From the NCBI GenBank assembly GCA_026415295.1, contig JAOAHJ010000005.1, forward strand, positions 1-49,506: a stretch of 49,506 bases of DNA, in the 5' to 3' direction. Shown here one piece after another: positions 1-49,506 of the stretch; positions within the stretch are counted from its first letter, which is position 1; each line of letters starts with the position of its first letter. Source of the stretch: Spirochaetota bacterium (GTDB lineage Bacteria; Spirochaetota; JAAYUW01; JAOAHJ01). The position numbers and the translations under genes are program-made. The notes under the pieces were generated by a model, which searched no databases, had not been told where the DNA came from, and saw only the letters and a list, made by a program, of their open reading frames with translations.

Positions 1-253
1 AAAAATTTAAATAGTTAAAAATTAAATAATAAAAAATATGTTAAAAAAAATAAAAAAAATAGATGAATAAAAATAAAAAAATAGTTATAAAATAAAAAGA
101 ATACAATAATAAAAAATTTAAATATTCGAAAAAAATAAAAAGAAACAAATTATGATAAAAAAATAAAATTAAGTTTAAAAAAAAATGTTAAATAATGTAA
201 TAAATAAAAAAATTAAAAAAGATTATTAAAAAAAATTAAAAAAAAATAGTATT

Positions 254-355
254 AAAACTTAAGTTTTTTAAAGAAAAACGATAATAAAAATGAGTTATCG
301 TTTTGTCGATAATTACCACCCTCCCGGACTCCTATAAAGGAGTCCTTTATTTTTT
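254..355 (+). ncRNA. Candidate small RNA with C-rich patch and terminator
   Basis: Seen: a perfect palindrome AAAACTTAAGTTTT (254-267), an inverted repeat AAAACGATAA/TTATCGTTTT (275-284 and 295-304), the patch CCACCCTCCC (317-325) and a 7-bp hairpin followed by a T-rich run (326-355). No open frame precedes the terminator on this strand inside the window, so it does not end a visible gene. CCCTCC is complementary to Shine-Dalgarno sequence, the hallmark of several regulatory sRNAs that block translation initiation. Inference only: it could instead be the 3' end of a longer RNA or the trailer of a gene lying before the window. No convincing promoter is visible. Confidence 0.3.
326..355 (+). 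terminator. Rho-independent terminator (orphan)
   Basis: GGACTCC (326-332) pairs with GGAGTCC (339-345) across a 6-nt loop, followed by TTTATTTTTT. The T-run is only on the plus-strand side, so it acts on plus-strand transcripts. No plus-strand gene precedes it here. Confidence 0.75.
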
Positions 356-595
356 AAAATAAATTTTTAATAATTTTGCTATAGGAAGTTATATAAAAAA
401 AATTAAAAATATTAAATTATATATATTAAATTATTTATAAAAAATATTTAATAATTTAGATAAAAAACATAAGAATGGTTAATAAAAAAAATTAAAGTTA
501 AAAATACTTGCAATTTCAAATATATTGAAAGTATTTTTATAGTAACAAAATATAGTTAATAATTTAAAAAAATTAATTAAATTAAGATGTTAAAA

Positions 596-1768
596 TTAAC
601 AACCTCTTTTTAAAGGCTGAAATCTTGCATTTGGACTCAAATATAGATCTGATAAAATATTGTTTTTATAATATTCTAAAGCTAATCCTGCTATCATAGC
701 ACCATTATCAGTACATAAAGATAATTCAGGGAAAATAATATTAATATTATTTAATTTAGAAAGGTTATAAAGTTCTTTCCTAATTTGGGAATTTGCTGAA
801 GCACCACCTGCTACAACAATACTTTTATATTTCGAAGAATATAAAGATAAAGCTTGATTTAATTTAAAACTGATTATTTTTGCAATAGTATATTGAAAAG
901 AGCTTAAAATATCAAATAAATTTTCATTTATTTTTAAAATATTTTTTTTCTTTAAATATTCTTGATGAACAAAATAGTCTTTATTAAAGGTTTTTAAAAG
1001 TTCTTTTGGTTTATTTAAATCTAAATTTGGTTTATTGTCTTTGCTATAATTTTTAAATTCAAAATTAAGATTATTATTAATATTGGCTGATATATATTTT
1101 TCTCTAAAATAAATAACAGCTGTTTTTAATCCAGAAAATGAAAAATTTAACTTATGTTTCTCTTCATGAGAAGTTATTGGGAAAACATAGCTTGTGGGAT
1201 TGCCATATATTGATAATTTATCAATAATAGGTCCACCTGGATAACCGAGCTCAAAATGCTTGGCTATTTTGTCAAAAGCTTCCCCCACAGAATCATCGTA
1301 AGTTTTTCCAATTATCTCGAATTCTAGAAAATTATCCATTTTTAATATTGCAGTATGGCCCCCAGAAATTAATAATGCTAAAATAGGAAAATCTATTTTT
1401 TTTGAAAAATTTACTGCATAAATATGAGCAAGTAGATGATTGACTCCAATTAGAGGTTTTTTTAATCTAAAAGCAAGACCTTTAGCAAAATTGACACCAA
1501 CAACTAAAGAACCTATTAAACCAGGAAAAGCAGATACAGAAATCAGATCTATATCTTTTTCTTCTATTTTAGCTTCGTTTAATGCAATTTTATAAGTTTT
1601 ATCAATGTTATTAAGATGTTCTCTTGATGCAATTTCAGGAACAACTCCACTGAATAAATTGTGTGATTGGTATTGCGAAAAAGTTATATTTGAAAGAATA
1701 ATTTTTCCATCTTTTACAAATGAAATTGAAGTATCATCACAACTTGTTTCTATCCCACATATTATCAT
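596..1768 (-). CDS. tsaD: tRNA N6-threonylcarbamoyladenosine transferase TsaD
   Basis: TsaD transfers the threonylcarbamoyl group to A37 of ANN-decoding tRNAs, working with TsaB and TsaE in the cytoplasm. The N-terminus (GIETSCDDTS), the metal-binding HLLAH motif (His111, His115), ISGGHTA (135-140) and the C-terminal TDNGAMIAG motif (Asp354) are all present. At 390 residues it is longer than the usual ~340. The excess lies in an Asn/Lys-rich segment at about 222-285, between FSGLKTA and FDILSSFQ, so it is an insertion in the second actin-like lobe. The ATG has no visible Shine-Dalgarno sequence, and a terminator for the upstream yjfB-like gene ends only about 17 nt before it. Family assignment is secure; the role of the insertion is unknown. 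Confidence 0.95.
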   Translation of the reverse strand: MIICGIETSCDDTSISFVKDGKIILSNITFSQYQSHNLFSGVVPEIASREHLNNIDKTYKIALNEAKIEEKDIDLISVSAFPGLIGSLVVGVNFAKGLAFRLKKPLIGVNHLLAHIYAVNFSKKIDFPILALLISGGHTAILKMDNFLEFEIIGKTYDDSVGEAFDKIAKHFELGYPGGPIIDKLSIYGNPTSYVFPITSHEEKHKLNFSFSGLKTAVIYFREKYISANINNNLNFEFKNYSKDNKPNLDLNKPKELLKTFNKDYFVHQEYLKKKNILKINENLFDILSSFQYTIAKIISFKLNQALSLYSSKYKSIVVAGGASANSQIRKELYNLSKLNNINIIFPELSLCTDNGAMIAGLALEYYKNNILSDLYLSPNARFQPLKRGC

Positions 1769-1784
1769 AAAAAAAATATACAGA

Positions 1785-1832
1785 AAAAAATAAAAAAATA
1801 AAGCTACCCTTATATTTTATATAGGGTAGCTT
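1785..1832 (-). terminator. Rho-independent terminator downstream of the yjfB-like gene
   Basis: On the minus strand a 10-bp stem AAGCTACCCT/AGGGTAGCTT (arms 1801-1810 and 1823-1832) with a 12-nt AT loop is followed by TATTTTTTTATTTTTTT (1800-1784). It follows the minus-strand gene at 1933-2124 and lies just upstream of tsaD, so tsaD is reached by read-through or by a promoter hidden here. Confidence 0.75.
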
Positions 1833-1932
1833 TAATCAATTTTATAATAATAATAAAATAATGATTTAAAAACACTTAATTTTCTTTAATAATAACTTAA
1901 GTTTAATTAATATTTTAATTTTACATTTTTAT

Positions 1933-2124
1933 TTATATTTTTAAATTTATATTTTTACCTAAATCTTTGTCAAATTCATTAATAGGTGGTTCATTAGCTA
2001 AAGATTGTTTTGCTATTTCATTTTGAACTCTAACGGTGTCTAACATTTTTTTGAGAAAAAAAACGGTTGAATTTAGTATAGTAGCTGGTTTATATTCTAT
2101 ATTATTTATTATATTTGTTGTCAT
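1933..2124 (-). CDS. YjfB-like putative motility protein
   Basis: Small protein of 63 residues. The ATG at 2122-2124 is preceded by a strong AAGGAGG about 8 nt upstream, which decides this start over a longer frame beginning at 2169. The C-terminal DLGKNINLKI resembles the LGxNID ending of the YjfB family (small proteins linked to motility), and the central LKKMLDTVRVQNEIAKQSL helix matches that family's amphipathic helix. Another flagellar gene, fliS, lies about 1 kb away. It is transcribed alone, ends in a terminator, and is divergent from pyrE. The assignment is from pattern memory, not a search. Confidence 0.6.
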   Translation of the reverse strand: MTTNIINNIEYKPATILNSTVFFLKKMLDTVRVQNEIAKQSLANEPPINEFDKDLGKNINLKI

Positions 2125-2258
2125 AAGATTACCTCCTTGTAAATATTCCTCTCCTTTTCCTCCTCCCAAATTATTATTTTATTTTCAATTTAATTATCGA
2201 CATATTCAAAAAATTATAATTAAAAAAATAAAAAAATTATAAATATATTTCTAATTTC

Positions 2259-2287
2259 TTGACAATGAAAAATATATATGATTATTT
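2259..2287 (+). promoter_or_regulatory. Possible promoter for pyrE
   Basis: TTGACA at 2259-2264 is a perfect -35 box. The -10 is poor: TTATTT (2282-2287) at 17-nt spacing is the best placed. The position about 30-55 nt before the pyrE ATG is suitable. Confidence 0.35.
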
Positions 2288-2315
2288 TATTTAAATATAT
2301 TTTTTGGAGTTTGAT

Positions 2316-2891
2316 ATGATTTTTGAAAAAATACTTGATAAGACTTCTTCTATATTAAAAGGACATTTTTTGCTTACTTCTGGAAATCACTCTGAATACT
2401 ACATTGAGAAAATTAGGCTTGTTAAAAATCCTATTTATTTAAACCAGATTGCGAAAATAATATCGAAAAGTTTGAAAAAAAGAATAAAAGAATTTGATAC
2501 TATTGTTTCTCCTGCTTATGGTGCAATAGCTCTTGGATTTATGGTTGCTTTATATTTAAAAAAAGATTTTGTTTTTGCACAAAGAAAAGATGATATAATG
2601 ACAATAAGGAGCGGATTTGGTAATTTATCAGGTAAAAAAGTTTATATTATAGAGGATATTATTACAACTGGCGGTTCAGTAAAAGAGGTGAAAGATTGTG
2701 TTGAAAAATTAGGGGGAACTGTTGTTGGAATTTATTGTATTGTTGATAGATCTGATGATGTAATAATTGATAATATTAGGCCAGAAGCTATTAAAAAAAT
2801 CAAAATAGAAATTTATAAACCAGAAGATTGCCCTCTCTGTAAAAAAGGTATACCTTTAATAAAACCAGGTGCTTCTGATAAAAAAATATAA
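2316..2891 (+). CDS. pyrE: Orotate phosphoribosyltransferase
   Basis: Converts orotate and PRPP to orotidine 5'-phosphate in pyrimidine synthesis. The 191-residue protein has the type I PRTase fold signature: the PRPP loop IIEDIITTGGSV at 111-122, and the substrate-binding start FLLTSGNHSEYYI near 18-30. The C-terminus carries a CPLCKKGIPLIKPG segment (CxxC), common in one PyrE subgroup. I start at ATG 2316 because GGAG (2306-2309) lies seven bases before it; an in-frame TTG at 2304 has no ribosome binding site. It stands alone on the plus strand, with no other pyr genes in the window. Confidence 0.93.
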   Translation: MIFEKILDKTSSILKGHFLLTSGNHSEYYIEKIRLVKNPIYLNQIAKIISKSLKKRIKEFDTIVSPAYGAIALGFMVALYLKKDFVFAQRKDDIMTIRSGFGNLSGKKVYIIEDIITTGGSVKEVKDCVEKLGGTVVGIYCIVDRSDDVIIDNIRPEAIKKIKIEIYKPEDCPLCKKGIPLIKPGASDKKI

Positions 2892-3053
2892 TTTTTTTTA
2901 TGATTTATTTTGCTAAAAATTAGTTTAAATTAATTAAAATAATAAATTTTAAAAGAGTAAAAAAATTTAATATAAAAAATAATTACTTTAATTAAGCAAA
3001 TAGCATAAAACAATTATATAATAAAAATAGGGGAAATTATATAATAGAATATT

Positions 3054-3491
3054 TTATAAAGAAACATTAAATGATGAATTTTCATTATTTTTATTTAAAT
3101 CTTTATTTAATTCCGGTTTATTAGCAATTGTTTCCCATGCTTCTTTAAGTTGGGATAATATTTTTACTACATTTTTTAAAATTTTTGGATCTTTTTTTAT
3201 GTTTCCTTCTATACATTGCTTGATACTATAATCATAGAGTCTATATAAATTTGTTGCAATTTCTTTTCCTTTATCAAAATCTAAAGAAAGCATTAGTTCA
3301 GAAATAATTTCTTGAGCTTTTATAATATTATTATTAACGACATCGTACTTTTTTTCACCTTTTTCTAGAATGCTAATAGCATGTTCAAGAGAAGATATTG
3401 CTTTTTCGTAAAGCATAACTATAAGTTGGATTGGTGATGCTGTTTTTATTTTCATTTCAAGATAATTTTTTATGTTTCTATTTTCTGGCAA
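3054..3491 (-). CDS. fliS: Flagellar export chaperone FliS
   Basis: FliS binds flagellin in the cytoplasm and keeps it unfolded until export. The 145-residue, all-helical protein has the expected opening (YLEMKIKTASPIQLIVMLYE), the family's helical hairpin, and conserved LYDYSIKQC near 105. The start is TTG (3489-3491), supported by GAGGAGGA six bases upstream; no in-frame ATG is better placed. The last ~25 residues are Asn/Lys-rich and not conserved in the family. No flagellin or fliD gene is adjacent, which suggests dispersed flagellar genes. With the yjfB-like gene and the chemoreceptor at 29672 it shows the organism is motile. Confidence 0.9.
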   Translation of the reverse strand: MPENRNIKNYLEMKIKTASPIQLIVMLYEKAISSLEHAISILEKGEKKYDVVNNNIIKAQEIISELMLSLDFDKGKEIATNLYRLYDYSIKQCIEGNIKKDPKILKNVVKILSQLKEAWETIANKPELNKDLNKNNENSSFNVSL

Positions 3492-3615
3492 TGAAATCCT
3501 CCTCTTCTGAAAATATGAAAGTTAGAAAATAGAGTAAAATAATTTTAATAATATTATCGGTGAAAAAAATGAAATTAATTATATATAATTTTATATCTAA
3601 TATTAATTAACTTAT

Positions 3616-4164
3616 TTATTCTTCGTTCAATTCCTCATATATTTTTTTAAGTATAAACTCAGTAGTATTTATTCTTTCTGCTATTAATTTTTTAGTAGAA
3701 TCAAGAATAATATTGTTTTTAGCATTGTTATAATAATTTAAATATTCTTCATAAATTGTTTGAATTTTTTGTGCTTTATGCCAGAAAAAGGATCCTACAG
3801 AAAATCTTGCAAATCCAATAGCTCCAAGAGAGTCTATAATAATAGCATCATGAATCATTTTACCTTCTATAGATGATGGTCTATCTTCAGGGTCAGTGTT
3901 TAAAATAATATCTTTAATAATTAATATCTTTTCAACAGGATATCCAACTTCTGATAGGATTGCTTCAGCTCTTAATGCAGAATCTTGTTTAGAACTTTGC
4001 CCCAATATTATTTTATATAAAAAACTAGCGGCATGCAAAATCATATCATCATAAAAATCAGCTAATTTTTTTGCGTAAAAATAAACTCTAGAACAGTGAT
4101 CATAACCATATGTTAATCTTCCAGATGTTAAATCTTTACAATATTGTTCAATTACTGATCTCAT
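3616..4164 (-). CDS. HD-domain family protein with degenerate metal site
   Basis: The 182-residue protein follows the layout of small HD phosphohydrolases (YedJ-like): DHCSRVYFYAKKLAD (His23), a hydrophobic helix, then EGKMIHDAIIIDSLGAIGFAR (Asp106), which matches the usual EGK..DAD.LDA.GAIG.AR block. However, the defining His-Asp pair expected after the AASFL helix is Tyr50-Lys51, and the later helix has Asn89 where a His is normal. Without those ligands catalysis is doubtful, so it may be a ligand-binding or regulatory protein. The ATG has a good AAGGAG site. It lies upstream of fliS in the same orientation with a gap of about 124 nt. Family call is fairly sure; function is unknown. Confidence 0.6.
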   Translation of the reverse strand: MRSVIEQYCKDLTSGRLTYGYDHCSRVYFYAKKLADFYDDMILHAASFLYKIILGQSSKQDSALRAEAILSEVGYPVEKILIIKDIILNTDPEDRPSSIEGKMIHDAIIIDSLGAIGFARFSVGSFFWHKAQKIQTIYEEYLNYYNNAKNNIILDSTKKLIAERINTTEFILKKIYEELNEE

Positions 4165-4251
4165 TAATTCTCCTTAAAATAATTTATGTGTCATTAAAAA
4201 ATAAAATTTTAGATAAATTAAGAAATATAATAAAAGAAAATATTTTTTAAT

Positions 4252-4419
4252 TTACTTTTGTTTTATAGCTTTTACAGGACAAACGGGCACACATTTAGCA
4301 CATGAATTACATTTAGATTCAATTATTTTATATATTGGATCACCTTCTTCTATAGCATTTTCAGGACAAACAACAACACATGCATTACATCTCAAACATT
4401 CTTTGTCTATATAGTACAT
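4252..4419 (-). CDS. 2[4Fe-4S] ferredoxin
   Basis: A 55-residue low-potential ferredoxin of clostridial type. It has two full cluster motifs, C8xxC11xxC14xxxC18P and C37xxC40xxC43xxxC47P, related by internal duplication, and a typical short linker with Glu/Asp. It carries electrons in the cytoplasm, for example from pyruvate:ferredoxin oxidoreductase. The ATG (4417-4419) has GGGAG about 7 nt upstream. It lies between butyrate kinase and the HD protein, all minus strand, with gaps of 87-108 nt, so co-transcription is possible. The physiological partner is not in the window unless it is the hydrogenase at 38387-42283. Confidence 0.92.
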   Translation of the reverse strand: MYYIDKECLRCNACVVVCPENAIEEGDPIYKIIESKCNSCAKCVPVCPVKAIKQK

Positions 4420-4527
4420 TTTCTCCCTCTCTAAGAATTCATAAAAATAGTAATTAATAAGCTTTTTATATAAATTAATATAAATTATAATTTTTACAAC
4501 TAAATTTTAATATATGCATAATAAATT

Positions 4528-5595
4528 TTAAAATTCAGAGTAATTTAATATTTTTTCCTCACCATAAAAAGCCCTGTAAGCACCAAATGCAAGAGCTTCT
4601 AATTCATATTCTCCTGCAACTATTTCAATCCTATATTTATCTTTTAACCAATTTCTAATTTCATTAATTATATATTCAGAATGTGCAAGTCCTCCTGTAA
4701 TAATTATAGCATCTGGAGCCATATCAACTGCAGGTAAAACACTACAGATGTTTTTTACTATTCTGTAAATCATTGCTTTTATAACAATATATATTTGTGG
4801 ATCTTTTTCAATATTATCTATTAAGTATTTAACATCATCAGTATTAAAATATAATAGTAGCCCACCATTTTTATTAAAAAGATCATCAACTTTTTCTAGT
4901 GGGTAATTTGATTTCTTTAACCATTTTATGAATTGTTTTATTGGAAGATCTCCACAAGATGTAGGTGAAAATGGACCAGTTTGTCTTGATTCAGAAACAT
5001 CTACTATTATTCCTTTTTTGATTGCATTAATAGATATTCCGCCCCCTAAGTGTGCAACTATAAAAGAGCATTCAAAAAAAGGTTTTGCTAATTTTTCTGC
5101 TATTTTTCTTCCACAAGCTCTTGAATTTAGTGTATGAGTTAAAGCTTGAAGTTTTATTTCTGGATGACCTGTTATTTTAGCAAAATCCCACATTTCATCA
5201 GTTGATATAGGATCAACAATAATAGCTTTTTTATTAATCTCTTTAGAGAAATCGTAAGCTATAAGAGCTCCTACTAATGATGCGTGGGCAGTTTGATAGT
5301 TTCCATTTTTTATATCATTTACCATATCTTCATTTATTTCATATATCCCTGCTTTTAATGGTTTTAATGGACCTCCTCTGCTTGAGATAATATCAATATC
5401 AGAAAGTTTATAACCTTTTGTTTCTATACTTTTCAAGATTGCACTTTTTCTAATTGGTACTTCTTCAGAGAAATTTTTACATAATTTTAACTCTTCAGGA
5501 TCATGTTTAACATTTTCTTGAAAAAGTAAATTTTTATCATTGTAGATAGCTATTTTGGTTGAAGTTGAACCAGGATTTATTATTAAACTTTTCAT
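4528..5595 (-). CDS. buk: Butyrate kinase
   Basis: Interconverts butyryl phosphate and ADP with butyrate and ATP; a member of the ASKHA acetokinase family. It has the N-terminal phosphate-binding INPGSTSTKIAIY, the family signature HLGGGISI near 183-190, and the C-terminal ITGGLAHSEYI. The length of 355 residues is typical of butyrate kinase (acetate kinase is nearer 400). AGGGGG lies before the ATG. No phosphotransbutyrylase is adjacent, so the substrate could be another short-chain acyl phosphate such as isobutyryl- or branched-chain forms. It would give ATP by substrate-level phosphorylation in fermentation. Confidence 0.92.
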   Translation of the reverse strand: MKSLIINPGSTSTKIAIYNDKNLLFQENVKHDPEELKLCKNFSEEVPIRKSAILKSIETKGYKLSDIDIISSRGGPLKPLKAGIYEINEDMVNDIKNGNYQTAHASLVGALIAYDFSKEINKKAIIVDPISTDEMWDFAKITGHPEIKLQALTHTLNSRACGRKIAEKLAKPFFECSFIVAHLGGGISINAIKKGIIVDVSESRQTGPFSPTSCGDLPIKQFIKWLKKSNYPLEKVDDLFNKNGGLLLYFNTDDVKYLIDNIEKDPQIYIVIKAMIYRIVKNICSVLPAVDMAPDAIIITGGLAHSEYIINEIRNWLKDKYRIEIVAGEYELEALAFGAYRAFYGEEKILNYSEF

Positions 5596-5779
5596 TGAAT
5601 CCCCCTAGAATTATACCTAATTTTGATATAACTATAAAATAAAAAAAATTAAATTCAATATATATAGAATTTTAAATTTTACAAAAATTATTTGAAAAAA
5701 TAAAAATTTATTGAATATATATTATATGTTTTAATATAAAAAAAATTATAATGTATAAATAAAAAAATTTGATTATAAC

Positions 5780-6970
5780 ATGAAAATTAAAATTAAAATT
5801 ATATTTTTATTTACTTTAATTTTCATATTCTTAAATATTAATCTCTTTTCTTATGAAAACAAAAATTTTAAAAGTATTTATTTCCTTTACAATGATTATT
5901 TGATGTTATTGTTTACTGAACCATATAAATATCCTTTTGGTGAGTCACTTTCAGAAATTGTTATTAATCAGTTAATTTCTAGAGCTAAAAAGAGCATAAG
6001 AATTATGATATTTGATATCGATAGTTCTAAAATAATAAAAAATCTTTTAAATAAAAAAAGTGAAAATATTGAGATAAAAATGGTAATTGATGAAAAAAAC
6101 ACACCTGAAACAATTAAAGATATTCTTATTCAAAAAAATTTTATAATTCCATATAAAAATTCTAAATACATGCATCATAAAATTATTATAATAGATGATG
6201 TTTATCTTATAACAGGATCAGCTAATTTTACAATTAATTGTCTATATTTTAATAATAATGACTTAATTATTTTTTCCAAAGAAAAACTTACTTTTTTGAA
6301 ACAATATATTGAAAAAGTAAAAAAAGATAGAAATTATAAAATTAATTATGATAGGAATTTAAATGAAAACAATTTAAAATTAGAGATTAAAAAAATTATT
6401 GATTATTTTATTTGGTATTTTGATTTATTTCAGAATATTGAAACTCTTAAAAATAATTTATTTCAATATGAGAAAGAATTCTCAATAAATAGAAAAAAAT
6501 TAAGAATATTTTTTACTAAATTTATATATAAAGATAAAAATAACAATTTTTATGAAGTCAATGATGTTATTAAAGAATATTTGCAAAATGTGTCAAATAG
6601 GATTGGATTTATTTATTCTACTTTTACAAATTTTGATATTGCTAATTTAATAATTGAAAGAGTAAAAAATCAAAAGATTTTGTTTTTTGGTATTATTGAG
6701 TCTTTGAATAGTGGGTCAAAATATTCCACATATAGCCTATTTGAAGAACAAAATATGAATATTTTCAAAGATAAAAATGAAGGAATTATGCATCATAAAT
6801 TTATTGTTTTAGATAATAATTTATTAACAGGTTCTTATGCTATTGCTGACAGAACTAATAAAATATCATCTAAAAAATATAATGATGATTTGATGTTTGT
6901 TTTTCAAGATTCAATATTAGCGGATATCTACTTTAATTATATAAAATATTTGTTAGATAATTATTTTTAA
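5780..6970 (+). CDS. Exported phospholipase D-like protein with two HKD motifs
   Basis: A 396-residue protein with an N-terminal hydrophobic signal (about residues 4-24), so probably exported or anchored in the inner membrane. Two HxKxxxxD motifs are intact: His132/Lys134/Asp139 followed by GS (146-147), and His338/Lys340/Asp345 followed by GS (351-352). Two HKD motifs in one chain form one active site, as in phospholipase D, cardiolipin synthase and related nucleases. The region between them (about 165-270) is Lys/Asn-rich and unlike cardiolipin synthase, and only one membrane segment is visible, so lipid synthesis is not indicated. Phosphodiesterase activity on lipid or nucleic acid outside the cytoplasm is inferred. 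It is divergent from butyrate kinase and probably monocistronic. Confidence 0.75.
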   Translation: MKIKIKIIFLFTLIFIFLNINLFSYENKNFKSIYFLYNDYLMLLFTEPYKYPFGESLSEIVINQLISRAKKSIRIMIFDIDSSKIIKNLLNKKSENIEIKMVIDEKNTPETIKDILIQKNFIIPYKNSKYMHHKIIIIDDVYLITGSANFTINCLYFNNNDLIIFSKEKLTFLKQYIEKVKKDRNYKINYDRNLNENNLKLEIKKIIDYFIWYFDLFQNIETLKNNLFQYEKEFSINRKKLRIFFTKFIYKDKNNNFYEVNDVIKEYLQNVSNRIGFIYSTFTNFDIANLIIERVKNQKILFFGIIESLNSGSKYSTYSLFEEQNMNIFKDKNEGIMHHKFIVLDNNLLTGSYAIADRTNKISSKKYNDDLMFVFQDSILADIYFNYIKYLLDNYF

Positions 6971-7106
6971 ATAATTAAAGTTGTTAATAAAAAATTAAAT
7001 AAAAAAGTTAAGTATAAAAATATGGAAAGATAAAAAAATTTTATTTTATTAATTGATTATTTAAATAATTGAATCAAATTAAATAATAATATTAAATTAA
7101 TTATGT

Positions 7107-7121
7107 AAGGAGAATTATCTG
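7107..7121 (+). promoter_or_regulatory. Ribosome binding site defining a CTG start
   Basis: AAGGAG (7107-7112), then AATTAT, then CTG (7119-7121) in frame with the following gene. Upstream in this frame there is a stop at 7098-7100 and no ATG, GTG or TTG between it and CTG. The next usual start, TTG at 7275, has no such site. Confidence 0.65.
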
Positions 7122-7520
7122 GAAAAAGAAAAATATAATTTTAATAGTTTTACTAAAATAGATTTTATTAATTATTGTGAAGAAAAGAAAAGTTTAATTC
7201 ATAAACTTATAAAAATCCTCAATCTACTAGATGATAAGACCGAACCCGAAAAAATAAAAGAATATAACTTACTTTTGAATAATCTGTTTAATGAATTAAA
7301 AAGTTTAGATAATTTAATAATAAAAAATAGTGGAGAAGAAGTTTTTGATAAAGTTAATAAAGATATTATAAATGATATAAGTGAGCTTGTTAATTTAATA
7401 AAACAGAAAGAGTTTCTATTTGAATCTTATCTTTCTGATTTAAAAAATAAAATGAATTCATTGAAAAAAAGTATTAATTTAAACGATATAAAACCTCACT
7501 TTTATGATGAAAAAATATAA
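7119..7520 (+). CDS. Small helical protein, apparent CTG start, possibly FlgN-like
   Basis: Read from CTG 7119 the product is 133 residues, Lys/Glu/Leu/Asn-rich and almost wholly helical with heptad-like spacing. Starting at TTG 7275 would discard 52 residues of clean open frame and the strong AAGGAG site. I do not recognise the family with certainty. A helical protein of this size with a KKSLIHKLIKIL helix at the start and a KQKEFLFESYLSDLKNKM helix at the end recalls flagellar hook-protein chaperones (FlgN), but no invariant motif proves it. It sits 107 nt upstream of grpE on the same strand. Confidence 0.55.
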   Translation: MEKEKYNFNSFTKIDFINYCEEKKSLIHKLIKILNLLDDKTEPEKIKEYNLLLNNLFNELKSLDNLIIKNSGEEVFDKVNKDIINDISELVNLIKQKEFLFESYLSDLKNKMNSLKKSINLNDIKPHFYDEKI

Positions 7521-7627
7521 AAATTAACTTGCCTTTTTGCTCCTTATTTTTTTATATTTATATTGAAACATTAAAAATAAGAAATTTTTAAATATAATAA
7601 AAATTTAAAACTTAAAAGAGGTGTTAA

Positions 7628-8347
7628 ATGTTTTCTAAAGAGGAATTAAAAAAAGAAAAAATAGAAAATGTTTTATCTGAAGATAATTCTAATGTTCAAA
7701 TTGATGATATCAAAGAAGAACTTTTGGATGATAATAATAAAAAAGCTAGAAAAGAAAAAAAAGAAAAAGATAATAAAAATGAAAAGGAGATAAGAGATGA
7801 ACTCAAAAGTTCCATTAATGATTCTGGTATTGAAGAGATTGTATTATTGAAACAATCTTTAGAGGAAAAAGATGAGATAATTGAAAATTTGAAGAATGAA
7901 ATTGATAATTATAAAGATTCTTTAATGAGAATGAAAGCAGATTTTGATAATTTTAGAAAAAGATTGAATAAAGAAAAAGATGATTTTATAAAATATTATA
8001 TAATTAAGATCATTGAAGATTTTTTACCAATAATTGATAATTTTCAGAGGGCTATTAATTCTTTTAATGGTGAAAAAGATGATCCTTTTTTTCAAGGTAT
8101 TCTTATGATAGAGAAATCTATTGAAGAACTTTTGAGCAAAAAATATAACTGTGTAAGTTTTGGTGACCCAGGAGATCTATTTGATCCAACTTTACATGAA
8201 GCTATATCAATAATTGAAGATGAAAATGTTAATGGATTTTTGATAAAGGAAGTTTACCAAAAAGGTTATAAAATGGAAGATAAAATTATTAGAACAGCTA
8301 AAGTTTTAGTTGTCAAAGAGAAGAAAAAAGAACAAAAGAAAAGCTAG
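7628..8347 (+). CDS. grpE: Nucleotide exchange factor GrpE
   Basis: GrpE releases ADP from DnaK during the chaperone cycle. The 239-residue protein has a charged, disordered N-terminus (about 1-75), a long coiled coil (about 80-135, with MRMKADFDNFRKRLNKEKDD) and the C-terminal beta domain with FDPTLHEAIS and the GYKMEDKIIRTAKVLV signature. It is longer than E. coli GrpE because of the acidic/basic N-terminal tail. AGAGG precedes the ATG. dnaK follows after 167 nt and then dnaJ. No CIRCE-type inverted repeat (TTAGCACTC/GAGTGCTAA) and no hrcA gene are visible nearby, so heat-shock control must differ or lie elsewhere. Confidence 0.95.
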   Translation: MFSKEELKKEKIENVLSEDNSNVQIDDIKEELLDDNNKKARKEKKEKDNKNEKEIRDELKSSINDSGIEEIVLLKQSLEEKDEIIENLKNEIDNYKDSLMRMKADFDNFRKRLNKEKDDFIKYYIIKIIEDFLPIIDNFQRAINSFNGEKDDPFFQGILMIEKSIEELLSKKYNCVSFGDPGDLFDPTLHEAISIIEDENVNGFLIKEVYQKGYKMEDKIIRTAKVLVVKEKKKEQKKS

Positions 8348-8505
8348 TTTAAAAGTTCAATTTATGCAAAAAAGACTAGAAATAAAAATGTAAGTATTAT
8401 AAGGATAAAAAATAAATAAATAATAGTTTATAATACAAGAAGAATAAATTAAAATTAATTAAAAATAAAATTAAAAGTATAAATAAGTAATAAAAAAAAT
8501 ATTAA

Positions 8506-10449
<1,944 letters not shown>

Positions 10450-10537
10450 TGTTAAAACAAAAATTTCTAACCTTAAAAAAATAGTAATAATAAATAATTT
10501 TAGTCTTATTTAATTAATTTTTAATAATTTAAAAAGT

Positions 10538-10575
10538 AAAGGTTTAAGGGAGTATAACCTTAAACCTTTATTTTC
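10538..10575 (+). terminator. Rho-independent terminator after dnaK
   Basis: A 12-bp perfect stem AAAGGTTTAAGG (10538-10549)/CCTTAAACCTTT (10558-10569) with an 8-nt loop, then ATTTTCTTATT. It lies between dnaK and dnaJ, so dnaJ expression needs read-through or its own promoter. Confidence 0.8.
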
Positions 10576-10685
10576 TTATTATATTTTTATTAAAATTCTT
10601 TTTAATCTTTATTTAAGAGGAAATTTTTTTATGTTTTTAATATATAAAAAAATAGATCGAAATTTTTAATTCTTAAGGGAAATAT

Positions 10686-11801
10686 ATGGCAGGAAGTAAA
10701 GATTATTATGAAATATTAGGTGTCCCAAGAAATGCTACTAAAGAAGAAATAAAAAAAGCATATAAAAAACTTGCAATGCAATACCATCCAGATAGGAATC
10801 CAGGCAATAAAGAAGCTGAGGAAAAGTTTAAAGAAATTACACAAGCTTATGAGGTACTATCAAATGATGAAAAAAGACAAATTTATGATAGATATGGAGT
10901 TGAAGGTTTAAGTTCCGCAGGATTTAACCCTTTTAGTCAAGGAGGATTTAGTTCTGATGCTTTTGAGGATATTTTTTCAGATTTTTCAGATATATTTGAT
11001 TCATTTTTTGGAGGTTCTTCAAGTAGAGGAAGAAGAAAGAGACAGGTAAAGGGAGAAGATATTTTTTATAAATATGAAATTGATCTTGAAGATGTAGTAA
11101 ATGGTAAAGATGTAGAAATTGAGATTTATAAAAATGATGTTTGCCCAGAATGTAATGGGTCTGGTGTTGAAAGAGGATATTCTATGTCAACATGTCCTCA
11201 GTGTAATGGTAGTGGAGAATTTATTACAAGACAAGGATTTTTTAGTATTTCAACTACATGTGCAAGGTGTAAAGGAACAGGTAAAATTAATACTCATCCG
11301 TGCCAAAGATGCCGTGGGAATGGTGTTATTAAGAAACCTAAAAAAGTTAAAGTAAAAATACCTGCAGGAATAGATAATGAGACTAAGTTAAAAATATCTG
11401 GAGAAGGAGAATATCCAGTAGGAGGTGGAATTCCTGGGGACTTATATATCGTTATTTTTATTAGAAAAAATAAAAGATTTACAAGAAAAGGGGCTGATTT
11501 GATTTGTAAACTCTTTATATCTTATACTCAAGCGATATTTGGAGATGAAATAATGCTTGAAACTATAGATAAAAAGCATATTAGATTAAAGATTCCTCCC
11601 TTTACAACAGATGGTACAACTTTAAGAGTAAAAGGTGAAGGGATTTATGATATTCACGAAGGAAGAAGAGGTGATCTTTTTGTTAAGGTGATGATTAAAG
11701 TTCCTAAAGCTTTATCTAGTGAAGAAAGAAGAATACTTGAAATGTATAAAAGTATAGAGAAGAAACAGGAATATTATATTCCAGAAGCATATGAAGATTA
11801 G
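10686..11801 (+). CDS. dnaJ: Co-chaperone DnaJ (Hsp40, type I)
   Basis: Stimulates DnaK ATPase and delivers clients. The 371-residue protein has the J domain with HPD at 34-36, a Gly/Phe-rich linker (about 75-120, including [14 protein letters not shown]), four zinc-binding repeats ([32 protein letters not shown]) and the C-terminal client-binding beta domains. All zinc ligands are present. AAGGGA precedes the ATG. rph starts 12 nt after the stop, so the two are co-transcribed. Confidence 0.97.
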
Positions 11802-11813
11802 GAGATAAAGTTT

Positions 11814-12527
11814 ATGAGATTATCAAAAAGAAATTATGATGAATTAAGAAAGATTGAGATTGTTCCTGATTATATTAAGAATTCTTTTGGATCTTGCCTT
11901 GTATCTTATGGAGATACTAAAGTCATTGTAACAGCAATGTTTGAAAATAATGTTCCAGATTTTGCTAAAAATAAAAATATGGGTTGGTTAACCTGTAGTT
12001 ATGCTATGATTCCTGGTTCGACTTTGATTAGGAAAGCAAGAGAATATAACAAAATTGATTCAAGATCAATTGAAATTCAAAGATTTATAGGGAGAGCTCT
12101 AAGAGGAGTAGTTGATTTAACTAAATTTCCAGGTTATACATTGTTTATAGATGCAGATGTTATAAATGCTGATGGTGGTACAAGATGTGCTTCTATAACT
12201 GGTGGTTTTATTGCTTCATTTATCGCATTAAAAAAAGCATTAAAGAATAACTTGGTAAATGAATTCCCAATAAAAGCTTATGTAGCAGCTGTTTCTGTTG
12301 GAATTGTTAATAATGAAATTCTTGTTGATTTAGATTTCAATGAAGATTCAAGTGCAATGTGTGATATTAATGTTGTTGCAAATGATAAAAAAGAAATTAT
12401 TGATATTGAAGCTTCAGGTGAAGGATATTCTTTTAGCAGAGATAAATTTGATAAAATGCTTGATTTGGCATTAAATTCTTTAGATGATATTTTTTCAATT
12501 CAAAGAATGGTTCTTCAAAATTATTAA
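11814..12527 (+). CDS. rph: Ribonuclease PH
   Basis: Phosphorolytic 3' exoribonuclease that trims tRNA 3' ends. The 237-residue length is normal. Family features are clear: GSCLVSYGDTKVIVTA near 26-41, the phosphate-binding arginine region SRSIEIQRFIGRALR, FIDADVINADGGTRCASITGG and the C-terminal GEGYSFSRDKFDKML. CCA ends are not encoded in the two tRNAs of this window, so tRNA 3' processing and CCA addition are needed here. It is the last gene of the dnaJ-rph pair; AGGAG lies upstream of the ATG. Confidence 0.95.
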   Translation: MRLSKRNYDELRKIEIVPDYIKNSFGSCLVSYGDTKVIVTAMFENNVPDFAKNKNMGWLTCSYAMIPGSTLIRKAREYNKIDSRSIEIQRFIGRALRGVVDLTKFPGYTLFIDADVINADGGTRCASITGGFIASFIALKKALKNNLVNEFPIKAYVAAVSVGIVNNEILVDLDFNEDSSAMCDINVVANDKKEIIDIEASGEGYSFSRDKFDKMLDLALNSLDDIFSIQRMVLQNY

Positions 12528-12634
12528 TAAAAAAATAATGTAATTTTTTTGATTATTAATTAATTCATAAAAGTTAATATTTCTTTCTTAATTTTTTAAT
12601 ATTAATTATTTAGTTTAAAATATTTGTAAACTTT

Positions 12635-13342
12635 TTATCTATTTTTTTTAACATTAACTTTTTTGCAGTATTTTATAATAGGGCATATAGAACACTTTGG
12701 GGATATTGGAGTACAAATAATTTTGCCAAATGTAACAAGCAATCTATTGTATACTTCGTAATATTTTAACGGTAAAATTTTTCTTAATTTCATTTCTGTT
12801 TCTGTTGGATTTTTAGTCTTTATTATTCCGAGCCTGTTAGATATTCTATGTACATGTGTATCAACACATAAACCATCTTTACCAAAAGCTAAAGCTAAAA
12901 CAAGGTTTGCAGTTTTTCTTCCTACACCTGGTAAAGATAAAAGGTCTTCAAGATTATTTGGTACATTTCCTTTATAATTATTTATAATTATTTCACTTAA
13001 ACTAATTAAATTTTTAGCTTTAACTTTATAGAATCCTACCGGATAAATTAATTTTTCCAATTCCTCAGGATTTTTTTTATAATTCAAAATATCATTGAAA
13101 GTTTTAATAGTATTAAAAAGTTTTTCTGAGACTTTGAGAGTTGTTTCATCTTTTGTTCTTGCTGATAGAATTGTAGAAATTAATATGTGAAATGGAGTGT
13201 TTAATTTTTCTTTAATTGTACTAACAGAAGGCATTTCATATTTATTTAATTTTTTTTCTAATATTGGGATGATAGTATCAAAAAAGGACTCAAATTTTTT
13301 TTGAATTCTATTCTCTTTTATATTGTATTTAATATTTTTCAT
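12635..13342 (-). CDS. nth: Endonuclease III, DNA glycosylase/AP lyase
   Basis: Removes oxidised pyrimidines and cleaves at abasic sites. The helix-hairpin-helix [16 protein letters not shown] contains the catalytic Lys143; the catalytic Asp161 lies in [13 protein letters not shown]. The [4Fe-4S] loop is intact: Cys210-x6-Cys217-x2-Cys220-x5-Cys226. At 235 residues it carries about 20 extra basic residues at the N-terminus relative to the E. coli enzyme. AGGGG precedes the ATG. It converges with rph and diverges from the sulfur-enzyme fusion downstream. Confidence 0.95.
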
Positions 13343-13458
13343 TATTTCCCCTGATCAAAGTTTTAATATTATTAGTTTAATATTTTTTAATTTAAAATAA
13401 TATAAAATAAAATTAAATAATTTTCTTGATTTTTATTAAAAATTTTTTTATATTTAGG

Positions 13459-13491
13459 TTGACAATATAAACCAATAAAAAAGTTGATAAT
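13459..13491 (+). promoter_or_regulatory. Possible promoter for the CoA-disulfide reductase fusion gene
   Basis: Perfect -35 TTGACA at 13459-13464. Candidate -10 boxes are TTGATA (13484-13489) or GATAAT (13486-13491), both with longer than ideal spacing (19-21 nt). Position 30-60 nt before the gene start is suitable. Confidence 0.3.
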
Positions 13492-13519
13492 AAAATAAAA
13501 ATAATTTTTGGGGAGGAAT

Positions 13520-16138
13520 ATGAAAACATTTGTTATTGTTGGAGGTGTAGCTGGTGGAGCTACGGCTGCTGCGAGATTAAGAAGACTTGATGAGACTATA
13601 AATATTATAATAATAGAAAGAGAAAATTATATATCTTATGCTAATTGTGGACTTCCTTACTATATAGGGGAAACTATAAAAGAATGGGATAATTTGTTTG
13701 TACAAAATAAAGAGTCATTTGGAAAAAGGTTTAATATTGATGTTAAAATTAATCATGAAGCAATGTTTATTGATAGGGAAAATAAAATTATTAAAGTAAA
13801 AGATTTAAAAAATAATAAGATATTTGATTTGAGATATGATAAACTTTTACTTTCGCCTGGTGCAGAACCATTAAAACCAAATATTCCTGGTATTGAAAAT
13901 AAAAATATTTTTACTTTAAGAAATCCTTTAGATACATTATCAATAAAAAACTTTATTAAAAGTAAAAATGTTAAAAAGGCTCTGATTGTTGGAGCTGGTT
14001 TTATAGGTTTAGAAGTTGCAGAAAATTTGTACAATTTAGGCATTAAAGTATCAATTGTAGAACTTTCTCCACAAGTAATGCCAGCAATAGATTTTGATGT
14101 AGCAATAGAATTACATCAACATTTAAAAAGTAAAGGAGTAGAATTTTATTTAAATGATCAAGTGATTGGTTTTGAATCTAAAGAATCAATTATAGGAGCT
14201 AAATTATTAAGTGGTAGAAAAATATATTCCGATATGGTAGTTTTATCAATAGGTGTTAAACCAGAAAATAAACTTGCAAAAGATGCATCTTTAGCTTTAG
14301 GAAAAAAAGGAGGAATTCTTGTTAATGAATTTTTACAAACATCGGATCCTGACATTTATGCTGTTGGGGATGTTATTGAAGGTTACAATTATTTGCTAGA
14401 AAAGAATACAGTTATACCATTAGCTGGGCCTGCAAATAAACAAGCAAGAATAGCTGCAGAAAATATGCTTTATGGCAATAATAGAAAATATAAAGGTTCA
14501 ATAGGAGTTTCTATAGCAAAAGTATTTGATTTAACAGTTGCTACTGCAGGATTGACAGAAAAAATATGTAAAACAGAAAATATATCTTATGAAAAAGTCT
14601 TAATTCATTCTTCTTCTCATGCAGGCTATTATCCAGGAGCTTTACCTTTAACACTAAAATTAATATTTAAGAAAGAAAATGGAAAAATATTAGGTGCCCA
14701 GCTTGTTGGTTACGATGGAGTTGATAAAAGAATAGATGTAATTTCTGCGATGATTCAAAAAGAAGGAACTATATTTGATCTTGTTGAATTTGAACATGCT
14801 TATGCACCTCCTTATTCTTCAGCAAAAGATCCGATAAATATTGCTGGTTATATTGCTGAAAATATTTTTAATAATAATTTAAAAATGATATATATAGAAG
14901 ATTTTATAAAGCTTGATAGGAAAGAAATTTTTTTAATTGATGTTAGAACAAAAGAAGAATTTGACATAGGAACTATCGAGGGGGCTATTAATATTCCTGT
15001 GGATGATTTAAGAAATTGTTTAAATCAAGTTCCCAAGGACAAAAAAATTATACTTTTTTGTGGGGTTGGATTAAGAGGTTATATTGCATACAGGATACTA
15101 ATCAAGCATGGTTATAGTGAGGTTTTTAATCTTATGGGTGGTTATAAAACTTATCAATATTTTATTCAAAAACAATCAAATGAAGATATCTTTGAAAATG
15201 ATTTTATAGGTATTGATGATAATATATATCAATTGGATAAAAGTAAATTTTTAAAAGATTTAAAAAATTATCCTATTTATGATGAAAAAAATGAAAGTTT
15301 TAATATAAATAAAGATGAATTTAATGTTATTGCTGAGATTGATGCTTGTGGGTTAAATTGTCCTGGACCCATTCTAAAATTAAAAAAGGAATTTAGTAAA
15401 ATTGAGAATAATGGAGTTGTTTTAATAAAAGCTACCGATCCAGGTTTTAAAAAAGATATTTTTGCTTGGGCAAAACTTTCTGGAAATACTATTTTAGATA
15501 TTAAGGAAAATAAAGGTGTAATTTATGCAAAAATAATGAAAGGTAATTATAAATCTATTAAAAAAGATAAAGAGAGCAATATAGATTATTCAAATGTTGA
15601 CAATTCTAATGATTTTAAAAAAATTGAAAATAAAAATAAAGTTATAGAAGAAAATATAGTTATTAAAAATGATTCTGCAACAATTATTGTATTTTCAAAT
15701 GATATGGATAAAGTACTTGCTTCCTTTGTTTTAGCTTTAGGTGCTATTTCAGCAGGTAAAAAAGTTACAATGTTTTTTACTTTCTGGGGGCTTACAGTAA
15801 TTAGGAAAAAAAATAAAATAAAAACTAAAAAAGATTTTATGTCAAAAATGTTTGCAAAAAAGCTTCCTTCTAATTTAAATAAGTTGAAGCTTTCTAAAAT
15901 GAATTTATTTGGATTAGGTCCTTTGTTTATGAAAATAAGAATGAAGCAGAAAAATGTTGATTTTATAGATAATATGATGAAAGAAGCTTTGGAAAATGGA
16001 GTAAATATTGTTGCTTGCCAGATGTCAATGGATGTTATGGGAATTAGCAAAGAAGAGTTGCTAGATGATGTTGAAATAGGAGGTGTAGCAACTTATATGG
16101 AGAAAGCATCAGAAAGCAATATAAATTTATTTATTTAA
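13520..16138 (+). CDS. Four-domain CoA-disulfide reductase / rhodanese / TusA / DsrE2 fusion
   Basis: An 872-residue cytoplasmic protein with four linked sulfur modules. Residues 1-450 form a FAD/NAD(P)H disulfide reductase: GGVAGGATAAARLRR nucleotide site, the redox Cys43 in SYANCGLPYY, a second dinucleotide site GAGFIGLEVAE, and AVGDV. Residues ~456-545 are a rhodanese domain with active Cys514 (CGVGLR). Residues ~603-675 are a TusA domain with CPGP (Cys614). Residues ~720-872 are DsrE-like with a conserved-type Cys833. Each domain keeps its thiol, so persulfide could pass between them; reduction of CoA disulfide, CoA persulfide or polysulfide is the likely role. The ATG at 13520 is set by GGGGAGG; an upstream in-frame TTG lies inside that site. 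The same fusion is known from other anaerobes and Firmicutes. Confidence 0.9.
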   Translation: MKTFVIVGGVAGGATAAARLRRLDETINIIIIERENYISYANCGLPYYIGETIKEWDNLFVQNKESFGKRFNIDVKINHEAMFIDRENKIIKVKDLKNNKIFDLRYDKLLLSPGAEPLKPNIPGIENKNIFTLRNPLDTLSIKNFIKSKNVKKALIVGAGFIGLEVAENLYNLGIKVSIVELSPQVMPAIDFDVAIELHQHLKSKGVEFYLNDQVIGFESKESIIGAKLLSGRKIYSDMVVLSIGVKPENKLAKDASLALGKKGGILVNEFLQTSDPDIYAVGDVIEGYNYLLEKNTVIPLAGPANKQARIAAENMLYGNNRKYKGSIGVSIAKVFDLTVATAGLTEKICKTENISYEKVLIHSSSHAGYYPGALPLTLKLIFKKENGKILGAQLVGYDGVDKRIDVISAMIQKEGTIFDLVEFEHAYAPPYSSAKDPINIAGYIAENIFNNNLKMIYIEDFIKLDRKEIFLIDVRTKEEFDIGTIEGAINIPVDDLRNCLNQVPKDKKIILFCGVGLRGYIAYRILIKHGYSEVFNLMGGYKTYQYFIQKQSNEDIFENDFIGIDDNIYQLDKSKFLKDLKNYPIYDEKNESFNINKDEFNVIAEIDACGLNCPGPILKLKKEFSKIENNGVVLIKATDPGFKKDIFAWAKLSGNTILDIKENKGVIYAKIMKGNYKSIKKDKESNIDYSNVDNSNDFKKIENKNKVIEENIVIKNDSATIIVFSNDMDKVLASFVLALGAISAGKKVTMFFTFWGLTVIRKKNKIKTKKDFMSKMFAKKLPSNLNKLKLSKMNLFGLGPLFMKIRMKQKNVDFIDNMMKEALENGVNIVACQMSMDVMGISKEELLDDVEIGGVATYMEKASESNINLFI

Positions 16139-16193
16139 ATTTTACTTTTATCTTTTTTTGATTTTATTATTATTTATCGAGCTAAATAAAAAG

Positions 16194-16235
16194 AGGGGGG
16201 GTTAAACTATTTGAAATTTTAACCCCCCTTTAATA
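16194..16235. terminator. Bidirectional terminator between convergent genes
   Basis: An 11-bp stem GGGGGGTTAAA (16196-16206)/TTTAACCCCCC (16218-16228) with an 11-nt loop. T-rich sequence follows on both strands (TTTAATAATTT on plus; TCTTTTTATTT on minus), serving the sulfur-enzyme fusion and alkaline phosphatase, which converge here. Confidence 0.8.
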
Positions 16236-16261
16236 ATTTGAATTTTGAAGATAGTTATATA

Positions 16262-17926
16262 TTATTTATAATTTTTTATAAATAATCTTATTAAATCTTT
16301 GGAAATATAAAATTTTTCACTGTTCCAAACATTTATAAGTTTAACAGTTATAACTTTATCATTGAAAATAGCATAATTTTTATTAGCTGGTATTTTTAAT
16401 GTATTTTTTCCATCAGAAACAATAGCAACTGGATTTTCTGAATCAGTTTTATCTACTGAATAATTTAATTTATTCTCTGTAAAAACTTTTTCTGCATCTT
16501 GAAAATGTTCAATTGTTAAATTTACAAGATTCACATTGAATATTTTTGCCATATAGTTCCCTATATCTTTGTTTTGAACTACCCCAGTAAGTCTAATATT
16601 TGTAGGATGATAAATTGCTAAAAATACATCTTCACCGACATGACCATTTGTAGTCCAACCAATAAAAGCTCTATTACTTATCATAGGTCCAATTATATAG
16701 TTAAATCTTCCACCTTTTTTGGGGTCTTCTTTTTTATCTTTTAAATATTTAATAATTGTTTCTATTTCTGATTGTGTAAGATCTTTTATTCCATAATTAT
16801 TAGCAATGATTTCTCTTATTTGTTGTTCTGTCATATCTGCATTTAAAATTTTTTCAAGACCTTCCCCTGTTAATTTTGCATTTTTTATAATATTTAAAAA
16901 ATCTTCAACTGTTTTCTTATCATAATTACCGCTTGTGTCTTTGTTACCTATAGAAAAACCACCAGTTGAATGATCAGAAACAACTATAACTACAGTATCT
17001 TTGTTTTTCTTTGCATATTCTATTGCAACTTTTACTGCTTCATTGAAAGCTAAAACATCCGAAATAACTCCAATTGGATCATTAGCATGATTTGCCCAGT
17101 CAATTTTACTACCTTCTACCATTAAGAAAAATCCATTTTTATTTTTTGATAAAATTTCAATTGCTTTTTTTGTCATTTCTGCTAAAGATGGTTCAACTTC
17201 TGCATTTCTATCAAAATCATATGCTAAAGCGTCATCTGCAAAAAGCCCCAATATTTTATTTTCTTTGGCATTTAAAAGTTCATTTTTAGTTTTAACGATT
17301 TTGTATCCTAATTTGAAAGCTTCTTCAATAAGGTTTTCTTTATCCTTTCTATTTATGAAGTATTTATATCCTCCTCCAAGCATAACATCAACATTGTTAT
17401 AGAGCATCTGCTCTCCTAAAATTTCATATTTCCCTCTATCTGGATAATGAGCTGCAAATACAGCAGGAGTTGCATGTTGAATGTTACTAGTAGCTACAAG
17501 ACCTGTTGATTTGCCAATTATTTTTGCTGCTTCGAGAATAGTTGCAATTGGAGCCTTTTTTTCATTATCTTTTATAGGTGTTTCTCCTGGCATATTAGCA
17601 ACATCTGGTAAGACAGAGATATAACCTGTTGTTGATTTAAAACCTGTAGCATAAGCAGTGCCAGCTGGAGCAGAATCTGCAATTGGTGCATCTGCTGAAT
17701 ATGTTTTTACAAGTCCACAAATATATTCATCCCATGATAGGTTTTGACCATTTAAATAAAGTCTCACAAAAGTATTATTACTAACAGAAAACCCATCTGG
17801 AATTAGAATAATAATATTTTTAACAGCAGGGGTAGAATTAGATGATAACAAGAAGAGAGATAAAATAAAAAGAAGACCAAAAATAAAGGTAAACTTTTTT
17901 CTGTTTCTTAAAAAAATAGTTTTCAT
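16262..17926 (-). CDS. Alkaline phosphatase, exported
   Basis: Hydrolyses phosphate monoesters outside the cytoplasm using Zn/Mg. A positively charged start and hydrophobic helix (about 12-28) form a signal peptide or anchor. The catalytic core is recognisable: metal ligand Asp44 in LIPDG, nucleophile Ser85 in ADSAPAGTAYATG, EGSKIDWANHAND, VVSDHSTGGF and the later NGHVGEDV histidine. At 554 residues it is longer than E. coli PhoA, with a domain of about 90 residues at the C-terminus and an insertion around residues 330-400. AAGGAG precedes the ATG. It stands alone with no pho regulatory genes nearby, so phosphate control cannot be judged. Confidence 0.9.
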   Translation of the reverse strand: MKTIFLRNRKKFTFIFGLLFILSLFLLSSNSTPAVKNIIILIPDGFSVSNNTFVRLYLNGQNLSWDEYICGLVKTYSADAPIADSAPAGTAYATGFKSTTGYISVLPDVANMPGETPIKDNEKKAPIATILEAAKIIGKSTGLVATSNIQHATPAVFAAHYPDRGKYEILGEQMLYNNVDVMLGGGYKYFINRKDKENLIEEAFKLGYKIVKTKNELLNAKENKILGLFADDALAYDFDRNAEVEPSLAEMTKKAIEILSKNKNGFFLMVEGSKIDWANHANDPIGVISDVLAFNEAVKVAIEYAKKNKDTVVIVVSDHSTGGFSIGNKDTSGNYDKKTVEDFLNIIKNAKLTGEGLEKILNADMTEQQIREIIANNYGIKDLTQSEIETIIKYLKDKKEDPKKGGRFNYIIGPMISNRAFIGWTTNGHVGEDVFLAIYHPTNIRLTGVVQNKDIGNYMAKIFNVNLVNLTIEHFQDAEKVFTENKLNYSVDKTDSENPVAIVSDGKNTLKIPANKNYAIFNDKVITVKLINVWNSEKFYISKDLIRLFIKNYK

Positions 17927-18235
17927 AAAAACTCCTTATGTTTTTATTAATTTCTAATTTATATAAAAATATTTATTTAAAATTAAAATTATGTTAAAAT
18001 AAAATAAATAAATTTTTACTTTATAAAAAATTTAATTATAAAAATTAATAAAAAAATTAATTAAATTAGTTTATATTAATATATAAAAAATATAAAAGAT
18101 ATAGATAATTTAATTTTTATTATTAAAATTAGTTTATATTTGTAATTTATTTTAATTTTATATTTTAGCTAATATTCTTGACATTGAAAATTAATTTAAT
18201 ATATTTAATTTAATAAAAAATAATTGGAGAAAAAA
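17927..18235. other. AT-rich divergent intergenic region
   Basis: Contains no gene. It separates the divergent alkaline phosphatase and aminotransferase genes and holds the aminotransferase promoter candidate at 18178-18205. No other structured element is visible. Confidence 0.7.
18178..18205 (+). promoter_or_regulatory. Promoter for the aminotransferase gene
   Basis: TTGACA (18178-18183), 16-nt spacer, TATATT (18200-18205): one mismatch from the sigma-70-type consensus. It lies about 30 nt before the start codon at 18236. Confidence 0.5.
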
Positions 18236-19450
18236 ATGAACTACTCAAAGAGAGCACATTTAATGCCCCCTTCTCCAATTAGAAAATTAGTTCCCTATGC
18301 AGATAAAGCTAAAGAGAAGGGGATTAAAATATATCATTTAAATATAGGACAACCAGATATAGAAACACCAAAGGTTATATTTGATGCTATTCATAATTTT
18401 AAAGAAAAAGTTTTAGAATATGGCCCATCACAAGGATTTTTAAGCTTAAGAAAAGCTATGGTTAATTATTTTTCAAGGTATAATATAAATCTAACCCCCG
18501 ATGATATATGTATAACTACTGGTGGTTCTGAAGCAATACTTTTTGCACTAAATGTAGTTTGTGATATAAATGATGAGGTTATTGTTTTTGAACCATTTTA
18601 TGCTAATTACGCAGGTTATGCTGCAATGTCTGAGATTAAATTAGTGCCTGTAACTTTAAAAGCTGAGAATGGTTTTCATATTGATGATTTTAATAAAATT
18701 AAAGAAAAAATTTCCCCTAAAACTAAAGCTATTTTAATTGGGTCTCCAAATAATCCCACAGGGACAGTATTAACAAAAGAGGAGATCTTAGAAATATATG
18801 AAATAGCTAAAGAGTTTGATTTATATATTATTTCTGATGAAGTATATAAAGAATTTATATATATTGATAAACCACATTTTTCTGCTTTAGAACTTCCTGA
18901 TCAAAATAGAGTAATAGTAATAGATTCTATTTCAAAGAGATTTTCGGCATGTGGTGCAAGAATTGGGGCATTAATTTCAAAAAATAAAGAATTAATGTCG
19001 TATGTTTTAAAATTTGCAATGGCAAGACTTTGTCCACCAACAATTGAAGAAGTTGCTGCTGAAGCAGCTTATAATTTACCTTCAGATTATTTTGAACCTA
19101 TAAAAAAGGAATATCAGAGAAGAAGAGATATCTGTTATAATATACTTAAGAGCAATAAAAATATAATTTTACAACAACCAGAAGGAGCTTTTTATTTAAT
19201 AGCAAAACTTCCTATAAAGAATTGTGATCTTTTTGCAAGATGGTTGTTATCTGATTTTCAAATTAATAATAAAACAACAATGGTTGCTCCAGCTTCTGGA
19301 TTTTATATTACTGAAGGTAAAGGGGTGGATGAAATTAGAATAGCTTATGTATTGAAAGAAGAAGATTTAAAAGAAGCTATGGAAATATTAATTAAAGGTC
19401 TTGATCAGTATACAAAATTAGAGGATAATTTATTAAAGGAAATAATCTAA
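18236..19450 (+). CDS. Class I PLP-dependent aminotransferase (aspartate/aromatic type)
   Basis: A 404-residue fold-type I aminotransferase. Residues that hold the cofactor are present: PLP Lys234 in SISKRFSACGARIG, Asn173 in SPNNPTG, Asp201 and Tyr204 in SDEVY, and Gly-rich TTGGSEA (95-101). A C-terminal Arg for the substrate carboxylate lies in EIRIAYV. The SxSKRxSACGARIG form belongs to an AspAT-like subgroup common in anaerobes; the exact substrate (aspartate, aromatic or branched-chain) cannot be settled. ATG 18236 is chosen because GGAG (18226-18229) sits 6 nt before it. An amidohydrolase-like gene follows after 31 nt, likely in the same transcript. Confidence 0.88.
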   Translation: MNYSKRAHLMPPSPIRKLVPYADKAKEKGIKIYHLNIGQPDIETPKVIFDAIHNFKEKVLEYGPSQGFLSLRKAMVNYFSRYNINLTPDDICITTGGSEAILFALNVVCDINDEVIVFEPFYANYAGYAAMSEIKLVPVTLKAENGFHIDDFNKIKEKISPKTKAILIGSPNNPTGTVLTKEEILEIYEIAKEFDLYIISDEVYKEFIYIDKPHFSALELPDQNRVIVIDSISKRFSACGARIGALISKNKELMSYVLKFAMARLCPPTIEEVAAEAAYNLPSDYFEPIKKEYQRRRDICYNILKSNKNIILQQPEGAFYLIAKLPIKNCDLFARWLLSDFQINNKTTMVAPASGFYITEGKGVDEIRIAYVLKEEDLKEAMEILIKGLDQYTKLEDNLLKEII

Positions 19451-19481
19451 TTATTTCAATAATTTTGAAGCTGGGGAATTT

Positions 19482-20618
19482 ATGAAAAATATTTTACTTG
19501 AAGATATTATAATAGTTAATCCTGAAGAAGTAAAAAAGAGAAAAAATATTATTATAAATGAAAATAGACTTAAAATAGTTGATGATATTTCCGACAAAAA
19601 GAATTTTAATATTATTAATTGTGAAAATAAAATAGCTTTTCCATGTTTACCAATTTTCAAAACAACCATTTTAGATGTTTTTTCTTATAAATATTTAAAT
19701 AGAGTTGATTTAAAAAATTTTACAAGTAAAGAAAACTTTGAAAAATTCCCATTTAATATTATCGAAATAACTTCAGAAGCAATTGCAAAGAAGATTATAT
19801 ATTCAGGCTCAAATATGCTTATTTATTCACATGTAGCTTATCAAATGGTCAAGAATTCTCTTTTAACAATATCGAGTTTTTTATATAATGAAGAAAAAAT
19901 TAAATCCTCTCTTTCTTATTTTATTAATAATTTTGAGCCTGAACAGGAGATTTTATCAGAAAAAGAAAACAAAGATTTTGAAGATTATGTAAGATCAAGG
20001 AAGGAATATTTTAGAAAATATCATAGAGCTTTTATTATAGATGATAAAATAAAAGAGGAAAAGATTTCTACTGAGCATTTAAATCATTTTTATATTAAAA
20101 AAGGATTTTTAAATTTAGCAAAGAAACTAGTTGATAATTTAAATGAAAATTCATATTTTATAATTCAATTTGAAGACTATAATGACATTTTTTTGTGGGA
20201 AAAAAAGTGGAACCAATTTATTGTTATTGAAGAGGAATGGTTAAAAGAAAAAAAAGTAAGTGAATATGTAATATCTACTGTAAAAAAAGAATTAGATTAT
20301 AATTTTATATTGTTTTTAGGAAATGGGGTTTATAATCTGTATAAAAGTTTTTCAAATATTATAAAATATTCTGAAAATTCTGAAATAATTTACTTTATAA
20401 AAAATCAACTTTTTGTTTTGTCAAAAGTTGCTTCTCTTTTTACTTTGGAAAAATTTGGTAAAATTGAGGATTATTATTATGCAGATTTTATGATAATTGA
20501 TAAATTCAAATATAATATTGATTCTTTTGATGATTTTATTGATTTTTTATTTGTAATTTATTTTGATTTATTGAGACCAGAATTATTAATAATTGATGGT
20601 AAAGTTAAAAAATTATAA
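19482..20618 (+). CDS. Amidohydrolase-like protein lacking metal ligands
   Basis: A 378-residue protein I cannot place by strong identity. Its ends follow the amidohydrolase superfamily plan. The N-terminus (LLEDIIIVNPEE...IIINENRLKIVDD...FPCLP) resembles the beta-sandwich plus the strand that normally reads PGLID-HxH. The C-terminus (SKVASLFTLEKFGKIED, then YYADFMIIDK, then LLIIDGKVKKL) resembles the A..LG..G.I..G..ADLVI.D...V...GK ending, as in SsnA or chlorohydrolases. The HxH pair is missing (FPCLPIFKT at about 53-61) and no clear metal His or Asp follows, so it is probably a pseudoenzyme. GGGG lies before the ATG. It follows the aminotransferase closely. Confidence 0.45.
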   Translation: MKNILLEDIIIVNPEEVKKRKNIIINENRLKIVDDISDKKNFNIINCENKIAFPCLPIFKTTILDVFSYKYLNRVDLKNFTSKENFEKFPFNIIEITSEAIAKKIIYSGSNMLIYSHVAYQMVKNSLLTISSFLYNEEKIKSSLSYFINNFEPEQEILSEKENKDFEDYVRSRKEYFRKYHRAFIIDDKIKEEKISTEHLNHFYIKKGFLNLAKKLVDNLNENSYFIIQFEDYNDIFLWEKKWNQFIVIEEEWLKEKKVSEYVISTVKKELDYNFILFLGNGVYNLYKSFSNIIKYSENSEIIYFIKNQLFVLSKVASLFTLEKFGKIEDYYYADFMIIDKFKYNIDSFDDFIDFLFVIYFDLLRPELLIIDGKVKKL

Positions 20619-20636
20619 TTAATTAAAATAAACATA

Positions 20637-20664
20637 TTGACAAAAAAAAATTTAGTGGTAAATA
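20637..20664 (+). promoter_or_regulatory. Promoter candidate for the tRNA pair
   Basis: TTGACA (20637-20642), 16-nt spacer, TAAATA (20659-20664), then tRNA-Asp begins at 20677. The -35 is perfect; the -10 is weak. The same TTGACA-N16-TAAATA arrangement occurs upstream of rplM. Confidence 0.4.
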
Positions 20665-20676
20665 TTTGACTGTTAT

Positions 20677-20750
20677 GGGGGTGTAGCGAAGATGGTTATC
20701 GCGCAGGTCTGTCACACCTGAGATCGCGGGTTCGATTCCCGTCACTCCCG
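20677..20750 (+). tRNA. tRNA-Asp (GTC)
   Basis: Full cloverleaf: acceptor GGGGGTG/CACTCCC (one G-T pair), D stem GCGA/TCGC, anticodon stem CAGGT/ACCTG with loop CTGTCAC (anticodon GTC), T arm GCGGG-TTCGATT-CCCGT, discriminator G. CCA is not encoded. G at the discriminator is the usual Asp identity element. Confidence 0.95.
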
Positions 20751-20766
20751 ATAAAATTTTTTTATA

Positions 20767-20840
20767 GGGCCCTTAGCTCAATCGGTTAGAGCAACTGACT
20801 CATAATCAGTGGGTTCTAGGTTCAAGTCCTGGAGGGCCCA
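20767..20840 (+). tRNA. tRNA with CAT anticodon (Ile2 or elongator Met)
   Basis: Cloverleaf: acceptor GGGCCCT/AGGGCCC (7 bp), D stem GCTC/GAGC, anticodon stem ACTGA/TCAGT with loop CTCATAA, T arm CTAGG-TTCAAGT-CCTGG, discriminator A, no encoded CCA. It is not an initiator: the acceptor end is fully paired and the anticodon stem lacks three G-C pairs. Elongator Met and the lysidine-modified Ile2 share this anticodon and cannot be told apart by eye. It follows tRNA-Asp by 16 nt. Confidence 0.92.
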
Positions 20841-21166
20841 ATTTATCAAGAAAAATTCTAAAAAGTCATATAAAAAATTTTAATATTTTATAATAAAAAT
20901 ATCAAAAGATAGAATTTTTATAAAATTTAAATTCTATTTTCTTAAATATTTTAAAATTAAATTTTTTTTTGTAGTAATGTTTATATATATACTATGCATT
21001 TTTTTAAGTTCTTTTTGAAAGATTATTGAATTAAAAATATTTTAAATTACAATAAAATAGATAATTTATTTAAATTTAGAAAAATCTCTTAAATAATTAT
21101 AAATTTTTTTAATTAAAATTAAAATATAAATATCAAATAATAAAGATATTTAATAAAGGGGGTATC
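20841..21166. other. AT-rich intergenic region after the tRNAs
   Basis: No gene. It holds an AT-rich hairpin at 20909-20937 listed separately, and the AAGGGGG ribosome binding site of the following lipoprotein gene at its end. No clear promoter consensus is visible. Confidence 0.6.
20909..20940 (+). terminator. Weak AT-rich terminator candidate after the tRNAs
   Basis: ATAGAATTT (20909-20917) pairs with AAATTCTAT (20929-20937) over an 11-nt loop, followed by TTT. The stem has only two G-C pairs, so it is a weak candidate in a region where AT hairpins arise by chance. Confidence 0.3.
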
Positions 21167-21991
21167 ATGAAAAAATTATGGTTAAACAAATTTATTAAAA
21201 TAATATTTTTAATAATTTTGATTTTCAATTTAGTTTTATTTTCTTGCTCAAAAAATAAAGATACATTAATTGTAGGAATGGAGTTATCTTATCCGCCATT
21301 TGAGATGACTGATGAAAATGGGAATCCTACTGGAATTTCTGTCGATCTTGCAAATGAATTTGGAAAATATATAAAGAAAAAAATAAAAATTCAAAATATA
21401 CCTTTTGATGGTTTAATTCCTTCTTTACAAACAGGTAAAATTGATCTTATTATTTCTTCTATGACAATAACAGAAGAAAGAGCTAAAGTTGTTGATTTCT
21501 CGATCCCATATTCAAAAGCTTATCTTGCTATTCTTGCTAATAAAAATTCAAATATAAATTCAATTGAAGATTTAAATAAAAAAGGGAAAGTAGTTGCAGT
21601 AAAAAAAGGAACTACTGGACATCTCTATGCTCAAAAATATTTAACAAATGCTACAATAAATGTATTTGATAAAGAAAGTTCTGCTGTTATTGAAGTTGTT
21701 CAGGGTAAAGCAGATGGTTTTATATATGATCAATTGAGTATTTTTAGAAACTGGTTAAATAATAAAGAAACAACTATACCAATCTTGAAGCCTTTCCAAA
21801 AAGATTTTGAATATTGGGGGATAGTAGTAAAAAAGGGTAATAAAGAGCTTCTTCAAAAAATTAATGATTTTTTAATATGGTTTAAAAAAGAGAATGGGTT
21901 TGAAAGACTTGCTGAAAAATATTTAAAAGAAGAAAAGGAATATTTTGATGCCCTTGGTTTGGAGTTCTTTTTTTCACCTTCAAGTAAATGA
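21167..21991 (+). CDS. Polar amino acid ABC transporter, substrate-binding lipoprotein
   Basis: A family 3 solute-binding protein of 274 residues. The signal peptide ends in a lipobox, LFSC, with lipidated Cys27. The mature domain opens LIVGMELSYPPFEMTDENG and contains FDGLIPSLQTGKIDLIISSMTITEERAKVVDFSIPY, the hallmark amino acid-binding block (given here in two overlapping parts: residues ~78-97 and ~98-113). It delivers a polar amino acid such as glutamine, arginine or cystine to the permease; the exact ligand is not readable. A strong AAGGGGG site precedes the ATG. Permease and ATPase genes follow in order. Confidence 0.9.
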   Translation: MKKLWLNKFIKIIFLIILIFNLVLFSCSKNKDTLIVGMELSYPPFEMTDENGNPTGISVDLANEFGKYIKKKIKIQNIPFDGLIPSLQTGKIDLIISSMTITEERAKVVDFSIPYSKAYLAILANKNSNINSIEDLNKKGKVVAVKKGTTGHLYAQKYLTNATINVFDKESSAVIEVVQGKADGFIYDQLSIFRNWLNNKETTIPILKPFQKDFEYWGIVVKKGNKELLQKINDFLIWFKKENGFERLAEKYLKEEKEYFDALGLEFFFSPSSK

Positions 21992-22052
21992 TTAATTGCA
22001 TATAATAATATTTAAATAATAATAGAATTATAAATGTTATTTATAAATTAAA

Positions 22053-22871
22053 ATGTTAAATAAAGTTAAAATAATAAATTTTTTAAAAATAATTTTCTTA
22101 GATAATATCGAAATTAAAGATAAGAAGTTAAATTTTATAAAAAAAGTTTTTAATATTGCAATTATTTTTTTAATTATTTTTTTTATTTTTAACTATTCTT
22201 TTTCAAATTTAAAATTTAGTTTTAATTGGGAAAACATATATAAATATAGAAATAAATTTATAATTGGTTTTGCAAATACTATAATTATTTCATTTTCTTC
22301 TTTGATATTGTCAATATTAATAGGATTTTTTTCAGCTATAGCCCAAATATCGAATATCACAATGATAAAATATATTTCAAAAGGATATGTAACAATAATA
22401 AGAGGAACACCTCTATTGGTTCAAATTTTAGTTTTTTTTTATATTATAGCAGATGCTTTTGGTATTCAAAATAGATATGTAGCAGGAGTTATTATTCTTT
22501 CAATGTTTTCGGGAGCCTATATTACTGAGATAATTAGAGGCGGGATAATTTCTATTAGCAATTCACAAAAAGAGACTATGAAAGCTTTAGGTTTTACTGA
22601 ATACCAAAAATATAGATATATAATTATTCCACAAATTTTTAAAATTATTCTCCCTGCTCTTATTGGCCAATTAGCTTCACTTATTAAAGATTCTTCATTA
22701 TTATCTATAATATCTATTTCAGAGTTTACTTTGAATGCTCAAGAAATTAATGCTTTTACTTTTTCTACTTTTGAAGCTTATATTCCTTTAGCTATTGGTT
22801 ATTTTATTTTAACTTATATTATTAATATATTTGGTAAATTTATTGAAAAAAAATACAGTTTTGAACATTAA
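22053..22871 (+). CDS. Polar amino acid ABC transporter, permease
   Basis: A 272-residue HisM/GlnP-type inner-membrane permease with about six hydrophobic segments. The coupling (EAA) loop is present as MKALGFTEYQKYRYIIIPQ, followed by the typical LPALIGQLASLIKDSSLLS. There is no Shine-Dalgarno sequence before the ATG; the leader is pure A/T, unlike the binding-protein gene 61 nt upstream. The first ~30 residues are a Lys/Asn-rich extension before the first membrane helix; a later internal start cannot be excluded. Confidence 0.88.
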   Translation: MLNKVKIINFLKIIFLDNIEIKDKKLNFIKKVFNIAIIFLIIFFIFNYSFSNLKFSFNWENIYKYRNKFIIGFANTIIISFSSLILSILIGFFSAIAQISNITMIKYISKGYVTIIRGTPLLVQILVFFYIIADAFGIQNRYVAGVIILSMFSGAYITEIIRGGIISISNSQKETMKALGFTEYQKYRYIIIPQIFKIILPALIGQLASLIKDSSLLSIISISEFTLNAQEINAFTFSTFEAYIPLAIGYFILTYIINIFGKFIEKKYSFEH

Positions 22872-23068
22872 AGGTAAATATATTAAATAAAATAAGGTTA
22901 TAATTAATATTGAAAAAATTTTAATAAAAATTAGAGAAAAATAAAAAATTAGATTAAAAATAATTATTAATAATTGCAATAAAAAAAATATCAATTTAAA
23001 AGAAATTAAAATATAAAAAATAATAAAAATAGTAAAAATTTATTATAATTTTATTTTAAATTAATTTT

Positions 23069-23800
23069 ATGCAACTTAAGATATCAAATTTAAAAAAATG
23101 CTTTGATGGAAAAGTTGTTCTTGAAAATATAAATTTAGAACTATTAAATTTTAATTCAATAGCAATTATTGGTCCTTCTGGCAGTGGTAAATCAACATTA
23201 ATAAGAATTATTGGTGGTCTTTTAAAGCCTTCATCAGGTAATATATATGTTAATAATAGTTTAGTTATTTGGGAAGAAAAATATTTGATTAATTATAGAA
23301 AGAAAATTGGTTTTGTTTTTCAAAATTATAATCTTTTTCCTCATTTAACAGCATTTAAAAATGTTTTATTACCTCTTATTAAAGTTCATAATATTGATAA
23401 TGAAGAAGCTTATAGTATTACAGAAAATTTGTTCAAAAGATTTGGGCTTTTACAACATAAAGATAAATTACCAATTATGTTATCTGGAGGTCAACAACAA
23501 AGGATTGCTATTATAAGAGCTATTGCTATAAACCCTGAATTTATTATATTAGATGAGCCTACCTCTGCTTTGGATCCGGAATATACTTCTGAAGTGCTTG
23601 ATCTTATAAATGAATTAAAAAATGAAAATAAAAAGTTCATAATAGTTACTCATGAAATTGGTTTTGCAAAGAAAGTATCAGATTATATGATATTTTTGAA
23701 TAGTGGAAAAATTGAAGAATTAAATAGATCAAAAGAATTTTTTGAAAACCCATATTCTGATAATTTGAAAAAGTTTTTAGAAAAAGTTTTAAAATATTAA
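23069..23800 (+). CDS. Polar amino acid ABC transporter, ATP-binding protein
   Basis: A 243-residue ABC ATPase, GlnQ-like. Walker A is GPSGSGKST (35-43), the Q-loop sits in FVFQNYNLFPHL, the signature is LSGGQQQR, Walker B is FIILDEPTSALDPE, and the switch His is in VTHEIGFA. It powers the import of the amino acid bound by the lipoprotein at 21167. A gap of 197 nt of gene-free A/T sequence separates it from the permease, and no Shine-Dalgarno site precedes the ATG, so its translation or separate transcription is unclear. It converges with the phosphofructokinase gene. Confidence 0.92.
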   Translation: MQLKISNLKKCFDGKVVLENINLELLNFNSIAIIGPSGSGKSTLIRIIGGLLKPSSGNIYVNNSLVIWEEKYLINYRKKIGFVFQNYNLFPHLTAFKNVLLPLIKVHNIDNEEAYSITENLFKRFGLLQHKDKLPIMLSGGQQQRIAIIRAIAINPEFIILDEPTSALDPEYTSEVLDLINELKNENKKFIIVTHEIGFAKKVSDYMIFLNSGKIEELNRSKEFFENPYSDNLKKFLEKVLKY

Positions 23801-23816
23801 TTTAATTGTTTTTTGT

Positions 23817-25052
23817 TTAAAATTCTATATCTTTTTTAGTCCAATTTAATATTTTTAATAGATCATATTCTTCTGGATTTGGCAACCATTTTAAAGCTTT
23901 CTCATAATCATCATCTTTAATATAATGCATATTATTGAATACCATTTTAAATTCTGGAAGATTAATGTCAACCATTCGAGTTATAATTTTCCCATTTTCA
24001 TCAGATATATCTTTAAGATAAAGAGGTTTTATATTTCCAAAATTATCAACAACAACAATACATCCTGTTTTACCTTCATCAAATAATTTTTTTACACCAA
24101 TTCCAAGTAATGTACAATATTTTAAATCATAGGCTATTGGGCTTGTACATCTTATCTCATATCCAATTTCAACAGGTCTTGAACCTATTTTAATTCCTAA
24201 AGATTTTAGTTTTTGTTGTAGAAGTATATTAAAAATGTGAGATTTACTAACAAGACCAAGCTCTGGATGTCCATGAGCATCATATGTAAATTGGATACCA
24301 GAATTTTTTAATTCTTCTTCATCAAGGAAATGAAAAACTCCTTCAGATATTATAACAGCTCCATAGTTAAGATTATATATTTTTCTTTTTATAATTGATG
24401 AGATCATCATTTTGACTATTTTATCAAGAGTTATTTTAGTTTTATTAAACATTTCTGGAATTATTATCATAGGATAGTGACAAGCTGTTCCTATACCAAA
24501 GGCAAGATGTCCAGCTTCTCTACCCATTGATGAAACTACAAACCAATTTCCAGATGTTTTTGCGTCTTCGTAAACTGTTGAGGCAATTCTTACTCCTTCA
24601 TTTTTTGCACTTTGATAACCAAAAGTTGGTATTTTATCAGGTAAAGGCAAATCATTATCGATTGTTTTTGGAACATGAATATTTTGGATTTTGTAATTAT
24701 TTGTTTCAAGAAATTTAGTTATTTTATTTGCAGATGTAGCAGTGTCATCTCCACCTATTGTTACAAGCAATTTAACATTGTTTTTAACAAAAAAGTCAAC
24801 TTTAAATTCTTCTTCTTTAGGTTTATATCTGCTCATTATTAAAGCTGAGCCACCTCTATCAAAAATTCTATCTGCAAAGTCAAAATTAAAAATTACATAA
24901 TTTGGATTATCTTTGAAAAGTGTTTCAAACCCTTTATGAAAACCAAAAACAGTATATCCTTCTTTTAAAAATACTTTTGCTATTGTTGATATGACTGTAT
25001 TAACTCCTGGAGCAGGACCTCCACCACATAGAATAATAACTGATTTATTCAT
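23817..25052 (-). CDS. Pyrophosphate-type 6-phosphofructokinase
   Basis: A 411-residue PFKA-superfamily enzyme that phosphorylates fructose 6-phosphate. Two sites point to pyrophosphate as donor rather than ATP: Asp103 in TIGGDDTATSA (ATP enzymes have Gly here) and Lys129 in VPKTIDNDLP (ATP enzymes have Gly). The catalytic TIDND Asp residues (132, 134) are present. The N-terminus CGGGPAPGVNTVIS is the phosphate loop. The length suggests the non-allosteric 'group III-like' or PPi family. Such an enzyme makes the step reversible and saves ATP, common in spirochaetes and other anaerobes. AAGGAG precedes the ATG. Monocistronic; the adjacent gene upstream is divergent. Confidence 0.88.
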   Translation of the reverse strand: MNKSVIILCGGGPAPGVNTVISTIAKVFLKEGYTVFGFHKGFETLFKDNPNYVIFNFDFADRIFDRGGSALIMSRYKPKEEEFKVDFFVKNNVKLLVTIGGDDTATSANKITKFLETNNYKIQNIHVPKTIDNDLPLPDKIPTFGYQSAKNEGVRIASTVYEDAKTSGNWFVVSSMGREAGHLAFGIGTACHYPMIIIPEMFNKTKITLDKIVKMMISSIIKRKIYNLNYGAVIISEGVFHFLDEEELKNSGIQFTYDAHGHPELGLVSKSHIFNILLQQKLKSLGIKIGSRPVEIGYEIRCTSPIAYDLKYCTLLGIGVKKLFDEGKTGCIVVVDNFGNIKPLYLKDISDENGKIITRMVDINLPEFKMVFNNMHYIKDDDYEKALKWLPNPEEYDLLKILNWTKKDIEF

Positions 25053-25361
25053 ATTAAGCTCCTTATATTTTTCTCTGAAATATAATTAACAAATCTATTT
25101 TTGTTTTTATTTTATATAAACTTAATTTTTAAATATAAAAAATCAACATAATAATTTAAGATTGTTAATTAACTATAAATTAAGTTATTGATTAACTTGT
25201 AGTTGACAAATTTTGAATATAATCTATTATAGTTTTTGAGAAGAATAAATAAAAGTTTTGATTATTAATTTTTATTTTTTAATAAAAAAATTAATTTTTA
25301 ATTTTTGTAATGTTCTTTAATTTAATAAAATTATTATTAAATTTAGGAGGTTAATAAAAGT
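25053..25361. other. AT-rich divergent intergenic region
   Basis: No gene. It separates the phosphofructokinase and giant envelope-protein genes and contains the promoter candidate at 25203-25230. Some short inverted repeats such as GTTAATTAAC are present but no GC-containing hairpin. Confidence 0.6.
25203..25230 (+). promoter_or_regulatory. Promoter for the giant envelope-protein gene
   Basis: TTGACA (25203-25208), 16-nt spacer, TATTAT (25225-25230), one mismatch from consensus. It implies a leader of about 125 nt before the ATG at 25362, which has AGGAGG nearby. Confidence 0.55.
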
Positions 25362-28300
25362 ATGATTAATATAAAAATTAAAAATATAAAAAATTATTCA
25401 TTAATTATAATTGTCTTTGCACTATTTATTTTTTCAGTGAACTTAATATATGCACAAACTACAAATAATACTAATTATGGGTTAGGATATTCTTATTATG
25501 ATTTTTATAGTTATGGAATGGCAACAGGTTTTGTTATTTCTCCATATTCAAATTATCCATTTTCTTTCCTTATAAACCCTGCATATGGTGCTAAACTTGC
25601 TGATAACGATTTCTCTTTTTTAATTTCTGGGTTTTCAAATTTTATAATTGGAAATACTTATTATTCATTTGATACTGTTTATGGAAATGTAACATTTTTT
25701 CTATCTTATATGAACCAATATGGAGTAAGTCCTAATAATAATATTCTTTTTAGAACTAATTTTGCAAAACTTATAAATGAAGATTTTTGGGTAGGTGTAG
25801 CATTGAACTTTATAACAGATGGATTTACAAATTTTGGCATGAATTTTGATCTTGGTATTTCTTCTAAAACACCTTACGAAGCATTTAATGGATTTGGATT
25901 TAAAAATTTAGCTTGGGGTATTGTATTAAATAATATAGGTTATCCTGCTAAAATTAATAGTAATTATTATCCCCCAATTGGTTTAATTGGATCGATATCT
26001 TTTGATTTTTTAAATATCAGTAACAATTTAGTTGTAACTTTTATAGATAATCTTTTTCTAAATTTTTATCCTTTTTCTATTGGTAATGGATCAAACATAA
26101 ATATAAATATTTTTAAATTTTTGGATTTAAATTTTGGAATTAAACTTGCCTATTTAGATTATTTATCTGTTTTTTCATATCATTTAGGTATTTCATTTTA
26201 TATTCCAATTAACAAAGATAATAATATTTATATATCCTATGGATATTCTAATAATTCAAACAATAATCCAATACATACAGTAAATTTTAATTACACATTT
26301 GGTGGTATTGATAAAAAAGCACCTATTACAAAAATCAAAGTTGATAAAAATAAATTTTCTCCAAATTATGACGGTGTTAAAGATGAAGTAAATATATTTC
26401 CAAAATTTGAAGATAATTCTATAATTTTTGGTTGGAAAATAATTATAATGGATGAAAAGGGAAATATAGTAAAAGTATTTGAGGCAGAAGATGTTAGAAA
26501 AGTTAGGTATGTAACTCTTGATAAAATATTTAATAGATTATTTGCAAAGAAAGAGCAGGTTAAGATTCCAGAATTTATTTCATGGGATGGAACAGATTAT
26601 GAAGGAAAAGTTTTACCTGATGGGAAATATTTTATTTATGCAATTTCATGGGATGAAAATAATAATGAAGGCAGAAGTGAGATTATTGAGGTATTAATAG
26701 ATACAAAAATTAATAAATTTGAGGTAAAAGAAACAACAGAATTTGATATGTTTTCTCCAAATGGTGATGGGAGAAAAGAAACTTATAATGCTAAAATTGC
26801 ATTTTCAAAATTGGATGAAGATGAATGGATTTTAGTGCAAATTTTTGATGAAAATGATAATCTAATTAATTCTTTTAAATTAGATAAAAATTATATAAAT
26901 AATAATACTATTTTATTTTCTTGGGATGGAATGACAAATAAAAATACCCTTGCTCCAGAGGGTTTTTATAAAATTGTATTTAGAGCAGAAGATGAAGCTG
27001 GAAATATTTTAAAGCTTGATGAGAGAAAAGTAACTCTTGTAAGAACTTATGAGGTAATAAAGTCTTATGCTTCCTCAGAATATCTTGCTCCAACAGGAAA
27101 TGGGAAAAATGATACAATTATTTTTATTAACAATATAACCTCTTCAGAAAATATAATATTTTGGGAATTAATAATAAAGGATAAAAATAATAATGAAGTA
27201 TTTAAACAGAATGGTGATGGAAATATTCCTGATAAGTTTGTTTGGGATGGAATAGATAAAAATAAAAAGCTTGTTTCTGATGGTAGATATATTTATTTCA
27301 TTAAAGCAAAATTTAAAAGTGGTAATGAACCAGTTTCTAATGAAGTAAATTTTACTGTAGATACTAAACCTCCAGTTATTATTATTACAGAAGAATATCT
27401 TGCTTTTTCTCCTGATGGTGATGGAAATAAAGATACTCTTAAAATAATTGTTGAGGTAAAAGATGAAGATAATATTAATGTAATTAAAGATATATTATTT
27501 ATTAATCCATATAAACAAAATTTATTAATTACTCCTCTTAACAAAAAGATTATTTCTGATAAAAAAATCGAAATTGTTCTTGATGGATATGATTTAGAGA
27601 GGAGGGAAATACCTCAAGGAAATTATATAGTATTAATAAATACTGAAGACAATGCTGGGAATTCTGCTAAATATAGTTCTAAAGAGATTAAATTAGTTAG
27701 AGTTGTAGAAGAAGTATATGTTGATTCAAATTTAGCTTATTATTCTCCTAACAATGATAATTTTAATGATTTAATTATATTTAAGGTTGATGCTAAAGAA
27801 AAAAATGGAATTGTTAAAACCACATTTTATATTGTTGGATCAGATGGTCAAATAAAAATAAAGAAAGAATTTAAAGGATTACCTGAAAATATTCAATTCA
27901 ATGATAAATTGGAAAATGGTCAATATTATTATTATATTGAAGTAGAATATGATAGTGGTATTAAGTCAAAATCTTACGATAAAAAATATTTTATTACTGA
28001 TTTAGTTTCACCAGAAGTTACTATAAGCTTAGATAATAGATATTTTTCTCCAAATAATGATGGAAATAATGATGTTCTAATTGTCAATCTTAAATCTAAT
28101 GAACCATTATTAAAATATGATGTAATTATTAAAAGAGGGAATAGTACTGTTGGAACTTATAAAATAGAAAATGTTAGTGAAAAATATATCTTAGATGGCA
28201 AGAATCTTTCTGATGGAGACTATTTAATTAATTTTATTTTTTATGATAATGCTGGGAATAGAACCTCAAAAGAAGAGTCCTTTTTTATAAATAGAGAAAG

Positions 28301-29360
28301 CCCTAAAATAAATGCTTCTACAAATGATATTCCTGTAATCTCACCAAATTTTGACAATTTTAGAGACTTTATTAATATTAATATTAACATAGACGATTCA
28401 AATATTATCAAAAAAGATAAGCTTAAAAATGTTAGAATTAGTATAAAAAACTCTAAAAATGAATCAGTTATTGTTAAAGATTTTAATACTAAAATAGAAA
28501 ATTTTAAGTTTGATGGAATTATTGAAGGTAAAAAGACTTTAGAAACAGGAAATTATGATTTTGTAATTGAAGCCTTTTATGAAAGTGGAATTTATGGGAT
28601 ATTTGAGTTAAAGGATATTTTAGTTGATCTAGAAGCTCCAAAAATAGATACAGTTATTAAACCTGATCTATTTTCTCCTGATAATGATGGATTTAATGAT
28701 GAACTTTTTGTTACATTTAATACATCTGATAATTATAAATTAAGTGAATGTATTATTCAAATATTCAGAGTCTATGATGAAAAAACAATAAGTAAAAATC
28801 CAATAAAAACATTTACTTATAAAAATTTAACAAGCGATAAATTTAGTATTATTGAAAAATGGGATGGTATAGGTGATGATCCGAAATATAAAGTAGATTC
28901 TGCTGCAGATTACAAAATATTTTTCTATGCTAAAGATTTTGCAGGAAATGAGATAAGAATAACTCAAGATTTTACAGTTGACATTCTTGTTGAAAAGATT
29001 GAAAGAGATGGAAAAGTAATGTATAGAATTATATTAAACTCTATTACTTTTGCATTTAATTCCGATAAGCTTGATAGAAATTCATTTGCAATTCTTGATA
29101 AATTGGTTGAGAAATTGAATAAGTTTAAGGATTATAGAATAAGAATCATTGGATACACAGATAATATTGGAGATTATAATTACAATATTCAGTTATCTAT
29201 AAGAAGAGCTAAGAGTGTTTATGATTATCTTGTTAGAAAAGATATTGATCCAAAAAGATTAACTTATGAAGGAAGAGGACCCAATGATCCTATAGATACT
29301 AATGATACAGAAGATGGGAGAAGAAGGAATAGAAGAGTAGAATTTTATCTAGAAAGATAA
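25362..29360 (+). CDS. Giant envelope protein: barrel-like N-domain, eight FlgD-type Ig repeats, OmpA domain
   Basis: A 1332-residue exported protein. A signal peptide ends near IYA-QTT (about residue 31). Residues ~35-315 are Tyr/Phe/Asn-rich with alternating hydrophobic strands ending in NFNYTFGG, like an outer-membrane beta barrel (PorV/UPF0164-like). Then come eight repeats marked by a SPNxDGxxD-type turn starting at residues 332, 464, 575, 682, 794, 895, 993 and 1104, a spacing of about 98-132. Several carry the FlgD-Ig pattern WDGxD...G..LPDGKY. Residues ~1228-1332 form an OmpA-like peptidoglycan-binding domain with ITFAFNSDKL, GYTDNIGDYNYN and RRRNRRVEFYL. It would bridge outer membrane, periplasm and cell wall. 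This architecture is typical of spirochaete proteins. AGGAGG lies 12 nt before the ATG. Confidence 0.85.
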   Translation: MINIKIKNIKNYSLIIIVFALFIFSVNLIYAQTTNNTNYGLGYSYYDFYSYGMATGFVISPYSNYPFSFLINPAYGAKLADNDFSFLISGFSNFIIGNTYYSFDTVYGNVTFFLSYMNQYGVSPNNNILFRTNFAKLINEDFWVGVALNFITDGFTNFGMNFDLGISSKTPYEAFNGFGFKNLAWGIVLNNIGYPAKINSNYYPPIGLIGSISFDFLNISNNLVVTFIDNLFLNFYPFSIGNGSNININIFKFLDLNFGIKLAYLDYLSVFSYHLGISFYIPINKDNNIYISYGYSNNSNNNPIHTVNFNYTFGGIDKKAPITKIKVDKNKFSPNYDGVKDEVNIFPKFEDNSIIFGWKIIIMDEKGNIVKVFEAEDVRKVRYVTLDKIFNRLFAKKEQVKIPEFISWDGTDYEGKVLPDGKYFIYAISWDENNNEGRSEIIEVLIDTKINKFEVKETTEFDMFSPNGDGRKETYNAKIAFSKLDEDEWILVQIFDENDNLINSFKLDKNYINNNTILFSWDGMTNKNTLAPEGFYKIVFRAEDEAGNILKLDERKVTLVRTYEVIKSYASSEYLAPTGNGKNDTIIFINNITSSENIIFWELIIKDKNNNEVFKQNGDGNIPDKFVWDGIDKNKKLVSDGRYIYFIKAKFKSGNEPVSNEVNFTVDTKPPVIIITEEYLAFSPDGDGNKDTLKIIVEVKDEDNINVIKDILFINPYKQNLLITPLNKKIISDKKIEIVLDGYDLERREIPQGNYIVLINTEDNAGNSAKYSSKEIKLVRVVEEVYVDSNLAYYSPNNDNFNDLIIFKVDAKEKNGIVKTTFYIVGSDGQIKIKKEFKGLPENIQFNDKLENGQYYYYIEVEYDSGIKSKSYDKKYFITDLVSPEVTISLDNRYFSPNNDGNNDVLIVNLKSNEPLLKYDVIIKRGNSTVGTYKIENVSEKYILDGKNLSDGDYLINFIFYDNAGNRTSKEESFFINRESPKINASTNDIPVISPNFDNFRDFINININIDDSNIIKKDKLKNVRISIKNSKNESVIVKDFNTKIENFKFDGIIEGKKTLETGNYDFVIEAFYESGIYGIFELKDILVDLEAPKIDTVIKPDLFSPDNDGFNDELFVTFNTSDNYKLSECIIQIFRVYDEKTISKNPIKTFTYKNLTSDKFSIIEKWDGIGDDPKYKVDSAADYKIFFYAKDFAGNEIRITQDFTVDILVEKIERDGKVMYRIILNSITFAFNSDKLDRNSFAILDKLVEKLNKFKDYRIRIIGYTDNIGDYNYNIQLSIRRAKSVYDYLVRKDIDPKRLTYEGRGPNDPIDTNDTEDGRRRNRRVEFYLER

Positions 29361-29671
29361 AAGTAGAAAGTTATAATTTTAGTATAAATTCTAATATAAA
29401 TATTTGTTCTTAACATTAATATTTACTCTTTTAGTTAATATAGTCGAGTTGAATTAATTTTGTGGGGAAAAGTATAAATATAATTTTTATGCTTACTAAT
29501 AAGTACTAATTAAATAATCTATAATCTATAGTACAATTTTATTTTAGAAATATAAGTACAAAGAGTTTATTATATAATTATTTAGAATAGATAAGATAAA
29601 AAAGAATTTTAGATAGAAATTTGTAAACTTAAATTTTTAATTAAAAAGAGCAAAGAAAGGAATAAATATTT
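29361..29671. other. AT-rich convergent intergenic region
   Basis: No gene. It separates the giant envelope-protein gene and the minus-strand chemoreceptor. GTACTA (29503-29508)/TAGTAC (29529-29534) followed by AATTTTATTTT is the only hint of a terminator and is weak. Confidence 0.5.
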
Positions 29672-32098
29672 TTAACTTGGATTACTTACATCTTTAATTT
29701 CACTAGAATCTATATTTTCTTCTGAAATATTATCTATTGTTGGTAATAAAGTTTTGTTTTTAGCTTCTGTTTCCAATATATAAGCTAAATCTTGTTGAGA
29801 AAGTTCTATACCGAGAGATATAATATATTTGAGATTGTTTGAATCATCAGAGTATTTTATAAAATTTGTAAAATAAATTTTATTATAAAATGTCTGAATA
29901 TCAAATATTTCAGATTCGTGTAAAATTCTCCTATAAAAATAAGAATCTTTCTCAATAAGTGTCCCAATTGCTGAATTGTTCAATGCATCTCGTGCAGTTG
30001 TATTAACTCTAATTAGATCATTTTTATCAGTATATTGAAAGATTGTTATTTCAATATCTGGGTATTTTTTCTTTATTAGATTAAGAATGCTTTCATCTTT
30101 AGAAATATGATAATTATTGACAATTAGAGAATCAACATATTGACCATTTAATTCAAATTTTCCATCAGATGACATATTATAAGGATTTTTCAAAATATGA
30201 TCTTCTATATATTCTAAAGATTCTCTTAAAATATGATAATATTTTTCTTCTATTTCTGGCAATAATTTTATAAATTTAAAATAAGAAAACTTGTCAAGAA
30301 GTTTGTTAAAATCGGAAAATATATCTATTTGACTTTGTTCTACAAGGCCAAGATCATTTAAGTGTTTGGAGATATCATTTGTTATATGGTTAAGCGATAT
30401 ATTTAAACTATTAGAATGGGTTTCAATATCATCTATCATTTCATGCAATTTATCAATTAATCCATTTAATCCTTTTAAATTACCAACAATAAATTTAATT
30501 ATATCTTCAACATTAGAGGTAGATTCTTTAATTTTGTTTAATGTATCTCCAGTTTCACTTGTTAATACAGAAATGTTTTCTGCAAATAATTTTGTATGAG
30601 AAGCAAGTTTTCTAATTTCTGATGCAACAACAGAAAAGCCCTTACCTGTTTCACCTGCTTTTGAGGATTCAATTGATGCATTAAGAGAAAGCAAGTTTGT
30701 TTGAGTTGCTATATTTTGTATTTGTTTTGAAAATTCCTCAATTTTTGAATACATTTCTGTTAAACTTGTGAGATTTTCATATAGTAATTTAATAACTTTA
30801 AAGTTTTCTTGAGCTTTTTCTATAGATGTATTGGAGTATTGTAATGATGTTTTAGATATCTCTTTTAAATTTTCTAGTTTCTTATTATATTGATAAAATT
30901 CATTTGTTAATTTAATAAGTTTTTGAGTCTCATTATAAATATATTGGACACTAACTTCAAATGTATAATTTGAACTAAAAAGTTTTTCCATAAAATCATT
31001 GGAAAGTACAGATATAGATTGAATAACATTTCTTAAATCTATTATCATATTTTGTATTGATTCTCTTATAGAATAATATTCATCATTTTTATTTTTTGGT
31101 AAACTTATTGAAAGGTTTCCTTTTGAAATTTCATTATTTAAAAATTCAATTTCTTTTAAAGGATAGAAAATAATTTTTTCATAGAGAATAATTAGAGGAT
31201 AAGTAAAAATAGCTAAAATGATGATAATTAATATTATTCCATATGTCTGAACTTGCTTTAAAGTAGCATTAATATAACTTGAAGGAATCAAATTAATAAT
31301 TTTAAACTCAAGTTCGTTTATAGAACTAAAATATGAATAAAAATAATCATTTTTATTTTCTGTAAATAATTTTATGTAACCCCCTTGAATATCTTTAATA
31401 GGTGATAGATTAAATTTTAAATCAGTTGTAGAAAATATAACATCCCCTGGTTTATATTTTGTGTTTATTTTATAATCAATATTGTTTTCATAAATTAAAA
31501 AGTAACTAAATGAAGGTAATTCAAAAGAATTTATTTTTTCCTTTATATAATTTATAAATGGTCTATTTATTATTACAAATACATAAAATTTTGTAGTGTT
31601 TCTATGATCATTTATTGTAGTAATCTGTATTGGATAGTAATCATCATTAAAAAAAGCTAACCCTGAAAATTGATTGCTTCTTTCAATAGCTTGAATTACA
31701 GCATCTACAGGAATTGGGATTTGAGAAAAATCAGACTCATTAGTGTTTGAAGCTAAAATTTCATAGTTATTATTCATGATATAGATAAAATAATTATTGT
31801 CAAAAGAATCTTGATTTTTTATATATTCTAAAAAGAGATCATCATTAAAATTAAAATCTGAATATTTTCTTGTAAAAGTTCTAAAAATATTAGTTAAATT
31901 ATCTCTTAAATCAGATAATTCTTTAATATAACTATAACTTATTTCTGTATATATAGTTTTATTTAATTTTTGTAAAACAAAGTTTATAAGATTTTCATAA
32001 TTAGAAGTTACTTTATTAAAGAAAAACATAAAGAATAAAATAAAGGAAAATATAATGAAAATAAAAGTAACAACTAATATTTTAGTTTTTATGTTCAT
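29672..32098 (-). CDS. Methyl-accepting chemotaxis protein with C-terminal Cache-like domain
   Basis: An 808-residue chemoreceptor. TM1 spans about 6-28 and TM2 about 286-303, enclosing a ~255-residue periplasmic sensor of Cache type. A HAMP-like region (about 304-355) and a signalling coiled coil (about 370-600) follow; the tip reads [20 protein letters not shown], then [16 protein letters not shown] (464-499), the site that contacts CheA/CheW. Unusually, after the coiled coil lies another globular domain (about 615-785) with [37 protein letters not shown] and a [11 protein letters not shown] strand, resembling Cache_3/Cache_2 sensors but on the cytoplasmic side. It starts 14 nt after the nrdJ stop, so both share a transcript. 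AGAGG precedes the ATG at a distance of 9 nt. Confidence 0.85.
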
Positions 32099-32112
32099 TT
32101 TCCAATGCCTCT

Positions 32113-34398
32113 TTAACTACATTTAGAAAATCCACAATTTAAACAAGTTGAACACCCTTCAATTTGCATTAGTGTTCCCCCACATTCAGGACAAACTCCA
32201 CCAATATCTTTGTTAAAATTATCTTTATAATTTTCGTCATTTTTATAATCAAAATTAATTTCTTCAATATTTTTATTGTTATCTATTGAAGAAAAAAGTT
32301 GGTTTCTATCTTCAAGATAAATTTCTAGTGCTTTAGCAATTGAATCAGCACATGAAAAATTTCTTTTACCTTCTTTAAGTAAAGGCGATGGATTAGGACA
32401 TCTTATTCCTTTCAATTGTTTAATTATGGAATCTGGATCTATATCTGCTCGCAAAGATAAAGAAACAAGTCTTGAAATAGCTTCTATTTGTGAAGCAGCA
32501 CAACCACCGGCTTTCCCCATAGTTGCAAAGAGTTCAACTAAACCGTTATCATCTTCATTTATTGTAACATAAAGATGCCCACAACCTGTTTCCATTCTTA
32601 TAGTTTTACCTTTTGTGACAGAAGGTCTAGGTCTTGGTGTTGTTCTTTTTTTTATTTCAGAAGAACCTGATTTTTGTTTTTCTAATGATTTTATACCAAG
32701 ATGTAATACTCCCTCCCTTGATTTGTCCCTATAAATTGTTATTCCTTTACATTTTAAGTTATATGCCAGAAGAAAAGAATTTTTTACATCTTCAATAGTT
32801 GCATTTGAAGGGAAATTAATAGTTTTTGAAACTGCATTATCAGTAAATTGTTGGAAAACTGATTGCATTTCAACATGCCACTTTGGAGAGATTTCATGAG
32901 CAGTAACGAATATATTTTTAATTTCTTGAGGAATATAATCTATTTTTGCTAAGCAACCATGTTCAGCTATATCATCTTCGAATTTTTTATTGTAAAATGG
33001 TGTTGATTTTATAAAATCTAGAAAATATGGATGATATTCTACAAGTTTATTATTATCAAGAACAGTTCTGTAGAAAGCTAAAGCAAATACAGGTTCTATT
33101 CCAGAAGAGGTGCCTGCTATGATTGAGATAGTACCTGTAGGTGCTATTGTTGTTCTTGTTGCATTTCTTATTTTAATTTTTTTATCTTTATAAATAGATT
33201 TTTCCCAATTAGGGAAAACTCCTCTTTTTTGAGCAAGTTCACATGAAGCCTCAAAAGATTTTTCTTGAATAAATTTCATTACTTTTTTTCCTAAACTCAG
33301 GGCTTCTTCAGAATTGTAAGGAATTCTTAATTTGAAGAGCATATCTGCCCAACCCATGACTCCAAGACCTATTTTTCTATTTCCTTTTACAAGTTTATCT
33401 ATCATTTCAAGAGGATAACTACTTCTATCTATAACATTATCAAGAAAATGGATAGATTTATAAATAGTTTTTTCAAATTTATTCCAATCAATTTCATATT
33501 TTTTATTTTCTAATTTTAACATATTTGAAAGGTTTAATGATCCTAAATTGCAAGCTTCAAATCCTAGTAAAGGTTGTTCTCCACATGGATTAGTACTTTC
33601 AATTTCTCCAAGATCAGGTGTCGGATTATGTCTATTAATTTCATCTATAAAAATTATACCTGGTTCTCCTGTTCTCCATGCATTTTCAACAATTAAATCA
33701 AATATCTTTCTTGCACTTAATTTTTTTACTACAGATTTAGTTCTAGGGTTTATCAATTCATAATCTCTATCATTTATATAAGCTTCCATGAATTTATCTG
33801 TTAAAGCTACAGAAATATTAAAATTTGTAAGTCTGTTGACATCATTTTTACAAGTAATAAATTCTTCAATATCAGGGTGGTCAACCCTGAGAATACCCAT
33901 GTTTGCCCCTCTTCTTTTTCCTCCTTGTTTTATAGCATTTGTAGCTGCATTAAAAACTTCCATAAATGATACAGGACCAGAAGAAACACCAAAGGTTGAT
34001 TTTACAATATCATTTCTTGGTCTCAATCTTGAGAAAGAAAATCCTGTTCCTCCACCTGTTTTATGTATTAAAGCTGCATATTTTATAGTGTCAAAAATCG
34101 ATTCAATAGAATCTTCTATTGGTAAAACGAAACAAGCAGCAAGTTGACCTGCTAATGTACCAGCATTCATTAAAGTTGGAGAATTTGGGAGAAAATCAAA
34201 TGATGTCATAAGATCATAAAATTCAGAAGCTATATTTTCAATATTAATATTTTTATCATATAAAATATCAGCTTTTGCAATATCAAGGGATACTCTTTCA
34301 AAAAGTTTTTCAGGGGTTTCTTTCAATTCACCTTTTTCATTTTTTAGTAGATATCTTTTCTCAAGGACTACTTTAGCATTATCTGATAATTTTAACAT
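32113..34398 (-). CDS. nrdJ: Adenosylcobalamin-dependent ribonucleotide reductase (class II)
   Basis: Reduces ribonucleotides to deoxyribonucleotides using B12, independent of oxygen. The 761-residue protein has LPNSPTLMNAG (69-80), the redox Cys89 in AACFVLP, KTGGGTGFSFSRLRP, the active-site STNPCGEQPLLG (Cys272) and TRTTIAPTGTISIIAGTSSG. A TSCPD domain (ATMGKAGGCAASQIEAI) follows and the C-terminus is a zinc ribbon CPECGGTLMQIEGCSTCLNC ending in FSKCS. Cysteines for thioredoxin exchange are thus present. GGAGG precedes the ATG. No cobalamin riboswitch is visible in the ~195 nt upstream leader. The chemoreceptor gene follows. Confidence 0.95.
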   Translation of the reverse strand: MLKLSDNAKVVLEKRYLLKNEKGELKETPEKLFERVSLDIAKADILYDKNINIENIASEFYDLMTSFDFLPNSPTLMNAGTLAGQLAACFVLPIEDSIESIFDTIKYAALIHKTGGGTGFSFSRLRPRNDIVKSTFGVSSGPVSFMEVFNAATNAIKQGGKRRGANMGILRVDHPDIEEFITCKNDVNRLTNFNISVALTDKFMEAYINDRDYELINPRTKSVVKKLSARKIFDLIVENAWRTGEPGIIFIDEINRHNPTPDLGEIESTNPCGEQPLLGFEACNLGSLNLSNMLKLENKKYEIDWNKFEKTIYKSIHFLDNVIDRSSYPLEMIDKLVKGNRKIGLGVMGWADMLFKLRIPYNSEEALSLGKKVMKFIQEKSFEASCELAQKRGVFPNWEKSIYKDKKIKIRNATRTTIAPTGTISIIAGTSSGIEPVFALAFYRTVLDNNKLVEYHPYFLDFIKSTPFYNKKFEDDIAEHGCLAKIDYIPQEIKNIFVTAHEISPKWHVEMQSVFQQFTDNAVSKTINFPSNATIEDVKNSFLLAYNLKCKGITIYRDKSREGVLHLGIKSLEKQKSGSSEIKKRTTPRPRPSVTKGKTIRMETGCGHLYVTINEDDNGLVELFATMGKAGGCAASQIEAISRLVSLSLRADIDPDSIIKQLKGIRCPNPSPLLKEGKRNFSCADSIAKALEIYLEDRNQLFSSIDNNKNIEEINFDYKNDENYKDNFNKDIGGVCPECGGTLMQIEGCSTCLNCGFSKCS

Positions 34399-34594
34399 TA
34401 AACCTCCGAATTGAAATCATATTTGATTGACAATTAATTTTTTTGTGATTTGATTTTAGCAAGATTTAGAATTTTTTCAATTAAAAATAATTTTGTTTTT
34501 TATTTTTGAAAAAATTGAATTTTAACTTAAATTTTTTATAGCAAAATACTATTATTCTGTTTTTATTAAAAATTTTTATTATTTAGGGTGTATA

Positions 34595-34981
34595 GTGGAT
34601 AAAAAAACAATTCTTTGTGTAGATGATGAAGAAGTTATTCTTGATTTTGTTAAAATTGTTCTCGAAATGGATAATTTTAATGTTATTACTTCCAATTCAG
34701 GGGAAAAAGCTATTAATATTTTATTAAGAAGTGATTTGACTATAGATTTAGTATTGTTGGATTTAATGATGCCAGGATTAAATGGTTGGGAAACATTAGA
34801 AAAAATTAGAGAGATTCCTTATAGAAAAAATTTACCTGTTGTTATTTTTACAGGTAATGTTTCACAAAAAATGAATCTTTCTTCTAATAAGCTTTCTAAA
34901 GAAATTTCTGATTTTATTTTAAAACCTGTAGATTATGAAGATTTAATAAGGAGAATTAAAAAGATTATTGAGTTGAAATAA
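34595..34981 (+). CDS. Stand-alone response regulator receiver domain
   Basis: A 128-residue CheY-like receiver with no output domain. The acidic pocket Asp10-Asp11, phosphoacceptor Asp56 in LVLLDLMMPGLNGWE, Thr86 in VVIFTGN and Lys110 in FILKPVD are all intact. The start is GTG (34595-34597) with AGGGTG four bases before it. It could serve chemotaxis or a phosphorelay; no histidine kinase is adjacent. It is divergent from nrdJ-mcp, which places a chemoreceptor about 2.5 kb away. Confidence 0.9.
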   Translation: MDKKTILCVDDEEVILDFVKIVLEMDNFNVITSNSGEKAINILLRSDLTIDLVLLDLMMPGLNGWETLEKIREIPYRKNLPVVIFTGNVSQKMNLSSNKLSKEISDFILKPVDYEDLIRRIKKIIELK

Positions 34982-35072
34982 AAATTTATATAAACGTATA
35001 GTTAAAATAAAATTATAATATTTATAATAAAATTAAAATTATAATAAGAAAATATAATTTTTCTTAATAAAT

Positions 35073-35996
35073 ATGATTATTAATTTAAAAAAAGAAAAAT
35101 TAATCTCTTTTATATTTTTATTTTTTACAATTTTATTTTTTTCTTCTATAGAAGTAATAACAAAAAATTTGAATATTAATTTCTATATGATTACAATTAT
35201 AAGGTTTTTTATTGGTATGCTTATTTTGCTTCCTTTCTCATTTAAAAATTTAAATAAATTTAATTATATAGATTTATTTATTATTTTTATAAATGGAAAT
35301 ATTTTAATATTTTCTATGCTTTTTCTTCAAATCTCTGTATTTTATGGAAATCCATCTTTTAGTGCAATTTTAGTTTCTACAAATGTTATTTTTGTTAAAT
35401 TATTTTCTTATTTGTTTGAAAAAAAAGAAGAAAAGCATATAATATTGAAATTTATTTTTTTATTATTAGGAGTTTTAGGAATCTATCTTTTTCTTAAAAC
35501 AGATTTAAAAACAACTAATATATTAAATATAGTTTTTGGAATATTAGCTGCTTTAATGTTTGGTTTGTTTACTGTATTAAATAAAAAATTTCTTGAAAAA
35601 TATGATCAATTTGCTTTGAACTTTTATCTTTTTTTAGGAGGACTAATTATATTAATATTACTTTCATTATTATTAAAAAAGTTTAATTTTGATTTTATTA
35701 AGAAAATAAATATTAATGATATATTCATTTTAATTTATATAGGTGTATTTGTAACTGGAATAGCGTATGTATTATTTTTTTATGGTTTGAAATTTAATAG
35801 TGCTGTTGATGCTTCCTTTATTTTTTACTTTAAACCATTTGTTTCGTATATATTGTTTTGTATTTTTTTTAAAGAAAAAATATTTTTAAATAAATTTTTA
35901 TTTATAATAATAGTAATAATTTCGATATTTTTTTATAATAAAATTGATAAATTAATAATTTTATATAAAAAATTTTTAAGTATTGAAAAAATATGA
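35073..35996 (+). CDS. EamA/DMT-family membrane transporter
   Basis: A 307-residue, very hydrophobic inner-membrane protein with about ten helices arranged as two EamA repeats (SSIEVITKNLNINFYMITIIRF in the first, and a FGILAALMFGLFTVLNKKFL / FFYGLKFNSAVDASFIFYFK pair in the second, quoted as short fragments). DMT transporters move small metabolites or amino acids out of the cell; the substrate cannot be inferred. There is no Shine-Dalgarno site before the ATG, which lies 91 nt after the receiver gene. A Lys-rich cytoplasmic tail ends the protein. Confidence 0.8.
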   Translation: MIINLKKEKLISFIFLFFTILFFSSIEVITKNLNINFYMITIIRFFIGMLILLPFSFKNLNKFNYIDLFIIFINGNILIFSMLFLQISVFYGNPSFSAILVSTNVIFVKLFSYLFEKKEEKHIILKFIFLLLGVLGIYLFLKTDLKTTNILNIVFGILAALMFGLFTVLNKKFLEKYDQFALNFYLFLGGLIILILLSLLLKKFNFDFIKKININDIFILIYIGVFVTGIAYVLFFYGLKFNSAVDASFIFYFKPFVSYILFCIFFKEKIFLNKFLFIIIVIISIFFYNKIDKLIILYKKFLSIEKI

Positions 35997-36063
35997 TTTT
36001 ACTTTTTCATAAATTTGTGATTTATTTAATAAAATATAATTAATAAAAACAAAAGAGGTTATA

Positions 36064-37122
36064 ATGGAATTATATATAAATGATGTTAAGGTTGACTATA
36101 AACTTGAAAACGAAAAAAAATTGAAAGAATTTTTTAATAGTTTATTTGACTTTCTTGATAAACAGGATATGTATGTGATATCTTTTGTCATAGATGACAA
36201 AGAATATTTTTTGTCCCAATTTGAACAAATTCAAAATATAAGCATTTCTGATATAAAACAACTAAAGGTTAAAGCTCTTTTAAAGCATGAACTTGTATCT
36301 GAATCCTCTGAGAATATAGTAAAATATGTATCTTCTGTAATAAATTATTTAAAGAGTAAAAATGAATACAAAGATGAAGAGATAGAGAAAGTAGTAGAAG
36401 GTTTGAAATGGTGTCTTGATGCTACAAATAGAATTTTACAGTTATTTAAGTTATCTGATGAGTTTTTTATAGATAGTAGTGGAAAAAATTTAAAAACAAT
36501 TACCAACTTGATAAATGATTATATAAATAATATTTATTCTATTCAACTTGATGAATCATATAAGGATGACTTTTTACAGATTTTAATAAGTTATTCAGAA
36601 ACTATTGTTAAAGTAGTTACATATGTTTTTATAATGATGAAAGGGATTGATAAAAAATTGAAAATTAATCAATATGTTACTCTATTGGAAGATAACAATA
36701 AAATATTAGAAGATTATATTGCTATTATACCAAGATTGAGGGAAAATTTTGCAAAAAATATTGAAAAAAGTGAAAGTTTAAATGATTTAAATAGTAATGA
36801 ACAGAAAGATATTAACTATACAAATGAAACTATTGGTCTGAATACCATTACAAAAATAGTTGAGTTTTCTACATTTTACTTAAATTTGATATTAAAATCT
36901 ACTAAAGAATATTTAAATGAGAAAGATTCTTTATATTTAGAGGTAATTAGTTTAGTTGAAGAATTTACAAAAGATCTTGAAAAATTAAAGAAATCATTAA
37001 TAAATAGGGAATATGAGGAAATTTGCGATTATTTTGAAAATGATATTCAAAATGATTTATTAAATATAAAAGAGTTTACAATTAAATTGAAAGAATTTGT
37101 AAAATCTCTTGACAAAAAATAA
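36064..37122 (+). CDS. Conserved-looking helical protein of unknown function
   Basis: A 352-residue soluble protein, not recognised. The first ~75 residues alternate short strands and a helix (ELYINDVKVDYKL, then DMYVISFVIDDKEYFLSQF), like a small alpha/beta domain that often precedes helical domains in uncharacterised proteins. The rest is long amphipathic helices rich in Lys, Glu, Ile and Asn, with one weakly hydrophobic stretch (TIVKVVTYVFIMMKG) but no true membrane segment. AGAGG precedes the ATG. It lies 75 nt upstream of rplM on the same strand, but rplM appears to have its own promoter overlapping its 3' end. Confidence 0.6.
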   Translation: MELYINDVKVDYKLENEKKLKEFFNSLFDFLDKQDMYVISFVIDDKEYFLSQFEQIQNISISDIKQLKVKALLKHELVSESSENIVKYVSSVINYLKSKNEYKDEEIEKVVEGLKWCLDATNRILQLFKLSDEFFIDSSGKNLKTITNLINDYINNIYSIQLDESYKDDFLQILISYSETIVKVVTYVFIMMKGIDKKLKINQYVTLLEDNNKILEDYIAIIPRLRENFAKNIEKSESLNDLNSNEQKDINYTNETIGLNTITKIVEFSTFYLNLILKSTKEYLNEKDSLYLEVISLVEEFTKDLEKLKKSLINREYEEICDYFENDIQNDLLNIKEFTIKLKEFVKSLDKK

Positions 37123-37152
37123 ATTTAAGATAAATAAAAAAGCACATATAAT
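37109..37152 (+). promoter_or_regulatory. Promoter region for rplM-rpsI
   Basis: Two candidate signals overlap: TTGACA (37109-37114) with TAAATA (37131-37136) at 16-nt spacing, and a perfect TATAAT (37147-37152) without a good -35. Both lie 45-90 nt before the rplM ATG, the first inside the end of the upstream gene. Confidence 0.4.
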
Positions 37153-37197
37153 TTGTAAATAATACTAACAATATTTGGTTAATGAAGGGGAATATAA

Positions 37198-37647
37198 ATG
37201 AATATACAGAAAACTATTTATATAAAACCAGAATTATCTAAAAAAAAATGGGTAATTGTTGATGCTAAAGGGCAAACTCTAGGTAGGTTGTGTTCAATTG
37301 TTTCAAAGATATTGCAAGGAAAACACAAACCAGACTATGTCCCATTTTGGGATAATGGTGATAATGTTATTATTATTAATTCGAAGTTTGTTAAATTAAC
37401 TGGTAAAAAATATACAGATATGTTATATAGATGGCACACAAATTTTCCTGGTGGTGTAAAAGAATTTACTTATGAAAATCTTTTAAAAAGAGATCCTACA
37501 AGGCCATTATATATTACATTAAAAGGTATGTTGCCAAAAAATAAAATTGGAAGAAAATTAATGAGAAATGTAAGAATATATCCAGATGAAAATCATCCTC
37601 ATAAAGCTCAAAATCCTGAAATTATTGATTTATCTAAATATATATAA
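37198..37647 (+). CDS. rplM: Ribosomal protein L13 (uL13)
   Basis: Large-subunit protein that helps early 50S assembly. The 149 residues show the family landmarks KWVIVDAKGQTLGRLCSIVS, GKHKPDYVPFWDNGDNVIIIN, RWHTNFPGG and MLPKNKIGRKLMRNVRIYP (each within the protein in this order). AAGGGG precedes the ATG. rpsI follows after 113 nt, the usual bacterial pairing. Confidence 0.97.
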   Translation: MNIQKTIYIKPELSKKKWVIVDAKGQTLGRLCSIVSKILQGKHKPDYVPFWDNGDNVIIINSKFVKLTGKKYTDMLYRWHTNFPGGVKEFTYENLLKRDPTRPLYITLKGMLPKNKIGRKLMRNVRIYPDENHPHKAQNPEIIDLSKYI

Positions 37648-37760
37648 ATTGATGATTTTTATAACATAAGAAAAATTTTAATATTTTGAATTAAAAATAT
37701 TTAAATTAAAAATAAAAATTTATAACCAAATATTTTTAATTATAAAAAGGGGAATTTAAT

Positions 37761-38153
37761 ATGAATATTTTTTGGTCAAAAGGTTCAAGAAAAACAGCAA
37801 TTGCTAGAGCAAGGTTGGTACAAAAAGGTAGTGGAAAAATTATTATAAATGAAAAGGATTATAAAGATTATTTCCCAATAGAAAGATATCAGTATGAAAT
37901 AATAAAACCGCTTAAATTGACAAATACAATTGGGAAGTATGATATTTATATTAATGTTAAAGGTGGTGGACCAAATGCTCAGATGGAAGCTGTTAGGCAT
38001 TCTATTGCCAGAGCATTAGTTAAACTTGATGAAGAAGCATACAAAAAAGTTTTAAAATCTAATGGTTTATTAAAAAGAGATCCTAGAATGGTTGAAAGAA
38101 AGAAATATGGTAGAAAAAAAGCAAGGAAACAATTCCAGTTTTCAAAAAGATAA
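37761..38153 (+). CDS. rpsI: Ribosomal protein S9 (uS9)
   Basis: Small-subunit protein whose C-terminal tail reaches the P-site tRNA. The 130 residues contain GSRKTAIARARLVQKGSGKI, the GGGPNAQMEAVRHSIARAL block, and end in the canonical RKKARKQFQFSKR with terminal Lys-Arg. AAGGGG precedes the ATG. A bidirectional terminator follows. Confidence 0.97.
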   Translation: MNIFWSKGSRKTAIARARLVQKGSGKIIINEKDYKDYFPIERYQYEIIKPLKLTNTIGKYDIYINVKGGGPNAQMEAVRHSIARALVKLDEEAYKKVLKSNGLLKRDPRMVERKKYGRKKARKQFQFSKR

Positions 38154-38261
38154 TTTATATTATTACAAGAACAATTTCTGTTTTATTGGAATTTGCATAA
38201 TATATAATTATTGAGAATTTTTTTAAAATATTAAAGAAATAATAAAAATAATAAATAAAAT

Positions 38262-38298
38262 AAAACCTCCCAAATTTTTGGGAGGTTTTTTGTTTTTT
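38262..38298. terminator. Bidirectional terminator between rpsI and the hydrogenase operon
   Basis: AAAACCTCCCAA (38262-38273) pairs with TTGGGAGGTTTT (38278-38289) over a 4-nt loop. Plus side tail TTTTTTGTTTTTT; minus side tail TTTTATTTTATTTATT. It ends both convergent transcripts. Confidence 0.85.
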
Positions 38299-38386
38299 AA
38301 GTAATTTATTGGTAATATAAAAATACTTTATTAATATTATTAAAAATATTAACAAAATATTTTATAAAAATTAAATTCAATAAATT

Positions 38387-39961
38387 TTACTTAAAATAGG
38401 AACTTATTTCTTCATAGAAAAAGTCATTTGCTGATTTTAATGGTAAAATAAGAGATTGACCTAAAGCACAAAAAGATGTCAATTGCATAACTTTTGCAGT
38501 ATTTAACATTTTATTCCATTCGTTTTCTGTTATAAGCCTTTTATATAATTTTAAACCAGCATTAAATAAATATGTTGTTCCAATTCTACATGGAGAGCAT
38601 TTACCACAAGATTCATGTTTGAAAAATTTTAAAACAGATCTTAAAAAATCAGGTATTTCTGTTGATTCATCAAGAATTAATATGGCTCCTGAACCTAAAA
38701 CTGCTGAATATTCTCCTAAACTTTCATAGTCTAATGGGGTATCTAACATTTTATCTGATATTAAAGCTCCGGCAGATCCCCCTATTTGTGCAGCTTTAAA
38801 TTTTTTCCCTTCGATCATCCCACCTGCAAAATCATTTATAATATTTCTTAAAGTTGTTCCCATTGGTACTTCAATTAATCCTGGATGGTTAACCATTCCA
38901 AGAATTGTGTAAACTTTAGTACCAGGAGATTTTGGTGTTCCGAAAGATTTGAACCAACTTGCACCATTTAAAATGATATTTGGTACATTAGCAAGTGTTT
39001 CAACATTGTTTACAACAGTTGGTAAATTTCTAAATCCTTTTTGCCCGGGAAATGGAGGTTTATTTCTTGGATGACCTCTTTTGCCTTCCATTGATTCAAT
39101 TAAAGCTGTTTCTTCACCACATACATAAGCACCAGCACCTTTTCTAATTTCAATATCAAAAGAGAAGTTAGAACCTAAGATATTATTTCCAAGAAGTCCG
39201 TATTCTCTTGCTTGATTTATTGCATTTTGCAATCTTTTTATAGAGAGATCATATTCTCCTCTTATATATACATAACCTTTATTTGCACCAATAGCATAAC
39301 CAGCTAAAGCCATTCCTTCAATAAGTTTATGTGGATCTCCTTCTAAAATTAGTCTATCTTTAAAAGTTCCTGGTTCTCCTTCATCTGCGTTACAAATAAT
39401 AAATTTATCTCCTTTTAATGGTGCTGTAAAACTCCATTTAAGTCCTGTTGGAAAACCTGCACCTCCTCTACCTCTCAAACCAGATTCCTTAACTTCATTT
39501 AAAACTTGTTCTGGACTCATAGAAGTTAAAGCTTTACCTAAAGCTTCATATCCCATCGTAGCAATATACTCTTCTATAGATTCTGGATTAATAACACCTG
39601 CTCTTTCTAAAACTATTCTTCTCTGTGATTTTAATGTATCTTTTTTAGGTTTTGAAATTATATTTGGCATTTCAAATTTTTCAGTTAAAATTAAATTTTT
39701 TACTGGTCTTCCTTTAAGAAAATGTTCATTAACAATTGTATCTATATCTGAAGTTTTAACATTTATATAAATTATATTGTCTGGATAAATTAATAGAATA
39801 ACACCTTTGCCTATTAAATTAACTGAACCAGTTTCTGAAATATGGATCTCCTTATCAAGCTTATTATCTCTAACTTTTTTTTCTAATGTTTCTTTTATTT
39901 CATAAGCACCAGCCTCTATAGTATACTCATCTATGGGAATTAATACATTTATTCTATACAT
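38387..39961 (-). CDS. hydB: NADH-linked [FeFe] hydrogenase, HydB/NuoF-like subunit, reduced cluster set
   Basis: Flavin subunit that exchanges electrons with NAD(H). The FMN site SGLRGRGGAGFPTGLKW (160-176), the NADH site DEGEPGTFKDR (193-203) and the [4Fe-4S] ligands Cys452, Cys455, Cys458, Cys498 (ESCGKCSPCRIG...FCALG) are present. The N-terminal ~95 residues keep the thioredoxin-like fold pattern (IYPDNIIYINV, HFLKGRPV) but contain no cysteine at all, so the usual [2Fe-2S] cluster is lost. The protein stops at 524, just after SLBB/4Fe-4S domains, lacking the C-terminal 2[4Fe-4S] ferredoxin domain of electron-bifurcating HydB. AGGGGG precedes the ATG. Third gene of the operon. Confidence 0.9.
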   Translation of the reverse strand: MYRINVLIPIDEYTIEAGAYEIKETLEKKVRDNKLDKEIHISETGSVNLIGKGVILLIYPDNIIYINVKTSDIDTIVNEHFLKGRPVKNLILTEKFEMPNIISKPKKDTLKSQRRIVLERAGVINPESIEEYIATMGYEALGKALTSMSPEQVLNEVKESGLRGRGGAGFPTGLKWSFTAPLKGDKFIICNADEGEPGTFKDRLILEGDPHKLIEGMALAGYAIGANKGYVYIRGEYDLSIKRLQNAINQAREYGLLGNNILGSNFSFDIEIRKGAGAYVCGEETALIESMEGKRGHPRNKPPFPGQKGFRNLPTVVNNVETLANVPNIILNGASWFKSFGTPKSPGTKVYTILGMVNHPGLIEVPMGTTLRNIINDFAGGMIEGKKFKAAQIGGSAGALISDKMLDTPLDYESLGEYSAVLGSGAILILDESTEIPDFLRSVLKFFKHESCGKCSPCRIGTTYLFNAGLKLYKRLITENEWNKMLNTAKVMQLTSFCALGQSLILPLKSANDFFYEEISSYFK

Positions 39962-39997
39962 AAAATAACCCCCTAAAATTGTATATAATAAAAATTT

Positions 39998-40459
39998 TTA
40001 TTTATTCTTTTTATAATTTTCAATTATTTCTTTAATTTTATTATCTTCGAGATTTCCATAAACAGTTTCATTTATCATACAAGCTGGTGCAACACCACAT
40101 ACCCCTAAACATGAGGTAGTCTCCAAAGTGAATAAACCATCTGATGTTGTTTCACCAATGTCAATACCTAAATATTTTTTAAATGATTTTAAAACATTTA
40201 TTGTTCCTCTTACATGACAAGGTGCTGATTCACAAACTCTTATTATATATTTCCCTCTTTTTTCTAAGGAAAACATAGAATAAAATGTAACAACACCTTT
40301 AACTTTTGAAAGAGGAATGTTAAAATACTTTGCAACTTCCTGTAAATCTTCAAAACTTAAATATTTTTCTTTTTTTGAATCTTGAATATCATGTAATGCA
40401 AAAAGTATATTCTCTTTATCTTTTTCATATTTTTGGAGTATATTTAAAATGTTATTCAT
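39998..40459 (-). CDS. hydC: NADH-linked hydrogenase, HydC/NuoE-like [2Fe-2S] subunit
   Basis: A 153-residue thioredoxin-like ferredoxin that partners the flavin subunit. The helical N-domain contains VKGVVTFYSMFSLEKRGKY and the [2Fe-2S] ligands are Cys76, Cys81 (CESAPC) and Cys117, Cys121 (CLGVC), all intact. AAGGAG precedes the ATG. It lies 81 nt after hydA and 36 nt before hydB, so the gene order is A-C-B rather than the more common C-B-A. Confidence 0.93.
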   Translation of the reverse strand: MNNILNILQKYEKDKENILFALHDIQDSKKEKYLSFEDLQEVAKYFNIPLSKVKGVVTFYSMFSLEKRGKYIIRVCESAPCHVRGTINVLKSFKKYLGIDIGETTSDGLFTLETTSCLGVCGVAPACMINETVYGNLEDNKIKEIIENYKKNK

Positions 40460-40540
40460 AATTTTCTCCTTAAATTATGAGAATTAATCTATATAAAACT
40501 TTTTTATAATTAAAATAAATTGTATAATTAAAATTATTAA

Positions 40541-42283
40541 TTATAAATAAGCATCCCTCTTTGTATAATGTGTATGAAGTAATTCGTGAGATTTATGAGA
40601 TAGAGGTTTCTCAAGAAATTCTTTATATATAATTTCTATTGCTGGGTTTTGGTGTGATTTTCTCAATGACATATTTTTATCTTCATTATATAGTCCGCAA
40701 GCTCTTTCAAGTCTTCTTTGTAAAGTTGACCCATAAGGTTGTCCACCACCTCCAACACAACCACCAGGACATGCCATTATTTCTATGAAATGATAAGGCA
40801 TTGGTTTACCTGTTAATTTAGCTTCTTTAACTCTATCAAGTACTTTTCTTGCATTTCCAAGTCCATGAGCAACAGCTGTATTAATCTGAGTTCCTTTTAC
40901 ATTTACTGAAAACTCTTTAACCCCTTCTAAACCTCTACAAGGCTCAAGGTCAACATTTTCAAGAGGAGTTCCTGTTGCAAGTTCATAAGCTGTTCTTAAA
41001 GCAGCTTCCATAACACCACCAGTAGCTCCAAAAATAGTAGCAGCTCCGGTATATTTACCCATTAAGTCCGTAGGTTCAGAATCTGGTAGACTTTTTATAT
41101 CAATTCCAGCTTGATTTAACATTCTTACAAATTCTCTTGTTGTTAAAACGTAATCAACATCTTGATAACCTGAAGATCTCATTTCTGGTCTTCTTGCTTC
41201 AAATTTTTTTGCTGTACATGGCATAATTGATACGGAGACAATTTTTGCTGGATCAAGGTTATATTTTTTAGCAAAATAAGTTTTTGCTAAAGCACCAAAC
41301 ATTTGCTGAGGAGATTTACATGATGAAACATTTTCTAATAATTCTGGATAAAATGTTTCAATAAATTTTATCCAACCTGGAGAACAAGAAGTGATAAGGG
41401 GAAGATTTTTATTTTTTGATAATCTATCTAAAAATTCCGATCCTTCTTCCATAATAGTTAAATCAGCTGTAAAATTTGTATCAAAAATATAATCAAATCC
41501 AAGCATTTTTAAAGCAGAATACATTTTGCCAACAAGATTTGTTCCGGCGGGAAGTCCAAATTCTTCAGCTAAAGATACTCTTATAGCTGGAGCTTCTTGA
41601 ACAATTACAACTTTTTCTGGATCGTTCAATGCATCCCATACATAATCAATTTCTTGTCTTTCATAAAGAGCACCTACAGGGCAATAAGCTATACATTGTC
41701 CACAATTAATACAAACAGATTCAGCCATTTTCCCTGAAGGTGGTTCTATGATGCTTTCAAAGCCTCTATTTGTAACTTCTATAGCATAAACTGTTTGCAC
41801 TTGTTGACAAACACTTAAACATCTACCACATAGGATACATTTATCAGGATCTCTATGAACTGAAAAAGATGATTCATCTTTTTCATAAGTTTTAATAATC
41901 TTTTCATACATAGGGGTTGTAACATTCATTTTATTTGCAAGTTCTTGAAGTTCACATTTTTGATTTTTGATACAATTGAGACAATCATTTGGGTGGTTTG
42001 AAAGAATAAGCTCTAAAACTGTTTTTCTAGCATTATCTATCTCTTTAGAATATGTAATAATTTCCATACCTTCTGCAACTGGAGTTACGCAAGCTCTCTT
42101 AAGTCCTTTCTGTCCTTTAACTTCAACAACACATATTCCACAGTTCCCTGTTTCTGGAAGATCTTGATGATAACAAAGTTTTGGTATATTAACACCTGCT
42201 TGTGCAGCAGCTTTTATTATAGTAATGTTAGATGGAACTTTAATTTTTATACCATCAACTGATATATTAACGAAGTCAGCCAT
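40541..42283 (-). CDS. hydA: [FeFe] hydrogenase catalytic subunit HydA
   Basis: Catalytic H2-evolving/consuming subunit, 580 residues. N-terminus: [2Fe-2S] domain (Cys37, Cys48, Cys51, Cys65), His97/Cys101/Cys104/Cys110 cluster, and two [4Fe-4S] motifs (CILCGRCLSVC from 149; CINCGQCIAYCP from 191). H-cluster motifs: L1 is TSCSPGW (298-304, with Ser301 beside Cys300), L2 is MPCTAKKFE (Cys356), L3 is IMACPGGCVGGGGQP. The small-subunit-like tail ends LLHTHYTKRDAYL. It lacks the C-terminal [2Fe-2S] extension of longer trimeric HydA proteins. GGAGG precedes the ATG. First gene of the operon; maturation genes hydEFG are not in the window. The Ser in L1 replaces the second Cys of the textbook TSCCPGW. 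Confidence 0.95.
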   Translation of the reverse strand: MADFVNISVDGIKIKVPSNITIIKAAAQAGVNIPKLCYHQDLPETGNCGICVVEVKGQKGLKRACVTPVAEGMEIITYSKEIDNARKTVLELILSNHPNDCLNCIKNQKCELQELANKMNVTTPMYEKIIKTYEKDESSFSVHRDPDKCILCGRCLSVCQQVQTVYAIEVTNRGFESIIEPPSGKMAESVCINCGQCIAYCPVGALYERQEIDYVWDALNDPEKVVIVQEAPAIRVSLAEEFGLPAGTNLVGKMYSALKMLGFDYIFDTNFTADLTIMEEGSEFLDRLSKNKNLPLITSCSPGWIKFIETFYPELLENVSSCKSPQQMFGALAKTYFAKKYNLDPAKIVSVSIMPCTAKKFEARRPEMRSSGYQDVDYVLTTREFVRMLNQAGIDIKSLPDSEPTDLMGKYTGAATIFGATGGVMEAALRTAYELATGTPLENVDLEPCRGLEGVKEFSVNVKGTQINTAVAHGLGNARKVLDRVKEAKLTGKPMPYHFIEIMACPGGCVGGGGQPYGSTLQRRLERACGLYNEDKNMSLRKSHQNPAIEIIYKEFLEKPLSHKSHELLHTHYTKRDAYL

Positions 42284-42354
42284 AATTCCTCCAAAAATTA
42301 TTAATAAAAAAAGTCATTTGGTCAAAGTATAAAAAAATAATTTTTTATTTCAAG

Positions 42355-43059
42355 TTAATTTTCTATGTTTAAAATTTTTTTAAATAGATCAATTTTTGAT
42401 TTGTAATCTTTTATATTAATTAATTCATAATTTGAAAGTTTTGTTTCTTTAAATAAGTAAATTTTATCAAGAAAATCAGGTAACTCATCAATATTATGAC
42501 TTACCATAAAAATTGTAATTGATTTATATTTATATTTTATATATTCCATTATTTTACTTTTTGATTTAATATCAAGAAAAGTGAATGGTTCGTCAAGAAA
42601 AACTATTTCAGGATTAAATAAAAATGTTCTTATCAAAGAGACTTTTTGTTTCATTCCACCTGAAAGTTCAAAAGGATAATATTTTTCAAAATTTTTTAAC
42701 TCTGTTATTTCAATCCACTCATTATAATTTATAGTTAAAATTTCTTTTAATTTTTCATCTATCTTATAAAATTGATAAGGATAAAAAATATTTTCTTTAA
42801 CATTTTTATACCAGAAAAGTGGAGCTTCTTGCAATAAAACAGAAGAGTTAGAATAGTATTTATCTATTTTCCCTTTATAATTTTTATCGATATTGTTAAT
42901 TATCTTTATAAGAGTTGATTTACCAGACCCAGAAGGTGCAAAAATAGAAATTTTATCATTTCTATATAATTCAATATCTAAGTTCTCTATTACTTTAAAA
43001 TTATTAAATTTTTTTTCTTCAATTTTTATTGATAATATTTTATTATTATTATTATTCAT
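42355..43059 (-). CDS. ABC transporter ATP-binding protein (NitT/TauT-like)
   Basis: A 234-residue ABC ATPase: Walker A APSGSGKST, the signature LSGGMKQK, Walker B IVFLDEPFTFLD, and a switch His in VSHNID. The SGGMKQ form and neighbours place it with SsuB/TauB-type importers. It powers import through the permease at 43213. No Shine-Dalgarno site precedes the ATG, and 153 nt of gene-free A/T separates it from the permease. It is short by about 20 residues relative to many TauB proteins. Downstream of it lies the hydrogenase operon. Confidence 0.85.
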   Translation of the reverse strand: MNNNNNKILSIKIEEKKFNNFKVIENLDIELYRNDKISIFAPSGSGKSTLIKIINNIDKNYKGKIDKYYSNSSVLLQEAPLFWYKNVKENIFYPYQFYKIDEKLKEILTINYNEWIEITELKNFEKYYPFELSGGMKQKVSLIRTFLFNPEIVFLDEPFTFLDIKSKSKIMEYIKYKYKSITIFMVSHNIDELPDFLDKIYLFKETKLSNYELINIKDYKSKIDLFKKILNIEN

Positions 43060-43212
43060 TTTGTTTTTATAAATTTCTATTTAATCTATTTTAATTTAGC
43101 TTATTTTTATTTTAATTATTTTATTTTTTATTTAAATTTTTTAATTTTTAACTTTGCATTATAAAATATTAATTTTTATTTTCAAAAAATAAAAAGATCC
43201 AATAAATTAAAA

Positions 43213-43974
43213 TTATGATGGATTTAGGTATTTTTTAAAAAATGTAAAAAAAAGAAGGTTAAAAATAATTTGTGAACTGGTTATAAATAAAACAAAAATA
43301 AATAGATAAAAAAATACTTCTTTCATATTAAAATAGATTCTAGCAACATTTAAGAGATGCCCCAATCCATTTTGAGTAGCAATAAATTCACCTAAAATTA
43401 CTACCTTAAAAGCAAGACCAAATCCTAAAGGTATATTTGCTGCAAAAGTAGGGATCAATGAAGGAAGAAAGGAGTCTTTTATTAAAAAATATTTTTTATC
43501 TGAATATGTTTTTATAAGATTTTCAAGTGGTTGATTTCTTTTTAAGAGTGAAGCTGAAGTATTTATTGCAATAGTTGGAGTTGTTAATACTACTATTAAT
43601 GCGATTGGGGCACTATCGCTTATTCCAAAAATCAATAAAAATATTATTCCTAATATAGTTCCCGGGATAACTTGAAAAATAAGCAAGGTTGTGCCTACTA
43701 TTTCATTAATTTTAAAAAGATAGGAAAAAATGCCAATAAATGCACCACTAATAATACTTATAAAAAAACCTATTAAAGTTCTTTTAATTGTAACATTTAT
43801 ATTAATTAATACTTCTTTAGTTAAAAGTTTGTTGAAATTTTGTAAAATAGTAAAAGGGGATGGAATAATATAATCTTCAAAAAATAGGGATAAAATAAAC
43901 CAAACAAAAATAAATATTAAAAATGCAAAAATATTATTTTTAATATTTGAAAAAAAACTCTTTAAACTTTTCAT
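43213..43974 (-). CDS. ABC transporter permease (NitT/TauT-like)
   Basis: A 253-residue inner-membrane permease with about six helices. It has the SsuC/TauC-type opening VWFILSLFFEDYIIPSPFTI and a coupling loop in LIKTYSDKKYFLIKDSFLPS followed by PLGFGLAFKVVILGEFIATQ. I take the ATG at 43972-43974; an in-frame TTG one codon earlier is possible. Its start overlaps the end of the binding-protein gene by 35 nt, which shows translational coupling. The substrate is unknown. Confidence 0.85.
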   Translation of the reverse strand: MKSLKSFFSNIKNNIFAFLIFIFVWFILSLFFEDYIIPSPFTILQNFNKLLTKEVLININVTIKRTLIGFFISIISGAFIGIFSYLFKINEIVGTTLLIFQVIPGTILGIIFLLIFGISDSAPIALIVVLTTPTIAINTSASLLKRNQPLENLIKTYSDKKYFLIKDSFLPSLIPTFAANIPLGFGLAFKVVILGEFIATQNGLGHLLNVARIYFNMKEVFFYLFIFVLFITSSQIIFNLLFFTFFKKYLNPS

Positions 43975-44878
43975 CAAGTGGTTTCTCTATAATTTTGTAA
44001 TAGTTAAAAATAGATTTCTCTAAATTATTTCCATATTCAAAATAAAATTTTGTATTTTTTAATGCTTCTAATAGTACTTGTTCTGAAATATTTTGAAAAT
44101 ATGTTTTAGAAATAGTAATAGCTAAATTTGGGTTTTTATTAATTACCTCTATTGCTCTTTCTATTTCTTGATTTAATTTTTTTATATATTCTAAATTTGA
44201 AGAAGCAAAAGATGATTTAACAAATGTTCCAACTTGTGGATAACCAGTAGTAATACCTGTGTACTTTACCCATAAATCATAAAAAGAAAGAGATACAAAG
44301 ATATTTGGAAGATTTTTTATGTTTGAAACATCAGGTTCTGGTAGAGCTACTGCAAATATTTCTCCTTTTTTAAGAAGTTCTACAGATGATGCAAAAGGGA
44401 GGTAAATTATTTGAATTTCTTCTTTCATTTTTATATTTTCTTTTTTACAGAAAAATTCAAAAATTTCTTCTATTGGAGACCCAGCAAAAGGTATTGCAAC
44501 TTTTTGACCTTTGAGTTCATTCAAACTTGAAATTTTTTTCCCATATGTAACTAAACTTGTTAATCCAGCAACATATGAATTAATGATTTTTACAGGGATA
44601 TTTTGATTAAAAAAGTTAATTCCTACAGATAAACCAGTAGTTAAAATTTGAATATCATCTTTTAGAAATAAAGCATTAGCTTGTGAATGATTTGTAAAAA
44701 TAACAAGTTCTGTATCTTTTAAATAAGTTGAAGCTATTATGTATGGTATTGATGAAGGTGTAGCTGGAGCATAAATAATAGTTTTCTTAGTAGTAGAAGG
44801 AGTAGTAGATTGACCTAAAGTAATTAGTGAAAATAGTAAAATAATAATTAATAAAAAAAATAATGTTTTTTTATTCAT
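43940..44878 (-). CDS. ABC transporter substrate-binding protein (NitT/TauT-like)
   Basis: A 312-residue periplasmic binding protein. The signal peptide (about 1-22) has no lipobox Cys, so it is soluble or retained by its signal, unlike the lipoprotein at 21167. The domain has the NMT1/SsuA-type run IYAPATPSSIPYIIAST, then SLNELKGQKVAIPFAGSP and ALPEPDVSNI, with the family's CHO-like hinge. Ligands of this family include sulfonates, nitrate, thiamine precursors and others; none can be chosen. AGAGGTGG precedes the ATG. First gene of a three-gene operon on the minus strand. Confidence 0.8.
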   Translation of the reverse strand: MNKKTLFFLLIIILLFSLITLGQSTTPSTTKKTIIYAPATPSSIPYIIASTYLKDTELVIFTNHSQANALFLKDDIQILTTGLSVGINFFNQNIPVKIINSYVAGLTSLVTYGKKISSLNELKGQKVAIPFAGSPIEEIFEFFCKKENIKMKEEIQIIYLPFASSVELLKKGEIFAVALPEPDVSNIKNLPNIFVSLSFYDLWVKYTGITTGYPQVGTFVKSSFASSNLEYIKKLNQEIERAIEVINKNPNLAITISKTYFQNISEQVLLEALKNTKFYFEYGNNLEKSIFNYYKIIEKPLDEKFKEFFFKY

Positions 44879-45226
44879 AGACCACCTCTGTTTATTTTTG
44901 TATTTTTTTTTAAAAATTATTTTTTTTATAACATATAATTAAAATATATTTTTTCAATTAATTAAAATACTCTTACTTTATTCTGTATTATTCAAAATAA
45001 AATAATTTACTAATAAATCACTAAAATAGTAATATTTTCTAAATTAATAAAAAATTAACTATTAAATAAAAAAAAGTAAAGAGAATTTAATAAAAATTTT
45101 TTAAAAAAAATCACCCTTAAATAAGGGTGATTTTTTACTTTTATTTTATAATTTTAATATATAAAATAGTTTTAATAGTTCTTTTTTTTATTTAATTTTA
45201 TTAGTTAATTTAATTGTAATGATAAA
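44879..45226. other. AT-rich intergenic region with terminator
   Basis: No gene. It contains the hairpin at 45106-45136 (listed) that ends the lipoprotein transcript. No clear promoter box for the downstream binding-protein gene could be seen. Confidence 0.6.
45106..45136. terminator. Terminator after the lipoprotein gene
   Basis: TCACCCTT (45111-45118) pairs with AAGGGTGA (45123-45130) over a 4-nt loop, flanked by A5/T5. T-rich on both sides; on the minus strand it ends the gene at 45227-45913. Confidence 0.8.
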
Positions 45227-45913
45227 TTAAAAATTGTTGTTCCACTCCATCATTGTTGCTTCATCATCAAGTTTCTGTAATAATGATTGTGCTTTATCAA
45301 CTAGTGCTGGATCTTTTGGTTTATTTTGCTGATAGAAAGCTTTTAGTGCTTCATCTCTTGCTTTTTTGTATTCTTCATAAGGCATTCTAAATAGCATATA
45401 AACATCAAAAAACTTTTGAATGCTTGAATCTTTAGTTTCCTGATAAGCAACCCATCTCCACCATTCCATAACTTGAATGAAACCAGTAACTTTAACATTT
45501 TTAGCAACAGCAGCAACAGCAGATTCTACATATTCATCACTAACATTTTTATCTCCTCTCATAGCATAGGATAATTGAGATGTAATTAAAAGTTTTATTC
45601 CTTCAGCTATTCTCTGATAAGCTTGAGCTCTAAGAACAGCTTTAGTTCCATCAAGGCTTTGTCCTCTTGAATTAACCCATATATAAAGAAACATTTCATT
45701 TGTATTTGTGTCTTTTTCAACATACAATTGAGGTTTGCTTATAAAATTAGGAACAGGCCCTGGCATTGTATCAAGCACTGTTATTTTTGGGTATTCAGGT
45801 TGTGCAGGTTGAGGTGGTGTTTGTTGTTTTACTTCATTTTTAACAGGAGTACAAGAAAAAAACAATAAAAAAGATAAGATTAAAACAAAAATTATTTTAA
45901 TTTTATTCATCAT
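45227..45913 (-). CDS. Putative outer-envelope lipoprotein, possibly LPP20-like
   Basis: A 228-residue lipoprotein: signal peptide with lipobox FFSC (Cys21), then a Pro/Gln-rich tether (about 26-45). The folded part has AVLRAQAYQRIAEGIKLLIT and a SIQKFFDVYMLFRMPYEEY strand-helix segment, similar to LPP20/SHS2-like lipoproteins in the order 'ARxxAxxxIA...V...' followed by a hydrophobic strand. This fold is widespread in epsilonproteobacteria and spirochaetes. GGAGG precedes the ATG pair. It is monocistronic, with a strong terminator. The gene codes more GC-rich than the surroundings, consistent with good expression. Confidence 0.65.
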   Translation of the reverse strand: MMNKIKIIFVLILSFLLFFSCTPVKNEVKQQTPPQPAQPEYPKITVLDTMPGPVPNFISKPQLYVEKDTNTNEMFLYIWVNSRGQSLDGTKAVLRAQAYQRIAEGIKLLITSQLSYAMRGDKNVSDEYVESAVAAVAKNVKVTGFIQVMEWWRWVAYQETKDSSIQKFFDVYMLFRMPYEEYKKARDEALKAFYQQNKPKDPALVDKAQSLLQKLDDEATMMEWNNNF

Positions 45914-46101
45914 TTTTCCTCCAAAATGATATTTTTTAATATTAATAATTCATTATTGATAAAAATCAACTTAAATAGAAAATAAGATTAAATTAATAGA
46001 AAAAATGTTTATAAAAAATATCAAAGATAATATTAAAAAAGAAGATTTTTAATGTTTTTATTTGTAAATAAAATAATTATAGAATTTGATAATTATAAAT
46101 T

Positions 46102-47649
46102 TTATAGCTCTAATTCATTAACAATCTTGTTGAATATTTCACCTCTTTCAAACTCATTTTTGAAAAGATTGAAAGAGGCAAATCCTGGAGAAAGTAGAAT
46201 ATTGTCCTCTTTTTTAGCAATTTCAATAGCTTTATAAATAGCATCTTTAAGATTATTAAAATAGTAAAAGATATTTTTAAATCCAGAGTCTAGTAATTGG
46301 GATAACAATTTTTGAGATCCATCACCTTCAAGTAGAATAACAGCTTTACATTTTTTGTGAATTGCCTCAACCATATCTTCTAAAGGAACTTTTTTATCAA
46401 CCCCACCTGCAATTAAAATTACTGTTTGTTCTTTGTATGCAGATAGTGTAGAAGCAACAGCTGCTGGTATTGTAGCTGTTGTATCGTTTATAAAGTTTAT
46501 ACCTTTGAATGTTCTTATTTTCTGGTTCCTGAATTTTAATCCTTCAAAGTTTTTAATAGAATTAATTATAGATTTAACTGGAATTTTTGAAATTAAAGCA
46601 GAAATAATAGATGAAGCAATATTATATTGGTTGTGTTCACCTTGCAAATTCTCATTTTGAGGGATTTTTATTAGAGATTCTATGTTATTTCCTTTTTTTA
46701 TGAATATAAAATCTTCTATTTCCGAGATGGTATTATAAAAATAATTATTCTCTTTAGTTTTTAAAATATAGTTTAATGGTTGATCTTTGTTTATAAGCAT
46801 AAGTCCTACAATATTATTTTTTAATCCCTTATTTTGATTATCTTCATATAATTGATTAAATCTTTTTTCATCTGAAGAAATACATATAATATTTGATTTT
46901 ATATTATCTTCTAATATTGAGTTATAAATATAATGATTGTCAATGTTTAATATTATATAATCTTCTTCTTTTTGATAAAGATATATTTTCTTTTTATCAT
47001 TAAGATAATTTTCCATTGTGCCATAATAATTTAAGTGATCAGGTAAAAGATTTAAAAAAACTGAAATTTGTGGAGAAACTTTATGTTTGCTCATATCATC
47101 AAGTTGCCATGAAGAAAGTTCTAAGATATATATGGAGTCAATATTTTGGGGATCAAAATCTTCAAGAACAGAAACAGTAATATTGCCTCCAATTTTAGTA
47201 TTTGGATAGTAATCTTTATATATTTTGTGTATGAGGGTAGTTGTTGTTGATTTACCTTTTGAGCCTGTTATTCCAACCTTTTTGTTTTTGCTTAATTCAA
47301 AAAATATTCCAATATCAGTATCTACTTTTTTACCATTTTCTATTGCAAGTTTTATATATTTGTTGTCCCATTTAATACCAGCTGCTTTAATTATGATATC
47401 AGCTTTAAGAAAATCTTCTTCTCTATGTTCTCCTAAAACAAACCTAATATTTTTAATATTTTCTATTTTTTTGATAGAATCTTTGAGCTCATCTTCAGTT
47501 TTCAAATCAGTTACTGTAATTTGGCAGTTATAGCTAGAAAGAAATTTACAAACACCAACTCCTCCACCATTTAATCCAAGTCCCATTACAAGGATATTTT
47601 TATTATTAAAATCAATAGGTTTATTTAAAACATGATTTATTATTTCCAT
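46102..47649 (-). CDS. murD: UDP-N-acetylmuramoylalanine-D-glutamate ligase
   Basis: Adds D-Glu to UDP-MurNAc-L-Ala in peptidoglycan synthesis. The 515-residue protein has the N-terminal Rossmann-type domain (VMGLGLNGGGVG), the ATP loop GSKGKSTTT (129-137), YYGTMENYLNDKKKI, the NDTTATIPAA motif and the C-terminal LSPGFASFNLFKNEFERG. It is longer than usual (about 440-460): extra residues lie around 235-320 and are Asn/Lys-rich. AGGAG precedes the ATG. It follows an unknown gene by 16 nt. A peptidoglycan precursor gene in a monodispersed context agrees with a scattered mur set. Confidence 0.93.
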   Translation of the reverse strand: MEIINHVLNKPIDFNNKNILVMGLGLNGGGVGVCKFLSSYNCQITVTDLKTEDELKDSIKKIENIKNIRFVLGEHREEDFLKADIIIKAAGIKWDNKYIKLAIENGKKVDTDIGIFFELSKNKKVGITGSKGKSTTTTLIHKIYKDYYPNTKIGGNITVSVLEDFDPQNIDSIYILELSSWQLDDMSKHKVSPQISVFLNLLPDHLNYYGTMENYLNDKKKIYLYQKEEDYIILNIDNHYIYNSILEDNIKSNIICISSDEKRFNQLYEDNQNKGLKNNIVGLMLINKDQPLNYILKTKENNYFYNTISEIEDFIFIKKGNNIESLIKIPQNENLQGEHNQYNIASSIISALISKIPVKSIINSIKNFEGLKFRNQKIRTFKGINFINDTTATIPAAVASTLSAYKEQTVILIAGGVDKKVPLEDMVEAIHKKCKAVILLEGDGSQKLLSQLLDSGFKNIFYYFNNLKDAIYKAIEIAKKEDNILLSPGFASFNLFKNEFERGEIFNKIVNELEL

Positions 47650-47665
47650 TTTATCTCCTAATAAA

Positions 47666-48289
47666 TTAAATTATTTCAAAATCATGGTTTATTAAAAAGT
47701 TTGGTTTCCAATTCATAAAAGGGTCCCATATTTTGCCATAAATTTTTAATCTTGAAAAATCAATAAATTTAAATTCATCATTTTTTGATAAATTAAGCCA
47801 TATTATTTTACCTTTAAGACCATAAATATTCTCAACTTGATTTTTATAAATTAATTCAATCCTTGGAGAATTTATAGGTATAACATGATAGTTATCAAAA
47901 GTTATTAAGATTGGTTTTTTTATTTTGGAAAATTTAGTTAAATTTAGAAAGTGTAGAATCTTATTCTTAATAAAATTTATGCAGTATTGGTCTTCATTTT
48001 TCAAAATCAATTTAGCAAGATAATCTTTATTATAAAGTGCATCACCATAAAAAAAGAGATATACAGGATAATCAAGATAATCTTTTGTTTTTAAATTTTC
48101 AAATAAATAGTAAATCTTTTCATAAGGAGATAGTTTATCTTTGATATTAAGAAAATTTATTGCAATTTTGTAATTATAGTAATTTGTAAAATACAAATTT
48201 TTTATATCTCTTTTTAGAAAATATTTAACAATTGAGTCTTTATAATTTGAAGAGATCAAAGCTCTATTGTTAAAAATTAAATATTTCAT
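47666..48289 (-). CDS. Unknown protein upstream of murD
   Basis: A 207-residue protein I do not recognise. It is Tyr/Asn/Lys/Phe-rich and predicted soluble, with no signal or membrane helix. One stretch (YPVYLFFYGDALYNKDYLAKLI, about residues 74-95, quoted here as a description of its GDA-centred loop) recalls the nucleotidyltransferase active-site strand, but no G-x-G-T-R-type N-terminal motif supports that. There is no Shine-Dalgarno site before the ATG. It sits 16 nt upstream of murD and is probably co-transcribed, so a link to envelope synthesis is possible. Confidence 0.5.
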   Translation of the reverse strand: MKYLIFNNRALISSNYKDSIVKYFLKRDIKNLYFTNYYNYKIAINFLNIKDKLSPYEKIYYLFENLKTKDYLDYPVYLFFYGDALYNKDYLAKLILKNEDQYCINFIKNKILHFLNLTKFSKIKKPILITFDNYHVIPINSPRIELIYKNQVENIYGLKGKIIWLNLSKNDEFKFIDFSRLKIYGKIWDPFMNWKPNFLINHDFEII

Positions 48290-48540
48290 AAGAAAAAAAT
48301 AATTAAAAATTAATTAAAATCAAGAAAAGAATAGATTAAATAAATTAGTATTTGTATTAATTTGAATATTAAAGAGCAAAAATTTTATTTTTCAAATTTT
48401 TTTTATTTATTATAATTTTATAGTAAAAAAGATATAAGATATTTTTTATTTTATCATTGATACAATTTATGATAAATATAGATAAATAAAATTTGAAAAA
48501 TTTAAAAATTTGTTTTTTACTAAGAAAAGGGTTTTGAGTT

Positions 48541-49506
48541 ATGACAAAAGAACAAAAATTTTATAAAGCATTACAAGATATTTTCATCGGTGCAAAAATT
48601 GAGGGTACAGGTGGTTTTATTAACCTGATGCGTATTAAGTCAAAATATTATGAAAAAATAGAAGAACTTTTGAAAAAAGATGTTGATGATGCGTTAAAGA
48701 AATATCCTGATTTTCGTGAAGAATTATTTGACAAACTATACAACTTTTTTAGTCGTTATTTTACAGAAAGTGGAAGTATATATTTTAACTCTACCCCATT
48801 TCATAACAACATTTACGAAAAAGTTTATACCAACGACAAAGATGTTGTGTTGTTTTGGAAAACGCAAATGCTTTATTATGTCAAGACAGACAGAATATTT
48901 CGCAGTATGCCTGTAGAGTTTGATGGCAAAAAATTTGACTTCGATGCTTCTACTATAGAAAATAAAAAAGCAAACGAAAAACGAAGTTTAATTTATGAAC
49001 TAAAAGAAATAACAGACGACAAAACAATTGTTTTTAATGTTATTTATTCCGAAAAAGGTAGAGTCACAAAAACCGACGATATTCTCAAAGAAATCAAGAA
49101 AAAACATATTCAAATTACCGAAGAAGACCTTGAAAGAGCTTTCAGGATTTTTGAAAAACAAAGTGAAGTTGATTTTTTCATAAACAAAAACGCTAAAGCT
49201 TTTTTACAAGAACAGTTTAAGCTTTGGAGTTATCAATATTTTTGGGATGAGGTTAATGAATGGACAACCGATAGAGTAAATGAATTACAAATTCTTAAAA
49301 ATATTGCATTTAAAATAATTGATTTTGTTTCTCAGTTTGAAGATGAGCTTGTGAAAATTTGGAATAAACCAAAGTTTGTAAAGAATAGTAACTATGTTAT
49401 AACATTCGATAGGATTGCCAGCAAAGACAATGGTTTTGGAGTTATTGAAAAAATATTAAAGGACATCAATATCGAACAACAGGTTAATCAATGGAAAGAA
49501 TTAGGT
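48541..49506 (+). CDS. DNA methyltransferase-like protein, N-terminal part (runs off the window)
   Basis: An open frame of 322 codons with no stop before the window edge. Its N-terminus (EQKFYKALQDIFIGAKIEGT, GGFINLMRIKSKYYEKI, SGSIYFNSTPFHNNIYEK, DVVLFWKTQMLYYVKTDRIF) matches the N-terminal region of large adenine-specific methyltransferases of the Type III Mod/Type IIG kind; the catalytic DPPY and FxGxG motifs would lie beyond the edge. Codon use differs from neighbours: Arg uses CGN in 5 of 11 cases, and AAC, GAC and ACC are frequent, pointing to recent transfer. No good Shine-Dalgarno site is present (GGG ten bases upstream). The 250-nt gap before it holds no gene. Confidence 0.6.
   Translation, partial: MTKEQKFYKALQDIFIGAKIEGTGGFINLMRIKSKYYEKIEELLKKDVDDALKKYPDFREELFDKLYNFFSRYFTESGSIYFNSTPFHNNIYEKVYTNDKDVVLFWKTQMLYYVKTDRIFRSMPVEFDGKKFDFDASTIENKKANEKRSLIYELKEITDDKTIVFNVIYSEKGRVTKTDDILKEIKKKHIQITEEDLERAFRIFEKQSEVDFFINKNAKAFLQEQFKLWSYQYFWDEVNEWTTDRVNELQILKNIAFKIIDFVSQFEDELVKIWNKPKFVKNSNYVITFDRIASKDNGFGVIEKILKDINIEQQVNQWKELG

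Follow-up and report, generated by a model that had tools for sequence, protein, structure and literature searches.

A chemoreceptor gene of a Spirochaetota bacterium raises the question of whether a Cache domain can serve a receptor from inside the cell. Cache domains are regarded as the main extracellular sensors of prokaryotes, and the accessible text of Upadhyay et al. 2016 (PMC4822843) names just two small families, YkuI_C and Diacid_rec, as principally intracellular and treats Cache domains as extracellular sensors apart from YkuI_C, Diacid_rec and SMP_2. The gene studied here lies in a window of 49,506 nucleotides, the whole stretch of DNA that we analysed, which is contig C5 of a 2.1-Mb genome in 39 contigs and has a G+C content of 24%. 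An initial annotation had proposed that the gene product carries a Cache-like domain after the signalling coiled coil, at residues ~615-785, and that this domain is inside the cell. The parts of the receptor are as follows:

29672..32098 (-), chemoreceptor gene (methyl-accepting chemotaxis protein, MCP, 808 aa), from the open reading frame and Pfam
32024..32080 (-), first transmembrane helix, residues 7-25, from hydropathy
31241..32023 (-), predicted periplasmic domain, residues 26-286, with a weak Cache_3-Cache_2 hint only (PF17201, E=0.15, below cut-off)
31184..31240 (-), second transmembrane helix, residues 287-305, from hydropathy
30365..30835 (-), MCP signalling domain, residues 422-578, from PF00015
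29753..30259 (-), C-terminal cytoplasmic Cache domain, residues about 614-782 (Pfam match 662-765), from Pfam, AlphaFold2 (AF2), Foldseek and VIA

The receptor is encoded by a single uninterrupted frame, and PF00015 matches its signalling domain at 94.7 bits against a cut-off of 34.6. Hydropathy reaches transmembrane level in just two 19-residue windows, residues 7-25 and 287-305; no third membrane helix is found after residue 306, where the maximum is 0.93. The signalling domain has to contact CheA and CheW in the cytoplasm, and no membrane segment comes after it; established receptor topology and hydropathy together therefore place the C-terminal Cache domain on the cytoplasmic side, as the initial annotation had it. 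The genome encodes chemotaxis machinery, with CheW domains in two CheA-sized open reading frames (821 and 834 aa) and in smaller CheW-like frames, and it has 18 MCP matches above cut-off; with 230 residues beyond the Pfam signalling match, the window receptor has the longest such extension among them (next 154 and 153). Pfam finds no HAMP domain in it at E<=1; HAMP is above cut-off in the related receptors L054, L093 and L095.

A single-sequence model of the outer domain, residues 26-286, has a pLDDT of 34.7 and is of no use for fold assignment, a search of PDB sequences with the periplasmic-domain profile returned one match (E 0.7) that we took as chance, and profile-profile comparison with complete Cache_3-Cache_2 domains gave a probability of 0.2%. 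The idea that the inner Cache domain duplicates the receptor's own periplasmic domain found no support either (profile-profile probability 0.1%).

The C-terminal domain belongs to the Cache_3/sCache_3_3 type of Cache domain. Searched alone, the last 200 residues match Cache_3-Cache_2 (PF17201) at 33.1 bits (cut-off 27.7) and sCache_3_3 (PF17202) at 29.4 bits (cut-off 28.8); in the whole receptor PF17201 scores 34.1 bits, over its cut-off, and PF17202 27.0, just under 28.8. Three relatives from the same order clear the PF17202 cut-off comfortably (49.0, 46.7 and 37.6 bits). AlphaFold2, given residues 590-808 and an alignment (A4) in which the window domain is joined by 33 sequences of named loci, produced a confident Cache fold with a mean pLDDT of 81.7, above 90 for most of the core and below 50 for most of the final 25 residues. 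In the model a long helix (model positions 25-45, residues 614-634) leads into the antiparallel Cache sheet, which is followed by a closing helix (model positions 179-193); helices around the end of the signalling coiled coil occupy model positions 4-14, 18-22 and 25-45, with a short break ahead of the long helix. The domain thus lies where the initial annotation had put it, and a fold other than Cache and a membrane segment after residue 600, which that annotation had named as outcomes against its reading, were both looked for and neither was found. The window domain is not in the typical extracytoplasmic place between two membrane helices, a place that is not part of the profile definition.

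Its closest structural neighbours bind formate. Foldseek ranked 8py1 and 8py0 best in the PDB with the window model (E 7.5e-8; next entry 8e-5), and VIA gave this 8py0/8py1 pair Z scores of 13.8 (156 aligned, rmsd 4.3) and 13.0 (140 aligned, rmsd 3.2), with the next entry at 9.7. The family profile, searched against PDB sequences, found two chains, 8py0 at 7.5e-17 and 8py1 at 2.8e-15. The PDB titles of both entries describe chemoreceptor sensor domains in complex with formate, and we take both to be outward-facing sensor domains ahead of a signalling domain; the window domain is only 15-20% identical to these structures. Compared profile to profile with the Cache_3 half of N-terminal Cache_3-Cache_2 domains, the inner domains give a probability of 99.9%. 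The relation to formate-binding Cache domains is absent from the initial annotation and is added here.

Three residues of PacF, R142, T145 and T158, affect formate binding, and the PacF module lies in a Cache_3 Cache_2 ligand-binding domain, according to the accessible part of PMC12501870; in the accessible part of PMC12415202, formate is bound by the sCache_3_3 domain of a chemoreceptor, and the authors were able to assign ligands to most of the sCache3_3 domains that they studied. The window domain retains all three residues:

30008..30010 (-), R697, equivalent of the formate-binding arginine R142 of PacF, from alignment
29999..30001 (-), T700 (R+3, PacF T145), from triad spacing
29960..29962 (-), T713 (R+16, PacF T158), from triad spacing

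The spacing of R697, T700 and T713 (0, +3, +16) is identical to that of the PacF triad, and the triad residues of 8py0 and 8py1 fall in register with those of the window in the profile alignment. Across 17 C-terminal domains the triad reads RTT in 13, RTS in 2, RIT in 1 and CST in 1. RTT is also found in 78/84 domains counted as N-terminal, periplasmic members; those among the 84 with no detected signalling match, and L183, were placed there by position or by default. Because the triad is equally present in these periplasmic members, it identifies the family and is no proof of formate. The window copy is without the Y-x-G stretch, with I731 and D733 in its place; Y is present in 16 of the 17 C-terminal domains, as is G. 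This aromatic-x-Gly pair is a pocket feature that we infer from conservation, not from any paper, and the window's own receptor may therefore have lost or changed its ligand. A group of 10 sequences (A3; 43-92% identity to the first row) has 37 invariant columns that include the arginine and Y-x-G, a pattern that speaks for a working domain.

The same arrangement recurs among spirochaetes. A search with the last 200 residues found matches in 12/60 genomes, and a profile of 13 such domains found matches in 102/296 spirochaete genomes, most of them ordinary periplasmic domains. Open reading frames read at 56 loci (17 from the first search and 39 further ones from the profile search) fall into two classes. 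In one, the domain is N-terminal; the other, in which it is C-terminal, comprises 16 complete receptors, the window's included, and one incomplete frame near a contig start. This C-terminal class is present in at least 13 of the 296 genomes, in family groups f1, f2, f3, f16 and f29, a lower bound because position was not read for the other, weaker matches. In a named genome collection, scanned with two peptide patterns only so that C-terminal cases in other phyla are still possible, the domain is C-terminal at 10 of 52 loci, all of them in Spirochaetes (L132-L141), and N-terminal by position at 42, 7 of these being cut by contig ends.

The outer sensor of C-terminal-class receptors varies, being dCache_2/sCache_2 in L054 and Cache_3-Cache_2 in L093, and Pfam recognises none in L046-L048, L056, L060 and L095; the inner Cache domain is therefore the constant part. 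Two such receptors occur per genome in G017, G028 and G059. The receptor at L093:2054-4531 (G073), like that at L141, carries a periplasmic Cache_3-Cache_2 domain and a C-terminal sCache_3_3 domain, so that one receptor holds the same family twice. Receptors of the f3 and f16 groups (L132, L134, L135, L137) share a similar short tail (about VKDETFKHxF) after the Cache domain, and receptors of the window's order end in EIKEI-like acid tails; these tails are perhaps docking sites for adaptation enzymes.

In a first Cache tree of 100 rows, from which L126 and L183 had been omitted beforehand as partial, the 17 C-terminal domains form two clades, one of the window's order (4 rows) and one of f3/f16/f29 (13 rows, support 99). 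An AU test on a second tree of 95 rows, with five long or odd rows removed, did not reject a single clade of C-terminal domains (p 0.81). In a tree of signalling domains, where just 8 of the 17 other MCPs of the window's genome passed the profile and were included, 16 such receptors group in one fork (support 84) with three long-branched receptors of that genome. One origin of the C-terminal Cache receptors is possible on these trees.

A Cache domain of this kind also occurs in a second, apparently cytoplasmic setting. In G028, L062:4263-9980 encodes a 1905-aa protein with protein kinase, AAA_16, Cache (residues 1366-1517), GAF and guanylate cyclase domains. Five of its 19-residue windows reach a marginal hydropathy of 1.61-1.67, and it has no clear membrane helices; we took it to be a soluble protein with its Cache domain apparently inside the cell. 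Because this domain groups with periplasmic-type domains in the Cache tree, it may represent an independent move into the cytoplasm.

Genome content gives mixed independent support for formate sensing. The genome has formate-THF ligase and the anaerobic NrdD; we found no pyruvate formate-lyase, no Fdh-alpha match and no FocA in it, and formate-THF ligase is absent from all four f3 genomes. NrdD, present in 13/13 genomes, discriminates nothing, because its count covers only the 13 genomes with the receptor. No formate theme emerged among ten neighbour proteins of related receptors, which are a TPR protein, a flavin reductase, a HisRS-like protein, a response regulator, a beta-lactamase-like protein, a thioredoxin reductase, a solute-binding protein, a quinolinate phosphoribosyltransferase, a YcxB-like protein and one protein with no match. 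Elsewhere in the window, 38387-42283 (-) encodes a NuoF-like subunit and an NADH-dependent [FeFe] hydrogenase of group A6, and 4528-5595 a butyrate kinase, predicted functions that point to a fermenting anaerobe; 13508-16138 (+) encodes a CoA-disulfide reductase-like protein with a DsrE2-like C-terminal domain.

We propose that the gene encodes a transmembrane receptor with a periplasmic input and a cytoplasmic Cache input, the latter sensing an intracellular small carboxylate, most likely formate, a proposal to which we give an even chance. The receptor has the Cache fold, the topology and the R/T/T triad described above and belongs to a spirochaete receptor lineage in which they recur; binding of a ligand inside the cell is predicted. 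A small carboxylate inside the cell, most likely formate, would bind the Cache pocket, and the long N-terminal helix of the domain, which comes close after the descending helix of the signalling hairpin, would then shift relative to that helix. The descending helix of an MCP contains a portion of the methylation region and is packed close to the HAMP-proximal bundle, so such a shift might change CheA kinase activity or receptor methylation and adaptation. One receptor would in this way weigh an outside signal and the cell's internal formate or carboxylate level. Beyond the presence of the domain and its pocket triad, each of these steps is our inference.

Other explanations account for parts of these data. 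The domain might sense a different small carboxylate, or some other metabolite, inside the cell in place of formate, with the triad reflecting descent and not specificity. The divergent Y-x-G of the window copy, the low identity to the formate-bound structures, the genome's poverty in formate enzymes and the pyruvate, citrate, amino acids or uracil bound by other matched Cache folds (from PDB titles) would all fit such a ligand, but both formate-bound structures stand clearly above every other fold match, and we regard this alternative as quite possible, if on balance doubtful. It is rather unlikely, in our view, that the domain is a structural or docking module (a dimer clamp, or a platform for CheR, CheB or CheD) with a vestigial pocket and no part in metabolite sensing: in the other C-terminal domains R, T, T, Y and G rank with the most strongly conserved columns, and a pure scaffold would need none of them. 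The loss of the conserved Y-x-G from the window copy, the absence of formate genes nearby and the tails past the domain, which are partly conserved within groups and would fit a docking tail, are what speak for such a module.

The initial annotation had also suggested that cotranscription with nrdJ might link nucleotide or B12 status with motility. The two features concerned are:

32113..34398 (-), nrdJ, class II (B12-dependent) ribonucleotide reductase, upstream gene of a likely operon, from NF006417 (1152 bits, cut-off 961)
32099..32112 (-), gap of 14 nt from the nrdJ stop to the receptor start, with an AGAGG Shine-Dalgarno-like site, from sequence

The cotranscription itself is likely: the gap is short, no terminator-like site was detected at it (those detected lie within nrdJ), and the pair keeps the same strand and order in 4/4 genomes of the order (G000-G003), with a gap of up to about 206 nt in G002, measured from ORF ends. 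The proposed link to nucleotide or B12 status, by which the receptor would report that status through its operon partner, fared otherwise and is in our judgement very improbable. At E<=1e-50, nrdJ is found in 29/60 genomes and has no match in G004, G017, G028, G038, G045 and G059, all of which have C-terminal-Cache receptors, so the link is unsupported. Among 30 nrdJ loci read, an MCP follows nrdJ in just the four genomes of the order; G052 has both a C-terminal-Cache receptor and nrdJ, but the surroundings of its nrdJ yielded no MCP-like frame. Riboswitch families gave no match in the window, and no nucleotide or cobalamin binder is near the top of the fold matches. OmpA-like and response-regulator neighbours are conserved as well, so the pairing of nrdJ and receptor may be plain synteny. 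As a general explanation we therefore reject the nrdJ link. An artefact, whether a frameshift, a chimera or an unnoticed third membrane helix with the domain on the outside, has a negligible probability: the frame is unbroken, 15 further complete receptors share the architecture, the hydropathy past residue 306 stays at or below the maximum given above, and we found no point in its favour.

Two further observations stand apart. The window encodes at 25362-29360 (+) a 1332-aa protein with FlgD-like and Lsa66-like stretches and a C-terminal OmpA domain, homologues of which are near the nrdJ-receptor pair in G001-G003 too. In G014 (C178:852-4238; L210, L221), a single 1164-aa frame holds two nrdJ matches, 2-276 and 269-761, separated by an insertion of ~360 residues that is possibly an intein.

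The proposed sensor of an internal carboxylate resembles several known systems in part. The sensor domains of 8py0 (Oscillibacter ruminantium) and 8py1 (Asticcacaulis benevestitus) and the distal Cache_3 module of PacF have the same fold, Pfam family and R/T/T spacing; they differ in that the Cache domain of the window receptor comes after the signalling domain, in the cytoplasm, and is without Y-x-G. In Aer-type receptors the sensor is a cytoplasmic PAS domain, N-terminal in Aer and cofactor-based. Aer resembles the proposed sensor in having a PAS-like chemoreceptor domain that senses inside the cell, and differs from it in family and position. YkuI_C and Diacid_rec are likewise Cache folds inside the cell, but they belong to different families and sit on different proteins; the VIA matches of the window model include YkuI at Z 8.0. 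Chemoreceptors with C-terminal ligand-binding domains (LBDs) are a poorly characterized subfamily with at least 17 LBD types, CZB being by far the commonest, in the accessible text of Ortega and Krell 2020 (PMC7390727). In such receptors, as in the window's, the ligand domain comes after the signalling domain on the cytoplasmic side; the difference is from CZB, the type that predominates there. A literature search of openly available main texts found no description of a cytoplasmic Cache domain placed after an MCP domain. Ligand domains at the C-terminus of chemoreceptors are thus already known, and a cytoplasmic formate-type Cache domain in that place is apparently new.

We suggest, tentatively and at somewhat less than an even chance, that this lineage transferred a Cache domain of the formate type to the cytoplasm, retained it while swapping periplasmic sensors, and reads internal formate or a similar carboxylate with it; swimming would then follow outside chemistry weighed against the cell's own metabolism, and a similar internal sensor would also be present on a large kinase-cyclase protein. 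If this is true, the Cache fold can signal with no flanking membrane helices, via an N-terminal helix that connects to the final part of the signalling hairpin. The genomes with two such receptors each (G017, G028 and G059) offer several proteins for study, and metabolism-dependent taxis would gain a concrete small-ligand candidate.
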